Positions 1 to 64,000 of a DNA stretch of 64,000 nucleotides are shown here, piece by piece (within the stretch, counting starts at the first letter, position 1; every line of letters starts with the position of its first letter). The notes under the pieces were generated by a model. That model had not been told where the DNA came from, did no database searches, and saw nothing but the letters and a program-made list of their open reading frames with translations. The DNA comes from Bartonella elizabethae F9251 = ATCC 49927 (GTDB lineage: Bacteria > Pseudomonadota > Alphaproteobacteria > Rhizobiales > Rhizobiaceae), in contig NZ_JADB01000005.1 in assembly GCF_000518165.1 (NCBI RefSeq), positions 1-64,000 of the forward strand, read 5' to 3'. Position numbers and translations under genes: made by a program.

Positions 1-311
1 TGATTGATGAAGATGGTCTAATCGAAATCAAATGCCCTAGATCAACTAATCATATGCGTTTCATTATCGATAACGAAATCAAACCTGAATATCTTGCACA
101 AATGCAATTCCAAACGGCTTGTACAGAGCGCAAATGGTGTGATTTTATCAGTTATGACCCACGTTTTACGGGCGATTCATCTCTCTTTCGTATGAAAATC
201 AAACGCATCCACCGTGATGAAAAGAAAATTGAAGAGATTAATCAAGCGGTTGAAAGCTTTTTAGCAGAAATAGAACGAGAGATACAAAGAATCTCAACTA
301 AAGCCGCCTGA
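1..311 (+). CDS. YqaJ-type phage recombinase/exonuclease, C-terminal part (cut by window start)
   Basis: The reading frame is open from base 3 and ends with TGA at 309-311, so the start lies outside the window. The visible ~102 residues begin with a GLIEIKCP stretch, the E-x-K active-site motif of the lambda exonuclease/YqaJ nuclease family, which binds the metal and cuts DNA in phage recombination. The ATG at 54 lies after this motif and is not a credible start. The C-terminal half is charged and probably helical (about residues 60-100). A GC-rich hairpin follows directly. With the broken integrase at 1201-2230 it marks the edge of a prophage or island. The family call is good; whether the whole gene is intact cannot be seen. 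Confidence 0.75.
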   Translation, partial: IDEDGLIEIKCPRSTNHMRFIIDNEIKPEYLAQMQFQTACTERKWCDFISYDPRFTGDSSLFRMKIKRIHRDEKKIEEINQAVESFLAEIEREIQRISTKAA

Positions 312-316
312 ACTTT

Positions 317-360
317 TGGGGGGCTTTGTTCTAGGTTCCAGCATATTTTCTAGCCCCCCA
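317..360 (+). terminator. GC-rich hairpin after the recombinase gene
   Basis: A perfect 9-bp inverted repeat (TGGGGGGCT at 317-325, AGCCCCCCA at 352-360) with a 26-nt loop starts six bases after the recombinase stop. There is no T-run after the right arm, so it is at best an atypical terminator or mRNA-stabilising hairpin. Confidence 0.45.
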
Positions 361-380
361 CCCATATAAGGAAATTAAAC

Positions 381-845
381 ATGTGTAATACCAAAGATGA
401 GAAGCCTTGTTTTTTTACCATTGGTTATGAAGGAAAATCATTAGACCATTATCTGAATTGTCTTATAGAAAATAATATCAAAGTTTTGTGTGATGTTCGT
501 AAAAATCCAATAAGTAGAAAACATGGTTTTTCAAAAAGACAATTAGAGAAAGCTGTAAGCAACATTGGCATTGAATATATACACTTGCCTGAACTTGGAA
601 TCGCCTCTGAAAAAAGACGCAATCTGAAAACACGAGAAGATTATGAACATCTTTTTAAAAATTACCAAAATACAACTCTTAGGGATAATCTTCATGCAAT
701 AGAAAAATTATACCAGCTTTTTTTAGATAAAAAATATGTTGCAATTACTTGCTTTGAATCTGATGTGTGCATGTGTCATCGGGGAGAAATTACGAAGGCT
801 CTTACACAACTAACAAATTGGAAATATGAAATTAAACACATCTAA
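381..845 (+). CDS. DUF488 family protein
   Basis: A 154-aa protein with the hallmarks of the DUF488 family: FTIGYEGKSLDHY near the start (about residues 12-24), a DVR motif (about 38-40), PELGI (about 70) and, near the C-terminus, a Cys-containing C-x-E segment followed by a CHR motif. The family is widespread but biochemically poorly defined; the conserved Cys, His and Arg residues suggest an enzyme. It starts at ATG 381 with AAGGA 8 bases ahead. It lies between phage-type genes, so it is probably cargo of the island rather than a core gene. No signal peptide or membrane segment is visible. The family call is firm; the function is unknown. Confidence 0.75.
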   Translation: MCNTKDEKPCFFTIGYEGKSLDHYLNCLIENNIKVLCDVRKNPISRKHGFSKRQLEKAVSNIGIEYIHLPELGIASEKRRNLKTREDYEHLFKNYQNTTLRDNLHAIEKLYQLFLDKKYVAITCFESDVCMCHRGEITKALTQLTNWKYEIKHI

Positions 846-872
846 TAAATAACTTACAACTTTAAAAAATGA

Positions 873-890
873 AGGTGTTCTATAACACCT
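873..890 (+). terminator. Small hairpin after the DUF488 gene
   Basis: AGGTGTT (873-879) and AACACCT (884-890) form a perfect 7-bp stem with a 4-base loop, 28 bases after the DUF488 stop. There is no U-tract, so a terminator role is only possible. Confidence 0.35.
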
Positions 891-975
891 CTATCTCCAC
901 CCTTTCCTAACAATTTTTAATCAATTCGTGATTCACGACACGAGTGAATTGCATCTTAAATGTAAGGAGAAAAGA

Positions 976-1194
976 ATGGCGCCTCGTCCTGCTACCATAA
1001 CTCAACCAGCCATTGCGCGTGCTTTAAGAGAAGCAAAAAAACAAGGGTGTGAACTCATAGAAATAAAGCCCACCGGTGAACTTCTTATCTATCTTAAATC
1101 CAATATCCCAATACCAAACTCAACAACACACCCAGACAAAATCTTAGATTTGTCAAAGAATGAATATTACGAAGAAAAGCTCTCTAAGATGTAA
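976..1194 (+). CDS. Small hypothetical protein upstream of the integrase
   Basis: A 72-aa ORF. The frame is open from 928, but the ATG at 976 has a good ribosome-binding site (AAGGAG at 964-969), so 976 is preferred. The N-terminal part (residues about 7-35) looks like a short helix followed by a beta-strand pair (a run ending CELIEIKPTGEL). This layout is common in small phage proteins encoded just before tyrosine integrases and usually left unnamed. The stop lies 6 bases before the integrase start, so the two genes were probably cotranscribed. No family is recognised with certainty. Confidence 0.5.
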   Translation: MAPRPATITQPAIARALREAKKQGCELIEIKPTGELLIYLKSNIPIPNSTTHPDKILDLSKNEYYEEKLSKM

Positions 1195-1200
1195 AATACC

Positions 1201-2230
1201 ATGCCTAAACCACGCCCACCTCATCTTGTTAAAGAAATTACACGTCATGGTAGAATTATATGGTATGTACGCATTGGTCATGGACCACGTCGTAGAGTGC
1301 ATGGAACCTATGGAACACAAGAGTTTGTTGATAACTACAAAAGAGCACTTGCCGAATTACAAGGGCTTATACTTCCTAAATCCAAAACCGGCAGACTTAC
1401 TGAAGGTTCATTCGCATGGTTGCTTAAACAATATTTTAATAGTGTCAATTGGCATAGCCTCGCTAAAGCTACAAAAAGAACTCATCCTTATGAAGGTATG
1501 CGATACAATAGGAAACATTCCATACCAAGCAATTGAAAAGAAACATATCATAGCCGGTGTGGAACGGCGTAAAGATACACCAGCAACAGCTAGGAATTTT
1601 TTGAAAGCACTTAATGGACTTTTTAATTGGGCGATTGAACAAGGTCTTTTGGAAAATAATCCAACTGTAGGTGTTAAGAGACCTCCTCTAAAAAACAAAG
1701 ATGGCTTTCCTGCTTGGACAGAAGAAGATGTTGAGAAATATTATCACAAATGGCATCATGGTACGCATGAACGCGTATGGATTGATGTCCTCTTATATAC
1801 GGGCTTACGTCGTGGTGATGCGGTTCGCATTGGCTGGAAAGACGTTAAAGATAATATCATTCATCTCAAAACAGAGAAAAGCAAATTCCAAACAGATGTT
1901 TTTCTGCCTATTTTACCAGAACTAGCCAAAACACCTGAAGCTGGTCCTATTGGTGATAAAACATTCATCTGTAGTAAAATTAATCAAAAGTTCACAAAAG
2001 AAAGCTTTGGAAATACATTTCGAGACGCTTGTAATGCGGCTGGAATTAAAAAATCAGCACACGGTTTGAGAAAATTAGCGGCAACACGCGCAGCTAACTC
2101 TGGTGCAACTGTCTCACAACTCAAAGCAATTTTTGGCTGGACAGAAGACCAAATGGCATCTCTTTATACCAAGAGCGCAGATCGTAAAAGGCTAGCTCTT
2201 GAAGCTATAAAAAAGCTCCAAAAAAGTTAG
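1201..2230 (+). pseudogene. Phage-type tyrosine recombinase (integrase), frameshifted
   Basis: Two frames together make one integrase. The N-terminal part (ATG 1201 to about 1490) contains the MPKPRPPHL start and an RRRVHGTYG stretch. The core and catalytic domain continue in the next frame from about 1490 to the TAG at 2228-2230. The catalytic domain keeps the family residues: Arg in TGLRRGDA, Lys in the beta-hairpin, HGLR with the second Arg, the FGW position that replaces the usual His, and Tyr in SLYTKSAD. Reading switches near 1485-1495, fitting loss of two bases or gain of one. The gene is therefore likely inactive unless the shift is programmed or a sequencing error. It would have integrated or excised the neighbouring phage genes. 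No tRNA or attachment site is visible beside it. Confidence 0.85.
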
Positions 2231-3072
2231 GGATAGAAGCAAAAAAACATAATAGAATCAAGACTCAACTATTCCCTTACTATTACAGTAAAATATTGAT
2301 TTTATTTATGTTCTGCTTGCCCCTTGGGCGTACCATTACTTCCTTTTTCATATATAAGAATTTGATTTTATTTATCTTTTTAAACGTGGACAATCATAAA
2401 TGAAAGTGAACGGATAGTTTTTAAAAGAAGTTTTTTCATAAAAAAGGTGCAGGGGTCATCATGTGATTCATTTTTTGTTTCTTTTCAGGAAAAACGCTCT
2501 CATGTAGACCTCGGTAGCTATAAATCAATAAAATATAAGTTAAAGAGAGAGCTTTACCTCGTGGTAAAGTAATTTTTTTATAAGCTACATTCATGTGTAT
2601 GCTGTTAATTTTTAAATAAAAACCAACCAAATCCTTTATGCATTCCTTTTAACTTTCAAAACTGAAATTGACCACCAAAAACCCATTTTAGCTGAATTAC
2701 AGGGACTTTGATATCACATTACATTTTTCTATAAACATTTCTATAAACAAACGGGCTGTAACTTTAGAATCAAATGGCGATATAAAAATAGATGTTTAGC
2801 AAGCAAAGGAACAATTCAAGAAAACATAATTTAAAAATACGGGCAACTTACTTTATTGATTAAACAGACTTTTTATCCGTTATACGATGGTGATAAGTTT
2901 GCAAATACATGACTTCTTTTCAAAGAATTAAACTCTTCAATAAAAGTTTACACTCTATTGATCATATATTCTAACACCCATATTTACATGCCCTTTTTCC
3001 CTTGTTTTTACTTTTCATTATAAACCTGAAGATGCTATAAAGTAATCTCACTTAAAAGAAAAAGGACTTCTA
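2231..3072. other. Intergenic region before icd (842 bp)
   Basis: AT-rich and without a convincing gene. A 64-codon minus-strand frame (2436-2630) has no clear ribosome-binding site or recognised family. No tRNA, IS end or att duplication was seen. The last ~100 bases must hold the icd promoter; AAAGGA at 3060-3065 is its ribosome-binding site. Confidence 0.5.
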
Positions 3073-4287
3073 ATGGCAAAGATCAAAGTAGAAAACCCCG
3101 TTGTTGAACTCGATGGGGATGAAATGACTCGTATCATCTGGAAATATATCAAAGATAAATTAATCCATCCCTATCTCGACATTGATCTCAAATATTATGA
3201 TCTTTCTGTCGAAAACCGTGATGCAACCAATGATCAGGTAACGATTGATTCTGCCAATGCTATCAAGCAATATGGGGTTGGTATAAAATGCGCAACCATC
3301 ACACCTGATGAAGCACGTGTTAAAGAATTTAACCTAAAAAAAATGTGGAAATCACCCAATGGCACCATCCGCAATATTTTAGGTGGGGTCATTTTTCGCG
3401 AACCCATTATCTGTAAAAACGTCCCTCGCCTTGTTCCTAATTGGACAAAACCAATTATTATCGGACGTCACGCTTTTGGTGATCAGTATAAAGCAACAGA
3501 TTTTAAATTTCCAAGTAAAGGAAAATTAAGCATTAAATTTGTCGGGGATGATAATCAAGTTATTGAGCATGAGATTTTTGATGCCCCAAGTGCAGGGGTT
3601 GCCATGGCGATGTATAACCTTGATGAATCAATTCGTGATTTTGCCCGCGCATCTTTTAATTATGGACTACAACGGAATGTTCCGGTTTATCTTTCAACAA
3701 AAAATACCATTCTAAAAAATTACGATGGTCGTTTTAAAGATATCTTTCAAGAAATATTTGATACGGAATTTAAAGATGAATTTGAAAATCGTCAATTATA
3801 TTACGAACACCGTCTCATTGATGATATGGTAGCTTCAGCATTAAAATGGTCCGGTGGATACGTATGGGCATGCAAAAACTATGATGGTGATGTTCAATCT
3901 GATATTGTTGCCCAAGGCTTTGGTTCTCTTGGTCTTATGACTTCCGTTCTCATGACACCAGATGGTAAAATTGTTGAAGCAGAGGCCGCACACGGCACCG
4001 TAACACGCCATTATCGTCAACATCAAAAGAATGAAGAAACTTCAACAAATTCTATTGCATCTATTTTTGCATGGACTCGGGGACTAGCGCACCGTGCTAA
4101 ACTGGATAATAACGAGAAATTAAAAAACTTTGCCACGACATTGGAAGAAGTTTGTATTAAAACCGTTGAAGAAGGTTTTATGACGAAAGATCTCGCGCTT
4201 TTGATTGGACCTAAGCAAAAATGGCTTTCTACAACAGGCTTTCTTGATAAAATTGATGAAAATCTTAAAAAAGCAATGGGCAATTAA
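3073..4287 (+). CDS. icd: Isocitrate dehydrogenase (NADP-dependent)
   Basis: A 404-aa enzyme that oxidatively decarboxylates isocitrate to 2-oxoglutarate in the TCA cycle, in the cytosol. It starts [18 protein letters not shown] and carries the SPNGTIRN substrate loop, an [15 protein letters not shown] segment and the [11 protein letters not shown] stretch of the nucleotide-binding region, all typical of the homodimeric type shared by alphaproteobacteria and eukaryotic NADP enzymes rather than the E. coli type. Length is normal and the frame intact. The ATG at 3073 follows AAAGGA by about 7 bases. It stands alone between the phage remnant and an MFS gene and ends with a strong hairpin terminator, so it is probably monocistronic. 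Confidence 0.97.
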
Positions 4288-4302
4288 GCAATAATTTAAT
4301 TA

Positions 4303-4336
4303 AAATTCAAAGCTCTATTTAGAGCTTTGAATTTTT
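4303..4336 (+). terminator. Rho-independent terminator of icd
   Basis: A perfect 14-bp inverted repeat (4303-4316 with 4321-4334), a 4-base loop ATTT and a T-run at 4332-4336, beginning 16 bases after the icd stop. The A-run on the other arm could also serve the opposite strand. Confidence 0.85.
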
Positions 4337-4403
4337 CTTGGAAAATTTAAAGAACTACCTTATAAGTAAAAAGAGAATAAACTTTTATTAAATAGCAAAA
4401 ATA

Positions 4404-5834
4404 GTGAAAAAACAAAGCTGGTCTACGCTTTTAGTGGGTAAAAATGGTCTTTGCTTTTTAACGTTTACAGGCGGAGTTGTGCTGCACGCCACTAACGTTT
4501 ATATTGTTATTACTATTTTACCCTCTCTTATGGATCATATTGGCAATGAAATATATTATTCTTGGGTGGCGACTGTCTTCATTACAGCTTCACTGGTAGG
4601 AACTTCACTTGCAACAAAAGTATTAGGAAAATTAGGCCCTCGCAATGCTTATGTTATCTCTGGGCTTATCTTTACCCTAGGGACTTTCTTGTGTAGCATT
4701 TCCTCATCTATGCCATTATTTTTAATAGGGCGCTTTATTCAAGGATTTGGTAGTGGTTCTTTGTTATCCCTATCTTATTCCATGGTCCGTATTGTTTTCA
4801 GTCCATCTTTATGGTCACACGCCTTAAGTGTTATTTCTGGAATGTGGGGAATATCAACCTTGTTAGGACCAGCAATCGGGGGACTTTCTGTATATTATGG
4901 CCTATGGCGAGCGTCCTTTTGGGTTATTGGCGTATTCGGTATATTCTTCTCACTCATCGCCTTTAAATTTTTGCCAAAAAAGAATGAAAACGATATTCCA
5001 ACATCCCCTCTCCCTCTTCTCCAGCTTCTCACACTCACCTTATTGATTTTTATCATTTCTGTTGGAGGAACTATGGAATCAACAATGGCAAAAATCTGCG
5101 GGCTTGTTATCGGGATTAGTCTTCTCTTTGTTCTCGCAAAAATCGAATCATCTTCCCTTCATCCTATGTTACCCCGTAAAACTTTTTCTTTTTCTTCTGA
5201 AATTTTTCCTGTTTACGCATTGATACTTGTTATGACAACAGTCGTATATAGTATAGAACTTTATTTTCCACTTTTTCTTCAAGAGCTTCATGGGCAAGCT
5301 CCACTTATTGCTGGTTATATAGCAGCACTCATGAGCCTTGGGTGGACATGTGGTGCCCTCTCAAGTGCTGGTATCTCCGCAAGAAAAATTCGCAACATCA
5401 TTGTATATTCCCCCTTATTAAAACTGTTAGGCATCACCATTCTTTTATGGCTTATTCCAACAAAAATTTCCACACTTGAATATATTTTTATTATTTGCTT
5501 AGCGCTATTTTCTATTGGGATCAGTGCGGGTATAGCGTGGCCACATTTACTCACAAGGATCTTACAATGTGCAAATGATGAAGATGCTCTGCGTGCAAGT
5601 GAATCCCTTACCTCTGTGCAACTATTTTCAGCGGCCTTAAGTGCAACTCTAGCGGGAGTCATCACCAATCTTGCGGGCCTCTTTAATCCTGGAGGAACAA
5701 TAGGAATGATCTTAGCAGCAAAAACGCTTCTTATCGTGCTCATGGGGCTTTTATCTTGTTTTGCTATTCCATTAGCGTTGCGCATTTCTTACTGCATATT
5801 AAAAAATCCAACAGGAGATTCCAATAATAACTAA
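4404..5834 (+). CDS. MFS transporter, drug:H+ antiporter type
   Basis: A 476-aa inner-membrane protein with about 12-14 hydrophobic segments. After the second segment it has KVLGKLGPR, a form of MFS motif A, and in the fifth segment LLGPAIGG, the antiporter motif C of drug/H+ exporters. These point to a proton-driven efflux pump; the substrate is unknown. The only plausible start is the GTG at 4404, since the next in-frame ATG would remove the first segment; the ribosome-binding site is weak. It is convergent with a second MFS gene 43 bases downstream. An alternative reading as an importer is less likely because of motif C. Confidence 0.85.
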   Translation: MKKQSWSTLLVGKNGLCFLTFTGGVVLHATNVYIVITILPSLMDHIGNEIYYSWVATVFITASLVGTSLATKVLGKLGPRNAYVISGLIFTLGTFLCSISSSMPLFLIGRFIQGFGSGSLLSLSYSMVRIVFSPSLWSHALSVISGMWGISTLLGPAIGGLSVYYGLWRASFWVIGVFGIFFSLIAFKFLPKKNENDIPTSPLPLLQLLTLTLLIFIISVGGTMESTMAKICGLVIGISLLFVLAKIESSSLHPMLPRKTFSFSSEIFPVYALILVMTTVVYSIELYFPLFLQELHGQAPLIAGYIAALMSLGWTCGALSSAGISARKIRNIIVYSPLLKLLGITILLWLIPTKISTLEYIFIICLALFSIGISAGIAWPHLLTRILQCANDEDALRASESLTSVQLFSAALSATLAGVITNLAGLFNPGGTIGMILAAKTLLIVLMGLLSCFAIPLALRISYCILKNPTGDSNNN

Positions 5835-5877
5835 AAATAAATATAAAAATTCTCTCTCCACTCAAAAAAGAAAAATA

Positions 5878-7077
5878 TTAAGAATGCTTCTCCAGAAACC
5901 ATGAGACGCAAAAAACCATTAATCCGCAAAACGTTAGAAGACTCCCTAAAACAGCTGTATATTCATAACTATAGCCTAATTTTAAAACCAAGGCTCCAGC
6001 TTCTGCACCAAGAGCGTTAGCAATATTAAAAGCAGACTGCATTAATGCTCCTGCCAAAACCTGTCCCTGTATTGCAACATCCATAATTTTTGTTTGTATA
6101 GAAGGCATAGCCGCAAAAGAAGTCCCAACAAAAAAACATCCTATTGCAGCTGTTAACGGAGTATAGGATAAAAAGAAAAAAAGAAAAAAAACAAATATGC
6201 TCCAAAGCATAGAAAAAAATATCATCGGCGAAATGCCTATTTTAACAGCCAATTTAGGACCCAAGAGATTTCCACCCACCATCCCCAATCCAACTAAGGG
6301 CATGATAAAGGGTACCCACTCAAGCGAAATACCAGAAATATGCATTAACGTTGACTTAATATAAGTGAAAACAGAAAATAATCCTGATGCTCCCACCGAA
6401 ACCATTGTCAAAAGAAGCCACACCTGCTTTTGCTTTAATGCACGCATTTCGCTTAAAGGGCTCGTTCTTGAGGTCCTTGAATCGCAAGGCAAAAAATTCC
6501 AAATAAGCAAACAACACAATAAAGCAATCATACCCACAAGAATGAAAGCAATCTGCCAACCAATAAGTTGACCAATCCAAGTTGCACTTGGTGCTCCTAA
6601 AACGGTTGCAATGGTTAAGCCAAGCATAACAGACCCAACAGCTTTAGAACGTTCCTTCATTTCCACCATTGAAGAGGCAACCATAGCCGCAAGTCCGAAA
6701 TAAATTCCATGAGGAAGCCCACTGAGAAAGCGTAATGTAACTAATATGCTAAAATCAGAAAAAAAAGCACTCGCACTATTTGCTAAGGCATAAAAAAACA
6801 TTAATCCTATCAAAACAGTTTTGCGTGAAAATTGAGCTGTCGCTAGAGCTAAAAGAGGGGCTCCAATCACAACCCCTAATGCATAAGCAGAAATATATTG
6901 ACCGGCAGTAGGAATATCAACAGATGAACTTCGTGCCATCTCTGGTAGAAGTCCCATTGCAACAAACTCTGCCGTACCGATAGCAAAGCTTCCCACTGCA
7001 AGGGCTAAAATTGCTAAACGTCGTATTTTCGAATCAGTCTCCAATACAAGAATGTTTTGTTTACGAGAATCCTTCAT
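5878..7077 (-). CDS. MFS transporter, DHA1 family (AraJ/NepI-like)
   Basis: A 399-aa protein with about 12 membrane segments. The first begins with FAIGTAEFVAMGLLPEMA and is followed by ISAYALGVVIGAP, the signature of the DHA1 subgroup that includes sugar, purine-nucleoside and drug exporters. Motif A is divergent (FSRKTVLIG), and VLGAPSATWIG takes the place of antiporter motif C. It is therefore an inner-membrane exporter of unknown substrate. The ATG at 7077 is the natural start. The gene is convergent with the other MFS gene (43-base gap) and has a long AT-rich upstream region. Frame and length are normal. Confidence 0.85.
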   Translation of the reverse strand: MKDSRKQNILVLETDSKIRRLAILALAVGSFAIGTAEFVAMGLLPEMARSSSVDIPTAGQYISAYALGVVIGAPLLALATAQFSRKTVLIGLMFFYALANSASAFFSDFSILVTLRFLSGLPHGIYFGLAAMVASSMVEMKERSKAVGSVMLGLTIATVLGAPSATWIGQLIGWQIAFILVGMIALLCCLLIWNFLPCDSRTSRTSPLSEMRALKQKQVWLLLTMVSVGASGLFSVFTYIKSTLMHISGISLEWVPFIMPLVGLGMVGGNLLGPKLAVKIGISPMIFFSMLWSIFVFFLFFFLSYTPLTAAIGCFFVGTSFAAMPSIQTKIMDVAIQGQVLAGALMQSAFNIANALGAEAGALVLKLGYSYEYTAVLGSLLTFCGLMVFCVSWFLEKHS

Positions 7078-7948
7078 ATCATCACTTCTGGATAAGAATT
7101 TTTGCTGTAGATATCTGTAATACGGAAAAATAAAAATTCAAAACATTGTTATACGCATAGAAAATCGTCCCCAATAAAGTTTTAGAAACATTTTGATATG
7201 CAAGCATTTTATGAAATTTTAAGAAAGATTTTTGAATGAAGAAGCTTTTAAAAATTTCTCATGATAATGATCTAGATTCCTCAATTGATTAAAGAAACCT
7301 ATTCTAGAGATATTCCCCGTATCTCATCTCATAGATGAAATAGTATAAGATCGTTTTTTATCTAACACACTATCTGTAAATTTGAAATATTTACATAATA
7401 TATTCTGATATTTATATAATATTCTATAAATAGAAAAGATAATAAATATGATAATTTGATTAAAGATATTTATGAATATTTTATAAGAGTATAATTATAT
7501 TATAAATAATAATTATATAAAAATAATAAAAACATAAAATGTAATTTTATAAATTTTAAAGATTATAATATTAATTTATTATTACTTTAATTTTCTAAGT
7601 TTTTATCTCTTCTTATGCATGTAACACATTCTTTACCTTAACCAATAAAAAACACAAAAGAACTCATAAAAATACAATTTTCATACTTCTTTAAGAGTTC
7701 GCTAACGCCTCATTAACATTGTTGTTTTAAACAGTCATCAGAAACAGAAATAAACTGTTTTTCTCCGGATCAGGTAGCGCGTACCGGAGTAACAGTTTCT
7801 GTTTTATATGATAATTGCAAAAAGAATATATGCTCCATAAAATAGCACCTTCAGACTTCAAGATAGTGCAATTTTATATTTTTAGTAAAATTTGTAAGTA
7901 AAAAAATAAATTCAATAAAAAATAAAACGCTATTAGATGAATAGTTTT
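7078..7948. other. AT-rich intergenic region with one structured element
   Basis: 871 bp between the 5' end of the MFS gene and the 3' end of tgt. The stretch 7380-7600 is extremely AT-rich and holds no usable frame. The only clear structure is the GC-containing hairpin at 7742-7804, listed separately. Confidence 0.5.
7742..7804. repeat. Extended inverted repeat, possible structured RNA
   Basis: Nested complementary arms form a ~63-nt hairpin: AAACAGAA (7742-7749) with TTCTGTTT (7797-7804); ACTGTT (7754-7759) with AACAGT (7791-7796); and CTCCGG (7763-7768) with CCGGAG (7784-7789). The apical loop contains GGTAGCGCG. A four-base internal bulge lies on the left arm. It is the only GC-rich island in an AT desert. 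It could be the end of a small RNA, a protein-binding palindrome or a terminator for tgt-strand transcripts (144 bases past the tgt stop). Confidence 0.45.
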
Positions 7949-9067
7949 TTAGCGTCCTTGTGCCCATAGAGCACGCGTTTCAGCGCAAAAATCAGCATAA
8001 CAGCCCTCTTCAATGGCATCACGAATTCCTTGCATCAATTGTTGGTAATAAAAAAGATTATTCCAGGTCAACAACATCCCTCCCAGAGATTCACCAGATT
8101 TGATCAAATGATGTAAATAAGCACAACTATAATCATTTGCTGCTGGACAAAGTGACTGTGGATCAAGAGGATGGGGATCTTCTGCATAACGCGCATTGCG
8201 TAAATTAATTCTACCAAAGCGCGTAAAAGCTAAACCATGACGTCCTGCACGCGTTGGCATAACACAATCAAACATATCAATACCACGCGCAACACTTTGT
8301 AAAATATCATCAGGTGTCCCAACTCCCATAAGATAGCGCGGTTTATCCTCTGGCAAAATCGGACAAGTCGTATCCAACACTGCTGTCATAACACTCTGCG
8401 GCTCACCAACAGCAAGCCCTCCAATCGCGTAACCTTTTAAATCCATTTCTTTTAATGCTTGAGCAGAACGTTCACGTAGTTTCATATTATCCCCCCCTTG
8501 AACAATCCCAAACAATGCTTTATCTGGCTGTTCTCCAAAAGCTGTTTTACAACGTTGTGCCCACCGTAATGAAAGCTCCATAGCTTCTTCCATCTCTTTT
8601 TCAGTGGCTGGTAATGCAATACATTGATCCAACTGCATCTGGATATCGGCATCAAGAAGTCCTTGAATTTCGATAGAACGCTCTGGACTCATTTCATAGT
8701 AGGCTCCATTAATGTAAGAACGAAAAATCACACCTTGTTCGTTAATTTTACGGATGCTCGCCAATGACATAACCTGAAAACCACCAGAATCGGTTAAAAT
8801 AGGTCCATTCCAGCGTGAAAATTCATGTAATCCTCCCAAACGAGCAACACGTTCAGCGCCTGGGCGTAACATTAAATGATAAGTATTCCCCAAAATAATA
8901 TCCGCCCCAAGATCACGTATTTGATCCATATACATAGCCTTAATGGTTCCTGCCGTCCCAACAGGCATAAAAGCAGGTGTACGAACACACCCACGCCCAG
9001 TAATAATTTCGCCTCGACGCGCCCATCCATCTTGAGCAATTTTTCTATAATGAAATGTCTTTATCAT
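7949..9067 (-). CDS. tgt: tRNA-guanine transglycosylase, zinc ligands degenerate
   Basis: A 372-aa enzyme of the Tgt family, which exchanges guanine-34 of GUN-anticodon tRNAs for preQ1 or queuine. It has GNTYHLMLRPG, LTDSGGFQ (Asp93, general base), GIVQGG, GGLAVGE and GIDMFDCVMPTR (Asp264, the nucleophile position). The usual C-x-C-x2-C...H zinc site is not intact: aligned to the family it reads Ser305, Cys307, Ala310 and Asn336, so only one ligand remains. The surrounding residues (NDYS, AYLHHL, NLFYYQQLM) align without gaps. The ATG at 9067 is preferred to the GTG one codon earlier. It lies downstream of gyrA-coaD-PPIase genes on the same strand, separated by a 1.46-kb gap. Activity or altered substrate use is an open question. 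Confidence 0.93.
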   Translation of the reverse strand: MIKTFHYRKIAQDGWARRGEIITGRGCVRTPAFMPVGTAGTIKAMYMDQIRDLGADIILGNTYHLMLRPGAERVARLGGLHEFSRWNGPILTDSGGFQVMSLASIRKINEQGVIFRSYINGAYYEMSPERSIEIQGLLDADIQMQLDQCIALPATEKEMEEAMELSLRWAQRCKTAFGEQPDKALFGIVQGGDNMKLRERSAQALKEMDLKGYAIGGLAVGEPQSVMTAVLDTTCPILPEDKPRYLMGVGTPDDILQSVARGIDMFDCVMPTRAGRHGLAFTRFGRINLRNARYAEDPHPLDPQSLCPAANDYSCAYLHHLIKSGESLGGMLLTWNNLFYYQQLMQGIRDAIEEGCYADFCAETRALWAQGR

Positions 9068-10530
9068 CACTCTTATCTTCTCGATTTGATTCCATCAATG
9101 CATACTTCTATAGAAAGAAAAAAGATATCTCTCTTACAAGCATTGTCATAAATTTTATGAATTAATTTTCGATTCACTCGAACCAGTAAAAAGATAAACG
9201 AGATAAAAGAACATTTGTTGTTAGAAAAAACCATAATAAAGAAATAATCTAACTTCAGAAAATAACAAAAATATTATACCTTAAAATATCGATGCTTAAC
9301 GCACCAAAGCCTTAAAATAGAACTGTGAAATTATTATCTCAATAATCTCCTCTTTACGCATTTTCATAAGCAATGTTTTTGTACGAATAGAGGAAAATTT
9401 TAATCACATTCGCTTTCAATATTTCTCACTTTGAAAGATAAGTTTTTATCTATTGGATAATAGATTGATTTATAAAAATAATTTACTTTTTTCATATTGA
9501 ATGAAAGACTCTTATAGCGTCAGCTTCTCCCATTCTAAACTTATACCATATTGAATCACCCAAAATCACTTACTTACACGTTATAAACGACTAGGTCATG
9601 CGGAGTGAAGCTGTACAAAAAAAGGCTAAAAAATGCTTCTTGTGAATGCTCTCAAGCGCCAAGAGCTCCCGCAACCTCAGAAAATGGCAAAATGTGTGAT
9701 GGTTCCAGCTTGTTCTTTTATTAAGCCATTAAACGTAAAGATGCTTCTACTCAATAAGTTTTATATAACTCATAGCGGCTTTATCGTTAGATTATTCACT
9801 AAATGGACTTAGATGTGCTAAGAGATGTTTTTTTAAACAAGCGCGTAAATATGTGACACAAGCATATTTCATTTAAAGTATTCCTCCATAAAAAACGAGT
9901 AAAACAAGAGTGTAAAGCCATGCATAATCTTTGTCATCTAAAAGATATTTCTTTAAATGGTTTTGAAAAAAATAAATCGGAATTAAAAAGGAGATGATAA
10001 AATAACTTTTTGTGTTCACCTTTACAACTTTATATTCTCCCCCAATTAAGTAACCTTTCTATTTTAGAGATTACAGCAATAAAAATATACACAATATGCT
10101 CGCTCTTTCACCTTGCATATGGATATGAAGCAGCCAGGCTTTTACCCGTCTCAATATATATTTTGAACATGCTGCAGCATTAGAATTAGATATTGATATA
10201 AAAACAGAAATAAAAGCATGTTCCTTTTAAGGAAAAGAACAAAACTATTAAGAGCCCAGCAATGGATTGAAGGGAAGTGCCGGCATTTTTATAAAACACT
10301 TTTCACCCCTAACACAACTGTCTTCGCATTTTTCTATCCTGATAGCTTTTTGCACAAATCCCCAGCGCCATATTCCTGAAAATAAGATTGAAGAGAATAA
10401 TAGAGAATTCTTAACTCAAGAATATGAAAGGGAAGCATGATACTACAAAAGAATTTCGTACACCTTTATTGATCAGAAAAGAATATTTTCTTTTAGCCAA
10501 TTTACAATTGAAACACGTGTAATATTTATA
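9068..10530. other. Gene-free gap between ppiB and tgt (1463 bp)
   Basis: No intact gene on either strand. Short coding-like pieces occur (for example a 58-codon frame starting at the ATG at 9632, and frames near 9920 and 10100-10350), but none gave a recognisable protein. In related alphaproteobacteria queA, about 1.05 kb, occupies this position between the PPIase genes and tgt; the gap is large enough to hold its decayed remains. I could not match any queA motif by eye. Confidence 0.5.
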
Positions 10531-11043
10531 CTATTTTACATCCGCAGCAATAATAGCTTTGGTAATTGCATCAGGATCGATAACAGGTTCACCACGTTTA
10601 ATTTTATCAACATTTTCCATACCTTCAACGACCTTCCCCCATATGGAATATTGACGATCAAGCCACGGAGCATCTGCAAAACAAATAAAAAACTGCGAAT
10701 TAGCGGAATTTGGATTCTGACTCCGTGCCATAGAAACTGTACCACGCTTATGAGAAAGATTTGAAAACTCTGCTGTTAAATTTGGTTTTTCTGAACCACC
10801 CATCCCCGCACGTGATAAATTAAATTTTTCACCATCCTTCTTTCCAAATTGCACATCACCAGTCTGCGCCATAAAACCATCAATAACACGATGGAAAATA
10901 ACATTATCATAAGCACCTTCACGAACAAGTTCCTTAATACGTGCAACATGACCAGGCGCTAAATCAGCAAAAAGTTCAATAACAACTCTACCCTTCGTCG
11001 TTTCAAGAATTAAGATATTCTCTGGATTTTTATTCTCAGCCAT
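10531..11043 (-). CDS. ppiB: Cytosolic peptidyl-prolyl cis-trans isomerase (cyclophilin)
   Basis: A 170-aa cyclophilin without a signal peptide. It has the core motifs FHRVIDGFMAQTGD (catalytic Arg in FHRV), MARSQNPNSANSQFFIC and APWLDRQYSIWGKV. It catalyses proline cis-trans isomerisation and assists folding in the cytosol. The ATG at 11043 follows AAGGAG. It is the last gene of the gyrA-coaD-PPIase-PPIase block, 17 bases after its paralogue, and is probably cotranscribed with it. The two cyclophilins are clearly related to each other, indicating duplication followed by compartment change. Length and motifs are normal. Confidence 0.93.
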   Translation of the reverse strand: MAENKNPENILILETTKGRVVIELFADLAPGHVARIKELVREGAYDNVIFHRVIDGFMAQTGDVQFGKKDGEKFNLSRAGMGGSEKPNLTAEFSNLSHKRGTVSMARSQNPNSANSQFFICFADAPWLDRQYSIWGKVVEGMENVDKIKRGEPVIDPDAITKAIIAADVK

Positions 11044-11060
11044 ATGAAAACTCCTTTGAT

Positions 11061-11657
11061 TTATCTTTCAATTTGTAAAGCAGCAGCATGAATAACATCA
11101 GGATTTGTTACAGCCCCATTATTACTTGCAGTTCCTTTTTTAATTTTATCAACAATATCCATCCCCTTTATGACCTCTCCAACAATCGTATACTGACCAT
11201 TCAAAAAAGGAGCATCATCAAAACAAATGAAGAATTGAGAATTCGCGGAATCTGGATCTTGTGACCGTGCCATTCCAACTGTACCGCGCTGAAACGGTTG
11301 CTTTGAAAACTCAGCCGGTATATTGGGATAATTTGACCCCCCCATACCAACGCGTTTCAGATCAAAATCTCTACTGCCTTTTTTTCCAAACTTTACATCA
11401 CCAGTTTGTGCCATAAAGCCAGGAATAACGCGATGAAACACAACATTATTGTAAGCGCCCTCCTCTGTTAGTTTTTTGATTTGCGCAACGTGTTTTGGCG
11501 CCAAATCAGGACGCAAACGAATAATAACATCACCGTCTTTGAGAGATAAAACAAGCAGGCTTGCATCACTTGCTGAGCTAAAATTATTAGCAACAGCGCG
11601 CAATGAAAAAAAACAAAAAAAACATATCAAAACAGCAAAGAATCTACGAGACACCAT
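11061..11657 (-). CDS. ppiA: Periplasmic peptidyl-prolyl cis-trans isomerase (cyclophilin)
   Basis: A 198-aa cyclophilin with an N-terminal signal peptide: basic start MVSRRFF, a hydrophobic run of about 12 residues and a likely cleavage after ALA-type residues near position 23. The mature domain contains FHRVIPGFMAQTGD, MARSQDPDSANSQFFIC and APFLNGQYTIVGEV. It should assist folding of proteins in the periplasm. The ATG at 11657 has AGGGGTG ahead; the gap to coaD upstream is 9 bases, so it is part of the gyrA-coaD operon. The symbol follows common practice for the exported member of the pair. Confidence 0.88.
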   Translation of the reverse strand: MVSRRFFAVLICFFCFFSLRAVANNFSSASDASLLVLSLKDGDVIIRLRPDLAPKHVAQIKKLTEEGAYNNVVFHRVIPGFMAQTGDVKFGKKGSRDFDLKRVGMGGSNYPNIPAEFSKQPFQRGTVGMARSQDPDSANSQFFICFDDAPFLNGQYTIVGEVIKGMDIVDKIKKGTASNNGAVTNPDVIHAAALQIER

Positions 11658-11666
11658 TATTCACCC

Positions 11667-12164
11667 CTATAAAGACTGGAATTTCGAACGTAAAGCTTGT
11701 GCAATATTGGTCGGCACAAATGGCGTCACATCCCCTCCCATAGAGGCAATTTGACGAACCAATGTAGATGTTATCGCACGTCCAGAAACACTTGCCGGCA
11801 AAAAAACAGTTTGCAATTCAGGGGCCATAATAGCATTCATCCCTGCCATTTGCATTTCATAATCAAGATCAGTGCCATCACGCAATCCACGAATGAGAAA
11901 TGAAGCACCAACTTCACGCGCCTTCTCAATGAGAAGGTTATCAAATGAAAGAACCTGCAACCGATTAGAATCTGCACCAAACAAATCTTTCCCTACCTGC
12001 AAAATCAAACCAACGCGCTCTTCAAAGCTAAAGAGTGTTTTCTTGCCCGCCTGTATACCTATAGCAACGATCACCCTATCAGCTAACACAAAACACCCTT
12101 TTAAAACATCAATATGACCGTTTGTAAGAGGATCAAAGGAACCTGCATAAAAAGCAATTTTCAT
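11667..12164 (-). CDS. coaD: Phosphopantetheine adenylyltransferase
   Basis: A 165-aa enzyme of coenzyme A synthesis that joins ATP and 4'-phosphopantetheine to give dephospho-CoA. It belongs to the nucleotidyltransferase fold: [14 protein letters not shown] near the N-terminus contains the (T/H)xGH ATP site, [16 protein letters not shown] lies in the middle, and ITSTLVR near the C-terminus matches the IS(S/T)xxxR signature. The ATG at 12164 follows GGAG. It begins 24 bases after the gyrA stop and is followed by the exported cyclophilin after 9 bases, consistent with one transcript. Length is normal. Confidence 0.96.
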
Positions 12165-12188
12165 GATTGTACTCCATCCTCTTCAAAA

Positions 12189-14966
12189 TTACTTTTCTTC
12201 GCTCATATCAACTGTATCAGAATGCTTCTCACCTTCATCCTCTAATGAACGCGTATCATCTTCAGGTTCAGAAATACGCTCAACCGATACGACTCTTTCA
12301 CCTTCAGCTGTATTAAAAATTGTCACCCCCTTCGTTGAACGCCCAGCCGTACGAATTCCCTCAACAGGGACGCGAATAAGCTGTCCCCCATCTGATACCA
12401 ACATAATTTGATCTTGTGCTTTCACGGGGAAAGCCGCTACTAATTTACCAATTTCAGCTGTTTTAGATGGATCTGTTGCACGAATCCCTTTCCCACCACG
12501 TCCCGAAATCCGGAATTCATAGGAAGAAGAGCGTTTGCCATAACCAAATTCACTCACGGTTAAAAGCATTTGTTCACGTTCATGGAGTTCTGCATAACGC
12601 TCATCCGTTAACTCTGTCTCCATTCCTATATCTTCTTCATCCAGAGTTACAATATCCTCTGTATCAACACCATCAGCACGCCGTTCATTCATCACACGTT
12701 TAATGTAAGCAGAACGCTCAATGGACGTTGCCTCAACGTGTTCTAAGATTGTCATCGAAATGACTTTATCGCCTTGAGCCAAATTGATACCACGAACACC
12801 TACAGAATTACGCCCTACAAAAACACGAACATCTACCACTGGAAAACGGATACATTGTCCATTCGCTGTTGTGAGAACAACATCATCATGTTCCATACAG
12901 GTCTCAACAGAAAGAATTTCATCTTCTTCATCAAGTTTCATGGCAATTTTACCATTACGATTAACCTGAACGAAATCTGATAACTTATTACGACGCACAG
13001 TTCCACGTGTTGTCGCAAACATGACATCCAATGCACTCCAACTTTCTTCATCTTCTGGCAAAGGCATAATCGTTGTAATGCGTTCACCTTGTTGTAAGGG
13101 AAGCATATTGATCAAAGCCCGTCCGCGCGATTGCGGTGTCCCCAGAGGTAGTCGCCAAACTTTTTCCTTATAAACAATCCCCCGTGATGAAAAGAAAAGA
13201 ACCGGAGTATGCGTATTAGCGACAAACAAACGCGTGACAAAATCCTCATCTTTCGTCGACATACCAGAACGTCCCTTACCGCCACGACGCTGTGCACGAT
13301 AGGTATTAAGAGGAACACGCTTAATATAGCCACTATGGCTCACCGTTACCACCATATCCTCTGGTGCAATCAGATCTTCACTGTCCATCTCAGCGCGACC
13401 AAAACCAAATACGGTCCGTCGCGGCGTTGCAAATTCCTCACGCAGAGCACTCAACTCGTCTTTAACAATACCCATAATGCGTACACGTGATGCCAAGATA
13501 TCAAGATAATCAGCAATATCCACGCCAATTTTATTCAACTCATCAGCGATTTCATCACGTCCAAGGGCTGTCAACCGTTGCAAACGCAATTCTAAAATAG
13601 CACGCGCCTGTTCTTCAGAGAGATTATAAGTACCATCCTCATGAATAATATGACGGGGATCATCAATAAGTTTAATCAAAGGCGCAACATCCATTGCCGG
13701 CCAGCGTCGCTCCATTAATTGTGTACGTGCTGTCTGTGGATCAGGAGCTTTGCGAATAAGCGCTATGATTTCATCAATATTGGCAACCGCAAGGGCAAGA
13801 CCAACCAAAACATGGGCCCGCTCACGGGCTTTACGCAAAAGATATTTTGTTCGCCGACTAACAACCTCTTCCCGAAAATTAACAAATGCACGAAGCATAT
13901 CAAGCAACGTCATTTGTTCGGGTTTTCCCCCGTTCAACGCAACCATATTACAACCAAAAGAAGTTTGCAGCGGCGTATAACGATATAATTGGTTTAAAAC
14001 AACTTCCGCAACAACATCTTTCTTCAACTCAATAACGACACGATAGCCATCACGATCAGATTCGTCACGCAAATCAGAGATTCCCTCAATGCGTTTATCA
14101 CGTACCAATTCCGCCATTTTCTCAATCATCGTTGCCTTATTAACCTGATAAGGAATCTCACTCACAATGATTGCCTGCCGACCACTGCGAATTTCTTCAA
14201 TCTCAACTTTAGCACGCATAATAATTGAGCCACGCCCTGTCTCATAAGCTGAACGGACCCCAGCATGGCCCAAGATAATCCCCCCTGTAGGAAAATCTGG
14301 CCCAGGAATAATTTCAATGATTTGATCGAGTGTGATACTGGGATTATCAATCAGAGCGATACAACCATCAACAACTTCACCAAGATTATGGGGTGGGATA
14401 TTGGTTGCCATTCCCACAGCAATCCCCCCTGATCCATTAACCAAAAGATTAGGGAAACGCGCTGGTAAAACAACCGGTTCACGTTCACGCCCATCATAAT
14501 TATCTTGGAAATCAACAGTATCTTTATCAATGTCAGCTAAAAGCGCTTCTGAAACTTTTTCTAAACGACACTCCGTATAGCGCATTGCCGCTGGTGGATC
14601 ACCATCCACGGAACCAAAATTCCCCTGACCATCAATCAATGGATTTCTCAAAGAGAAATCCTGCGCCATACGCACCAAAGCATCATAAATCGAAGCATCA
14701 CCATGGGGATGGAATTTTCCCATAACCTCCCCAACAACACCAGCAGATTTACGATAGGGTTTATTAAAAACAAGCCCCATCTCATTCATAGCATGAAGGA
14801 TACGTCGATGAACAGGTTTAAGACCATCACGGACATCAGGGAGTGCACGCGAAACAATGACGCTCATCGCATAATCGAGATAAGAGCGTTGCATTTCATC
14901 AATAATGCTGATTGGTTCAATACCGGTCAGCACATCACGTTCTAGCTGTGGAGTAAGATCGGTCAC
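12189..14966 (-). CDS. gyrA: DNA gyrase subunit A
   Basis: A 925-aa subunit of the type II topoisomerase that introduces negative supercoils. The winged-helix/tower part contains the active-site Tyr130 in AAMRYTE and the quinolone region [14 protein letters not shown]. The C-terminal beta-pinwheel carries the gyrA box QRRGGKG, which separates it from ParC, and the protein ends in an acidic tail. At the position of E. coli Ser83 there is Ala91, while Asp95 (E. coli Asp87) is kept. The start is GTG at 14966 with only a weak ribosome-binding site. It is the first gene of the block with coaD and two cyclophilins. Confidence 0.97.
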
Positions 14967-15197
14967 AATTTTAAAACTTTCAAAAAAGAATCACTTCACT
15001 TTGTTTATATCTAAAAATACACCAGAATGCTAATTTCTCTCCCATAACAAAGGAGAAGTTTAACAATATTTTTCAAGATGTTATTAATTTATATTAAAAA
15101 TTACCAATAATAATAAACCGTTTCCACTTCGCTAAACTTCAAAAATTTAAAACAAACAAATCAGAAAGAAATCTTAATACTTTAAATTTAAAGGCTC

Positions 15198-15704
15198 TTA
15201 AAAAGGAACGTCATCATCTAATTTGTGAGAAAAACTTTCTCCCATTTGGCTATTATTTTGGCCAAAAGTATTTCTCTGATTTGAGCTACTATCCGCAAAG
15301 CCACCACTGTAACTGCCCCCTTGACTTGCTCCTTGCTCCCCACTAGCTCCCCCACGGCCATCGAGCATTTGTAATTCACCACGGTATTTTTGCAAAACAA
15401 TCTCCGTTGTATAACGATCATTTCCATTTTGATCTTGCCATTTCCGTGTCTGTAACTGTCCCTCAAGATAAATTTTGCTGCCTTTTTTTAAATATTGCTC
15501 TGCAATTTTGACAAGGTTCTCATTAAAAATAACAATATTATGCCACTCGGTGCGTTCTTTTCGCTCATTTGTATTCCGATCACGCCAACTTTCCGAAGTA
15601 GCAATACGCAAATTAGCCACTTGATCTCCAGAATTCAAACGGCGGATTTCAGGATCTGACCCGAGATTACCAATCAAAATAACTTTATTAAGGCTACCAG
15701 CCAT
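15198..15704 (-). CDS. ssb: Single-stranded DNA-binding protein
   Basis: A 168-aa protein with an N-terminal OB fold ([18 protein letters not shown], then [24 protein letters not shown] split over strands 4-5), a Gly/Ser/Gln-rich linker (about residues 115-155) and the conserved acidic tip DDDVPF that binds partner proteins. It coats single-stranded DNA in replication, repair and recombination. The ATG at 15704 follows GGAG. It is divergent from uvrA, as in many alphaproteobacteria, with 331 bases between them. Length and motifs are normal. Confidence 0.96.
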
Positions 15705-16035
15705 CGCATAAACTCCAAAATTTTAATTCGTAAATAGTCTTTATAGAACAGTTATAACCATCTTGACCTTCAATTTGCACACCTGTAATTGACCTTCAAT
15801 ATGGATATTGTTATCCTTTCCCAATATTGGATCCGTGTAATTATAACAAAATATGATAACGACGCATAGTTTATTCCATCACCAGAGAATAAAAAGCTTC
15901 TCATTTGTATTTTCTTTTCATAAAATTTATAGCTTCTTTGTGCGTTAAAGCAGCTAAACATGTTATAATTCTAAAAAAAACAGTTTTATTCCATTTTAGA
16001 GGCTGAATTTTTGTCACATATGCTAAGGATAAAAT
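15705..16035. other. Divergent ssb/uvrA intergenic region
   Basis: 331 bp that must hold both promoters. I looked for the alphaproteobacterial LexA box (GTTC-N7-GTTC or its complement) and saw only one half-site-like GAAC near 15748; no full box. The direct near-repeat ATTGACCTTCAATATGGA / TTGACCTTCAATTTGCA lies at about 15762-15806. Confidence 0.4.
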
Positions 16036-18951
16036 ATGACTCATCAAAAATATATCTCCATTCGCGGTGCACGTGAGCATAACCTTAAAAATATTGATCT
16101 CGATCTGCCTCGCGATAAACTCATTGTTATAACAGGACTTTCCGGATCAGGAAAATCGTCTTTAGCTTTTGATACAATTTACGCTGAAGGACAGCGCCGC
16201 TATGTCGAAAGCCTTTCGGCTTATGCACGCCAATTTCTCGAAGTCATGCAAAAACCCGACGTTGATCGCATAGATGGCCTTTCTCCAGCCATCTCCATTG
16301 AACAAAAAACCACCAGCCGCAACCCGCGCTCAACAGTCGGTACCGTGACTGAAATCCACGACTATATGCGTCTCCTCTTTGCTCGTATTGGTATCCCTCA
16401 TTCCCCTGCGACAGGACGGCCCATTGAAAGCCAAACGGTAAGCCAAATGGTTGATCAAATTATGGACTTACCAGAAGGAACGCGAATTTTTATTATGGCT
16501 CCCTTAGTGCGCGGTCGAAAGGGAGAATATAAAAAAGAGCTCACAGAACTTTTAAGAAAAGGATTTCAACGCGCTAAAGTCGATGGAAAATTCTATGAAA
16601 TCCCTGATATTCCACCTCTTGATAAAAAATATAAACATGACATTGATGTTGTGGTAGACCGCATTGTTATCAATAAAGATATCACCTCTCGTTTGGCTGA
16701 TAGTATAGAAACTTGTTTACAACTCGCAAATGGACTCGCCATTGCTGAAATGGCTGACCAACCCTTGGCACAAAAAGAAACAAAAAAAGAATCTGCTCAT
16801 AAGTCAAAAAACGACACACACAAACGGCTTCTTTTTTCAGAAAAGTTTTCCTGCCCTGTATCAGGTTTTTCTATCCCTGAAATTGAACCACGTCTTTTTT
16901 CGTTCAATAACCCTTTTGGAGCCTGTCCTCTCTGCGATGGACTTGGCATCAAAAAGAGAATGGACCCACTGAAAGTTGTACCCAATAAAAATCTTACCTT
17001 AAAAGGCGGAGCCATTGCTCCTTGGGCTAAATCAGATTCACTTTATTATAGCCAAACCTTAGAAGCATTAGGAAAAACTTACGATTTCAAAATCACAGAT
17101 CAGTGGTGTGAACTCTCTCATGAAGCACAACAAGCTATTCTCTACGGTACAAAAAGAAATGAAATTTCTTTTATCTACAAAAATAATTCTGGTTCACATA
17201 AAATGACTCAACCTTTTGAAGGAGTCATCCCCAATATGGAGAGACGCTGGAAGGAAACCGATTCTGCTTGGTCCCGTGAAGAAATTGAGCGTTATATGTC
17301 TTCTTCCCCTTGCGAAGCCTGTCACGGTTATCGTTTAAAACCAGAGGCACTTGCTGTGAAAATCCATGGGATGCATATTGGGCAAATATCAGATCTTTCC
17401 ATTCTCAAAGCAGATGATTGGTTTGCCAATATTCATCAATATCTCACGGAAAAACAACGTAACATCGCAGTACGTATTTTAAAAGAAATTCGCGAACGTT
17501 TAGCTTTTTTAAATCATGTAGGATTGGAATATCTTACCTTATCTCGCAATTCAGGGACGCTTTCAGGGGGAGAAAGTCAACGCATTCGATTAGCCTCTCA
17601 GATTGGTTCTGGTCTTACAGGAGTTCTTTATATTTTAGACGAACCATCTATCGGTTTACACCAACGTGATAATGAACGCCTTTTGGAAATGCTGCGCCAT
17701 TTACGCGATCTTGGCAATACAGTCATTGTCGTTGAACATGATGAAGATGCCATTCGTACAGCAGACCATGTTGTTGATATGGGCCCTGCGGCAGGGGTCC
17801 ATGGTGGTAAAATCATAGCGCAAGGGACACCGAAAGAAATTATAGAGAATCCATCCTCTCTCACAGGTCAATATCTTTCAGGAAAAATAGCTATTAGACT
17901 GCCGAGAGAGCGACGCAAAATATCAAAATCAAAAATCCTTAAAGTCATCGGCGCCAAAGGTAATAATCTTAAAAATATCAGTGCAAATATCCCTCTTGAA
18001 ACCTTCACATGCATCACCGGTGTTTCTGGAGGAGGAAAATCAACATTTCTTATTGAAACGCTTTTTAAAGCAGCATCCCATCAGATCATGGGTAGTCATC
18101 ACAGTCCTGCCAGCTATGATAAAATTGAAGGCTTAGAATTTCTTGATAAAGTCATTGATATCAATCAGTCTCCCATTGGGCGCACCCCACGCTCTAATCC
18201 CGCAACCTATACAGGTGCTTTTACACCCATTCGTGATTGGTTTGCCGAACTTCCAGAATCAAAAGCCCGTGGTTATAAAGCGGGGCGTTTTTCATTTAAT
18301 GTTAAAGGAGGACGCTGCGAAGCCTGCCAAGGTGATGGAGTCATCAAAATTGAAATGCACTTTTTACCGGATGTCTATGTGACTTGTGATGTCTGTAAAG
18401 GAAAGCGCTATAATCGAGAAACACTAGAAATAAAATTCAAAGGACAATCTATCGCCGATATTTTGGATATGACAATCGAAAAGGCTGAAGAATTTTTCAA
18501 CGCTGTTCCCGCTATTCATCACAAAATGGAAACCCTCATGAAAGTAGGATTGGGTTACATAAAAGTAGGACAGCAAGCAACCACGCTTTCTGGTGGGGAA
18601 GCACAACGTGTCAAACTTGCAAAAGAGCTTTCACGCAAAACAACGGGACGTACGCTTTATATTTTGGATGAACCGACAACAGGTTTACATTTTCATGATA
18701 TTTCTAAACTTCTTGAAGTTCTTCATGAACTGGTCGAGCAAGGCAATACTGTCATCGTTATTGAACATAATCTTGACGTTATCAAGACAGCCGACTGGAT
18801 TATTGATTTAGGCCCAGAAGGTGGAGATCGTGGAGGTGAAATCGTTGCAATTGGACGTCCTGAAGACATTATTAAGGTTCCCGCTTCCTATACAGGAAAA
18901 TTTCTAAAAGATGTTTTACAGCGCCAATCTTTCTACAATTCCAACTCTTAA
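16036..18951 (+). CDS. uvrA: Excinuclease ABC subunit A
   Basis: A 971-aa damage-recognition ATPase of nucleotide excision repair. It has two ABC modules: Walker [10 protein letters not shown] (34-42) and GVSGGGKST in the second half; signatures [14 protein letters not shown] and [15 protein letters not shown]; and Walker B segments [11 protein letters not shown] and [11 protein letters not shown]. Zinc-binding Cys pairs appear in CPLCDG and CEACHG of the first half and in CEACQG...CDVCKG of the second. The protein loads UvrB onto damaged DNA. The ATG at 16036 follows AAGGA. It is divergent from ssb. The length is near the usual 940-980 residues. Confidence 0.97.
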
Positions 18952-20358
<1,407 letters not shown>

Positions 20359-20414
20359 TAAACAACGAAAAATTCACCTTTATCACCCTCAACGCCATAT
20401 TAAGGAAATTGAAT

Positions 20415-21824
20415 ATGAGAACCGCATCAGATATTATCAAACAGATTGCAGACAACGAAATCCGTTTTGTTGATTTACGTTTCACTGATCCACGAGGAAA
20501 ATTGCATCACATTACAATGGATATCGAAGAAATCAGCGAAGATACCTTTAGTGATGGTGTTATGTTTGATGGTTCTTCAATTGCTGGTTGGAAAACAATT
20601 AATGAATCTGACATGGTTTTAATGCCTGATCCCAAAACAGCGCATATTGATCCTTTTTTTGCTCAGTCTACTTTGGTCATATTTTGTGATATCCTTGACC
20701 CTGTTTCTGGTGAGTTTTATCGTAGAGATCCTCGTTCTATTGCCAAAAGGGCTGAGGTTTATATGAAATCTTTAGGTATTGGAGATACAATCAATATAGG
20801 TCCAGAAGCAGAGTTTTTTATCTTTGATGATGTGCGCTATAAAACAGACCCTTACAATACAGGATTTAAACTCGATTCAAGTGAACTTCCTTCCAATGAT
20901 GATACAGAATATGAAACAGGCAATCTAGGACATCGCCCACGAATGAAGGGAGGCTATCTTCCTGTCCCACCGATTGATTCCTGCCAAGATATGCGTTCTG
21001 AAATGCTCACAGCACTCAAAGATATGGGTGTGCAGGTTGAAAAACACCATCATGAAGTAGCAGCCGGTCAACATGAATTGGGGATTCGTTTTGATACGCT
21101 TGTTCGCGAAGCTGATAAGATGCAAATTTTTAAATATGTTGTGCATCAAATAGCAAACAGTTATGGGAAAACAGCAACTTTTATGCCAAAGCCTATTTTT
21201 GGTGACAATGGCTCAGGAATGCATGTTCATATGTCCATTTGGAAAGATGGAAAACCCATTTTTGCGGGAAATGAATATGCCGGACTCTCAGAAACCTGTT
21301 TATTTTTTATTGGTGGTGTTATTAAGCATGCAAAAGCAATTAATGCCTTCACCAATCCCTCTACAAACTCCTACAAGCGCTTGGTTCCTGGTTATGAAGC
21401 TCCTGTCCTTCTTGCCTATTCGGCACGTAATCGTTCTGCTTCTTGCCGTATTCCAATGAGTTCTTCGCCAAATTCAAAACGCGTAGAAGTTCGTTTTCCA
21501 GACCCAACAGCAAATCCCTATTTAGCATTTGCAGCCCTCTTAATGGCTGGTCTTGATGGCATCAAAAACAAAATTCACCCTGGACATGCTATGGATAAAG
21601 ACCTTTATGATCTTCCCTTAAAAGAACTTAAAGAAATCCCTACCGTTTCGGGAAGTCTGCGTGAAGCACTTGAAGCACTCGACAAAGATCGTGGCTTTCT
21701 TAAAGCTGGCGACGTTTTTGATGATGATCAGATTAATTCCTTTATTCAAGTAAAGATGCAAGAAGTCTTGCGTTACGAAACAACGCCGCATCCTGTTGAA
21801 TTTGATATGTACTATTCTGTTTAA
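20415..21824 (+). CDS. glnA: Glutamine synthetase type I
   Basis: A 469-aa enzyme that makes glutamine from glutamate, ammonia and ATP; twelve subunits form the active particle in the cytosol. Motifs are [20 protein letters not shown] (metal-binding Glu), [10 protein letters not shown], the ATP-site loop [17 protein letters not shown] and the DRDL-like region [10 protein letters not shown]. The adenylylation Tyr398 lies in DLYDLPLKE, so activity can be controlled by GlnE with PII. The ATG at 20415 is preferred: AAGGA lies 8 bases upstream, whereas an upstream TTG at 20409 sits too close to it. A terminator follows. Confidence 0.97.
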
Positions 21825-21852
21825 ACAATCAATACACATTCTTTTGATTTTT

Positions 21853-21879
21853 AAAATGGGGGCAAAAGCCTCCATTTTT
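21853..21879 (+). terminator. Rho-independent terminator of glnA
   Basis: AAAATGGGGGC (21853-21863) pairs with GCCTCCATTTT (21868-21878), with one G-T wobble, a 4-base loop and a T-run to 21879, 28 bases after the glnA stop. Confidence 0.8.
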
Positions 21880-21980
21880 GTGGATATCCGTCTCACACCA
21901 AAGCATAAGAAGCTTTTTTCTCATCTGCTTTTCCTTTATAATCATTTTGGGTTTTTTCAAATTAATTAATAAGGTTTTTA

Positions 21981-22526
21981 ATGCTGCGAATTTTTTTACT
22001 CGTTCCCATTTTTTTATACATGATCACTATCGCACCGATAACGCAAGCAAGTCCCATGGAAAACTCAATATTTCATCTCTTTGAAAAAGAGATATTAGCT
22101 TACAGTGAAGCACTTCAAAACGCCGATGCGAACGCTATTTTAAATGCTATCCCTCCCCAAATTATCAACAGCTTAACAGACAAAAAAAATCTTAGCCAAT
22201 CACAATTTCGGCAAATCATGAAAAGCCAAATAGAAAGGTTGACAGAACGTTATAAAATTGAAAGCATACACATCAATCAAGAGAAAAGGCGTGAAGGCGA
22301 ACTTGATAATGGTGTTCTTTACTTTGTTATACCGGTAGAGTTTGTAACGATAACAAATTCTGGACAGAAATGCTCTATTCAAACCGAAATTATCGCCCTA
22401 TTTGACCATCCCCAATGGTATTTTATTCATGGGAATGAAGAAGCACTTTTAAACATAACAACTGAAGCATTTCCTGGACTTGAAAAAATTAAAATCAACC
22501 CTCTAAAAATTACAAAAATACTGTAA
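21981..22526 (+). CDS. Secreted protein of unknown function
   Basis: A 181-aa protein with a clear signal peptide: MLRIF start, hydrophobic run to about residue 19 and probable cleavage at TQASP near residue 25. The mature part begins with an amphipathic helix (HLFEKEILAYSEALQNADA) and ends in mixed beta segments containing FVIPVEFVTITN and HPQWYFIHG. This helix-then-curved-sheet order with a WYFIHG-type strand resembles small NTF2-like secreted domains, but that is only a guess. It lies alone between the glnA terminator and the convergent ATP12 gene. No family is recognised; the gene is probably real because of its signal peptide and even composition. Confidence 0.7.
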   Translation: MLRIFLLVPIFLYMITIAPITQASPMENSIFHLFEKEILAYSEALQNADANAILNAIPPQIINSLTDKKNLSQSQFRQIMKSQIERLTERYKIESIHINQEKRREGELDNGVLYFVIPVEFVTITNSGQKCSIQTEIIALFDHPQWYFIHGNEEALLNITTEAFPGLEKIKINPLKITKIL

Positions 22527-22560
22527 TCGGAAAAAATGAACATCAATAAAAGATTTAACC

Positions 22561-23358
22561 TTATAAACAAGTTCTAACAATTGTAGCAGCAGCATTAAAT
22601 TCAACTTTTTTATGAGCGCGACACACCATTGCTTCCTTATCTGTTCCCCATTGTTCCATCATCCAATCTTCATCTAAATGGGCAATAGACCAAGCATGAT
22701 CCGCATTAATTTTTCCTGCAGCAACCGCAAGAGCAATAAGAGCAGATCCCGTTAAAGTTGTCATCACATGGAGTGCAGCAAGCATATAAGGGGACTCAAC
22801 GCGACGCAAATAATGACTCACAGCTTGAAGTGCTTCTGGTGATTGTTCCACATGCATCAGCCCTTCTGTCAAATAAAATCGTGCACCAAGTTTTTCTTCT
22901 GCCCAATCCAATAAAGGATCCCATTGCTCAGATTGCTTTTGCACCAACCCTCTAGGAGTTTGTGCACGATAAAAGATCATATCACAAGCAACAAAACGCA
23001 ATAAATCCTCAAAAACAACTTGCATATCATCAGCGATACCATCAATAACAGTATTAACCAGACGCGTCATCGGCATTGTTGCTGGATCAATAACGTTCTT
23101 TTGGCTCTCAAATTCCTGAGCAATGAATTCAGCAAACACTTGCGTTGGTACAAGAAAATGACGCTTTGCTGGTGTCTTAACCGGATGTTCATCTAACAAG
23201 ATCGTAAAGCCTCCCTCCTCACAAGCAATTTTCACTTCTCTATAAAACCGTTTAGGATGAGGTTGGCATGAAAGATTTTGAGTCTTTTGGACAGAACTAT
23301 CTTTATTTAAACTATTTTTATTCAAGGGCCTATCAAAATGATTCAAAATTTCACGCAT
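22561..23358 (-). CDS. ATP12-type F1-ATPase assembly chaperone
   Basis: A 265-aa protein of the ATP12 family, which in mitochondria binds the F1 alpha subunit during assembly and is found in alphaproteobacteria. Visible motifs are KRFYREV, the LDEHPVKTPAKR segment near residue 58, FVACDMIFYRA in the middle, LGSALIALAV-like ALIALAVAAG, and DEDWMMEQWGTDKEA near the C-terminus. It should act in the cytosol on ATP synthase assembly. The ATG at 23358 has AGAGG nearby. It is convergent with the secreted unknown, 34 bases apart. It is complete and of normal length. Confidence 0.88.
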   Translation of the reverse strand: MREILNHFDRPLNKNSLNKDSSVQKTQNLSCQPHPKRFYREVKIACEEGGFTILLDEHPVKTPAKRHFLVPTQVFAEFIAQEFESQKNVIDPATMPMTRLVNTVIDGIADDMQVVFEDLLRFVACDMIFYRAQTPRGLVQKQSEQWDPLLDWAEEKLGARFYLTEGLMHVEQSPEALQAVSHYLRRVESPYMLAALHVMTTLTGSALIALAVAAGKINADHAWSIAHLDEDWMMEQWGTDKEAMVCRAHKKVEFNAAATIVRTCL

Positions 23359-23585
23359 ATTGTTTTACCTCTGACATTTCAAAAAAAACGACTTGTTTTC
23401 AAAGCTCTCTGTATCTGATTTAAGGTTTAAATTGATTTCTTTCTCTACCTTACAAGAAGGAAAAAATCTTACCAATCCAAACCGATTTTAAAATATATCC
23501 TTTATTGAACAAACAAAACAATGCCCTTCTCCATATATACAGCAACAGTTGTTAGAATAATTTTTTAAAAGAATTTTTTTTCTTA

Positions 23586-23857
23586 TATCTTTCTTTTAGA
23601 AATATTGATTCGAAACAAACATTGATTAAAACGATTCAAGATTATATTCAATTTGACTTAAAGCATCTTAAGCAAGTAGTATCGCTAGTAATTGCAGATA
23701 TAGAAGCGCTTGAAGCATTAGGTGTGTTGACGCTTATTTGGCAGAGGCTAAGGATTATATCCAAAATAATCTTGGAAAACCAAAAACCTCACAGTCACGA
23801 TTTAATTTTTCAACATCACACTATGCACAGCGCGTTATTGGGGGATTAAATCTTTGA
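23586..23857 (+). pseudogene. Frameshifted gene relic at the head of the EamA/ATP-grasp cassette
   Basis: Two frames join into one protein-like sequence. Frame one (to about 23727) reads TIQDYIQFDLKHLKQ ... IEALEALGV; frame two (about 23727-23857) continues VDAYLAEAKDYIQNNLGK and ends SHYAQRVIGGLNL before TGA 23855-23857. The switch needs one lost or gained base or two. No start with a ribosome-binding site is visible, so the 5' part is probably gone. The stop overlaps the TTG start of the next gene, which suggests translational coupling in the ancestor. I do not recognise the family. It would have been the first gene of a three-gene unit. Confidence 0.6.
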
Positions 23858-24801
23858 ATTTCTTAAAAGGACGGTTATTCTTATTTACCTTTGCCATTCT
23901 CGCATTGTTTTCCATAAGTTGGTTATTATCTAAGAATTTGGTGAGCAATATACCTGTCATGCATGCGGTTGGACTGAGGTTGTGTGCGACTGCCGCTGCC
24001 TTATGGGTGATGACACTTTTTCGTGAGAAAGCTGTTTTCAGATCCCTTCCCTTGCTTTCAATGATACCTTCTTTTTTAATTCTATCGGTGTTAGGATTTT
24101 CGCTATATTTTATCTGCAGTTTTGGTGCATTAAAATCACTCAAAGCCAGTGATTTAACCATGGTTTTAGCCACTATTCCAGGCATTACCTATCTATTGGG
24201 GACTCTGACGAAGTGCCTTATGTTCTCATGGTTCAAGCTTATCGGTATGATCATTGTCAGTGTAGCAGCTATAGCATTTAATATAAACAATATAGAGGGT
24301 GAATCTTATAGCCTAATAGGAATAGCTCTTGCTTTAATAGCAGCGCTTTCTTACTCTACATATGGTTTATTGTCTAAACGTTATCTTAAAAATTTACCTT
24401 TGCTCACCTCATTGGCTTGGATCACGACAATTTCTGCAGCATCGTTTATGCCATTCTTCATTTTTGATCCCACCCCACTCTTCTATCTTAAGTTAGAAGA
24501 TATATTGAAAATATTGATTTTAGCAACTGTTTGCTCAGCACCCGTTTACGTATTGTACCAAAAAGTTCTCGCTGAGGGAGGCGTATTATATGCCAACACT
24601 ATTGGCGTATTATCTCCTTTTGCAGTGATTGCATGCGAATGGATCATCGGCTCGAGCCCTTCTCTCAATATGATCAAAATAATTGCCATGATAATGGCTG
24701 TTATAGGGATGTCACTCTTATTTATAGATGCATCAAAGGTATCTAAATGGCAACAGAAACGCCATTCCCAAAATTCCAAATTTAATGAGGAAATAAAATG
24801 A
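23854..24801 (+). CDS. EamA/DMT-family exporter
   Basis: A 315-aa inner-membrane protein with about ten hydrophobic segments in two repeated halves, the EamA layout: the first half has ISWLLSKNL and LRLCATAAALWVM, the second SYSTYGLLSKRYL and VLYQKVLAEGGVLYANTIG. Members export amino acids, nucleotides or other small metabolites. The start is TTG at 23854, with GGGGGA at 23841-23846 as ribosome-binding site and a TTGA overlap with the preceding relic; no ATG is usable nearby. Its TGA overlaps the ATG of the ATP-grasp gene, so the two are translationally coupled. The likely role is export of the ATP-grasp product. Confidence 0.85.
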   Translation: MNFLKGRLFLFTFAILALFSISWLLSKNLVSNIPVMHAVGLRLCATAAALWVMTLFREKAVFRSLPLLSMIPSFLILSVLGFSLYFICSFGALKSLKASDLTMVLATIPGITYLLGTLTKCLMFSWFKLIGMIIVSVAAIAFNINNIEGESYSLIGIALALIAALSYSTYGLLSKRYLKNLPLLTSLAWITTISAASFMPFFIFDPTPLFYLKLEDILKILILATVCSAPVYVLYQKVLAEGGVLYANTIGVLSPFAVIACEWIIGSSPSLNMIKIIAMIMAVIGMSLLFIDASKVSKWQQKRHSQNSKFNEEIK

Positions 24802-26057
24802 AAAAACTCGCGTTAGTTTGCCAACGTAATGCAAAACTACCCTTTATATTTGAAGCAGCACAAGCCGCTAATATCGAATTAGTCATGATCTATGATACCG
24901 CTGAAAGCACTCCTATTCAGCTCCCTGCAGCAGTCACTTCAACTTGGCAACTTCCTATTTTTGATAATCCAGAGGCAGCTCTAGACGCTTTTGCATCAGG
25001 CGTAAAAGAACGCAATATTTGTGGGGTTATGACCCTGCGTGAAGAAGCCATCCTATGGACTGCTTTGGCTGCCAAAAAAATCAATGCTCCAAGTATTGAA
25101 CCAGAAGTAGCAGCATTAACCCGAAATAAATATCTCATGCGTCAAGCTTTTGCTAAAGCAGGGCTTAGAACACCAAGATTTCTTTATATAGATAATCCAG
25201 AAGACCTATCACAAGTGCATGCCTTAGACTATCCGCTCGTCATTAAACCCATCTCTGGATGGGCAAGTACAGGCGTAATGTTAGCTAAAAATTCCACCGA
25301 ACTTCCTGATCTCATTAAAGCAGTATGGAATGTTCAGCATAAAGACATGGCACGTTTTAATGATGCAAATAAACCTTTAGGTTTAGTAATAGAACAATAT
25401 TTGTCAGGAAAAGAGTTTGTCGTAGAATGTTTTGTTGATACAGCAGGTGTACATGTTCTAGCCGTTGGTGATAAAGGACAACCTGAAGGGCCATGGTTTG
25501 AAGAAACAATTTATCGTCAACGCTGTGATCTAGATGATCCTCTCGTTATTGCTTTATGTGAGGTTGCATGCTCTGGGGTGAAAGCTCTTGGTATAAATAT
25601 GGGTGCTGCCCATGTAGAGCTACGCCTAGATGCCAATAACTTGCCTTATATCATTGAGATCGGTGCTCGTATCGGTGGATCGGGTGTCTCCCATTTTATT
25701 GTAGAGCAAGGCACAGGAGTTTCATTTGCAAAACTTTGTATGAATGCCGCTTTAGCTGAACAAAACCCCGACCTTCCTGATATACTCCCAGCTAAAAAAG
25801 TGGCTGCAAATTACATTATTCCTCTTCATGGATATGGACGATTCTGTGGATTTTCAGGTCTCGATAAGGTTGCACAACATCCTCAAACCACCAGAACAAT
25901 AATTTTCTTTGAAACTGATCATATCTCACCACCTCCACCAGCATTTGGTGGATATCCTGGTTTTATTTTCTCTGTTCATGCCTCAGATCAAGAAGCACAC
26001 GATTACCATAAATGGCTTGATGATACCTTAAGTATTATATGGAAAACCGATATTTAA
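24798..26057 (+). CDS. ATP-grasp ligase, possible L-amino acid ligase
   Basis: A 419-aa protein with an N-terminal Rossmann-like pre-ATP domain (KKLALVCQRN; MTLREEAILW), an ATP-grasp core (YPLVIKPISGWASTGV, LVIEQYLSGKEFVVECFVD with the usual hinge) and the metal/ATP signature EIGARIGGSG at about residues 287-296. This architecture is shared by L-amino acid ligases and dapdiamide-type synthetases, which form peptide or amide bonds through an acyl phosphate; biotin-carboxylase-like proteins are a less likely alternative. The ATG at 24798 follows GAGG and overlaps the EamA stop (ATGA). The unit therefore looks like synthesis plus export of a small peptide-like compound. The substrate is unknown. 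Confidence 0.8.
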   Translation: MKKLALVCQRNAKLPFIFEAAQAANIELVMIYDTAESTPIQLPAAVTSTWQLPIFDNPEAALDAFASGVKERNICGVMTLREEAILWTALAAKKINAPSIEPEVAALTRNKYLMRQAFAKAGLRTPRFLYIDNPEDLSQVHALDYPLVIKPISGWASTGVMLAKNSTELPDLIKAVWNVQHKDMARFNDANKPLGLVIEQYLSGKEFVVECFVDTAGVHVLAVGDKGQPEGPWFEETIYRQRCDLDDPLVIALCEVACSGVKALGINMGAAHVELRLDANNLPYIIEIGARIGGSGVSHFIVEQGTGVSFAKLCMNAALAEQNPDLPDILPAKKVAANYIIPLHGYGRFCGFSGLDKVAQHPQTTRTIIFFETDHISPPPPAFGGYPGFIFSVHASDQEAHDYHKWLDDTLSIIWKTDI

Positions 26058-26592
26058 ACACCCTGATAGAGACATTTCTACGACTCTTAATGTTGATATG
26101 AATCTTATCAAGACAAGCACAATTACAATGCGATTACCTAAAATTTTGCAAAAGCCTTCTCCTTAAAGGAAATGTTGAGTTTAATAATGATAATTGATCC
26201 ATAACTTTGCATACTCTCCCTCTAAAAGAGAGGCATTTACACACACTCACATGCTTTTAAAATGCTTCTTATAGTCTATAAAGCGAAGTGGAAATACGAA
26301 ACTGTGCATTTTACGCATCATCTTTTTTTACTTAACGGCAAAAGCCCCCAATTAAAAATCAACACTCCTGCCTGTTATACTTGATATTCACCTCCTTAAA
26401 CAACGGTCTTTTACAGCATAATAGGATAACAGTGTTGCTATTTTAAAAAGCTAATGACGGATGCATCTCATATATTCGTAGCCCCAAAAATACAAATAGA
26501 TTTAGAGTTTCATTGATAAATTTTTTTAAAGCATTTGAATTCTCTATCAACCAGATAAAAAAATTTAAATCAAAGTGATCCTTTCACATCTA
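26058..26592. other. Intergenic region after the ATP-grasp gene (535 bp)
   Basis: AT-rich, no gene seen. It separates two convergent units (ATP-grasp gene on plus, autotransporter on minus). No strong hairpin with T-run was found. Confidence 0.4.
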
Positions 26593-29346
26593 CTAAAAAT
26601 GATAACGCAATCCACCAGAAAAACGAATGCCAGAAAAGCCTGCCTTGGTTAGCTTATGCTGATAGCTAAGATTACTGTGAAGTGTAACTTTAGAAGAAAA
26701 TTGTGCATTAATCCCCAAACCTGCTTCTAAAGAAGAACCAAAAGCCCCTAACTGGAAAACATCTTTGAGATGAACAAATTGTTTTTCACCAAAACGATGA
26801 GCAAGATGAATATTGCCATTTAAAGAAATAATACGATCCTTTTCATATGCCGTAAATGTTTTACTTAAATACCCTCCAATACGCATCAACCATTGATCTG
26901 CTTTTTTCATCTCAACATCAACTCCATCAATATCACGAAACTTATCAAATTGAAGATGTTGATAAATAAGCTGAATCTGCGGATCAAAAAGAAGACCTTC
27001 CTGTCCTATCATAAGCACTTTACCAGCAGACAACGAAACGCTCAGAGGATTTGCTTTTAATGTCGCCGTCTTACCCCAAACATGAGTAAGAACATCGCCT
27101 TTAATCAAACCATAAGATAAAAGACCATCTCCATAAAAACCCGTATTGTGTTTCACACGACCGTATGCCGTAAATGCCCATTTATTAAACGGACTCTTTT
27201 GACTTTGTTCCACGCCACAAGGCTGTAAGGAAAGTTGTCCATAGGTTCCCATAATCCCAAAAGATATCGTACTATATGCCCTCTCTATTGTTTTGAGTAA
27301 AATATCTGTTTCTATAGCGTTATAATCAACATTCCCATCGTACCCATATTCAAGGAGAGGCAAATCTGAGACATAACGATAACTCCCACCGTAACCGTAA
27401 ACAGATAATGCAAAATTCTCTTTAACTTTTAATAACTTACGAGAAATAGACCGCGTAGCTTGCAATTGCTTTTGTTGATTATGGATATCCATGAGTCCAA
27501 CATGAAACAAAGCATTTTGTAACAGAAGATAGGTCGGAACTTGTGGAACAACTTCTCTGATCTTTAACTTAGAATGAGGAAGATTAGACTCCCCTAAAAC
27601 AGGCTTAATATATTTACTTTCAAGGCGAAAATCCCAAAAATCTCCCTCTCCCTCAACCAATCTTTGAGAAGTTTGTGCTTGTCCAAGAGAAGAATCTGAA
27701 CCATAGGCATGAAGATAATATTGGTAAGGCGAACCCTCTACGGCAATATAAGCACGATTTAATTGAAAAGAATCTTCTGCCGCTTTTCCAGAAACCTGAA
27801 TAAGTGAAATACTCTGAGCATTTTCACCCGTTGCTAAGTCTTCCTGATTTTCGATAATAAATTGCACATGAACTGTTGTTTTTCCAGAAACATCACCCTG
27901 TATCAAAAGCCGATCAGTCTTTTTATTATCAAGCAACCCATCACGCCTGAGATAGGTATTAAGATAAATATCCGCACGATCTTGCGCACTATAAACTTCT
28001 TTCTCTCCCTTTCCAATATAAAGTGTCTGATACATGTGAAGCATTGGTGTTTCAAAAGCAATAAAACTATCAGAAAGTTTTACAAATGAAATAAGTGAAC
28101 TTGCACGATTTGCAACGTGGGAATCTATCTCTCTTCTTCTTGTCAAAAACCATTTTGATCCTTTTGTCAAATAAAGCTCAGCAATAGAATCATCAGCAAC
28201 ACGAGTCCCTCCTATCAATGAAGAAGAATCAGCCAAAATCGCGACAGTCCCCCCTTTTTCAACTGTTAATAATAAATCACCAGAAATTTTTGACCCTTCT
28301 GTTACAGCAATATAACTCTGACTGTTATGACTATGAATAGCTGTTCCAGTAGGAACCTCAAAAACCGTCCTTTTCAAAAAAACAAGTCCCTGTTCGTACG
28401 CATTAGTCTCCTCTCCCATTTCAAAATGCATACCATGCTTGTTTCCTATTGCCTTAATGGTTGAATCTTCAATATTCACCCGCGAGATTAAAAGATTTCC
28501 GTCCCTGCCGACAGCAGATTGTGTGTTAAAATCTTGTCCAACTGTTAAAATATGAACATCCGTAGAAACAATATTCGTCTTTTTTAAATAAACAGAGCCT
28601 TGCTGTTTTAAATTGAAAACTGTATGCGCAATTTTTTCATTTGTATTTTCTCTATCTTTTGTTTTTTGACGTTTTGAAGTAATGGTAACATCATCTAGAG
28701 TTGCACTCCCTCCTCTCTCTACATAAAGTGCAGCGGCATCATTCACATCAATAAATCCACCTTTCATCTGAATACCCGCATCAGCCGTAACAAAAAGGGC
28801 ACTCTCTTGACCAATCCCCTGACCTTCCACTTTAATTTTTGTATCCGTTAATGTAACAGATGCTCCTACCTTCTCTGCATAAGCAGCGACCCGAGTAGCT
28901 TCAATTGTTCCACGATTAACCTCAATTATTCCACGATCAGCTTTAAGACCTATTGACACATTTTTAAAAGCTGAATCGCTCAAGACAATTTTTCCCCCTC
29001 GTGATACAACAACACCATAAATATCTTCAGTACCTGCAGTACCTTCAATCTCTATACGCATTGCTTGAATAACTGTATTGGGCTCCTGTACTGCTATAAC
29101 AAAAGGCAAGGACAGAGAACTCCCCTCCTCACTCTTTGGTTGAATAGGTGCCGTGATCTTATATATTTGATCACTAACTGTATGCTTTGCGCCATCACTG
29201 CATTCATAGGGCAATTTGTTTTTGTCACATGACAGTGACACAAATGGGTGAGAATGTGCTTCAATATTTATATTGAATAAAAAAGAAAAAATAGCTGCTG
29301 TAAAAACGCACGAATACAAGCGATTATGAGATACTTTGATTATCAT
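26593..29346 (-). CDS. Autotransporter with beta-helical passenger
   Basis: A 917-aa type V secreted protein. A signal peptide (hydrophobic segment about residues 10-28, likely cleavage near IEAHS) is followed by a Cys pair (CDKNKLPYEC) and a long passenger of repeating short strands with G/D/S turns, consistent with a right-handed beta-helix (about 70-560). The C-terminal ~280 residues form the outer-membrane barrel and end with aromatic-rich strands and a final Phe (GGLRYHF). It resembles the Bartonella autotransporter families that face host cells. The ATG at 29346 has a weak ribosome-binding site. The frame is intact. The upstream 640 bp is AT-rich and carries a small tandem repeat. Confidence 0.88.
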   Translation of the reverse strand: MIIKVSHNRLYSCVFTAAIFSFLFNINIEAHSHPFVSLSCDKNKLPYECSDGAKHTVSDQIYKITAPIQPKSEEGSSLSLPFVIAVQEPNTVIQAMRIEIEGTAGTEDIYGVVVSRGGKIVLSDSAFKNVSIGLKADRGIIEVNRGTIEATRVAAYAEKVGASVTLTDTKIKVEGQGIGQESALFVTADAGIQMKGGFIDVNDAAALYVERGGSATLDDVTITSKRQKTKDRENTNEKIAHTVFNLKQQGSVYLKKTNIVSTDVHILTVGQDFNTQSAVGRDGNLLISRVNIEDSTIKAIGNKHGMHFEMGEETNAYEQGLVFLKRTVFEVPTGTAIHSHNSQSYIAVTEGSKISGDLLLTVEKGGTVAILADSSSLIGGTRVADDSIAELYLTKGSKWFLTRRREIDSHVANRASSLISFVKLSDSFIAFETPMLHMYQTLYIGKGEKEVYSAQDRADIYLNTYLRRDGLLDNKKTDRLLIQGDVSGKTTVHVQFIIENQEDLATGENAQSISLIQVSGKAAEDSFQLNRAYIAVEGSPYQYYLHAYGSDSSLGQAQTSQRLVEGEGDFWDFRLESKYIKPVLGESNLPHSKLKIREVVPQVPTYLLLQNALFHVGLMDIHNQQKQLQATRSISRKLLKVKENFALSVYGYGGSYRYVSDLPLLEYGYDGNVDYNAIETDILLKTIERAYSTISFGIMGTYGQLSLQPCGVEQSQKSPFNKWAFTAYGRVKHNTGFYGDGLLSYGLIKGDVLTHVWGKTATLKANPLSVSLSAGKVLMIGQEGLLFDPQIQLIYQHLQFDKFRDIDGVDVEMKKADQWLMRIGGYLSKTFTAYEKDRIISLNGNIHLAHRFGEKQFVHLKDVFQLGAFGSSLEAGLGINAQFSSKVTLHSNLSYQHKLTKAGFSGIRFSGGLRYHF

Positions 29347-30074
29347 TGCTTTTCAAAACTTTCTTTTTACAACAAAAATAAAAAATGCGGGCAAAACAAT
29401 AAACGAAAAGTTAAATACAATAAGAGAAAAATAAACAAAATTATTTTATTTTTTATGATAAATGATAGCTTTTTATAATATGCTTTGTGTTTTATGTAAA
29501 GAAAGAACAAAAATTAAAAAAATACCCTTGAGAATAACAATCTCTTTAAAGATTTATCCCAAAAATGTTGAGAGTTATGGCACAAAGTACCATAAAATTA
29601 ATTTCAAAAAACGGGAAGAAATTTGAATTTTGAAGAGATATAATGCTTAATTTATCTCATTTCCCAAAATAAAATATAACAAAATAAGAATAATTTTTAA
29701 GATTCAAACGATCAAAATATATTAATATAAATATCATATATTAATATAAATATCACATAAACCGCATCATTTCTTCAACCACAACACAAATCCAAGAAAA
29801 CACGCACTGAAATGTAAGCGAATGTATACAATTTCTACATTAAATCAGTGCTATTGAAAAAAACTATCTATTATCCTTAAAGTAGCTATGTTAGTAAAAC
29901 CATTTTTTGCCACTTTTTATATCAAATAAATTTCTAAATATTCCCCGATATTATCATTTGACAATAACACTTTTGCACTCTCAAAGCCGATGAATATCAC
30001 TATATCAAGAGGTAAAAGAGTTGTATTTTTCTTTCGCTTCTCCATAATATTTCATTTCAATAAAGATGAATATT
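29347..30074. other. Intergenic region upstream of the autotransporter
   Basis: 728 bp, very AT-rich, no gene. It must contain the autotransporter promoter. A 19-bp tandem duplication lies at 29718-29755. Confidence 0.45.
29718..29755. repeat. Tandem duplication of a 19-bp AT-rich unit
   Basis: The unit TATATTAATATAAATATCA occurs at 29718-29736 and again exactly at 29737-29755, about 370 bp upstream of the autotransporter start. Confidence 0.8.
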
Positions 30075-30524
30075 TCACTTTTTCAAAGCTTTTTTTATTT
30101 TCTGACGTTTTTTATCATTCTCAATCCGTAACATCAAATCTTGCTCTTGCTTTGTCGAATTGGTTACACCAAAAATATCATTTTCCATAGTCTGCTGATA
30201 CCCTGCTATCATTAAATTGACTAAAAATGAGTCACTTCGCGGCGGCGATGAAAAATAGATTCCTTTTGAATCTTGCAATTTGTACCGATAACCTGCTTTA
30301 GTCATGCATTCATAAATTGCTGCAAACTTACTTGCACGCGAATCCATATTTTCAGAAGAAGCATAGATTGGTTTCCAGCCGCATTTTGATAGTGCTTGTT
30401 GGACCACAGACTTATTGACACCTAGCTTTTCCCATAATGCCAGCGTCGATGGAGGAGGTTTGCTAACACATCCAGAAGAGTTTAATAAAACTATCGCACT
30501 TAATAATTTCAATATTTTTTTCAT
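30075..30524 (-). CDS. Lipoprotein, paralogue 1 of a local family
   Basis: A 149-aa lipoprotein: MKKILKLLSA signal and a lipobox ending LNSSGC with Cys19. The mature part has LWEKLGVNKSVVQQALSKCGW and IYECMTKAGYRYKL, which match the two neighbouring family members (WEK...ALxxCGM...ACMxxAGF). The C-terminal ~55 residues (after about residue 95) are basic and differ from the others, ending KKALKK. The ATG at 30524 follows AGGGGGG, a very strong site. The family function is unknown; the conserved Cys pair may form a disulphide in the periplasm. The gene is intact. Confidence 0.8.
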   Translation of the reverse strand: MKKILKLLSAIVLLNSSGCVSKPPPSTLALWEKLGVNKSVVQQALSKCGWKPIYASSENMDSRASKFAAIYECMTKAGYRYKLQDSKGIYFSSPPRSDSFLVNLMIAGYQQTMENDIFGVTNSTKQEQDLMLRIENDKKRQKIKKALKK

Positions 30525-30689
30525 TTCCCCCCTTTAATATTTGCAATAAAAAGGCTGATAAGTTTGCCAATATTTTCTCTCGCCCGTAAGACAACTCTAG
30601 AGAGCATAGAGATCATACACGGAAAAAGCAACCTCGCCCCCCCTGCGAGAATAAGAAATATGAGGATGATCGATTATAGCAACCTCAAC

Positions 30690-31091
30690 TTAAGGCTGAC
30701 ATTCGGGTTGTTCTTTGTTCTCTTCACAATGAGGACTATTCAAGCGCCTCTCTACACTTCGTTGAGGAATAACAGCATCAGGCTGACAAATAGGAAGATT
30801 TTCATATTTCTCACACCACTTCACCCTTCCCAATTTATCCTGGAAACCTGCTTGTATCATACATGCATTCACAGACTCCTCTGCATTGAACTTTTCATCG
30901 GTACTTTTTTCTGTATCAAAACGACCATCCAAATGCTGCATTCCGCACTCCAATAGAGCTTTCTTGATCTCAAGTTGATCTGTACCAGGCTTTTCCCATG
31001 TATCTACAGCTGTCCGAGAAGGCTGTTCTGGAAAGCATCCAGCCATAACAAATAAGGTTATCCCACTTAATAATTTTAAAATCTGCTTCAT
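30690..31091 (-). CDS. Lipoprotein, paralogue 2 of a local family
   Basis: A 133-aa lipoprotein from the ATG at 31091 (AGGA 7 bases ahead); the longer frame from 31121 adds a non-signal-like stretch and is not preferred. It has a MKQILKLLSG signal with lipobox VMAGC (Cys19). The mature protein shares TWEKPG, KKALLECGM and ACMIQAGF with its neighbours and has a Cys-rich tail containing AVIPQRSVERRLNSP, almost identical to that of paralogue 3. Six or more Cys after the lipid Cys suggest disulphides. The role is unknown. Confidence 0.8.
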   Translation of the reverse strand: MKQILKLLSGITLFVMAGCFPEQPSRTAVDTWEKPGTDQLEIKKALLECGMQHLDGRFDTEKSTDEKFNAEESVNACMIQAGFQDKLGRVKWCEKYENLPICQPDAVIPQRSVERRLNSPHCEENKEQPECQP

Positions 31092-31448
31092 TTTCCTATC
31101 CTTGAATAATTTTGATATCACGAAACAATCTATAAATTATTTATATGCTGTTTTTTTATTGCAAAACAATGATGGACATTATCCCCTTCATTATCTTTTC
31201 CGATGATACGCCACTGATATTATATCAAAAATATAGTAAAATTACTACTAAAATCATATTCTATCAACGTTATGTTTATAATTATTCTCAATATTTTGAT
31301 TACAATTAAAATAGATATTTTTATAAATTTTTGCGCCTACATTTGTCGCTCCCATAGATAAATAATGTCGGGACGGTTGATTGAGAAAACAATCTCGCAC
31401 AAGCATGGAAATGGGGATTGTAATTTTCACAAACAGCAAAGCTTAAGG
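31092..31448. other. Spacer between lipoprotein paralogues 2 and 3
   Basis: 357 bp, no gene recognised. Short stretches just past the paralogue 3 stop resemble those past the paralogue 2 stop, indicating that the duplication included 3' flanking DNA. Confidence 0.4.
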
Positions 31449-31855
31449 TTAGCATTTATGACTATTGTTATATTTTCTACAAAACGGACTGTTCAAGCGT
31501 CTCTTGACACTTCTCTGGGGGATAACTGCACCTGGACGACAAATGGAAAGGTTTTCGGCTCTAAAAGTATAACATAGCCCTCCCGTTCTTGCTACCTCTT
31601 CATCTTTATAGCGGAACCCTGCTTGAAGCATACAAGCATAAATTGTTGCTTTTGCATTGATACTAATCTTTCTGTTTTCTGGATCGACATTATAAGGGGT
31701 TGGCATGCCACATTCTAGCAAAGCTTTTCCTCTCTCAGTAAAATCTGCTCTCAGCTTCTCCAAGCACTCAAATGCCTTCCAGAAGTTTTATTAAACTGAC
31801 ATCCTGCAATACCTAACAAAGTTACAGCATCTAATAGCTTTAAAGTTTGTTTCAC
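31449..31855 (-). pseudogene. Lipoprotein paralogue 3, one-base frameshift
   Basis: The N-terminal piece starts at GTG 31853-31855 (GGAGAAAGA ahead) with KQTLKLLDA and lipobox LGIAGC, and runs to HLSAW before the frame breaks near 31761. The rest continues in another frame: EKLRADFTERGKALLECGM, YACMLQAGF, AVIPQRSVKRRLNSP, to the TGA at 31449. Compared with the paralogues, TGGAGAAG should read TGGGAGAAG (W-E-K), so loss of one G explains the break. Upstream it abuts the haemagglutinin relic, in the same frame as that relic's last segment. Confidence 0.8.
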
Positions 31856-31859
31856 TCTT

Positions 31860-32885
31860 TCTCCATGATCTAATTCGAGTTTTTTTTCTAGATGAGATGA
31901 GACGAAAAATATCCTACACTTATTTCCCGCATCTCCAAAGCAAGTATGAAGATTGTAAGGGTCTGTGAACATTTTCCATGCTTCTTTCCACCAGTTACTG
32001 CCAGCAGGTACTGTCTCGTAAGTATAGCCATTGCCACCAATCACTCTGCTTACAAAGTCATCTCTATGCCCATCAAAGCCAACACTGATTTGTTTGCCAT
32101 CACTCACATAACCTAATAGACCTACTACAACCAAAGTATTCACCGCTAGTCCATAGAAACTGATATTCGTGTTTTCGTTAGCTATCCCGTGAACACCTTC
32201 TTTTTTGAAAGAATACAGCGCATTAAAGCCTGTCAAACAGCTACGACTATGGCATAAAAATGCAATCCTCTGTTACTATAGACATACATCAGATCTTTTG
32301 CTTCTTGTGTTCAATTGCTCATCCCCCCAAAGTTATTTTTCAAAAATTTTTGGTATCCCGCCACCATAAACCGTTATATCGTCTTTTTTAGCGGTGATGG
32401 TAATATTTTTCCCATTGAGAGAAGGTCCTTGATGTTCAAAACCTTCCTCATTTTACTATTTTCCCTCACTCCTGTATATCAAAACAAATCCCTTGCCTAA
32501 ATCAACACAAAACCCATTTCATGCGTCTGTGAATAGCTGCTATGATGGCCTGTCATACCATCAATCGTCACGCTTTGTCCTATCTCGTTGATATCTTGAT
32601 CTGCAATCATATGGGAAGCAGTAACTATAGCTTCTTTTTTTGCATCCACGTCAATATTGCCCATCGCCCCAAGAATGGAGAAAACCGTTGTAGTATGCGA
32701 TTGAAATGTATTGGCAGATTTCTGATGCAAGAAACCATTTTCTAATGATTATTCTTGCTGATCATACTTCTTTTGTGCACCTTTGATGATAATATTGCAT
32801 CATTTTTGACCTCAATACAGTTGCAAAACGCATTTGGTCCTTTGTCCACTTATGATAAAAATTAGCCCTGTATCGATATTATTAA
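31860..32885 (-). pseudogene. Filamentous haemagglutinin (FhaB/CdiA-like) gene relic
   Basis: Reading down the minus strand, several frames give haemagglutinin-repeat sequence: IEVKNDAILSS near 32805, SANTFQSHTTTVFS and IADQDINEIGQSVTIDG at 32700-32540, FEHQGPSLNGKNITITAKKDD followed by ITVYGG near 32440-32350. The last segment (32236 to about 31860) is a coherent C-terminal domain with VGFDGHRDDFVSRVIGG, GSNWWKEAWKMF and CFGDAGNKC. Stops and shifts separate the pieces, so it cannot make a full protein, and the large N-terminal part is absent. Intact members are two-partner-secreted adhesins or contact-dependent toxins. No FhaC-like transporter gene is in the window. Confidence 0.7.
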
Positions 32886-33724
32886 TTTTGTAACAAAAAT
32901 CCGCAAAAAACAGTCGATAAAACATAAGTTTATAAAAAAGTAAGGCTTGCTTCCTACTCTTTTGATAGCCATAACAGTATCGTGAAAAAACAGTCACACG
33001 CCTACCGTTTTCTTAAGATTAACTCTTCTATGAGATTGTATTGTGATACCTTACTGCTTCTTTATTAAAGCTTTTACAAACACAATAGTACAATGCCCTA
33101 ATCACTCTGTTATCTGCATTTTCTACCTACACCAATTCTCTTTGAGAAAAAATGATAATAAAAATAAAAAACTCCTCCTCTTTACCCTCTAACCGCAATA
33201 TCCTTTTAAAAGACGCAGAAAACTCCAGCGCTTCTTTACAGGGAAATGTATAATAAAGCCACCTTCGCTTTTAAAAGATTAGCGATTTCTTAAATAACAA
33301 AATTTAAAAACTGAATTTTAAAAAAGCTTATAAAATAATTTATTGGCTCGGTTGAGTATAGATTAAAACAACATAAATCAAACAATAAAAATAATTCTCA
33401 CAATAACTTCTCTTTTAAAAAAACTTCAATAATAATTTTAGAACAAAGGTACTCCCCTATAGCCCTGTATCTGGTAAAATATATTTTCACATATTAGGTA
33501 TTTTAACATGAAATACTTATATTGATGGCATGATTATCAATGATACAGCTTACCATCAAAAAATATCTGGTATTTATATGATGAGATTGTTATTATAGGC
33601 AATGGTTTACAAAAACGTTCAAAGCAAAACGATAACGAGTAGATTGTTTTCAGTTTAGATTATCCCAATCTTTGGAAGATAAAAATCGAATGCCCGTTCT
33701 TCTGAAGACATCCATTTTTTCTTT
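32886..33724. other. Intergenic region after the permease gene (839 bp)
   Basis: No intact gene. Around 33520-33700 on plus there is coding-like sequence with a frameshift (pieces such as IINDTAYHQKISGIY and EIVIIGNGLQKRS), a relic of unknown origin. The rest is AT-rich. Confidence 0.4.
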
Positions 33725-35119
33725 TTAATTTATAATCTTTGTTTTATTGCAGTTTTTTTGCTTAAAATTGTAAAGCTTAAGGACATAGAAACAAATAACA
33801 AGCCAAGCAATCCAACCAACACCAACAATTAAAACTGGTCGCGTCTCATCGAAGTACCATAAGAGAATAAAAATAAAAACCATAAATAAAATAGAAAAAA
33901 TTGACCCTATCGGCCAAAGTGGAATAGGAAAGTTTAAAGCATTCTGTACTTCTTTAGGCATCTTAATTCGCATAAAAATTTGCGAAAGTAGAATCATCAT
34001 CCAAACAAAAACTGTCGCAAACGTTGCCATTGCTGCAATAAGAAAAAAAAGCTTTTCATGATAAAAATAATTAAGGACAGCACCAAGAAGAAAAATAATG
34101 AAGATCATCAAAATAACAAAAACTGGTATACCGTTTTTTGATAAATATTGAAACTTCTTTAAAGCATAACCTTCCTGCGATAAACCATGGATCATACGAC
34201 AAGCACCATACATTCCACTATTCATTGCCGAAATAGCCGCTGTAACAACAACAATATTTAAAATATTTGCTGCATATGAAATCCCAAGATTTTCAAAAAT
34301 GGATACAAAAGGACTATCCATAAGACCAATCTCATTCCAAGGATAAAGAGACATTAAAATAGCTAATGTCATGATGTAAAAAAGCAAAATACGAAATGGA
34401 GTAGAATTAATTGCCTTTGAAATCGTTTGATGAGGGTTTTGAACTTCCATGACTGCCATGCCAATGATTTCTATACCACCAAAAGCAAAAACAACAACAC
34501 TAAAGCAAGCTAAAAAACCAAACCAACCATTGGGGAAAATACCACCATTCTTCCATAAATTATGAACAGTAACAGTAGAAGAATGAGCATCTTCACCCCA
34601 CCCCCAAAAAATAATTGCTATGCCTAAAATAATCATTGCAATGATAGCGATTACTTTAATAGAAGACAGCCAAAATTCTAGCTCACCATAGACTTCTACA
34701 GCAGCTAAATTAATACCTGTAATGATGAGTGTAATACTCAGAGCCCATACCCAAGGAGCAACATCAGGGTACCAAAACCCCATATAAGTCGCAAAAGCTG
34801 TAATATCAGCCAAACCAACAAGAATCATCTCAAATACATATGTCCACCCCGTTAAAAAACCTGCCAATGGCGATATGTAATTTGCCGCATAACGCGCAAA
34901 AGAACCAGGTAATGGATTATGAAGGATCATCTCTCCTAAAGCCCGCATAACCATAAAAATAGCTAAACCAGAAATACAATAGGCAATCAAAACACTGGGA
35001 CCTGCAAGCTTAATTGCTTGGGCTGATCCATAAAAAAGACCTGTTCCAATAGCAGAGCCAAGAGCTAAAAAAATAACTTGGCGCTTACTCATCCCTCGTT
35101 TCAGTTCATTTCTTGCCAT
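33725..35119 (-). CDS. Amino acid permease (APC superfamily, AAT family)
   Basis: A 464-aa inner-membrane transporter with 12 hydrophobic segments. The first begins MSKRQVIFLALGSAIGTGLF, the substrate-binding unwound-helix motif of amino acid permeases, followed by ALGEMILHNPLPGSFARYA, typical of the AAT family (aromatic, histidine, proline, GABA permeases of enterobacteria). It imports amino acids by proton symport. The ATG at 35119 follows AAGGAAAG. It lies downstream of hutH on the same strand, 1.2 kb apart. The nearness of histidase suggests, but does not prove, histidine as substrate. Length is normal and the frame intact. Confidence 0.9.
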   Translation of the reverse strand: MARNELKRGMSKRQVIFLALGSAIGTGLFYGSAQAIKLAGPSVLIAYCISGLAIFMVMRALGEMILHNPLPGSFARYAANYISPLAGFLTGWTYVFEMILVGLADITAFATYMGFWYPDVAPWVWALSITLIITGINLAAVEVYGELEFWLSSIKVIAIIAMIILGIAIIFWGWGEDAHSSTVTVHNLWKNGGIFPNGWFGFLACFSVVVFAFGGIEIIGMAVMEVQNPHQTISKAINSTPFRILLFYIMTLAILMSLYPWNEIGLMDSPFVSIFENLGISYAANILNIVVVTAAISAMNSGMYGACRMIHGLSQEGYALKKFQYLSKNGIPVFVILMIFIIFLLGAVLNYFYHEKLFFLIAAMATFATVFVWMMILLSQIFMRIKMPKEVQNALNFPIPLWPIGSIFSILFMVFIFILLWYFDETRPVLIVGVGWIAWLVICFYVLKLYNFKQKNCNKTKIIN

Positions 35120-35422
35120 TACTTTCCTTCTTTATTAAAATGTTGGCGAAAATCCACACCACAATAAACAGCTTTATGATAAATAAAGTCTCATGTTTCT
35201 TTCACGAATATATTTCAAAAAACATCAAAAACCAGCCAGTCCAACGCTTTGCTCTAAACAATAAAAAATACTTATATGGCAAATTATACAGTTTTTATAA
35301 CCTGCAATTCCGTATTATTTTATTGAAATAAAGTGATAATGAATTTTTTTATAATTGTCATTTAATTCATTTCGTATTCCATGGCTTTTTACAAAGAAAA
35401 TTAGTCTTAATGTAGTGTGAAG

Positions 35423-35464
35423 TTTTAGGCTTCTATCTCAGTACACCGAAATAGAAGCCTAAAA
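35423..35464. repeat. Perfect 14-bp inverted repeat upstream of the permease
   Basis: TTTTAGGCTTCTAT (35423-35436) and ATAGAAGCCTAAAA (35451-35464) are exact reverse complements around a 14-nt loop. The site lies between the broken secreted gene and the permease start, about 300 bp upstream of the latter; it can act as a bidirectional terminator because both arms end in A/T runs. Confidence 0.65.
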
Positions 35465-35622
35465 GTTCATAACAAGCGCACTAACACTATGCATACAATT
35501 AATTTTTGTGACTTTAAGTAAATTCTCTTTGAGCCCATAAAACAAACTTTTTACGTCAATTGAAGAACTCAATCAATGATAAAGCGAATCTCGCCAATTT
35601 TTAAAAGTATGATAAAGTGAAG

Positions 35623-35935
35623 CTATAGCCCACCTTCTAAGGGCTCCAACAGCCTTAACGACAAGCTTTCCGATGAAAAAAAATATACGGTAAAAAGAGC
35701 ATCTTTAACTGTTGGTCCAATAATATCTCCCTCCTTTCCTGTGGGAATTTGCCCTGAGATATTACTAAAACCTTTGTTTTTAGCTAAAATAAGAGGCTCT
35801 TTCTCTTGAGACACCATCATAATAAAAATTCCCTCTGGAAATCTACCTCTCCTAAAAATTTGCATGAACTTCAAGAGTTTGTGAAAAACAAAAAAGAATT
35901 GTTGTTAAAATACCTAATCTAGTACTTTTAAACAT
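35623..35935 (-). pseudogene. Small secreted protein gene, frameshifted
   Basis: A strong ribosome-binding site (AAAAGGAG) precedes the ATG at 35935, and the first 27 codons encode a signal peptide (MFKSTRLGIL start, hydrophobic run, EVHANF end) before a TAG. The following 75 residues continue in another frame (FRRGRFPEGIFIMM ... GFSNISGQIPTGKEGD ... LLEPLEGGL) to the stop at 35623. A one-base change near 35860 would restore a single ~105-aa exported protein. The family is not recognised. The gene lies between histidase and the permease. Confidence 0.55.
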
Positions 35936-36339
35936 TTATTTCTCCTTTTTTAATTAAAATACAAAAAATGAACTATAAAACTCATAAAGTATTAACAAAT
36001 AAGAAGAATATAAAATAAAATTTTTATTTAATATAATGCATATAATATAAATTTATAATTATAAAAACATAATATTACAATATATAATTTTTGGATATTA
36101 TTTAAATTAAAAATCTCTAATAGAAATCATAAAGTATATTTACTTCAATTTTATAGATTATAAAATTATGATGATAAATTCAGATCACTATAAAGTAAAA
36201 TATATATAGTTGATTACGAACAGAATATATATACACAATTGATTAAATAATTGAAATATAGTATTGATTTTCTATATTTTTATATGAGGAAGTTTCAAAA
36301 TCTAATATCCGCCCTTCCTCATTAACCTTAAAACAAATA
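35936..36339. other. AT-rich intergenic region after hutH
   Basis: 404 bp, mostly A and T (36000-36290), with no gene and no clear terminator for hutH. It contains the promoter for the small secreted gene. Confidence 0.4.
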
Positions 36340-37878
36340 TCATTGAAAACTTAATGAAGGAAAAATTGTTTCTGGTAAAACAGATAATAAATGCCCTTCA
36401 CGTACAAGTATATGTGCTTGATGAAGATCTGGAGCCAGATAGCGATCTTCCTTAAGAGAAGCAATATTTTTGCGTAAACATTCCATAACAGACTGCAAAA
36501 GAGTACTTGTTTTTAAAGGTGCGCGATATTCAATTCCTTGTGCTGCAATAAGCGTTTCAATGCCAATAATTGTAAAAAGGTTTTCGCTCATTACCAATAG
36601 ACGACGAGCACCATGGCAAGCCATTGAAACATGATCTTCTTGATTGGCTGAAGTTGGTGTTGAATCAACGGAAGCAGGATGAGCCATTTGTTTATTTTCA
36701 GACATTAAAGCTGCTGCTGTTACTTCAGCAATCATAAAACCTGAATTAAGACCTGCATTGTTGGCTAAAAAAGCTGGAAGACCATAAGAAACTGCTGGAT
36801 CAACCATAAGAGCAATACGCCGTTGAGAAATAGCCCCTATTTCACACAAAGCAAGAGCAATCTGATCAGCCGCAAATGCTACAGGCTCAGCATGAAAATT
36901 TCCACCTGATACAACTTCACCATTCCTTAAAATTAATGGATTATCTGTAACAGCATTTGCTTCAATAATCAGTGTTTTGGCTGCTGCTCGCAAAATATCA
37001 AAACATGCCCCCATAACCTGTGGCTGACAACGTATACAATAAGGATCTTGGACACGCTCATCACCCCGTAAATGTGCTGCACGAATTTCTGAATCCTCTA
37101 CAAGTTTTTCTAATGTTTTTGATACGGCAATCTGCCCATAATGGCCTCGTAAAATATGGATATCAGGGTGAAATGGCGCTGTTGACCCCATGGTAGCATC
37201 TGTCGTTAAAGCCCCAGCCAACAATCCACCACACAATGCCCGATAAGCTCGGAAAAGGTTAGCAAGTGCAAGTGCTGTTGATGTTTGAGTCCCATTAATA
37301 AGAGCTAAACCTTCCTTCGCCTCTAGAATAATAGGAGATAACCCTGCTTTTTCTAACGCAGTCGCTCCACTCATACGAACCTTTTGAAAAAACGCTTCTC
37401 CTTCTCCCATCATAACAGCAGCCATGTGAGCAAGTGGGGCAAGATCACCTGAAGCGCCAACAGATCCTTTTTCTGGAATGACAGGAATAACACCCTTTGA
37501 AAGCATATTTTCCAGCAAATTGACCAATTCTAGACGAACCCCAGAAGCCCCTCTTCCCAAAGAGATAAGCTTTAAACTCATCATCAAACGCACAATATCT
37601 TCAGCAAGAGGATTGCCTACCCCACAACAATGGGACAAAATAAGATTTCTCTGTAAAACAGTGACTTTGTCTGCACCAATTTTAATGGAAGCCAATTTCC
37701 CAAAACCAGTATTAATCCCATATACAGGCTCGCTTCCAGCAGCAATTTCAGCAATGCGCTGCGCTCCTTTCTCGATAGCTAAATGCGTGTCATGATGAAG
37801 TTTACTCACTTCACCATTAAAATAAATAGCTTCAAGTTCGCTAAGTGTTACCTCACCCGGTTTTAGTATAATCGTCAT
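36340..37878 (-). CDS. hutH: Histidine ammonia-lyase (histidase)
   Basis: A 512-aa enzyme that removes ammonia from histidine to give urocanate. The self-forming MIO cofactor site Ala142-Ser143-Gly144 lies in [14 protein letters not shown]; Tyr53 in the YGINTGFG motif and [13 protein letters not shown] are also conserved. Length matches the family (about 510). The ATG at 37878 has AAGAAAG ahead. The other histidine-degradation genes (hutU, hutI, hutG, hutC) are not adjacent, and the only transport gene nearby is the permease at 33725-35119. The protein itself looks fully functional. Confidence 0.95.
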
Positions 37879-38645
37879 AATTTTCTTTCTTTATTCAATT
37901 AAAGTATAATTCTTAACATTATTAACCCTTCTATAAAACCTATAAAATAAAAAAGATATAATCTCTCTTTGAATGAAAATGCTTTTTTAAAAGCCATTCC
38001 TTAGGATAAAAATAGCATGATATTGCTGCTATTCCCTAAAAATTTAACAATTCCCTCTCATGCAATGCCTATTCCAATCCCTACATCACGATGGACAAAT
38101 GCTTTTTATTCTTAAAAAGGAAAAACATGATCTTAAATAAAGTGAGGAAGGCAGCGAGGAAGATAGCGATCATAATCATCAGCTAATCCGTCAAACCTTT
38201 CATTTTGCCATTGAACATTTTGCAATGCAGGAATTTCCCCCCTTCTTCATAATTGTTAATACCCATAATTTAAAAGCCTTTTTATCCAATAGGTTAAGCT
38301 TATCTTCTAAAGGAAGAAAAATGGGAACGGCCTCTTCTTTTTATAAGCTTGATACCGATATTCTCCCCTTCGTTAATTGTTATTTTCTACGTTCTGAAAT
38401 AAAAAAGTCCTATGAAAATAATATACTTTTCTGTAAAGAATAATTGATATGAACAGTGTTGATCTTTCATAAGATGACATTTATACTCTCGCTATTATCC
38501 TCATATCAACAAGTGACTTAAGCGTGCTAAAAACGCAGAGAGATATCAATTTATTGATAACAATAGCTGTTTATAAAATTCAAAATACTTTCCACAAGTA
38601 AGATAAACCCTATATGATACATAAAATATCTGTGGAGACCTCTTT
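37879..38645. other. Intergenic region between hutH and lemA (767 bp)
   Basis: Divergent promoters must lie here. A coding-like relic at about 38100-38440 on plus (HQLIRQTFHFAIEHFAMQE and following) has no start signal and is not recognised. Nothing else is visible. Confidence 0.4.
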
Positions 38646-39272
38646 ATGTTAAATGGACAAACTTCTTCAATGTTTAAAATATTAAAACAATTTTCAATCA
38701 TTATTTTTTTGGCAGGGTTAATACCATTTTTAAGTGGCTGCGGATTTAACACAATACCAACAAATGAAGAAAAAGCACACGCCGCATGGAGTGAAGTACT
38801 CAATCAATATCAACGCCGTACAGATCTCATCCCCAATCTTGTAGAAACAGTTAAAGCTTACGCCGCCCATGAACAAAGCGTTTTCACAAATGTCATTGAA
38901 GCACGTGCCAAAGCAACACAAGTCAACATTAATGCAGATATGTTGAATAATCCGGAAATTATGCAGCAATATCTCAAAAATCAAGCCAATTTATCAAGTG
39001 CACTTTCGCGACTTATGGCAGTTGTCGAAAACTATCCGGATCTTAAAGCAAACCAGAACTTTCTTGCTCTTCAATCACAGCTAGAAGGAACTGAAAACCG
39101 TATCTCCGTTGCACGCCGTGATTATATTGAAACGGTTCGTGCCTACAACACGGCACTCAAAACAATGCCAACAATGATTTGGGCAAAATTATGGTTTCGT
39201 GACGCCAAACCGATGCCAACTTTTACCATCGATACGGATAGTCAACAAACTCCAAAGGTTAATTTTAATTAA
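38646..39272 (+). CDS. lemA: LemA family lipoprotein
   Basis: A 208-aa protein with an N-terminal hydrophobic segment ending in lipobox FLSGC (Cys32), so it is probably lipid-anchored in the envelope. The LemA domain is helical: WSEVLNQYQRRTDLIPNLVETVKAYAAHE is the family signature region (split here over residues about 47-75), then ENYPDLKANQNFLALQSQLEGTENRI and RRDYIETVRAYNTALKTMP follow. The ATG at 38646 follows GGAG; an internal ATG at 38670 would also keep the signal. It overlaps the TPM gene by one base (TAATG), so the two are coupled. LemA proteins are linked to envelope function, but the mechanism is unknown. Confidence 0.9.
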   Translation: MLNGQTSSMFKILKQFSIIIFLAGLIPFLSGCGFNTIPTNEEKAHAAWSEVLNQYQRRTDLIPNLVETVKAYAAHEQSVFTNVIEARAKATQVNINADMLNNPEIMQQYLKNQANLSSALSRLMAVVENYPDLKANQNFLALQSQLEGTENRISVARRDYIETVRAYNTALKTMPTMIWAKLWFRDAKPMPTFTIDTDSQQTPKVNFN

Positions 39273-40123
39273 TGAAATCGTTTGAATACGCTATAAAACG
39301 TCGTTTTTTTCGACGTTTATGGATTTCTTTGAGCATTCTTTACTTGATCATTACATGGGGGAATGTTACTCACGCACACACTCAATTTCCTCCCTTAACC
39401 GGCTATATCAACGATATGGCTCATTTACTTGACCATGCAACAAAGAGAAATTTAACGGAAAAGCTTGCTACACTCGAAGAGAAAACGGGAGATCAAATTG
39501 TTCTTGTAACGCTCCCTACTCTTTCGGGAAATGATATAGAAACTTACAGCAATTCTCTTTTTCGCACATGGAAGTTAGGCCAAAAAAAAATCAATAACGG
39601 CGTATTAATCGTCATTGCACCCAATGAACGTGAAGCACGTATTGAGGTAGGCTATGGTCTGGAAGGAGAACTAACAGATGCTATTTCCTCTGTCATCATT
39701 AATAGCTTCATGATTCCTCATTTTCGTGAAGGAAATTATCAAAAAGGAATTGTTGAATCGGTTCATGCAATTATCAAAGTGATCACACAAAGTGATGCAG
39801 ATTTTTCTTTTCGACTCAAACAAAAAGCTAAAGCTGTTGAAGAACAACGTAAACAAGCTGCAAAAGAAGAAATGATTATAAATACAGTCATGTTTTTCAT
39901 TCTCTTTATAGCCATGGGGTTACCCATTCTTGCTATGATTTTTGGTCAGAAAATAGGTCCACGAAAGTATCTTTGGATGGGTATTATCTTCACACCTTGG
40001 TTTTTAAACTTAAATACGAGGGGTAGAGGTTCTGGTGGAATTTTTGGTGGACATTCAGGAGGAGGAGGATTCAGAGGTGGTGGTGGATCATCAGGTGGTG
40101 GTGGTGCAACAGGAAGATGGTAA
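39272..40123 (+). CDS. TPM-domain membrane protein (YgcG-like)
   Basis: A 283-aa protein: an N-terminal signal or anchor (about residues 15-34), then a periplasmic TPM domain (VNDMAHLLDH-like YINDMAHLLDHATKRNL, TGDQIVLVTLPTLSG, NNGVLIVIAPNEREARIEVGYGLEG), a membrane segment (about 205-225) and a C-terminal tail of Gly/Ser repeats (GGGGFRGGGGSSGGGG). The TPM domain was described in proteins tied to membrane maintenance and photosystem II repair. The pairing with LemA, in the same order and with overlapping stop and start, is common in proteobacteria and implies a joint envelope role. The tail is low in complexity but in frame. Confidence 0.87.
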   Translation: MKSFEYAIKRRFFRRLWISLSILYLIITWGNVTHAHTQFPPLTGYINDMAHLLDHATKRNLTEKLATLEEKTGDQIVLVTLPTLSGNDIETYSNSLFRTWKLGQKKINNGVLIVIAPNEREARIEVGYGLEGELTDAISSVIINSFMIPHFREGNYQKGIVESVHAIIKVITQSDADFSFRLKQKAKAVEEQRKQAAKEEMIINTVMFFILFIAMGLPILAMIFGQKIGPRKYLWMGIIFTPWFLNLNTRGRGSGGIFGGHSGGGGFRGGGGSSGGGGATGRW

Positions 40124-40270
40124 AACGAACATAACACGTTCTTTTTAATAAAACTCATTACATTTCTCATTAAAAATTCATTGCATTTCTCATAAAGTGT
40201 CTCTTAATCTTACGCTTTTGTTATTTTTCTGATTACAATACAAACTCAAACATTAAGATAAATATTGCCA

Positions 40271-41008
40271 ATGACATTTGAATTGAAACATAGGGATCGT
40301 AGTCACTTATCACATCATTTTAATGCAATTCTAGGGAATCCACCCGTTGAATGGAAAATAAGTGATCATTTGGTTGAATATCCTGAAGCGCTGCGTTACA
40401 TGCAGGAACGTGTGGAAAAAATTCTTGCAAAAACGGCTCATGAACAGGTTTGGCTTCTTGAACACCCTTCCCTTTATACTGCGGGTACGAGTGCAGATAA
40501 AAAGGATCTCTTAGCGCCTCATTTATTTCCTGTTTACGAAGCAGGACGTGGAGGTGAATTTACCTATCATGGACCAGGACAGCGTATTGCTTATATTATG
40601 CTTGATCTTAAACGCCGAAAACAAGACATTCGTGCTTTCATTAGTGCATTAGAAGAATGGATCATACAAATGCTTGCGCGCTTTAATATTAAAGGCGAAC
40701 GCAGAGAAGATCGCGTTGGTGTCTGGGTTAAACAATCTCATAGCCCATCAAAACAAAATGATCTTTCTTCCGAAGATAAAATTGCAGCGATTGGCATTCG
40801 AGTGCGCAAATGGATAAGTTTTCATGGCGTTTCTATCAATGTTAATCCTAATTTAGCCCATTATTCAGGAATTGTTCCTTGTGGAATTACAAACCACGGT
40901 GTAACAAGCTTTCTTGATCTAGGGTGCCCTGTAACAATGCATGATATTGATATTGCTCTCAAACAGGCTTTTGAACAAATTTTTGGTCCAACAATTGATG
41001 TTTCCTAA
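40271..41008 (+). CDS. lipB: Octanoyltransferase, lipoate biosynthesis
   Basis: A 245-aa enzyme that moves octanoyl groups from acyl-carrier protein to lipoyl domains of 2-oxoacid dehydrogenases and glycine cleavage H protein. Motifs: [25 protein letters not shown] (the RGG-x2-T-x-HGPGQ signature), the catalytic Lys170 in DKIAAIGI and Cys204 in IVPCGI. The ATG at 40271 is preferred over a TTG two codons earlier; the ribosome-binding site is weak in either case. A short hydrophilic insertion ([12 protein letters not shown]) precedes the Lys motif. It stands alone between the TPM gene and parE. The frame is intact. Confidence 0.95.
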
Positions 41009-41090
41009 CTGCATTGATTTTTAAATAAAAAACAGGCATAAAATTTATGCTAATAAATATTTTGTTTTATGAGGTGGATAGTTAAACGCT

Positions 41091-43157
41091 ATGAGCGATA
41101 ACAACAAGGATCTTTTTAGTATTTTAAATAAAGCCCAATCTAGGGTCAATACAAAAGAAAGCACTCTGCAGTCTCCAACGAAATCAAAAGCGATGATTTC
41201 AAAAAAAAGTGCAAAAAATACACAAGAAGACGACTATAATGCCCTCTCTATTCGCGTGCTTGAAGGTTTAGAGCCTGTACGTTTACGCCCTGGAATGTAT
41301 ATTGGTGGAACAGACAGTAAAGCGCTTCATCATTTATTTGCCGAAATTATTGATAATGCGATGGATGAAGCTGTTGCTGGTTATGCAGACTCCATTGAGG
41401 TCTCATTAGATAAGAACGGTTATATAACCGTTACAGATAATGGACGTGGTATTCCTGTCGAAAATCATCCTCAAATGCCTGACAAATCAACTCTAGAAGT
41501 TATTATGACACAACTCCACTCCGGAGGAAAATTTGATGGAAAAGCTTATCAAACTGCGGGCGGACTTCATGGAGTAGGAATTTCTGTCGTCAATGCCCTG
41601 TCAGATAATATGGAAGTTGAGGTTGCACGAGAACGAAAACTTTACCGCCAACGTTTTTCACGTGGTATTCCTCAATCTGGATTAGAAGATTTGGGAGATG
41701 TTTACAATCGTCGTGGTACACGTGTTCGTTTTCATCCTGATGGTGAAATTTTTGGTGAAAAAGCAGCTTTTGATCCGGAAAAAATTTATCAGATGGCGCG
41801 CTCCAAAGCCTATCTTTTTGGCGGTGTAAAAATTCGCTGGACTTGTGATCCCATCATACTTGAAGGCGTAAAAAATATTCCTGAAAAGGCTGTTTTTCAT
41901 TTTCCCCATGGGCTTAAAGACTATTTACTTACATCATTAAAAGATGAATATCGCGTCACGTCAGAAATTTTTTCTGGAAAAACACAACAAAATAATGGTC
42001 ATGGCTGTGTTGAATGGGCCATCGCTTGGCATGGTGGAGATCCTTGTGTGCAATCTTATTGCAATACTATTCCCACCGGAGAAGGAGGAACACACGAAAC
42101 AGGACTGCGTCAAGCTCTTTTGCGTGGCTTAAAATCTTACGCTGAGTTAACAGGAAACAAGCGCGCAGCGATCATTACATCAGACGATATTATGATTTCA
42201 ACGGCTGCAATACTTTCAGTTTTCATAAAAAATCCTGAATTTGTTGGACAAACAAAAGATCGACTAGCAACAATCGAAGCGCAACGTATCGTTGAAAATG
42301 CAATCCGCGATCCTTTTGATCATTGGTTAGCCAATTCCCCTCAAGAAGCAACAAAACTTCTTGACTGGGTTATTGAACGTGCTGAAGAACGTGTTAGACG
42401 CCGCCAAGATAGAGAAATCAGTCGAAAAACAGCTGTCCGTAAATTACGTCTGCCCGGTAAACTTGCAGATTGTAGCCAAAACCATGCTACAGGTGCTGAA
42501 TTATTCATTGTTGAAGGGGATTCTGCAGGGGGATCTGCTAAACAAGCAAGAAATAGAACAAACCAAGCAATTTTACCTCTTCGCGGTAAAATCCTCAATG
42601 TAGCCAGTGCTGCCCATGAAAAAATGAGCTCAAGCCAAACAATTAGCGACCTTATCCTTGCTCTTGGTTGTGGAACACGCTCTAAATATCGTGAAAAAGA
42701 TCTCAGATATGAACGTATTATCATCATGACAGATGCAGATGTTGATGGTGCTCATATTGCATCATTGCTTATTACCTTCTTTTTTCAAGAAATGCCTGAT
42801 CTTATTCATCAGGGACATTTATATCTCGCCGTCCCTCCCCTTTATAGAATATCGCAAGGCGGAAAAGTTGCTTATGCACGCGATGACATCCATAAGGATG
42901 AATTGCTCAAAACTGAATTTACGGGAAAAGCGAAAATTGAAATTGGTCGTTTTAAAGGACTGGGTGAGATGCGTGCAGAACAACTTAAAGAAACGACGAT
43001 GCATCCCCAAAAACGTACATTGCTTCGTGTTTCTATTGATTCTGTGGAAATGCAAGAAACAAAAAAGACTGTAGAAAGTCTCATGGGAACAAAACCAGAA
43101 GCACGATTTCGTTTCATACAAGAAAATTCTACTTTTGCTTCTAATTTAGACATCTAA
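41091..43157 (+). CDS. parE: DNA topoisomerase IV subunit B
   Basis: A 688-aa ATPase subunit that, with ParC, unlinks daughter chromosomes. A 50-residue Lys/Ser-rich N-terminal extension precedes the GHKL domain: GLEPVRLRPGMYIGGTD, EIIDNAMDEAVAG (catalytic Glu), DNGRGIP and GLHGVGISVVNALS. The TOPRIM part has FIVEGDSAGGSAKQARN and MTDADVDGAHI. The GGTDSKALHHLFAEIIDNA form separates ParE from GyrB, and the C-terminal domain lacks the GyrB insertion. The ATG at 41091 follows a weak GAGGTGG site 10 or more bases ahead. It is convergent with recJ, 17 bases apart. Confidence 0.93.
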   Translation: MSDNNKDLFSILNKAQSRVNTKESTLQSPTKSKAMISKKSAKNTQEDDYNALSIRVLEGLEPVRLRPGMYIGGTDSKALHHLFAEIIDNAMDEAVAGYADSIEVSLDKNGYITVTDNGRGIPVENHPQMPDKSTLEVIMTQLHSGGKFDGKAYQTAGGLHGVGISVVNALSDNMEVEVARERKLYRQRFSRGIPQSGLEDLGDVYNRRGTRVRFHPDGEIFGEKAAFDPEKIYQMARSKAYLFGGVKIRWTCDPIILEGVKNIPEKAVFHFPHGLKDYLLTSLKDEYRVTSEIFSGKTQQNNGHGCVEWAIAWHGGDPCVQSYCNTIPTGEGGTHETGLRQALLRGLKSYAELTGNKRAAIITSDDIMISTAAILSVFIKNPEFVGQTKDRLATIEAQRIVENAIRDPFDHWLANSPQEATKLLDWVIERAEERVRRRQDREISRKTAVRKLRLPGKLADCSQNHATGAELFIVEGDSAGGSAKQARNRTNQAILPLRGKILNVASAAHEKMSSSQTISDLILALGCGTRSKYREKDLRYERIIIMTDADVDGAHIASLLITFFFQEMPDLIHQGHLYLAVPPLYRISQGGKVAYARDDIHKDELLKTEFTGKAKIEIGRFKGLGEMRAEQLKETTMHPQKRTLLRVSIDSVEMQETKKTVESLMGTKPEARFRFIQENSTFASNLDI

Positions 43158-43174
43158 TGTAAAAAATATCTCAT

Positions 43175-44959
43175 TTAAACTACTGCAGCAGCGTCAATCA
43201 CACGCAGTTGCGGATTGATCGTGCCATTCCAATAATTCAAACTAAGATGACCAGCTAAATGAATCATTTCCCCAATATTTTTCGACAAAAAATCTCCAAG
43301 TGCAGTCCCTACAGCACGAAAAGCTATTCCTTGCAGTTTTTTTCCTTCCGCGTTAGATACAATGAGGCGAAGGTGTCCTTTACCAACTTCAGATAGGTTC
43401 ATTAATCGATGAGAGGGAAGAACAAAAACAGGTGTTGCATTTCCTGTCCCAAAAGGTCCTGCCTTTTCAAGCAACTCAAATAGTGCTTGATTAACACCAG
43501 AAGCAGAAAGAGAACCATCTATACTAAGGGACTTTTTTGCATGCAATTGTGAAACCATGCCAGAAACTTTTTCTTCTAGCCATTTTCGAAAGCTTTCAAT
43601 TTTTGTTGATTGAATTGTAATGCCTGCTGCCATACTATGTCCCCCTCCTTTTTCTAACAAATTCAGTGTAACCGCCTCACGAACAAGTGCCCCTAAATCT
43701 ATGCCGCTAATTGAGCGTCCCGACCCTACACCATTTCCATCTTCTTTCAATGCAATAGCAAAAACAGGACAAAAAAAACGCTCTTTGAGGCGGGAAGCAA
43801 GAATACCAATAATCCCCGGATGCCATTCTTTATGAGAAATGACAAGTGACAATGGTGTTTCTTGATCTTGATAAAGAGAAGCAATATAAGATTCGGCCTG
43901 CGCTAATTGAATGTTCTCCATTTCTTGGCGTTCTTGGTTAAGTTGATTTAATTGTTCTGCTATTCTGTCCGCCTCATCTTTATCCTCACAACTGAGCAAA
44001 CGTGCCCCCAACGCTTGGTCGCCAATGCGTCCTCCTGCATTAATTCTAGGACCTAACAAAAAACCTAAATGAAAACTATTAAGCGGTTCGCCTATCCGTG
44101 CAACCTTTGTTAAAGCAGCGACCCCAGGATTATGCATAGAACGAGCGACTTGAAGTCCTTTCATTACAAAAGCACGGTTAACACCCTGCAATGGAACAAC
44201 ATCACATATGGTTGCCAAGGCAACAAGATCAAGCATACTGAGAAGATCAGGCAACATCCCTTCAAATTGTTTTTTTCGCAACAAGTGATGAACCCAAGCT
44301 AACGTAACAAAGACAACACCTGCTGCACATAAATGCCCTTGTCCAGAAAAATCATCAGGGCGATTAGGATTAACAAGAGCAACGGCTTCTTGATGAACCT
44401 CTGACATTTGATGATGATCTAAAATTACAACATCAGCACCTGCCAGTCTTGCTGCTTTGACGGCTTCTGAACTGTTCGCCCCACAATCAACAGTGATAAT
44501 TAAACGGGCGCCTTCTTGCACAAGCATCCTCATAGCTTGTTCATTCGGTCCATAGCCTTCAACAATACGATCAGGAATATAAATTTTAACTTCAATCCCA
44601 AAATAACGAAAAAAACGCGCTATAAGTGCCGATGAACAAGCGCCATCAACGTCATAATCACCAAAAACAGCAACCTGTTCTTGGTTGAGAAGAGCCTTAA
44701 TGATACGCTCTGCTGCGCATTGCATATCAACAAAACTTTCTGGATCAGGCATGAGCATGCGCAATGTTGGATTAATAAAAGCAACAGCTTCAGTTTCATC
44801 CACATCTCTTGCCGAAAGAACTCGTGCTAACTGATCAGGAAAACCAAATTTTTGAGAAATCGCACGTGCATTATTTATCCCTTGAATATCAAGAGCATCT
44901 AGCCAAGCTTGACCACAAGCAGAAGATTCAACATTGAGAAAATAACGAGACAGCTGCAT
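43175..44959 (-). CDS. recJ: Single-stranded-DNA exonuclease RecJ
   Basis: A 594-aa 5'-3' nuclease for recombination and mismatch repair. DHH motifs: GDYDVDGA (100-107), VDCG (157-160) and LDHHQ (180-184), all metal ligands present. The DHHA1 part follows with GGRIGDQALGARLL and GRSISGIDLG, and GGGHSMAAGITI. The ATG at 44959 has no strong ribosome-binding site. The 3' end is 17 bases from that of parE. The promoter must lie in the 296 bases before the rplM start, shared divergently with the ribosomal operon. Length is normal. Confidence 0.95.
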   Translation of the reverse strand: MQLSRYFLNVESSACGQAWLDALDIQGINNARAISQKFGFPDQLARVLSARDVDETEAVAFINPTLRMLMPDPESFVDMQCAAERIIKALLNQEQVAVFGDYDVDGACSSALIARFFRYFGIEVKIYIPDRIVEGYGPNEQAMRMLVQEGARLIITVDCGANSSEAVKAARLAGADVVILDHHQMSEVHQEAVALVNPNRPDDFSGQGHLCAAGVVFVTLAWVHHLLRKKQFEGMLPDLLSMLDLVALATICDVVPLQGVNRAFVMKGLQVARSMHNPGVAALTKVARIGEPLNSFHLGFLLGPRINAGGRIGDQALGARLLSCEDKDEADRIAEQLNQLNQERQEMENIQLAQAESYIASLYQDQETPLSLVISHKEWHPGIIGILASRLKERFFCPVFAIALKEDGNGVGSGRSISGIDLGALVREAVTLNLLEKGGGHSMAAGITIQSTKIESFRKWLEEKVSGMVSQLHAKKSLSIDGSLSASGVNQALFELLEKAGPFGTGNATPVFVLPSHRLMNLSEVGKGHLRLIVSNAEGKKLQGIAFRAVGTALGDFLSKNIGEMIHLAGHLSLNYWNGTINPQLRVIDAAAVV

Positions 44960-45214
44960 TGCTATTTATTTTATAATGAAGGTGAATAAAATACAATCAT
45001 GCTTTAAAGATAAAATTGTCTTTTGCCCCATTTACCCCAATCATAATATACATAAAGACCTCTCATATAAGGTATCATGATACCTCAACAATAACATGCT
45101 GTTTTATAAAGTTTTTATTTTCTCTTGACGTCAATCAAAAGACATTATATCAGAGCAGCTAATACGCGTTAAATACTTCGCTGTGCTAACAATTTTCAAC
45201 GCAAACAATGAAAA

Positions 45215-45235
45215 TGCCCTCATACTACAGGGGCT
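45215..45235 (+). promoter_or_regulatory. Small hairpin in the rplM leader
   Basis: TGCCCT (45215-45220) and AGGGGC(T) (45229-45235) can pair across a loop, just before the rplM ribosome-binding site AAAGGA (45242-45247). The position fits feedback control of the L13-S9 operon or simple terminator read-through; the stem has one bulge and is short. Confidence 0.3.
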
Positions 45236-45255
45236 TTAATTAAAGGATACTTCGT

Positions 45256-45720
45256 ATGGCAACTTTTTCACAAAAGCCAACTGAAGTGGTGAAAAAATGG
45301 GTTATTATTGACGCAGAAAACCTTGTTTTAGGTCGTCTTGCCACATTTGTTGCAAACCGCTTACGTGGCAAACATAAAGCTACATTTACGCCACATGTTG
45401 ATGATGGTGACAATGTTATTATCATCAATGCCGATAAAATAGCTCTTACCGGTAAAAAATATACAGATAAAAAATATTATTGGCATACCGGCTATATTGG
45501 TGGAATCAAAGAACGTACAGCGCGTCAGCTTCTCGAAGGACGTTTTCCTGAACGCGTTGTTGAAAAAGCTGTAGAACGTATGATTCCGCGTGGTCCCCTT
45601 GGTCGCCGTCAATTGAAGAATCTCCGTGTTTACGCTGGAAGCCAACATCCGCATGAAGCACAACAGCCCGAGTCTCTTGACGTTAGTGCTTTAAACCGCA
45701 AAAACAAAAGGATTGCTTGA
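45256..45720 (+). CDS. rplM: 50S ribosomal protein L13
   Basis: A 154-aa ribosomal protein: [21 protein letters not shown] near the start, then the [23 protein letters not shown] stretch (around residues 39-61), [12 protein letters not shown] and [20 protein letters not shown]. It binds 23S rRNA early in large-subunit assembly. The ATG at 45256 follows AAAGGA. The stop lies two bases before the rpsI ATG, giving the conserved rplM-rpsI pair. Length and sequence are normal. Confidence 0.98.
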
Positions 45721-45722
45721 TT

Positions 45723-46208
45723 ATGGCTGAAATTAATTCTCTTGCTGAGCTCAGTGTCGTAACAAATACTGTGGAAGCTCATGAAAATACCGCTCCTGTC
45801 CATGTGCAAAAGCTTGATTCACAAGGGCGTGCCTATGCAACAGGAAAACGTAAAGATGCTGTTGCTCGCGTATGGATTAAACCAGGTTCTGGAAAAATTA
45901 CCATTAACAACAAAGAATTTGACAAATATTTTGCTCGTCCTGTTTTGAGAATGATTCTTCGTCAACCAATTGTTGCAACAAATAGGGATACCCAATTTGA
46001 TATTATTGCAACCGTTGCAGGTGGAGGTCTTTCTGGACAAGCTGGTGCAGTACGTCATGGTATTTCCAAAGCTTTAACCTATTACGAACCAGAGCTTCGC
46101 CCAATTTTGAAAAAAGGGGGATTTCTTACCCGCGATAGCCGTGTCGTTGAACGTAAAAAATACGGTAAAGCAAAAGCGCGTCGATCTTTCCAATTTTCGA
46201 AACGTTAA
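45723..46208 (+). CDS. rpsI: 30S ribosomal protein S9
   Basis: A 161-aa protein of the small subunit whose C-terminal tail ([10 protein letters not shown]) reaches the P-site tRNA. The core has [56 protein letters not shown] and [16 protein letters not shown]. The ATG at 45723 is preferred; the frame also contains a TTG two codons earlier, too near the AAAGGAT site. As in other alphaproteobacteria an N-terminal extension of about 35 residues precedes the conserved core. The operon ends with a strong terminator. Confidence 0.98.
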
Positions 46209-46232
46209 TTTCAATATTTTTGCAATATATAG

Positions 46233-46258
46233 AGCCCCGTTTTCATCGGGGCTTTTTT
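46233..46258 (+). terminator. Rho-independent terminator of rplM-rpsI
   Basis: AGCCCCG (46233-46239) pairs with CGGGGCT (46247-46253) around a 7-base loop and is followed by six T, 25 bases after the rpsI stop. Confidence 0.92.
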
Positions 46259-46520
46259 CGCCCTGCTAAAACAGACTTTTAGATGAATGCAGGAAAAAAT
46301 CTTATACCATTTAGAAGAGAATAAGAGTATAAAACAACAACTTCTCTTAAAACAAAAAGTAAGAAACATAAACCAAAAAATAAAAAACTCTTTTCAATTT
46401 TTAAAGTCTGTTTTGGAAACTAAAATATATTCCCGCTAAAACACAAAAATATTTGCACAATAACTTTAGCAACCCCGTAAGCCTTTCAATACCTTTTTCT
46501 ATCATCACTTAAAAAGAGCT

Positions 46521-46886
46521 TTAATCCACAAAATGTTTCACCATTGCAATAAAATGAGGAACAGAAATAGGCTTTGACATATATTCTTCACATCCACTTG
46601 CTCGAATTCGCTCCTCATCCCCCTTCATAGCAAAGGCTGTTACAGCAACAACAGGGATTGATCTCAATTCCTCATCTTCTTTTAATTGTTTAATGACATC
46701 TATTCCGGAAACCTCTGGCAACTGGATATCCACAAGGATAAGAGATGGCATCGATGAACGCGCCAAATCTAGTGCCATAAGACCATTACGTGTTTCAACA
46801 GTTTCATAGCCACTCGCTTCTACAAGATCACGGAATAACTTCATATTAAGCTCATTATCTTCCACGATCATGACTTTTTTTGACAT
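46521..46886 (-). CDS. divK: Single-domain response regulator DivK
   Basis: A 121-aa receiver domain without an output domain. It has the acidic pair in VEDNELN (Glu9, Asp10), the phospho-acceptor Asp53 in [12 protein letters not shown], Thr83 in AVTAFAM and Lys105 in [24 protein letters not shown] is typical of DivK, which controls the CtrA phosphorelay and cell polarity in alphaproteobacteria. The ATG at 46886 follows AAGGTGGAG; a longer frame to 46940 is not credible. pleD, often the next gene in relatives, is absent here: downstream comes only the rpsI terminator. Confidence 0.93.
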
Positions 46887-47363
46887 TCGTATAACTCCAC
46901 CTTTCTCAGATAAAACAGAGAAATAGAAATGAATCCACATTCTCTTTGCTTAAGGATAAAATGATAAAAAAAATTGTAAACCACAAAGAGACAAAACGCT
47001 TTCAATAAAAGCATTTTTTCAAATATTTGTGAGACGCATCAGTATGCTTTTTCAGTCATTAAAAAGCAAATCCACATAACCATAAGATTGTATTACTCTG
47101 TGTTTTTTAAGTAGATACATAAAGTTTATGAGTATCTCAATTAAAGCATATGCATTATGCATGTTTTAAAGAGAAAAAATTTAATTAACTTTAAAAGCTA
47201 GCTGATTATTTAAATTTAATGCGCCCTATTCTGCCATCCTACATACAACATCTTAATGATATAAAAGAATAAATTTATCAATAGCACTAAAAACATAAAC
47301 CGTGATGTTTAATCACGGTTTATGTAATATAAAACATCCAATAATAGAATAATTTAAAGTTCA
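46887..47363. other. Region upstream of divK, source of a relic copy
   Basis: 477 bp without a gene; it holds the divK promoter. The stretch from the divK 5' coding end (about 46783) to about 47215 matches 48302-48735 imperfectly in the same orientation. Confidence 0.5.
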
Positions 47364-47726
47364 TCAAGGATTAAGAGCCCATGCGCTATGAGCAAGAGCA
47401 TCAAATGTTCTCCCACCTGTCGCTCTGTTTGGACTGGGTGGCTTTCTCGTAAAGAAATATACAAGATATGCGATTAAACCAAAAATCGCTGCCTCCATTC
47501 CCATTAAAGCCGCAACCTTTTGGACATTTTTGTCAGCCCTTTGTCCTCCAAATTGGCTCATAATCATATTAACAGCTTTATTAACCCCATTTTCTTGTGT
47601 CATTACAGAAATGAAACCAATATTTTGAAATCGATTATTTAAAGAATCGGCATTCGCACCCAAAACCTGTGAAAAGAAAATAGCCATTGCAACAACATAC
47701 AATATACAATGCTTAAATATTTTCAT
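47364..47726 (-). CDS. Small exported membrane protein of unknown function
   Basis: A 120-aa protein from the ATG at 47726 (AGGTGG 6 bases ahead; an in-frame GTG three codons earlier is not preferred). The signal peptide covers about residues 1-26 (hydrophobic run, then LGANADS). The mature part has a Gln/Asn-rich region (FGGQRADKNVQ), one membrane helix (about 76-96, AIFGLIAYLVYFF) and a short Pro/Arg tail. The layout resembles small periplasmic-facing inner-membrane proteins; I recognise no family. It is flanked by the divK upstream region and by a 1.5-kb AT desert, so it may be an accessory gene. Confidence 0.65.
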   Translation of the reverse strand: MKIFKHCILYVVAMAIFFSQVLGANADSLNNRFQNIGFISVMTQENGVNKAVNMIMSQFGGQRADKNVQKVAALMGMEAAIFGLIAYLVYFFTRKPPSPNRATGGRTFDALAHSAWALNP

Positions 47727-49273
47727 TATAACCACCTATATACTATTTAGTAAAATAAATTATCTTTACTGTACCCTCTAAACAAAAAATACCGCATCAT
47801 CTACCGATAATGTCTATTTATCTTCTGAAAAGAAGAATATAACATAAAATTTTAAAATAATTTTATTTTAAATGTCATTTTATATTATATAATAATTATT
47901 ATTTATACAATACATATTTATTTAATTATGTCAATTATTTAATATGTGTTTTTAAATTATATAATATAGTGATAAAATATAATTAATTTATTGTTTTTAT
48001 TATACTTTTATTTTTTTAAATTATATATAATTAAATTTTAAAATACAAAAAAATATTATATTGTTGTTTTTTAGTTACACAAAATGATTTTTTATTTTTA
48101 TATAAAATAGTAAGATATTTATTTAAATAATTTATTTAATTATTATTAAATAATAGTTTATCCTTATTATAAATTGAGAATAAATAGCTAATTAAATAAA
48201 ATTTAGCATAAGAACAAGTTTAAGCCTTTATTTGAAAAAAATAAATGAAATAAGATAAGAGAAATGATATTTATATATTCTCTCAATCTAAATCTGTAAA
48301 GCCATTATAACTTTGAAATATTTTACAGTCATTTATTTCTACAAAATCGAGGAATAACTTGCATATTAATTTCATTATCATCTAGTATCATGGTTTTTGA
48401 TATTACTCCATGATTTTAAGATAAACGCAAGAAGTAGATAATAGATAACCTCCCTCTCTAACAAAGATAAAATAAAAAAATTAATGACACCTAATAAAAG
48501 TATTTTCTTATTAATATTTGTAATACTCAGCATTATATTTCTTCAGTTTACAACAATGAAATCCACCATAGCCCTAAAACCATTATCGTTTATTTTTTAA
48601 GTGGATATACAAACTTCATAGATATCCATTGATATCCATATTTTCATCTTAGAAAAGCTATCAATCACAAAACTTAACTCAAATGCACGTTTTGAAGAGG
48701 AAGCAACTTAAGTAACTTTGATATACATAAATTTTTTGATCTGTAGTAATCCGTATTTTATATGCCCAATCAAAAATTTATTTTTGTAATTTTATGTTGT
48801 CTCGAATACATTTTTATACACCAATACGAGCTATGCAATAAAAAATCAAAAGAGAGGTTAACTAGATAATTCTATATGAAACTTTAAAGCAGATCTGCAT
48901 GTTATTCATGCATTGTTAATGGAAAAAGTAGTAACAAAACTGAAGAATAAAAGGGGCATTATAAATGCGAATATCGCCACAGAATTTATTTTTTCTGCCT
49001 TATATAATTTTCAAAAAGTTTGGTAAAAAGATATGAATGATACATGAAAAAGTTCTCAATCTTTTCAATCGCTATATCACAAATACACTATTTAGTACTA
49101 ATCACCAGAAACATATGACAGCTGATTTTATGCATCAATATATCTAAAAAACCATGTACATGTTTTTACATGTTTTCCCTACATCACACAGCCAGCGTAA
49201 ATAATAATATTTTACAGCACAATAGAATTATTCACTCAATTTTTCATTTTTATAAATTAGGCAAACTTTTATA
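47727..49273. other. AT-rich gene desert (1547 bp)
   Basis: No intact gene on either strand. 47860-48200 is almost pure A/T. A relic of the divK 5' region lies at 48302-48735. No replication-origin features (clustered DnaA boxes) were seen. Confidence 0.5.
48302..48735 (-). pseudogene. Relic duplicate of the divK 5' end and upstream region
   Basis: The sequence aligns, with many point changes and the same spacing, to 46783-47215: for example GGAATAACTTGCATATTAA here against GGAATAACTTCATATTAA in divK, then the ATCATG...TTTTTGA start region, and further out TTTTTTAAGTGGATA against TTTTTTAAGTAGATA and GCACGTTTTGAAGAG against GCATGTTTTAAAGAG. The coding part covers only about the first 35 codons of divK and is not translatable. 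It shows an old tandem duplication of about 1.5 kb period. Confidence 0.6.
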
Positions 49274-50044
49274 TCATCCCCCTAATCCATTAAATTTAGG
49301 CATTGTTTTCTTGTAGACCATAAAAGTCATGGCAATGGAAAGAAAAGTGCTCAACAGAAGATATCCGATATTCCATTCATTTTTACCAAGCAGGAGTGAC
49401 ACTGGGAGAGAAGCAGAAAAAGCTAGAGGCTGCAGAAACAGCAACCATTTTACAAGATTTAAGGGATAAATTGCTATGGGGATAAAGGAAAGTTGGTAAA
49501 GCATTGCATGAAAATAGGCGACGGGCATCTTACGGCTAGTTATGAATGTTATAAAGTTGAACATCATGAAAAAACATAAATTTACGATAAAGACACAAAT
49601 GATTGCAACGATAAAAGAAAACCATTTTAGTTTTATCTCTGACATATCTGGTATCGAGACAAATGAATAAGCACTGGCACAAACAATAAAGAACTTAATC
49701 AAATAAAGAGGTTTACACCAGCCAAACAGGATTAACAGCCAAATTGAAACTGGCTTTGTCAGATAAACTTCAATTTTCCCTTCTGCAACTTTTTCAAAAA
49801 ATGTTTCAATAGAAGTGGTAAAAATATTCAAAAATATCCCAAGCAAAATGAAAACAACAAAGATAAGATGAATTTCATCTCTGCTATAGTTCCCAATGCT
49901 ACCTGAAAAACAAGAGATTTTATCAATAAAGATGAATTGAATAAAATAATAGCACAGAGAAAGAATAAATTCTCCCGTGAAATTTTTACCGTAAACAATT
50001 TGTCGGCGCACATTCATGCTGATAAAATAAACGATCTTTTTCAC
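49274..50044 (-). CDS. ABC-2 type exporter permease (PF06182-like), second subunit
   Basis: A 256-aa inner-membrane protein with about six hydrophobic segments and the EKVAEGKIEVYLTKPVS stretch (about residues 85-102), which recurs in the other permease as HVKDGKLEVYLTKPFS; it marks the DUF990/ABC-2 permease group. The GTG at 50044 (GGGGGATGA ahead) is the likely start; the frame could also begin at ATG 50062, overlapping the previous gene by 17 bases. It forms a transporter with the next two genes. The substrate is unknown. Confidence 0.75.
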   Translation of the reverse strand: MKKIVYFISMNVRRQIVYGKNFTGEFILSLCYYFIQFIFIDKISCFSGSIGNYSRDEIHLIFVVFILLGIFLNIFTTSIETFFEKVAEGKIEVYLTKPVSIWLLILFGWCKPLYLIKFFIVCASAYSFVSIPDMSEIKLKWFSFIVAIICVFIVNLCFFMMFNFITFITSRKMPVAYFHAMLYQLSFIPIAIYPLNLVKWLLFLQPLAFSASLPVSLLLGKNEWNIGYLLLSTFLSIAMTFMVYKKTMPKFNGLGG

Positions 50045-50045
50045 C

Positions 50046-50870
50046 TCATCCCCCTGCTCCATGATAGGCTTTCATTCCTTTTTTCCAAGCAATATGAATG
50101 AAGAATAAAAGACACAAAATATAAAAAACACACCCCACAATAAATTGCTCAAACACTTTCAGATCATGCGTGGAAAGAAATTCAGCAGGCGCTGAGATGG
50201 TAAAACGATAAGGATTAAACTGCATCAATGGAATGAGCCATGTTGGCCAAAAAGAAGGAGGCAAAAGGGTGCCACCAAGAAGGGCTGAACTGAGAATACT
50301 AAAAGAGAGCAAAATATTGTATTCAATCACCCAGAAACTTAATAAGGCAATAGCAAAGGAGAGAAAAAAGCACAGCAATTGTGAGAAAACAACAATGAGA
50401 AAAAATAGCAGGAAAGCTATAAGCAATGCTAAAATACTCTCAGAGGATAAACTAAGCTTTACAGCAAAAATAGCGAGTAACGGCACGGCATAGAGTACAC
50501 TTTCACCCAAAAAGGTAAATAGCATTTGCATCATGTAACTGAATGGTTTGGTGAGATAGACTTCTAACTTCCCGTCTTTAACATGCTGAGAGAAAGATTG
50601 AATAAGTCCATAACCATTATTTAAACGTGAGAAAATTAAGGCAAAGGCATAATAATACATCATATCATGAAAGCCAAAACCGTTTATACTATCGTTTGTG
50701 TCAGAAAAAAGTGCATTCCACAACAGAAGTTGAATCACGAAGGGCGAGAGCGTCCCCATAACGATATCGGTAAAAAACATGGCTCTGTCACTAAGGATTG
50801 TAAGCAATCCATTCTTGGCAAAAAGAAAGAGAGCAAAGCAATGATTAGAGAAATTCTTTAAATTTAACAC
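50046..50870 (-). CDS. ABC-2 type exporter permease (PF06182-like), first subunit
   Basis: A permease of about 274 residues with six hydrophobic segments and the conserved HVKDGKLEVYLTKPFSYM cytoplasmic stretch, homologous to the partner permease. The frame is open from 50960, but the first 30 codons overlap the ATPase gene and do not look like protein; a GTG at 50870, 26 bases inside the ATPase 3' end, is the likely start. The stop is immediately before the start of the second permease (GGATGAGGTG). Such heterodimeric permeases with one ATPase export lipids, drugs or peptides. Confidence 0.75.
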   Translation of the reverse strand: MLNLKNFSNHCFALFLFAKNGLLTILSDRAMFFTDIVMGTLSPFVIQLLLWNALFSDTNDSINGFGFHDMMYYYAFALIFSRLNNGYGLIQSFSQHVKDGKLEVYLTKPFSYMMQMLFTFLGESVLYAVPLLAIFAVKLSLSSESILALLIAFLLFFLIVVFSQLLCFFLSFAIALLSFWVIEYNILLSFSILSSALLGGTLLPPSFWPTWLIPLMQFNPYRFTISAPAEFLSTHDLKVFEQFIVGCVFYILCLLFFIHIAWKKGMKAYHGAGG

Positions 50871-51864
50871 GAAGCATCTCTTCAAGTGAGGGGGTGGATA
50901 CAGAGAAGGGGCAGTTAAATTCTGTTGCGATTTCTCTGATAAAACGTGGCACATCTTCACGCGGGAGTGAAATCTCTAGTGTACATTTTTCATCATTAAA
51001 GTATTTCTCTTTTAAAGGAGTGGACAATTTTATTGCCAGTTCATCAATATCCTTTATAAGAGGTGAAGCTGTTGGTAAATGTTCACAAAAAAGCGTTATT
51101 CTCACACTTGAGGCGATCATCTCTTTCAACGTATCAATAGCGCCATGAAACTGTTTTTTTCCTTTATGCAAAAGAAGAATATCGTCAACGTAACCATCGA
51201 TATCTCCCATGTCATGACTGGTGATGATATATCCTATAGACTGCTCTTTTTTCAGTTTTTTAAGCAACTCCCTGATTTCATATTTAGATGTAATATCAAG
51301 ACCAATCGTTGGCTCATCGAGAAATAATAATCGAGGTCTAAAGGATAAATTAAACGCTAATTCGCTTTTGACTCTCTCACCAAGGCTTAGCATACGCACT
51401 GGCTTATCCATGATATGCTCAATATTCAAGAGCTCGGTAATTTCTTTAAGATCACGGTGAAAAGAGCTTGGCTCAAGGTTATATAAGGGGCGCGCCATTT
51501 CCAGACTATAACGTAGGGGTAAATCCCACCATAAGCAATTTTTGTGACCAAAGACAACGCCCAGAGACTTGAACAGATTTTTTTTGGCGTTATAGGGATT
51601 AACGCCTAAAACTTTAACATCTCCCTCATCAGAAGCTTGTATGCCAGAAAGTATTTTAATCAATGTTGATTTTCCCGCTCCGTTAGGACCAACAATTGCG
51701 AGTGCTTGCCCTGAACACAAGGTAAAACTGATCTCTTTTAGCGCCTGATATTTTGCATAAGTAGGCTTGAAAAGAGAAAAAACTTTATTGGTAAAACCCG
51801 TTGCATTGTTTATGCTGCGGTATATTTTTGAGACGCTCTTAACGTCAATCAATAATGATCCCAT
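50845..51864 (-). CDS. ABC exporter ATP-binding protein
   Basis: A 339-aa ATPase: Walker A GPNGAGKST (59-67), signature LSLGERVK (159-166) with LSLGE in place of LSGGQ, Walker B LLFLDEPTIGLD (179-190) and the switch His in ITSHDMGD. The C-terminal ~100 residues form an extra domain, as in NatA/DrrA-type exporters. The ATG at 51864 follows GAGGAATGA. It is the first gene of a three-gene unit with two permeases and overlaps the next gene. The system is complete in genes and would export an unknown substrate; the LSLGERVK signature is characteristic of the PF06182-associated ATPases. Confidence 0.85.
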   Translation of the reverse strand: MGSLLIDVKSVSKIYRSINNATGFTNKVFSLFKPTYAKYQALKEISFTLCSGQALAIVGPNGAGKSTLIKILSGIQASDEGDVKVLGVNPYNAKKNLFKSLGVVFGHKNCLWWDLPLRYSLEMARPLYNLEPSSFHRDLKEITELLNIEHIMDKPVRMLSLGERVKSELAFNLSFRPRLLFLDEPTIGLDITSKYEIRELLKKLKKEQSIGYIITSHDMGDIDGYVDDILLLHKGKKQFHGAIDTLKEMIASSVRITLFCEHLPTASPLIKDIDELAIKLSTPLKEKYFNDEKCTLEISLPREDVPRFIREIATEFNCPFSVSTPSLEEMLRVKFKEFL

Positions 51865-52646
51865 TAGTCATTCCTCATTTCAACTTATCCCCTCTTGGAA
51901 CATTTCCACAATCTTTGAATATTTGTTTTTTCACTGGAAAAAACAAAAGTATTCATGCCATCCTTAGAACACTAAAACACACCTGATGCTTTCTATCTGA
52001 CTTTTGGTATGGGGCACATTTCTTCAATGTGATGAATTCACTTCACTGAAGTATTAAAATACTAAAAACTTATTTCTTCTTTTGTGAAAGATAATCTTTC
52101 AAAGAAACAAACAGAAGAATAATTAATCATTGCAAGGAATACTTTTCTGATAAGTTTCACTGTATAAGCAAAGGTAAAAAGCATAAATCTATAAATATAC
52201 CAAACCCCACCACTAATAGGATAAACTTCCTTGAAAACAATAATTTATTGAAAAGCTGCTTCCCCCCTAAGAGTTCCTGTAAAAGTCTTCAATTATTTTC
52301 CATGAAAAAATCAAAAATTGCCATTACTGTTTCAGTCAATATCCTTCAGATTTTATCTCATTCATCCCCCTTACAAACGTGCCTCCCCAATATATGACCT
52401 CTGTAGATAATTCAAAGGAACAGCTTCATAAGCCCAAGATTATTAAAGATACACCTTATCTAGAAATAACAATACAATCAAATAAAAAACTGTAGGAAGA
52501 AAATTTATGATATTTGAAAATTCATTACTCAAAAACACAATTTTCTTATAGCGATTACTAAGGCTCTTTACAAATGATACCCTATCCATCTTAATCAAAT
52601 TTATAGACAAAATTTGCACCAACCAAAAAGAACAAATAAAGATAAA
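51865..52646. other. Intergenic region (782 bp)
   Basis: AT-rich, no gene seen. It holds the promoter of the ABC operon and the 3' flank of the pseudouridine synthase gene. No clear terminator was found. Confidence 0.4.
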
Positions 52647-53630
52647 TTATTCTGTTTCAGCGTCACGCTCATTAAAAGACAAAAGATTAAAACTTTGGAC
52701 CATATGAGGGGGTAAAGGTGCAACAATATCCAAGATGCCTCCTGAAGGATGAGGAATACGAATACGACGTGCATGAAGGTGAAGGCGATTTTGAATGCCT
52801 CCTGGTAATGTCCAATTACTATCAGAAAAAAAATACTTTGAATCGCCAATGATAGGATGATCCATATGGGCAGCATGCACACGGAGCTGATGTGTTCTCC
52901 CCGTATAAGGTTCCATTTCAAGCCACGAAAGAGCCCGCCCACGCGACTCTAAAACGCGGTAGTAGGAAACTGCATGATGTGAATCGGGTTCCCCATGGTC
53001 ACAAACACGCATTTTGTCACCTTGTGCGGTCATTTCCTTAACCATCCATGTCGAAATTTTGTCCTGTTTTTTTTTAGGAACACCCCGAACCAACGCCCAA
53101 TAAGTCTTTTTTGTTTCCCGTTCTCTAAAAGCAGCTGTTAAGGCCTGTGCAGCTCCCCTAGAGCGGGCAACAATAAGCACTCCTGATGTCTCGCGATCAA
53201 GGCGATGAACTAAACGCGGCTTTTCACCTTTTTTATTGCGCCATACCTCAAGCATACTGTCTATATGACGTGTTAAACCAGAGCCTCCTTGTACAGCAAG
53301 GCCTGCTGGTTTGTTAAAAACAAAGACCTTTGGGTCTTCATAAAGCAGCATTTTTTTCAAAACAGTTCCATCATCTTTACCACGAAGTGTTTTATCCGTT
53401 ATTGGAAGACTTATCGTATCATCAAGAGGAAGAGGTGGAACACGAACAGACTGTCCCATACAAAGGCGCGTATCAGCTTTAACACGTCCACCATTAACCC
53501 GTATCTGTCCAGAACGCAACAATTTTTGCAAAGCACCAAATGCAAGTCCTGGATAATGCACTTTAAACCAACGGTCTAAACGCATTCCATTTTCGTCTGT
53601 CTCAACCTTTTTTATTTCGACACCAGCCAT
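52647..53630 (-). CDS. RluC/RluD-type ribosomal pseudouridine synthase
   Basis: A 327-aa enzyme that isomerises uridines in 23S rRNA. An N-terminal S4 RNA-binding domain (RLDRWFKVHYPGLAFGALQKLLRSGQIRVNG in pieces, residues 17-47) precedes the catalytic domain with HRLDRETSG (142-150; Asp145 is the nucleophile), the KTYWALVRG strand and GRTHQLRVH. The ATG at 53630 follows AAGGGAAC. It stands alone, opposite to ndvA, with 237 bases between. Whether it is RluC or RluD cannot be settled here; RluC is slightly favoured by the S4 domain and length. Confidence 0.9.
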   Translation of the reverse strand: MAGVEIKKVETDENGMRLDRWFKVHYPGLAFGALQKLLRSGQIRVNGGRVKADTRLCMGQSVRVPPLPLDDTISLPITDKTLRGKDDGTVLKKMLLYEDPKVFVFNKPAGLAVQGGSGLTRHIDSMLEVWRNKKGEKPRLVHRLDRETSGVLIVARSRGAAQALTAAFRERETKKTYWALVRGVPKKKQDKISTWMVKEMTAQGDKMRVCDHGEPDSHHAVSYYRVLESRGRALSWLEMEPYTGRTHQLRVHAAHMDHPIIGDSKYFFSDSNWTLPGGIQNRLHLHARRIRIPHPSGGILDIVAPLPPHMVQSFNLLSFNERDAETE

Positions 53631-53867
53631 GAAAGTTCCCTTACCTGATAATTTTCCCTACCTAATATTTTTTTTCTGATAATTTTATTGATCTATTTTT
53701 GCGCCTTTATAAACACAAAAATTCATATGCTCGTTGGCTTTATCACACCATATTACAATGAGTATCCAAAATTGCCTTTTCTTAACGTTCAATTTTTATT
53801 AGTTAGAAATTTGAGTCTATAAAAATCAGTAGCTTTTACGCTTAACAGCGAATGGAGATCATTAATA

Positions 53868-55655
53868 GTGTCCTTATTCAAAACCTATGCACGTGTTCTC
53901 ACTTACCTAAAGAGAGAAAAAAATGCATCTCTTTTAATCTGTAACGCTAATGTTATGTTAGCGATTATCACCATTGCAGAACCTATTTTATTTGGACACG
54001 TTATTGATTCCATTACAGAAAAATCAGGAATCATCCCTACCCTTGCCATTTGGGTTTGTTTTGGCCTTTCCCATATCATCGCTTATGTCCTTGTTGCTCG
54101 TGGTGCGGACCGCTTAGCCCATAGACTCCGTTTAACGGTTTTAACAGAATCTTTTGAACGTATCATTGCCATGCCTTTAATTTGGCATCAACAACGCGGA
54201 ACGTCCAACGCACTCCATACACTTTTGCGTGCAATAGACGCCATGTCAACCATATGGCTTGATTTTATGCGTCAACATCTTTCAACACTTGTCGCCTTAT
54301 TGGTTCTCATCCCCACAGCCTTTAACATGAATTGGCGTCTTTCAATAGTCTTAATTGTACTTGCCATCATCTATGTCTTAATTGCCCGTTTAGTGATGCG
54401 AAAAACAAAAGACGGACAAGCCGCTGTAGAATGCTATCATCATAACCTTTTTAAACATGTTAGTGATTCAATCTCTAATGTTTCTATTGTACAAAGTTAT
54501 AATCGAATAAAAGAAGAAACATCCATACTGTACCAACATACAAATGACCTTCTTAAAGCACAAAATCCTGTTCTCAATTGGTGGGCGCTCGCCAGTGGCT
54601 TAAATAGAATGGCTTCAACAGTTTCAATCGTTTGTGTTCTTCTCCTTGGAGCTTTTTTTGTTGCAAGAGATCAATTAAGGGTAGGTGAAGTCGTTGCTTT
54701 TGTCGGATTTGCACAACTCATGATTAGCCGTCTAGACCAAATGAGCAACTTTATTAATTGCGCGATATCCTCACAAGCAAAGCTGCAAGAGTTTTTTGAA
54801 ATGGAAGACTCAACCTTTAATATCAACGAACCACAAAATCTCCCTTCCCTCAAAAATGTTAAGGGCGCCATACAATTTCACCACGTTACCTATAAATTTC
54901 CAAATTCTTCTCAAGGTGTTTTTGACATTTCCTTTAAAGTGGAAGCAGGGCAAACTATTGCGATTGTAGGACCAACAGGAGCTGGGAAGACAACATTAAT
55001 CAATTTATTGCAGCGCATATACGACCCTACCTTCGGACATATCTCCATTGATGAAATAAATATACGCTCAATCAATCGCGAATCTTTACGAAAATCTCTA
55101 GCGACAGTGTTTCAAGATGCAGGTCTTTTTAACCGCAGTATTCATGAAAATATCTCAATAGGAAAAGCAAGTGCAACAAACGAAGAGCTTTATGAAGCAG
55201 CAAAAATAGCAGAAGCTCATGATTTTATTCTAAAAAAAGTTGATCGTTATAATACAATGGTGGGCGAACGAGGAACTCGATTATCAGGTGGAGAAAAACA
55301 ACGGTTAGCAATTGCACGTGCTGTTTTAAAAAATGCCCCCATTCTCATTCTCGATGAAGCAACAAGCGCTCTTGATGTTGAAACAGAAGCACGTGTCAAA
55401 GATGCTCTTGAGAGCATAAGCCATAACCGCACCACTTTCATTATAGCACATCGCCTCTCAACAATACGCAATGCTGATGTGATCCTCTTTCTGGAACAGG
55501 GTTATTTAATTGAAAAAGGAAGCTTTCAAGAATTGATCGATAAAGGGGGCCGTTTCTCTAAATTTTTAAAAGCAAGCAATTTAACAATCACGCCACCAGA
55601 AAGAGAAGGAGAAAATGAAAACATCATCCCCTTACATGAAGCCATAGCATCATAA
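53868..55655 (+). CDS. ndvA: Beta-(1->2)-glucan exporter, ATP-binding/permease protein
   Basis: A 595-aa ABC half-transporter: an N-terminal membrane domain with six segments (about 25-300) and a C-terminal ATPase with Walker A GPTGAGKTT (about 367-375), Q-loop VFQDAGLFNRS, signature LSGGEKQR (from about 472) and Walker B LILDEATSALD. The start MSLFKTYARVLTYLKREK is that of NdvA/ChvA, which exports cyclic beta-1,2-glucan to the periplasm in rhizobia, Brucella and Bartonella. The start codon is GTG at 53868, with GGAG upstream. No glucan synthase gene (ndvB) is in this window. Msb-like lipid export is the alternative. Confidence 0.88.
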   Translation: MSLFKTYARVLTYLKREKNASLLICNANVMLAIITIAEPILFGHVIDSITEKSGIIPTLAIWVCFGLSHIIAYVLVARGADRLAHRLRLTVLTESFERIIAMPLIWHQQRGTSNALHTLLRAIDAMSTIWLDFMRQHLSTLVALLVLIPTAFNMNWRLSIVLIVLAIIYVLIARLVMRKTKDGQAAVECYHHNLFKHVSDSISNVSIVQSYNRIKEETSILYQHTNDLLKAQNPVLNWWALASGLNRMASTVSIVCVLLLGAFFVARDQLRVGEVVAFVGFAQLMISRLDQMSNFINCAISSQAKLQEFFEMEDSTFNINEPQNLPSLKNVKGAIQFHHVTYKFPNSSQGVFDISFKVEAGQTIAIVGPTGAGKTTLINLLQRIYDPTFGHISIDEINIRSINRESLRKSLATVFQDAGLFNRSIHENISIGKASATNEELYEAAKIAEAHDFILKKVDRYNTMVGERGTRLSGGEKQRLAIARAVLKNAPILILDEATSALDVETEARVKDALESISHNRTTFIIAHRLSTIRNADVILFLEQGYLIEKGSFQELIDKGGRFSKFLKASNLTITPPEREGENENIIPLHEAIAS

Positions 55656-56310
55656 AAATAACACTCTTCACAAATCTTATGCAAAAAAACCTCTCAATGC
55701 AAAACATTGCAAAAATGCTCTGTTCGTGGGTAAGCAAAAATTTCTAAGAATGCCATAATCTATTTTAAATGCAGCAAATGCACAGAGAAAAACTTGAATT
55801 AATATAAATATTTAGTTTTGTGCAGTATTTATCTGTTTAATTTACGTTCCATAACTTGCAAGAAAAATCTATTCTCTTACACATGAGCCGCAAAGGAAAC
55901 CAATAAAACGGCTCTAAAAAACGAGCCTCTTATAAAGAGCGAGCAATAATTTAAGCAATTTGAAAGCAAAAAAGCGACAGCTTACAACTTCATAAGCTTA
56001 AGAAGCTGTTTTGCAATAAATCTTGCGTTATCCTCTTCACAATTCCTATTGTAAAATAGGATAGAGATGTTTCTTTTAAAATCAAAATAATAGATACTTT
56101 CTTTTATGAAAGATATGGTTCGTCTACATCATAAACAAAAGCATGAAGCACAACACAATCTTGCTAACACCCCCCTTTTTTATCTTGATGATTTTATCTC
56201 TCTCTCAATAATACTGTATCTATATTTCAGCAATCCACTCGATAGATATTCGTGATTTTTATACGCCAATCTAACATACCAATGTAAAAAAAAACCGATA
56301 AGGAAATTTT
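55656..56310. other. Intergenic region between ndvA and alaS (655 bp)
   Basis: Convergent 3' ends of ndvA and alaS. No gene or strong terminator seen; AT-rich with short imperfect hairpins around 55910-55945. Confidence 0.4.
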
Positions 56311-58983
56311 TTACTTTTTAAATTTTTCTAGAAAATCTTTTAGTGCTGCAAATGCCTCATCAGCTTTGGTTCCCTCAGGACCACCAGCCTGCGCCATATC
56401 AGGACGCCCTCCACCGCCTTTCCCACCAAGAACAGATGAAAGAATACGAACGAGATCAACAGCGTTTAACTTATCCGTTAAATCATCCGTAACACCAACA
56501 ACAGCACTCCCCTTGCCATCCTCCGAAACACTAATAAAAGAAACCACTCCAGATCCAATTTGTTTTTTACCAGAATCAACGAGTGCTTTAAGATCCCGTG
56601 GTGGAATATTATTTACAACACGTCCCATAAAAGAAAGTTCATTGATAATAGTAATATCACTTTGACCACTTTCTGTTATTCCCCCACTCAACACCATTTT
56701 CTTACGCACATCATTCAATTCTTTTTCAAGTTTACGACGATCATCAAGCAAAACTCTCACCCGTTCTTCTAAATCAGAAGAAGAAGTTTTTAAAAGATCT
56801 GCAATTTCACGGATGCGTACATCTTGGCGGCTAAGATAAAGACGCGCTGCAGCACCTGTTAAAGCTTCAATACGGCGCACTCCAGCTGAAACAGAACTTT
56901 CAGAAACAATATGAATCAAACCAATATCCCCTGTTCTTTCCACATGTGTTCCTCCACAAAGCTCAAGTGACCAAGACCTTTTTAAGTCTTCCTTTTCAAG
57001 CAACTCTCCCATAGAAACAACGCGAACTTCATCTCCATATTTCTCCCCAAAAAGTGCCATTGCTCCTTCAGAAATTGCATCATCAACAGCCATAAGGCGC
57101 GTTGTCACTTTATTATTTTGCAAAACAATCTCATTTGCTAAATCTTCTATTTTTTTCAATTCTTCTGCCGAAATAGCTTTTGGATGAGAAAAATCAAAAC
57201 GTAACCGTTCTGGCGACACAAGAGAGCCCTTTTGAGTAACATGAGATCCCAATATTTGCCGTAAAGCTTGGTGTAATAGATGGGTAGCAGAATGGTTCGC
57301 ACGAATTTTTTTACGACGAACACCATCAACGGTTAATTCTACACAATCAGAGATCTTAGCATGACCAGATTTAACTTCTCCAAGATGAATAAAAACACCA
57401 TCAGCTCTTTTCTGCGTATCATACACCTCAAAAATAAAACCTTCATTAGAAATGATACCGCTATCACCAATTTGTCCACCAGATTCACCATAAAAAGGAG
57501 TCTGATTTAACACAAGAATGGCTTTCTGCCCTGAAGAAACCTCATCAACAATTTTACCATCACGCACAAGAGCTGTAAGAATACCTTTAGCTTTTTCTGT
57601 TTCATACCCTAAAAATTCTGTACCCCCAACCTGATCACGAACAGAAAACCAAATTGTCTCCGTGACAGCTTCACCTGAACCCGACCAATGAGCACGAGCT
57701 TCCTCTTTCTGGCGTTCCATTGCTTTGTCAAAGGCATCAACATCAACAGATATTCCACGACGCCGAAGAACATCTTGCGTCAAATCAAGTGGAAAACCAT
57801 AGGTATCATAAAGCTTGAAAGCAACATCACCCTTTAAGTGATCCCCTTCTTTAAGCTTTGCACTTTCTTCATTTAACAAACCCAGTCCTCGTTCAAGCGT
57901 TTTACGAAAACGTATTTCTTCTAATTTTAAAGTTTCAGAAATCAAAGATTCAGCCCGCACCAATTCAGGATAAGCTTGTCCCATTTCACGAATGAGAGCA
58001 GGCAAAAGCTGCCACATTAAAGGTTCTTTAACACCAAGAAGATGTGCATGACGCATAGCACGACGCATAATGCGACGTAAAACATATCCCCTTCCCTCAT
58101 TGGAAGGAAGAACACCATCGGCAATTAAAAATGCGCACGAGCGAAGATGATCAGCAATCACACGATGACTGGCAATAAAATCACCCTTTGCCTCAACCCC
58201 TGTAATTTCTTCTGATGCTCCAATTAATCCACGAAAAAGATTAATGTCGTAATTATCATGAACACCCTGTAAAACAGCCGCAATACGCTCTAACCCCATA
58301 CCGGTATCAATAGAAGGATGAGGCAAGTCAACACGGTCTTCCTTAGAAAGCTGCTCATACTGCATAAACACAAGGTTCCAAATCTCAATAAAGCGATCAC
58401 CATCTTCATCCACACTTCCAGGGGGACCACCCAAAATTTCATCACCATGATCATAAAAAATCTCCGAACAGGGACCACAAGGACCTGTTTCTCCCATTGA
58501 CCAAAAATTATCAGCTGTCGCAATACGAATGATTTTTTCATCGGGAAGGCCTGAAATTTTACGCCATAATTCAGCAGCAACATCATCACTTTGATAAACG
58601 GTTACCAACAATTTATCTTTTGGTAGACAAAATTCTTTTGTTAAAAGATCCCATGATAAAAAAATGGCCTCTTCTTTGAAATAATCGCCGAAAGAAAAAT
58701 TCCCCAACATTTCAAAAAATGTATGATGGCGTGCCGTATAGCCAACATTATCAAGATCATTATGCTTTCCACCCGCACGAACACATTTTTGTGCTGTTGT
58801 CGCCTTTTTATAAGGATGCTGTTCAAGTCCCGTAAAAACATTTTTAAACTGCACCATCCCTGCATTTGTAAACATGAGTGTAGGATCATTGCGTGGAACA
58901 AGGGGGCTAGAAGAAAGAACTTGATGCCCATGACGATGAAAATAATCCAAAAATGTTGACCGGATATTATTAACACTATTCAT
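56311..58983 (-). CDS. alaS: Alanine--tRNA ligase
   Basis: An 890-aa enzyme. The ATG at 58983 (AGGTG ahead) gives [15 protein letters not shown], the usual beginning; an upstream frame to 59073 is not credible. Catalytic core motifs: [16 protein letters not shown] (motif 1 region), [19 protein letters not shown], and [13 protein letters not shown]. The editing domain has [12 protein letters not shown] and [13 protein letters not shown], the zinc-dependent mischarge-clearing site. A helical coiled segment ([19 protein letters not shown] in part) and the C-Ala domain with [16 protein letters not shown] close the protein. It is followed upstream by recA on the same strand, 207 bases apart. Confidence 0.97.
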
Positions 58984-59190
58984 ATCTACACCTGCAGAAT
59001 ACCGCAAAAACCTTAAAAGAAAAATCCCCCCATTAAATATCCTCTTTGCCACGCATGGAGTCAATTTAATCAAAGAACGGAATATTTATTAAAAAAATTG
59101 AGAAAAAAATAACTGTATATTTAAAAACTCAAAAAAATAAAAACAGAAAACATCTTAAATAAAAAAAATTATAGACGAAAAAACGGTCTA

Positions 59191-60234
59191 TCAAAGGACT
59201 TCATCACCTTCCGTATTTTCAGATCCTGCATTTTCTAACAACTCAATCGCAATCAAACCAGCATTTTGACGCAAAGCCGTTTCAATTTCTGCCGCTATTT
59301 CTGCATGTTCGCGTAAAAACTGTTTTGCATTTTCACGTCCCTGTCCTAAGCGTTGAGAATTATAAGAAAACCACGAGCCAGATTTTTCTACGATACCCAC
59401 TTTGACTCCTAAATCAATCAATTCACCTAGCTTGGAAATCCCTTCCCCATAAATAATATCAAACTCAACCTGTTTGAAGGGAGGAGCCAACTTATTCTTC
59501 ACCACTTTAACACGCGTCTGATTACCAACAATCATATCCCGATCTTTAATAGAGCCAATACGACGAATATCCAAACGAACAGAAGCATAAAACTTTAAAG
59601 CATTTCCCCCCGTTGTTGTTTCAGGCGAACCAAACATCACACCAATTTTCATGCGAATTTGATTAATAAAAATCACCATGCAGTTAGAGCGAAAAATAGA
59701 AGCTGTGAGTTTGCGCAAAGCTTTGCTCATCAATCGCGCCTGTAATCCTGGTAAAGCATCACCCATTTCACCATCAATTTCTGCTCGCGGTGTTAAAGCT
59801 GCAACAGAATCCACAACAAGCACATCAACAGCACCAGAACGAACCAACGTCTCTGTAATTTCCAACGCCTGTTCACCAGTATCTGGCTGAGAAATGAATA
59901 AATTCTCTAAATCAACACCAAGCTTACGCGCATAGATAGGATCAAGCGCATGTTCAGCATCAATAAAAGCGCAAATTCCCCCTCCTTTCTGAGCCTCAGC
60001 AATAGCATGCAGCGCCAATGTTGTCTTCCCAGAACTTTCTGGTCCATAGATCTCCACAATACGCCCCTTGGGTAACCCACCAATCCCTAAAGCAATATCC
60101 AAGGATAATGATCCTGTTGGAACGGTTTCAATTTCAACAACTTGCTCTTTTTGCCCAAGACGCATAATCGAGCCTTTACCAAAAGAACGTTCAATTTGTG
60201 AGAGAGCAGCATCGAGAGCTTTTGTTTTATCCAC
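59191..60234 (-). CDS. recA: Recombinase RecA
   Basis: A 347-aa protein from the GTG at 60234, which has AAGGAT 6 bases ahead and gives the family start [21 protein letters not shown]; the frame extends to 60270 without a start signal. Walker [10 protein letters not shown] (64-72), the DNA-binding loop with [47 protein letters not shown] in pieces, and an acidic C-terminal tail (ENTEGDEVL). It catalyses strand exchange and activates LexA cleavage. No GTTC-N7-GTTC SOS box was seen in the 200 bases before it; a 13-bp palindrome is listed separately. Confidence 0.97.
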
Positions 60235-61213
60235 GATTATATCCTTGACCGATTCATAATAATCTAACACTTAAAGTGTATATTGCCCTTTTAATTTAAC
60301 TAAAGCCTTGAGTTTAGATTTTCACAGACTATTTTCACTTCTATCCCCACGTTATGTCTATAACATATCATGACCAGCAAAATAAAGAACTGACATTCCC
60401 TATCTTATGACACAACATAAACTCAAAATAAAATAATACTTTCTATAAGAGAGTAAATTAACACATTTATCTCTCTCTAGAAAAGTAACAATTTAAATTT
60501 CAACACAATGTTTAACCTTCCTGCTTACCCCTTGCCCCTAAGAAAAAACACCCCCTTAATCACATAAAAACGCCTCATTAATCAAAACCACCCCTACTGC
60601 ATCAAAGAACAGAAACCTTTGTGTTTGCATATTCACGCACTTGTTTTTAAAAGGGGGCTTTCAACACTCGCTACACCCATTTTGCGACAGCACTCGTGAA
60701 ATGGTGTATGCAAAATCTTGAGTACCAACCTCTTTACGCTTGGAACAACTCAGCACCACGATCATTACACCACCACACACTTTCCCAGCCCCTCAATGTT
60801 GCAAGGGCTCTCGACATTTGAAATTCTTCATAAGAGTCATTTTTAGTTTTTTCTTGTAGAGTTTTTATCACATGTCAATCCAGCATGTAATATACAAACG
60901 AATGGTTATAATTGATGAGATTTGGAACGAAAATATCATACAGTATTTGAGCTGTTATTCAATATACAAAACAGTTAGTAACGATTATAATCAATATCTT
61001 AGTCAATTAAAACCACAAAAATAAAATAGCTTTAAGAGTTGAATGACATATTTCCTAAATTTGAATCCATAAAAAGGTATGCCTTTGAAGAGATCAAAAA
61101 ATTGTTCTACGATAATGCAATAAGTGTTTAAAATATAAACTAAAGTTCATACAACGACATGAGGAATAAAAAATAAATTCAAAATCAATAAAAAATGTGT
61201 TCCAATCCCAATT
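60235..61213. other. Intergenic region between recA and rarA (979 bp)
   Basis: No intact gene. It holds the recA promoter; the 3' side is AT-rich. Coding-like sequence was not recognised. Confidence 0.4.
60269..60281. promoter_or_regulatory. 13-bp palindrome upstream of recA
   Basis: ACACTTAAAGTGT is a perfect odd palindrome 35 bases upstream of the recA start. Its place fits an operator, but it does not match the LexA boxes known in alphaproteobacteria. Confidence 0.3.
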
Positions 61214-62545
61214 TTATGGTTGATTTTTACGTTTTTTGCGCAATTGTTTCCACCATTCAAGACGTTTGACAATTTCACGCTCAAATCCACGCTCAACTGG
61301 TTTATAATAACTCTGGCGCCCAAGTTTTTCAGGAAAATATTCTTGTCCTGAAAAAGCATCCGGTTCATCATGATCATAACAATAACCCTCTCCATACCCT
61401 TCCTCCTTCATTAATTTCGTCGGTGCATTAAGGATATGTTTAGGAGGTGGTAAAGAACCATTTTTTTGTGCACAACGCCGTGCAGCTTTATACGCGAGAT
61501 ATGTCGCATTTGACTTTGGTGCAGTTGCAACATAAAGACATGCTTGTGCCAAAGCCAATTCTCCTTCTGGTGATCCTAAGTAATCATAGGCGTCTTTTGC
61601 CGCATTACAAATGACAAGAGCTTGAGGATCCGCCAAACCAACATCTTCAACAGCCATACGAACCAATCTGCGCCCAATATAGAGAGGATCTTCACCAGCA
61701 TCCAACATACGTGCTAAATAATAAAGCGCCGCATCAGGATCAGAGCCACGAACAGATTTATGCAACGCTGAAATGAGATTATAGTGCCCATCTCGTCCTT
61801 TATCATAAATGGGTGCACGACGCTGAATAACTTTTTGCAACGCACCAGCATTAAGAATCTCTCTGGGACGCACAACAGACCAAACTTCCTCTGCTAATGT
61901 CAATGCTACCCGCGCATCACCATCAGACATCCCTATCAAAACGTCTCTGGCCCCATCATCCAAAGGAAGAGACTTTCCTACCACCTTTTCAGCGTGCTTC
62001 AAAAGCATGCCTAAACTTTCATGATCATGAGAAAGAAATGTTAAAACCCGCGCACGCGAAAGAAGAGCAGCATTAAGTTCAAAAGAGGGATTTTCAGTTG
62101 TTGCACCAATCAGGACCACCGTACCATCTTCCATCACAGGAAGAAAACTATCCTGCTGTGCACGATTAAACCGATGAATTTCATCAACAAAAAGAAGCGT
62201 TTTATCTCCAGACATAAAACGCCTCTGTGCAACTTCAAAAATCTTTTTAAGTTCAGAAACCCCTGTAAAAATAGCAGAAACTTGTTCAAATGCGAAATTT
62301 GTTTCAAGTGCCAATAAACGTGCAACCGTTGTTTTTCCGGTCCCTGGAGGCCCCCAAAAAATCATCGATCCAATTGAGCCCGCTGCCACCATCCGTGAAA
62401 GCAAACCATCCTCTCCAATTAAATGCTTTTGTCCCACAACGTCATTGAGAGAACAAGGACGCATTCTTTCCGCAAGTGGCTGATTTTTATTAACTTTAGG
62501 ATCAATCGATGAAGTAAAAAAATCTTTCTTCAAAAAAAACCTCAA
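61214..62545 (-). CDS. rarA: Replication-associated recombination protein A (MgsA/RarA)
   Basis: A 443-aa AAA+ ATPase acting at stalled replication forks. PLAERMRPCSLNDVVGQKHL precedes Walker A GPPGTGKTT (65-73), Walker B LLFVDEIHRF (117-126), sensor 1 GATTENPSFE and the arginine finger region. The C-terminal tetramerisation part contains SDPDAALYYLARMLDAGEDP and GEGYCYDHDEPDAFSGQEY. The first four bases overlap the stop of the protease gene (ATGA), so the two are translationally coupled. The ATG at 62545 is therefore preferred over any later one. Length is normal. Confidence 0.93.
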   Translation of the reverse strand: MRFFLKKDFFTSSIDPKVNKNQPLAERMRPCSLNDVVGQKHLIGEDGLLSRMVAAGSIGSMIFWGPPGTGKTTVARLLALETNFAFEQVSAIFTGVSELKKIFEVAQRRFMSGDKTLLFVDEIHRFNRAQQDSFLPVMEDGTVVLIGATTENPSFELNAALLSRARVLTFLSHDHESLGMLLKHAEKVVGKSLPLDDGARDVLIGMSDGDARVALTLAEEVWSVVRPREILNAGALQKVIQRRAPIYDKGRDGHYNLISALHKSVRGSDPDAALYYLARMLDAGEDPLYIGRRLVRMAVEDVGLADPQALVICNAAKDAYDYLGSPEGELALAQACLYVATAPKSNATYLAYKAARRCAQKNGSLPPPKHILNAPTKLMKEEGYGEGYCYDHDEPDAFSGQEYFPEKLGRQSYYKPVERGFEREIVKRLEWWKQLRKKRKNQP

Positions 62546-63936
62546 CGAATAAATTGGCGAATATACATACCATCACGTTCATATTCCAATTGCCAAGTAC
62601 GCGAACGCGTTTGCATAAGAATCTTTTTCAACTGATGAACTGTTTGAATCTTATAGCCATTAACAACACGTAAAATATCTCCGGGACGAAAAATTCCCGC
62701 AGCATTGCTCATTTCATCAAGATTGGTAACCACAACACCCTTTGCCGATATAGGAAGATGAAAACGTCGACTATTTTGTGGTGTTAAATCTAACACTTCG
62801 GCACCAGCAAGAGGACTGTCACCTGTAATTTTTTCAGATTTTAAAAATGCAGTTTCCGATATCGATGCAACCTTTATCTGTGTTTTTAAAGTTTTTCCAC
62901 CTCGCAAATATTCTAAAGCAAGACTATGGCCAACGTCCGCTGTCATCAAACGATAGCCAAGACTATCTGGACTATCAACGCGCACCCCCTGCACACTCAA
63001 AATAACATCACCTACTTTCAAACCAGCTTTTTCAGCAGGACTGTCTTTGATAACTTCAATAATAAGAGCACCATAGGGGCGTTCTAAACCTAAACCACTA
63101 GCAATATCAGATGTAACATTTTGAAAGGATGCCCCAATATAAGGTGGCACAAAATATTTTCCACCGCGTTTAACGGTATCAAGCATCACTTTTACAAGAT
63201 TAACTGGAATAGCAAAACCAATCCCTACAGAACCACCGGAACGTGAATAAATAGCCGTATTAATTCCGATTAATTGACCTTTCATATCAATTAAAGCGCC
63301 ACCAGAATTTCCTGGATTAATGGCAGCATCTGTCTGAATAAAAAAGTCAAAATCAGAAATCCCAACACGTGTACGCGCTTGTGCTGAAACAATACCACTT
63401 GTAACCGTTTGACCAACACCAAAAGGATTACCAATAGCTAGAACAAGATCACCAACTTCAACAGTATCAGAATCCCCCAAAGGAAGAACAGGAAACTGAG
63501 TATCTTTTACATCAACTTCCAAAATAGCAATATCCGTTGCTTCATCTTTGAGCACGACCTTACTCTCAAATTCTCGCCCATCAGAAAAAGCTATCTTAAT
63601 TTCGCTTGCATCTTTAATGACGTGGTAATTTGTAACAATCAAACCACGTGCATCAACAACCACTCCTGACCCTAATGATGATTGCTTACGGACAGGAAAA
63701 TTATTTTGCAAACGACCAAAAAATTGCTCAAAAAATGGATCACCCTCAAAAGGTGAGCGTGCTCTAATTTGTCGAGCTGCATAAATATTGACAACAGATG
63801 GAACTGTCTTTTTAACTAAAGGAGCAAATGAAAGAGTGATTTCTTTTTGTGTTTGAGGAACATGAGCATAGATATGATCAAACGATATCAGCATCATAAC
63901 CGCAAAAAAAAGCCGCACCCAAAAAGAATACCTCAT
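62542..63936 (-). CDS. DegP/HtrA-family periplasmic serine protease
   Basis: A 464-aa protein: signal peptide (about 1-24, cleavage near IYAH), trypsin-like domain with His105 (TNYHVI), Asp135 (ATDIAIL) and Ser211 (GNSGGAL), then two PDZ domains (about 265-355 and 375-462). The catalytic triad is complete. It degrades or refolds damaged periplasmic proteins. The ATG at 63936 follows AAGGAG, and the stop overlaps rarA. The pairing of a Do-type protease with rarA is usual in this group of bacteria. This may be one of several DegP paralogues in the genome, so no symbol is assigned. Confidence 0.93.
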   Translation of the reverse strand: MRYSFWVRLFFAVMMLISFDHIYAHVPQTQKEITLSFAPLVKKTVPSVVNIYAARQIRARSPFEGDPFFEQFFGRLQNNFPVRKQSSLGSGVVVDARGLIVTNYHVIKDASEIKIAFSDGREFESKVVLKDEATDIAILEVDVKDTQFPVLPLGDSDTVEVGDLVLAIGNPFGVGQTVTSGIVSAQARTRVGISDFDFFIQTDAAINPGNSGGALIDMKGQLIGINTAIYSRSGGSVGIGFAIPVNLVKVMLDTVKRGGKYFVPPYIGASFQNVTSDIASGLGLERPYGALIIEVIKDSPAEKAGLKVGDVILSVQGVRVDSPDSLGYRLMTADVGHSLALEYLRGGKTLKTQIKVASISETAFLKSEKITGDSPLAGAEVLDLTPQNSRRFHLPISAKGVVVTNLDEMSNAAGIFRPGDILRVVNGYKIQTVHQLKKILMQTRSRTWQLEYERDGMYIRQFIR

Positions 63937-64000
63937 AACCTACTCCTTATAAAATCAGCCCATTCTGTTGAAGATTCATAGAATTTAAAAAAACAACCCC

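Follow-up and report, generated by a model that had tools for sequence, protein, structure and literature searches.

Does a bacterial tRNA-guanine(34) transglycosylase (Tgt) that has lost three of its four zinc ligands still work, and what holds its zinc subdomain together? This question is raised by the window, i.e., the whole stretch of 64,000 nucleotides analysed here (positions 1 to 64,000 of contig NZ_JADB01000005.1 of Bartonella elizabethae F9251 = ATCC 49927). The zinc domain has been called one of the two hallmarks of TGT (excerpts of PMC6165067), and E. coli TGT is described as zinc-requiring (PMC9508795, in part, citing Chong et al., 1995). Since the E. coli enzyme is described as needing zinc, zinc-poor relatives must have compensated. 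With a probability of about 0.82, we consider the window Tgt to be a working preQ1-type bacterial Tgt that has lost its structural zinc site and whose subdomain folds without zinc.

The tgt gene and its residue map

The features of the locus are as follows, with residues in GTG numbering.

7949..9070, minus strand: tgt, bacterial tRNA-guanine(34) transglycosylase (TIGR00430, Pfam TGT, and PDB TGT matches)
8021..8170, minus strand: C-terminal "zinc" subdomain, residues 301-350, predicted to be folded despite the missing ligands (AlphaFold2 model)
8153..8155, minus strand: Ser306 (TCA), at the site of the Z. mobilis Tgt zinc ligand Cys318 (alignment)
8147..8149, minus strand: Cys308 (TGT), the sole ligand position retained (Zymomonas Cys320; alignment)
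8138..8140, minus strand: Ala311 (GCA), at the site of the Zymomonas zinc ligand Cys323 (alignment)
8060..8062, minus strand: Asn337 (AAT), at the site of the Zymomonas zinc ligand His349 (alignment)
8789..8791, minus strand: Asp94 (Zymomonas Asp102), catalytic, intact
8267..8269, minus strand: Asp268 (Zymomonas Asp280, the nucleophile), intact
8402..8422, minus strand: GGLAVGE, preQ1-type base pocket, 217-223 (216-222 in ATG numbering)
8237..8239, minus strand: His278, ten residues past the nucleophile; Thr or Asn in zinc-bearing Tgts
9071..10530, no strand: gap without detectable queA (six-frame translation)

The product of tgt has 373 amino acids when translated from the GTG start at 9070 and 372 from the ATG start at 9067, and GTG numbers 306/308/311/337 correspond to ATG numbers 305/307/310/336. 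The frame, which the sequence-only reading had called intact, encodes a full-length Tgt on the minus strand. This protein belongs to TIGR00430, which it matched over its full length with 460.5 bits (curated cut-off, 306.75), and it matched Pfam TGT with 496.8 bits (cut-off, 26.3). Its best solved relative by sequence is the Tgt of Zymomonas mobilis, whose zinc ligands we take to be C318, C320, C323, and H349; the Zymomonas numbering was anchored by PDB titles carrying Y330F, H333F, H319C, and V262D. In a gap-free region of the alignment these residues correspond to S306, C308, A311, and N337. One of the four members of the ligand set C-x-C-x2-C ... H is thus present, which is not the pattern of a zinc-binding TGT, and the loss of three ligands proposed from the sequence alone (Ser305, Cys307, Ala310, and Asn336 in ATG numbering) matches this alignment exactly.

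The catalytic aspartates D94, D148, and D268 (Zymomonas D102, D156, and D280) are all intact. The sequence-only reading had named Asp93 and Asp264 as the intact catalytic residues. Both are kept, but D267 (ATG), rather than D264, is the nucleophile; D264 is the other Asp of GIDMFD, and 264 is presumably the E. coli number of the Tgt nucleophile. As D264 and D267 are both intact, the point made about the catalytic site stands. The GGLAVGE pocket, also reported to be intact, was confirmed at 216-222 (ATG), and the same numbers are printed for the B. henselae Tgt in the available text of PMC11570991. The pocket is of the preQ1 type (GGLAVG) and not of the queuine type GG[LS][AS]G, as in Chlamydia, which is printed in the same text.

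Spread across Bartonella and Alphaproteobacteria

A search matched tgt in 70 of 71 Bartonella genomes; the genome without a match is 85% complete. The gene is intact in 68 genomes and broken in two (G032 and G042). All 68 intact Tgts have a zinc-poor site (62 S-C-A-N and 6 S-C-T-N), as does Brucella. Because all 68 are alike, the zinc-poor site is not a matter of chance, and a frame or assembly error was rejected on the same count.

From 587 named loci in a collection scan the best 80 were taken, a sample biased toward best hits, of which 62 lacked one or more ligands and 18 carried all four. The former include four Bartonella loci (also among the 68), Brucella, Sinorhizobium, Mesorhizobium, Agrobacterium, Methylobacterium, Bosea, Xanthobacter, and Bradyrhizobium, and the latter include Rhodospirillales, Acetobacteraceae, SAR116, Neomegalonema, and Colwellia. 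No record identified as Hyphomicrobiales was found among the 18 four-ligand loci within these best 80 of 587, and every such record read in the whole analysis lacks between one and all four of the ligands. In Bradyrhizobium, five loci have none of them.

For a survey of the class, two short subdomain profiles were run over 385 genomes, and each matched 344, among which the zinc-poor profile scored better in roughly one in six (an inexact count by eye). Sixty class regions (L150-L209), chosen by profile score difference to include zinc-poor-favouring ones plus some controls, consisted of 39 zinc-poor and 21 intact Tgts. The best 30 loci for the zinc-poor profile (L210-L239; 299 genomes of the phylum) were zinc-poor without exception (30/30), some of them repeating earlier genomes. 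Since the first set was picked by score difference and the second consists of the best zinc-poor-profile matches, the ligand-state counts given below are not frequencies. The zinc-poor Tgts come from 20 family codes, comprising f1, f2, f3, f175, f176, and f179 within the order of the window and 14 alphaproteobacterial ones outside it (f6, f12, f21, f32, f66, f82, f93, f118, f123, f125, f128, f133, f139, and f169). The other classes of the phylum were represented by 40 genomes, hand-chosen among the places listed in the phylum search, and all 40 have C-C-C-H (34 by script and 6 by eye). Judging from these sequences, the zinc-poor site is neither a Bartonella oddity nor a product of decay.

Two Tgt-subdomain matches per genome were observed in G091, G223, and G321 (f24) and in G104, G331, and G408 (f37), which possibly reflect two Tgt paralogues.

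Ligand states and history of loss

Ligand states were tabulated for 230 Tgts, i.e., the class plus two Colwellia records, with known duplicates removed and rows chosen to include zinc-poor ones. At least one ligand is missing in 191 of the 230, and all four are missing in 16. The common states are SCAN (105), CCCH (39), SCSH (23), SCTN (15), and SCSN (10); further states are SWAI (7), SCAV (6), SWTI (4), and SCAI (3), followed by SVAV, SSAI, LCSH, and VCSH with two each and SCTA, SCLA, HCLA, GCSH, SCAS, ICSH, SHAI, CCSH, SCAA, and ASSH with one each. Position 311 is not Cys in any of the 191 zinc-poor rows and CCSH is the sole three-ligand state, which suggests that C311 was lost first. The loss would have been stepwise, with C311 followed by C306, H337, and C308. 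The three aspartates of the catalytic site were found in all 144 Tgts compared and also in all 90 later loci, and the GGLAVGE pocket is present in 230 of 230, whether or not the zinc ligands are there (S replaces its A in 4).

For trees, 114 rows were retained after thinning of the 229, and the root was placed at the midpoint. In the careful tree (114 rows, zinc columns excluded), for which the bootstrap was not settled, intact and non-intact sites are separated by 5 changes, which could include regains; at least 3 are forced by well-supported branches, and a single change was enough in 0% of the 200 bootstrap trees. A quick tree of the same 114 rows gave 4 changes, 2 of them forced, and one built from all 229 rows, zinc columns included, gave 4 changes, 1 of them forced. 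Both eukaryotic TGT subunits are described with the ligands (PMC3660597, in part). Loss on more than one occasion is the simple reading, because the other-class genomes are all C-C-C-H and the eukaryotic subunits have the ligands. A history of loss with regain is a less simple alternative. H337 is again present in some Rhizobium and Agrobacterium inside an Asn-bearing group.

queA and the salvage lifestyle

The gene order in the window is coaD, two peptidyl-prolyl isomerase genes, a gap of 1.46 kb, and tgt, the first three being named from sequence. In Brucella rhizosphaerae the equivalent gap, between the peptidyl-prolyl isomerase gene and tgt, is filled by queA (Pfam Queuosine_synth). A queA hidden in 9071-10530 was rejected, as tblastn gave no credible match in the window and queA had no match in the genome; a search with Rfam over 5800-12200 of the window gave no match. 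Among the 71 Bartonella genomes, queA scored above the cut-off in 13, all with a zinc-poor Tgt site, had no match in 57, including that of the window, and was matched as a remnant in one more. This short remnant (G047, C15:38205-38342) lies immediately upstream of tgt and captures the loss of queA from Bartonella under way. The Q-precursor transporter family was matched in 70 of the 71 genomes, including that of the window. Of the two genomes with a broken tgt, G032 has no transporter match and G042 has kept the transporter.

Outside Bartonella, all 30 zinc-poor genomes tested have one Tgt (TIGR00430) and a QueA, both above the cut-off, and 7 of these Tgts are ligand-free. A second Tgt in these genomes was rejected by the single TIGR00430 match in 30 of 30. 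In the 62 zinc-poor named loci, queA was found inside the fetched flanks in 50 and was absent there in 12, four of which are Bartonella. Since zinc-poor Tgts coexist with QueA in 13 Bartonella and in all 30 other genomes, zinc loss predates queA loss and is independent of it. The ligands would have been lost while the ancestors still used QueA to make queuosine, before and independently of the salvage lifestyle of most Bartonella, and on the best reading the loss of the zinc site is unrelated to queuine specificity.

Predicted structure without zinc

An AlphaFold2 model of the window Tgt, built from a 62-row alignment, has a mean pLDDT of 92.3, with block means of 95-98 over 301-350 and 95-99 over 301-360. 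It superimposes on Zymomonas Tgt as a beta-alpha barrel (Z about 55; about 1.5 Å over about 370 residues); the model may simply draw the family fold, because AlphaFold works without metals and at most 18 of the 62 input rows were zinc-bearing. The dimer hot-spot residues of Zymomonas Tgt, W326, Y330, and H333 (PMC5395182, in part), correspond to Y314, Y318, and H321 in the window Tgt.

The sequence-only reading had allowed that the ligands might be supplied elsewhere, which would have undercut it, and this was not borne out: no new conserved Cys/His set was found in the zinc-poor Tgts of 114 thinned rows, and only H278 was gained. Cys316 (8123-8125), found in many Bartonella where the SRAYLHH motif, otherwise conserved, has its Arg, was rejected as a substitute ligand, as the residue is Arg in non-Bartonella rows, apart from a few in which the letters nearby differ. 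His278 is present in 55 of 61 thinned rows without H337, in 8 of 19 intermediates, and in none of 34 zinc-bearing rows; it is retained in 16 of 16 ligand-free Tgts and missing from several other zinc-poor lineages. This change from Thr or Asn to His characterizes most members of the main zinc-poor group and might tune the contact with tRNA.

We infer that, even without the metal, the C-terminal subdomain would stay folded and remain part of the surface for tRNA binding and dimer formation. Ordinary side-chain packing may take over from zinc, to judge from substitution patterns rather than coordinates. At the commonest site the putative solution would be polar, with Ser306, Ala/Thr/Ser311, and Asn337 together with Asp313; in Bradyrhizobium and some Hyphomicrobiales it would be hydrophobic, with Trp/Val308 and Ile/Val337.

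Evidence for a working enzyme and alternative explanations

The dN/dS ratio of the window tgt against 11 other Bartonella copies was 0.037-0.090 in 10 of 11 comparisons and 0.168 for a nearly identical copy. For the subdomain (296-349), dN was at most 0.048 where dS was 0.44-1.4 in the same 10 pairs. Selection on Bartonella tgt is purifying. In an E. coli queDF tgt mutant, the Tgt of B. henselae gave partial complementation at preQ1 concentrations as low as 10 nM; together with its own transporter, it permitted E. coli to salvage queuine above 500 nM. preQ1 was present in B. henselae tRNA only in trace amounts (PMC11570991, in the portions available). The zinc site of this enzyme was assigned from the genus, in which every intact Tgt shares the zinc-poor site, and not read by name; the word "zinc" has 0 occurrences in the main text of PMC11570991. 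In Sinorhizobium meliloti, whose Tgt zinc site was taken from its congener S. kostiense (L035, S-C-A-N), tgt mutants were reported to show Q-pathway phenotypes that preQ1 did not rescue, and the queA mutant, unlike the tgt mutant, had little or no defect in symbiosis (PMC3568095, in part). The genomic and published evidence is compatible with a working enzyme, G34 exchange being published for the B. henselae Tgt in E. coli.

The sequence-only reading had offered folding without zinc, changed specificity (queuine instead of preQ1), and decay as options. The first is favoured, by inference, from the wide sharing of the site, the sole Tgt kept beside QueA in 30 of 30 genomes, purifying selection, and the B. 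henselae complementation. Continued binding of a metal, either weak or by a different set of ligands such as Cys308 together with water or a His close by, is unlikely. Of the 61 thinned rows without H337, 84% do retain Cys308, and H320 and H321 are nearly invariant beside the gained H278; however, H320 and H321 are equally conserved in zinc-bearing Tgts, and the Zymomonas counterpart of H321, H333, lies at the dimer interface (PMC5395182, in part). Moreover, the 16 Tgts of 230 that also lack Cys308 have no ligand left, yet all have H278, the same residue that several other zinc-poor lineages do without.

That the Bartonella Tgt is on its way out after the loss of queA is very improbable, even though G032 and G042 carry a broken tgt, queA was unmatched or a remnant in most of the genus, and B. 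henselae tRNA has only traces of preQ1. The 13 Bartonella genomes with queA share the zinc-poor site, a full-score QueA accompanies the zinc-poor Tgt in all 30 other genomes tested, and dN/dS is low; decay is unsupported for the window gene, although it has befallen tgt in 2 of the 71 genomes. A switch to queuine that went with zinc loss has the slightest chance of all. It would fit the queuine salvage above 500 nM, but not the preQ1-type pocket in all 230 Tgts, the retention in the tested zinc-poor genomes of QueA, which acts after preQ1 insertion, or the use of preQ1 by the B. henselae enzyme down to 10 nM, which is described as its preferred substrate (PMC11570991, in part).

Relation to known systems and significance

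Zymomonas mobilis Tgt (PDB 1pud, 1q2r, and others) is 55-57% identical to the window Tgt and alike in fold, catalytic Asp pair, and preQ1 pocket, but it has C318/C320/C323/H349 where the window Tgt has S/C/A/N. The B. henselae bTGT, from the same genus, likewise has a preQ1-type pocket and no QueA beside it; it was assayed in E. coli in a paper that does not discuss its zinc site (PMC11570991). A parallel is the zinc-free zinc-binding domain of bacterial GluRS, also a tRNA enzyme, whose zinc subdomain persists and works without zinc in some lineages (PMC4381286, in part). GluRS is an unrelated protein, and the dispensability of zinc was tested there by domain swaps and is putative for Tgt. Among the matches listed from the open-access literature there was no report of a Tgt without zinc ligands, an absence that is weakly supported as most subscription journals lie outside this scope; the word "zinc" has 0 occurrences in PMC13416341, on the cryo-EM of E. 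coli TGT.

We consider it probable that queuosine is synthesized with a zinc-free Tgt across much of Alphaproteobacteria, perhaps in all Hyphomicrobiales, and that zinc was lost stepwise and repeatedly with function kept, down to the ligand-free enzymes of Bradyrhizobium. If this is true, these Tgts are an exception provided by nature, spanning one order and reaching past it, in which the metal is a replaceable structural part and the gene has been kept and is probably working. The zinc-poor Tgts would then offer a ready series of intermediates for studying the loss of a zinc site. The finding also bears on the limits of Zymomonas Tgt as a model for relatives in its class, and on how rhizobia and intracellular bacteria economize on metals.
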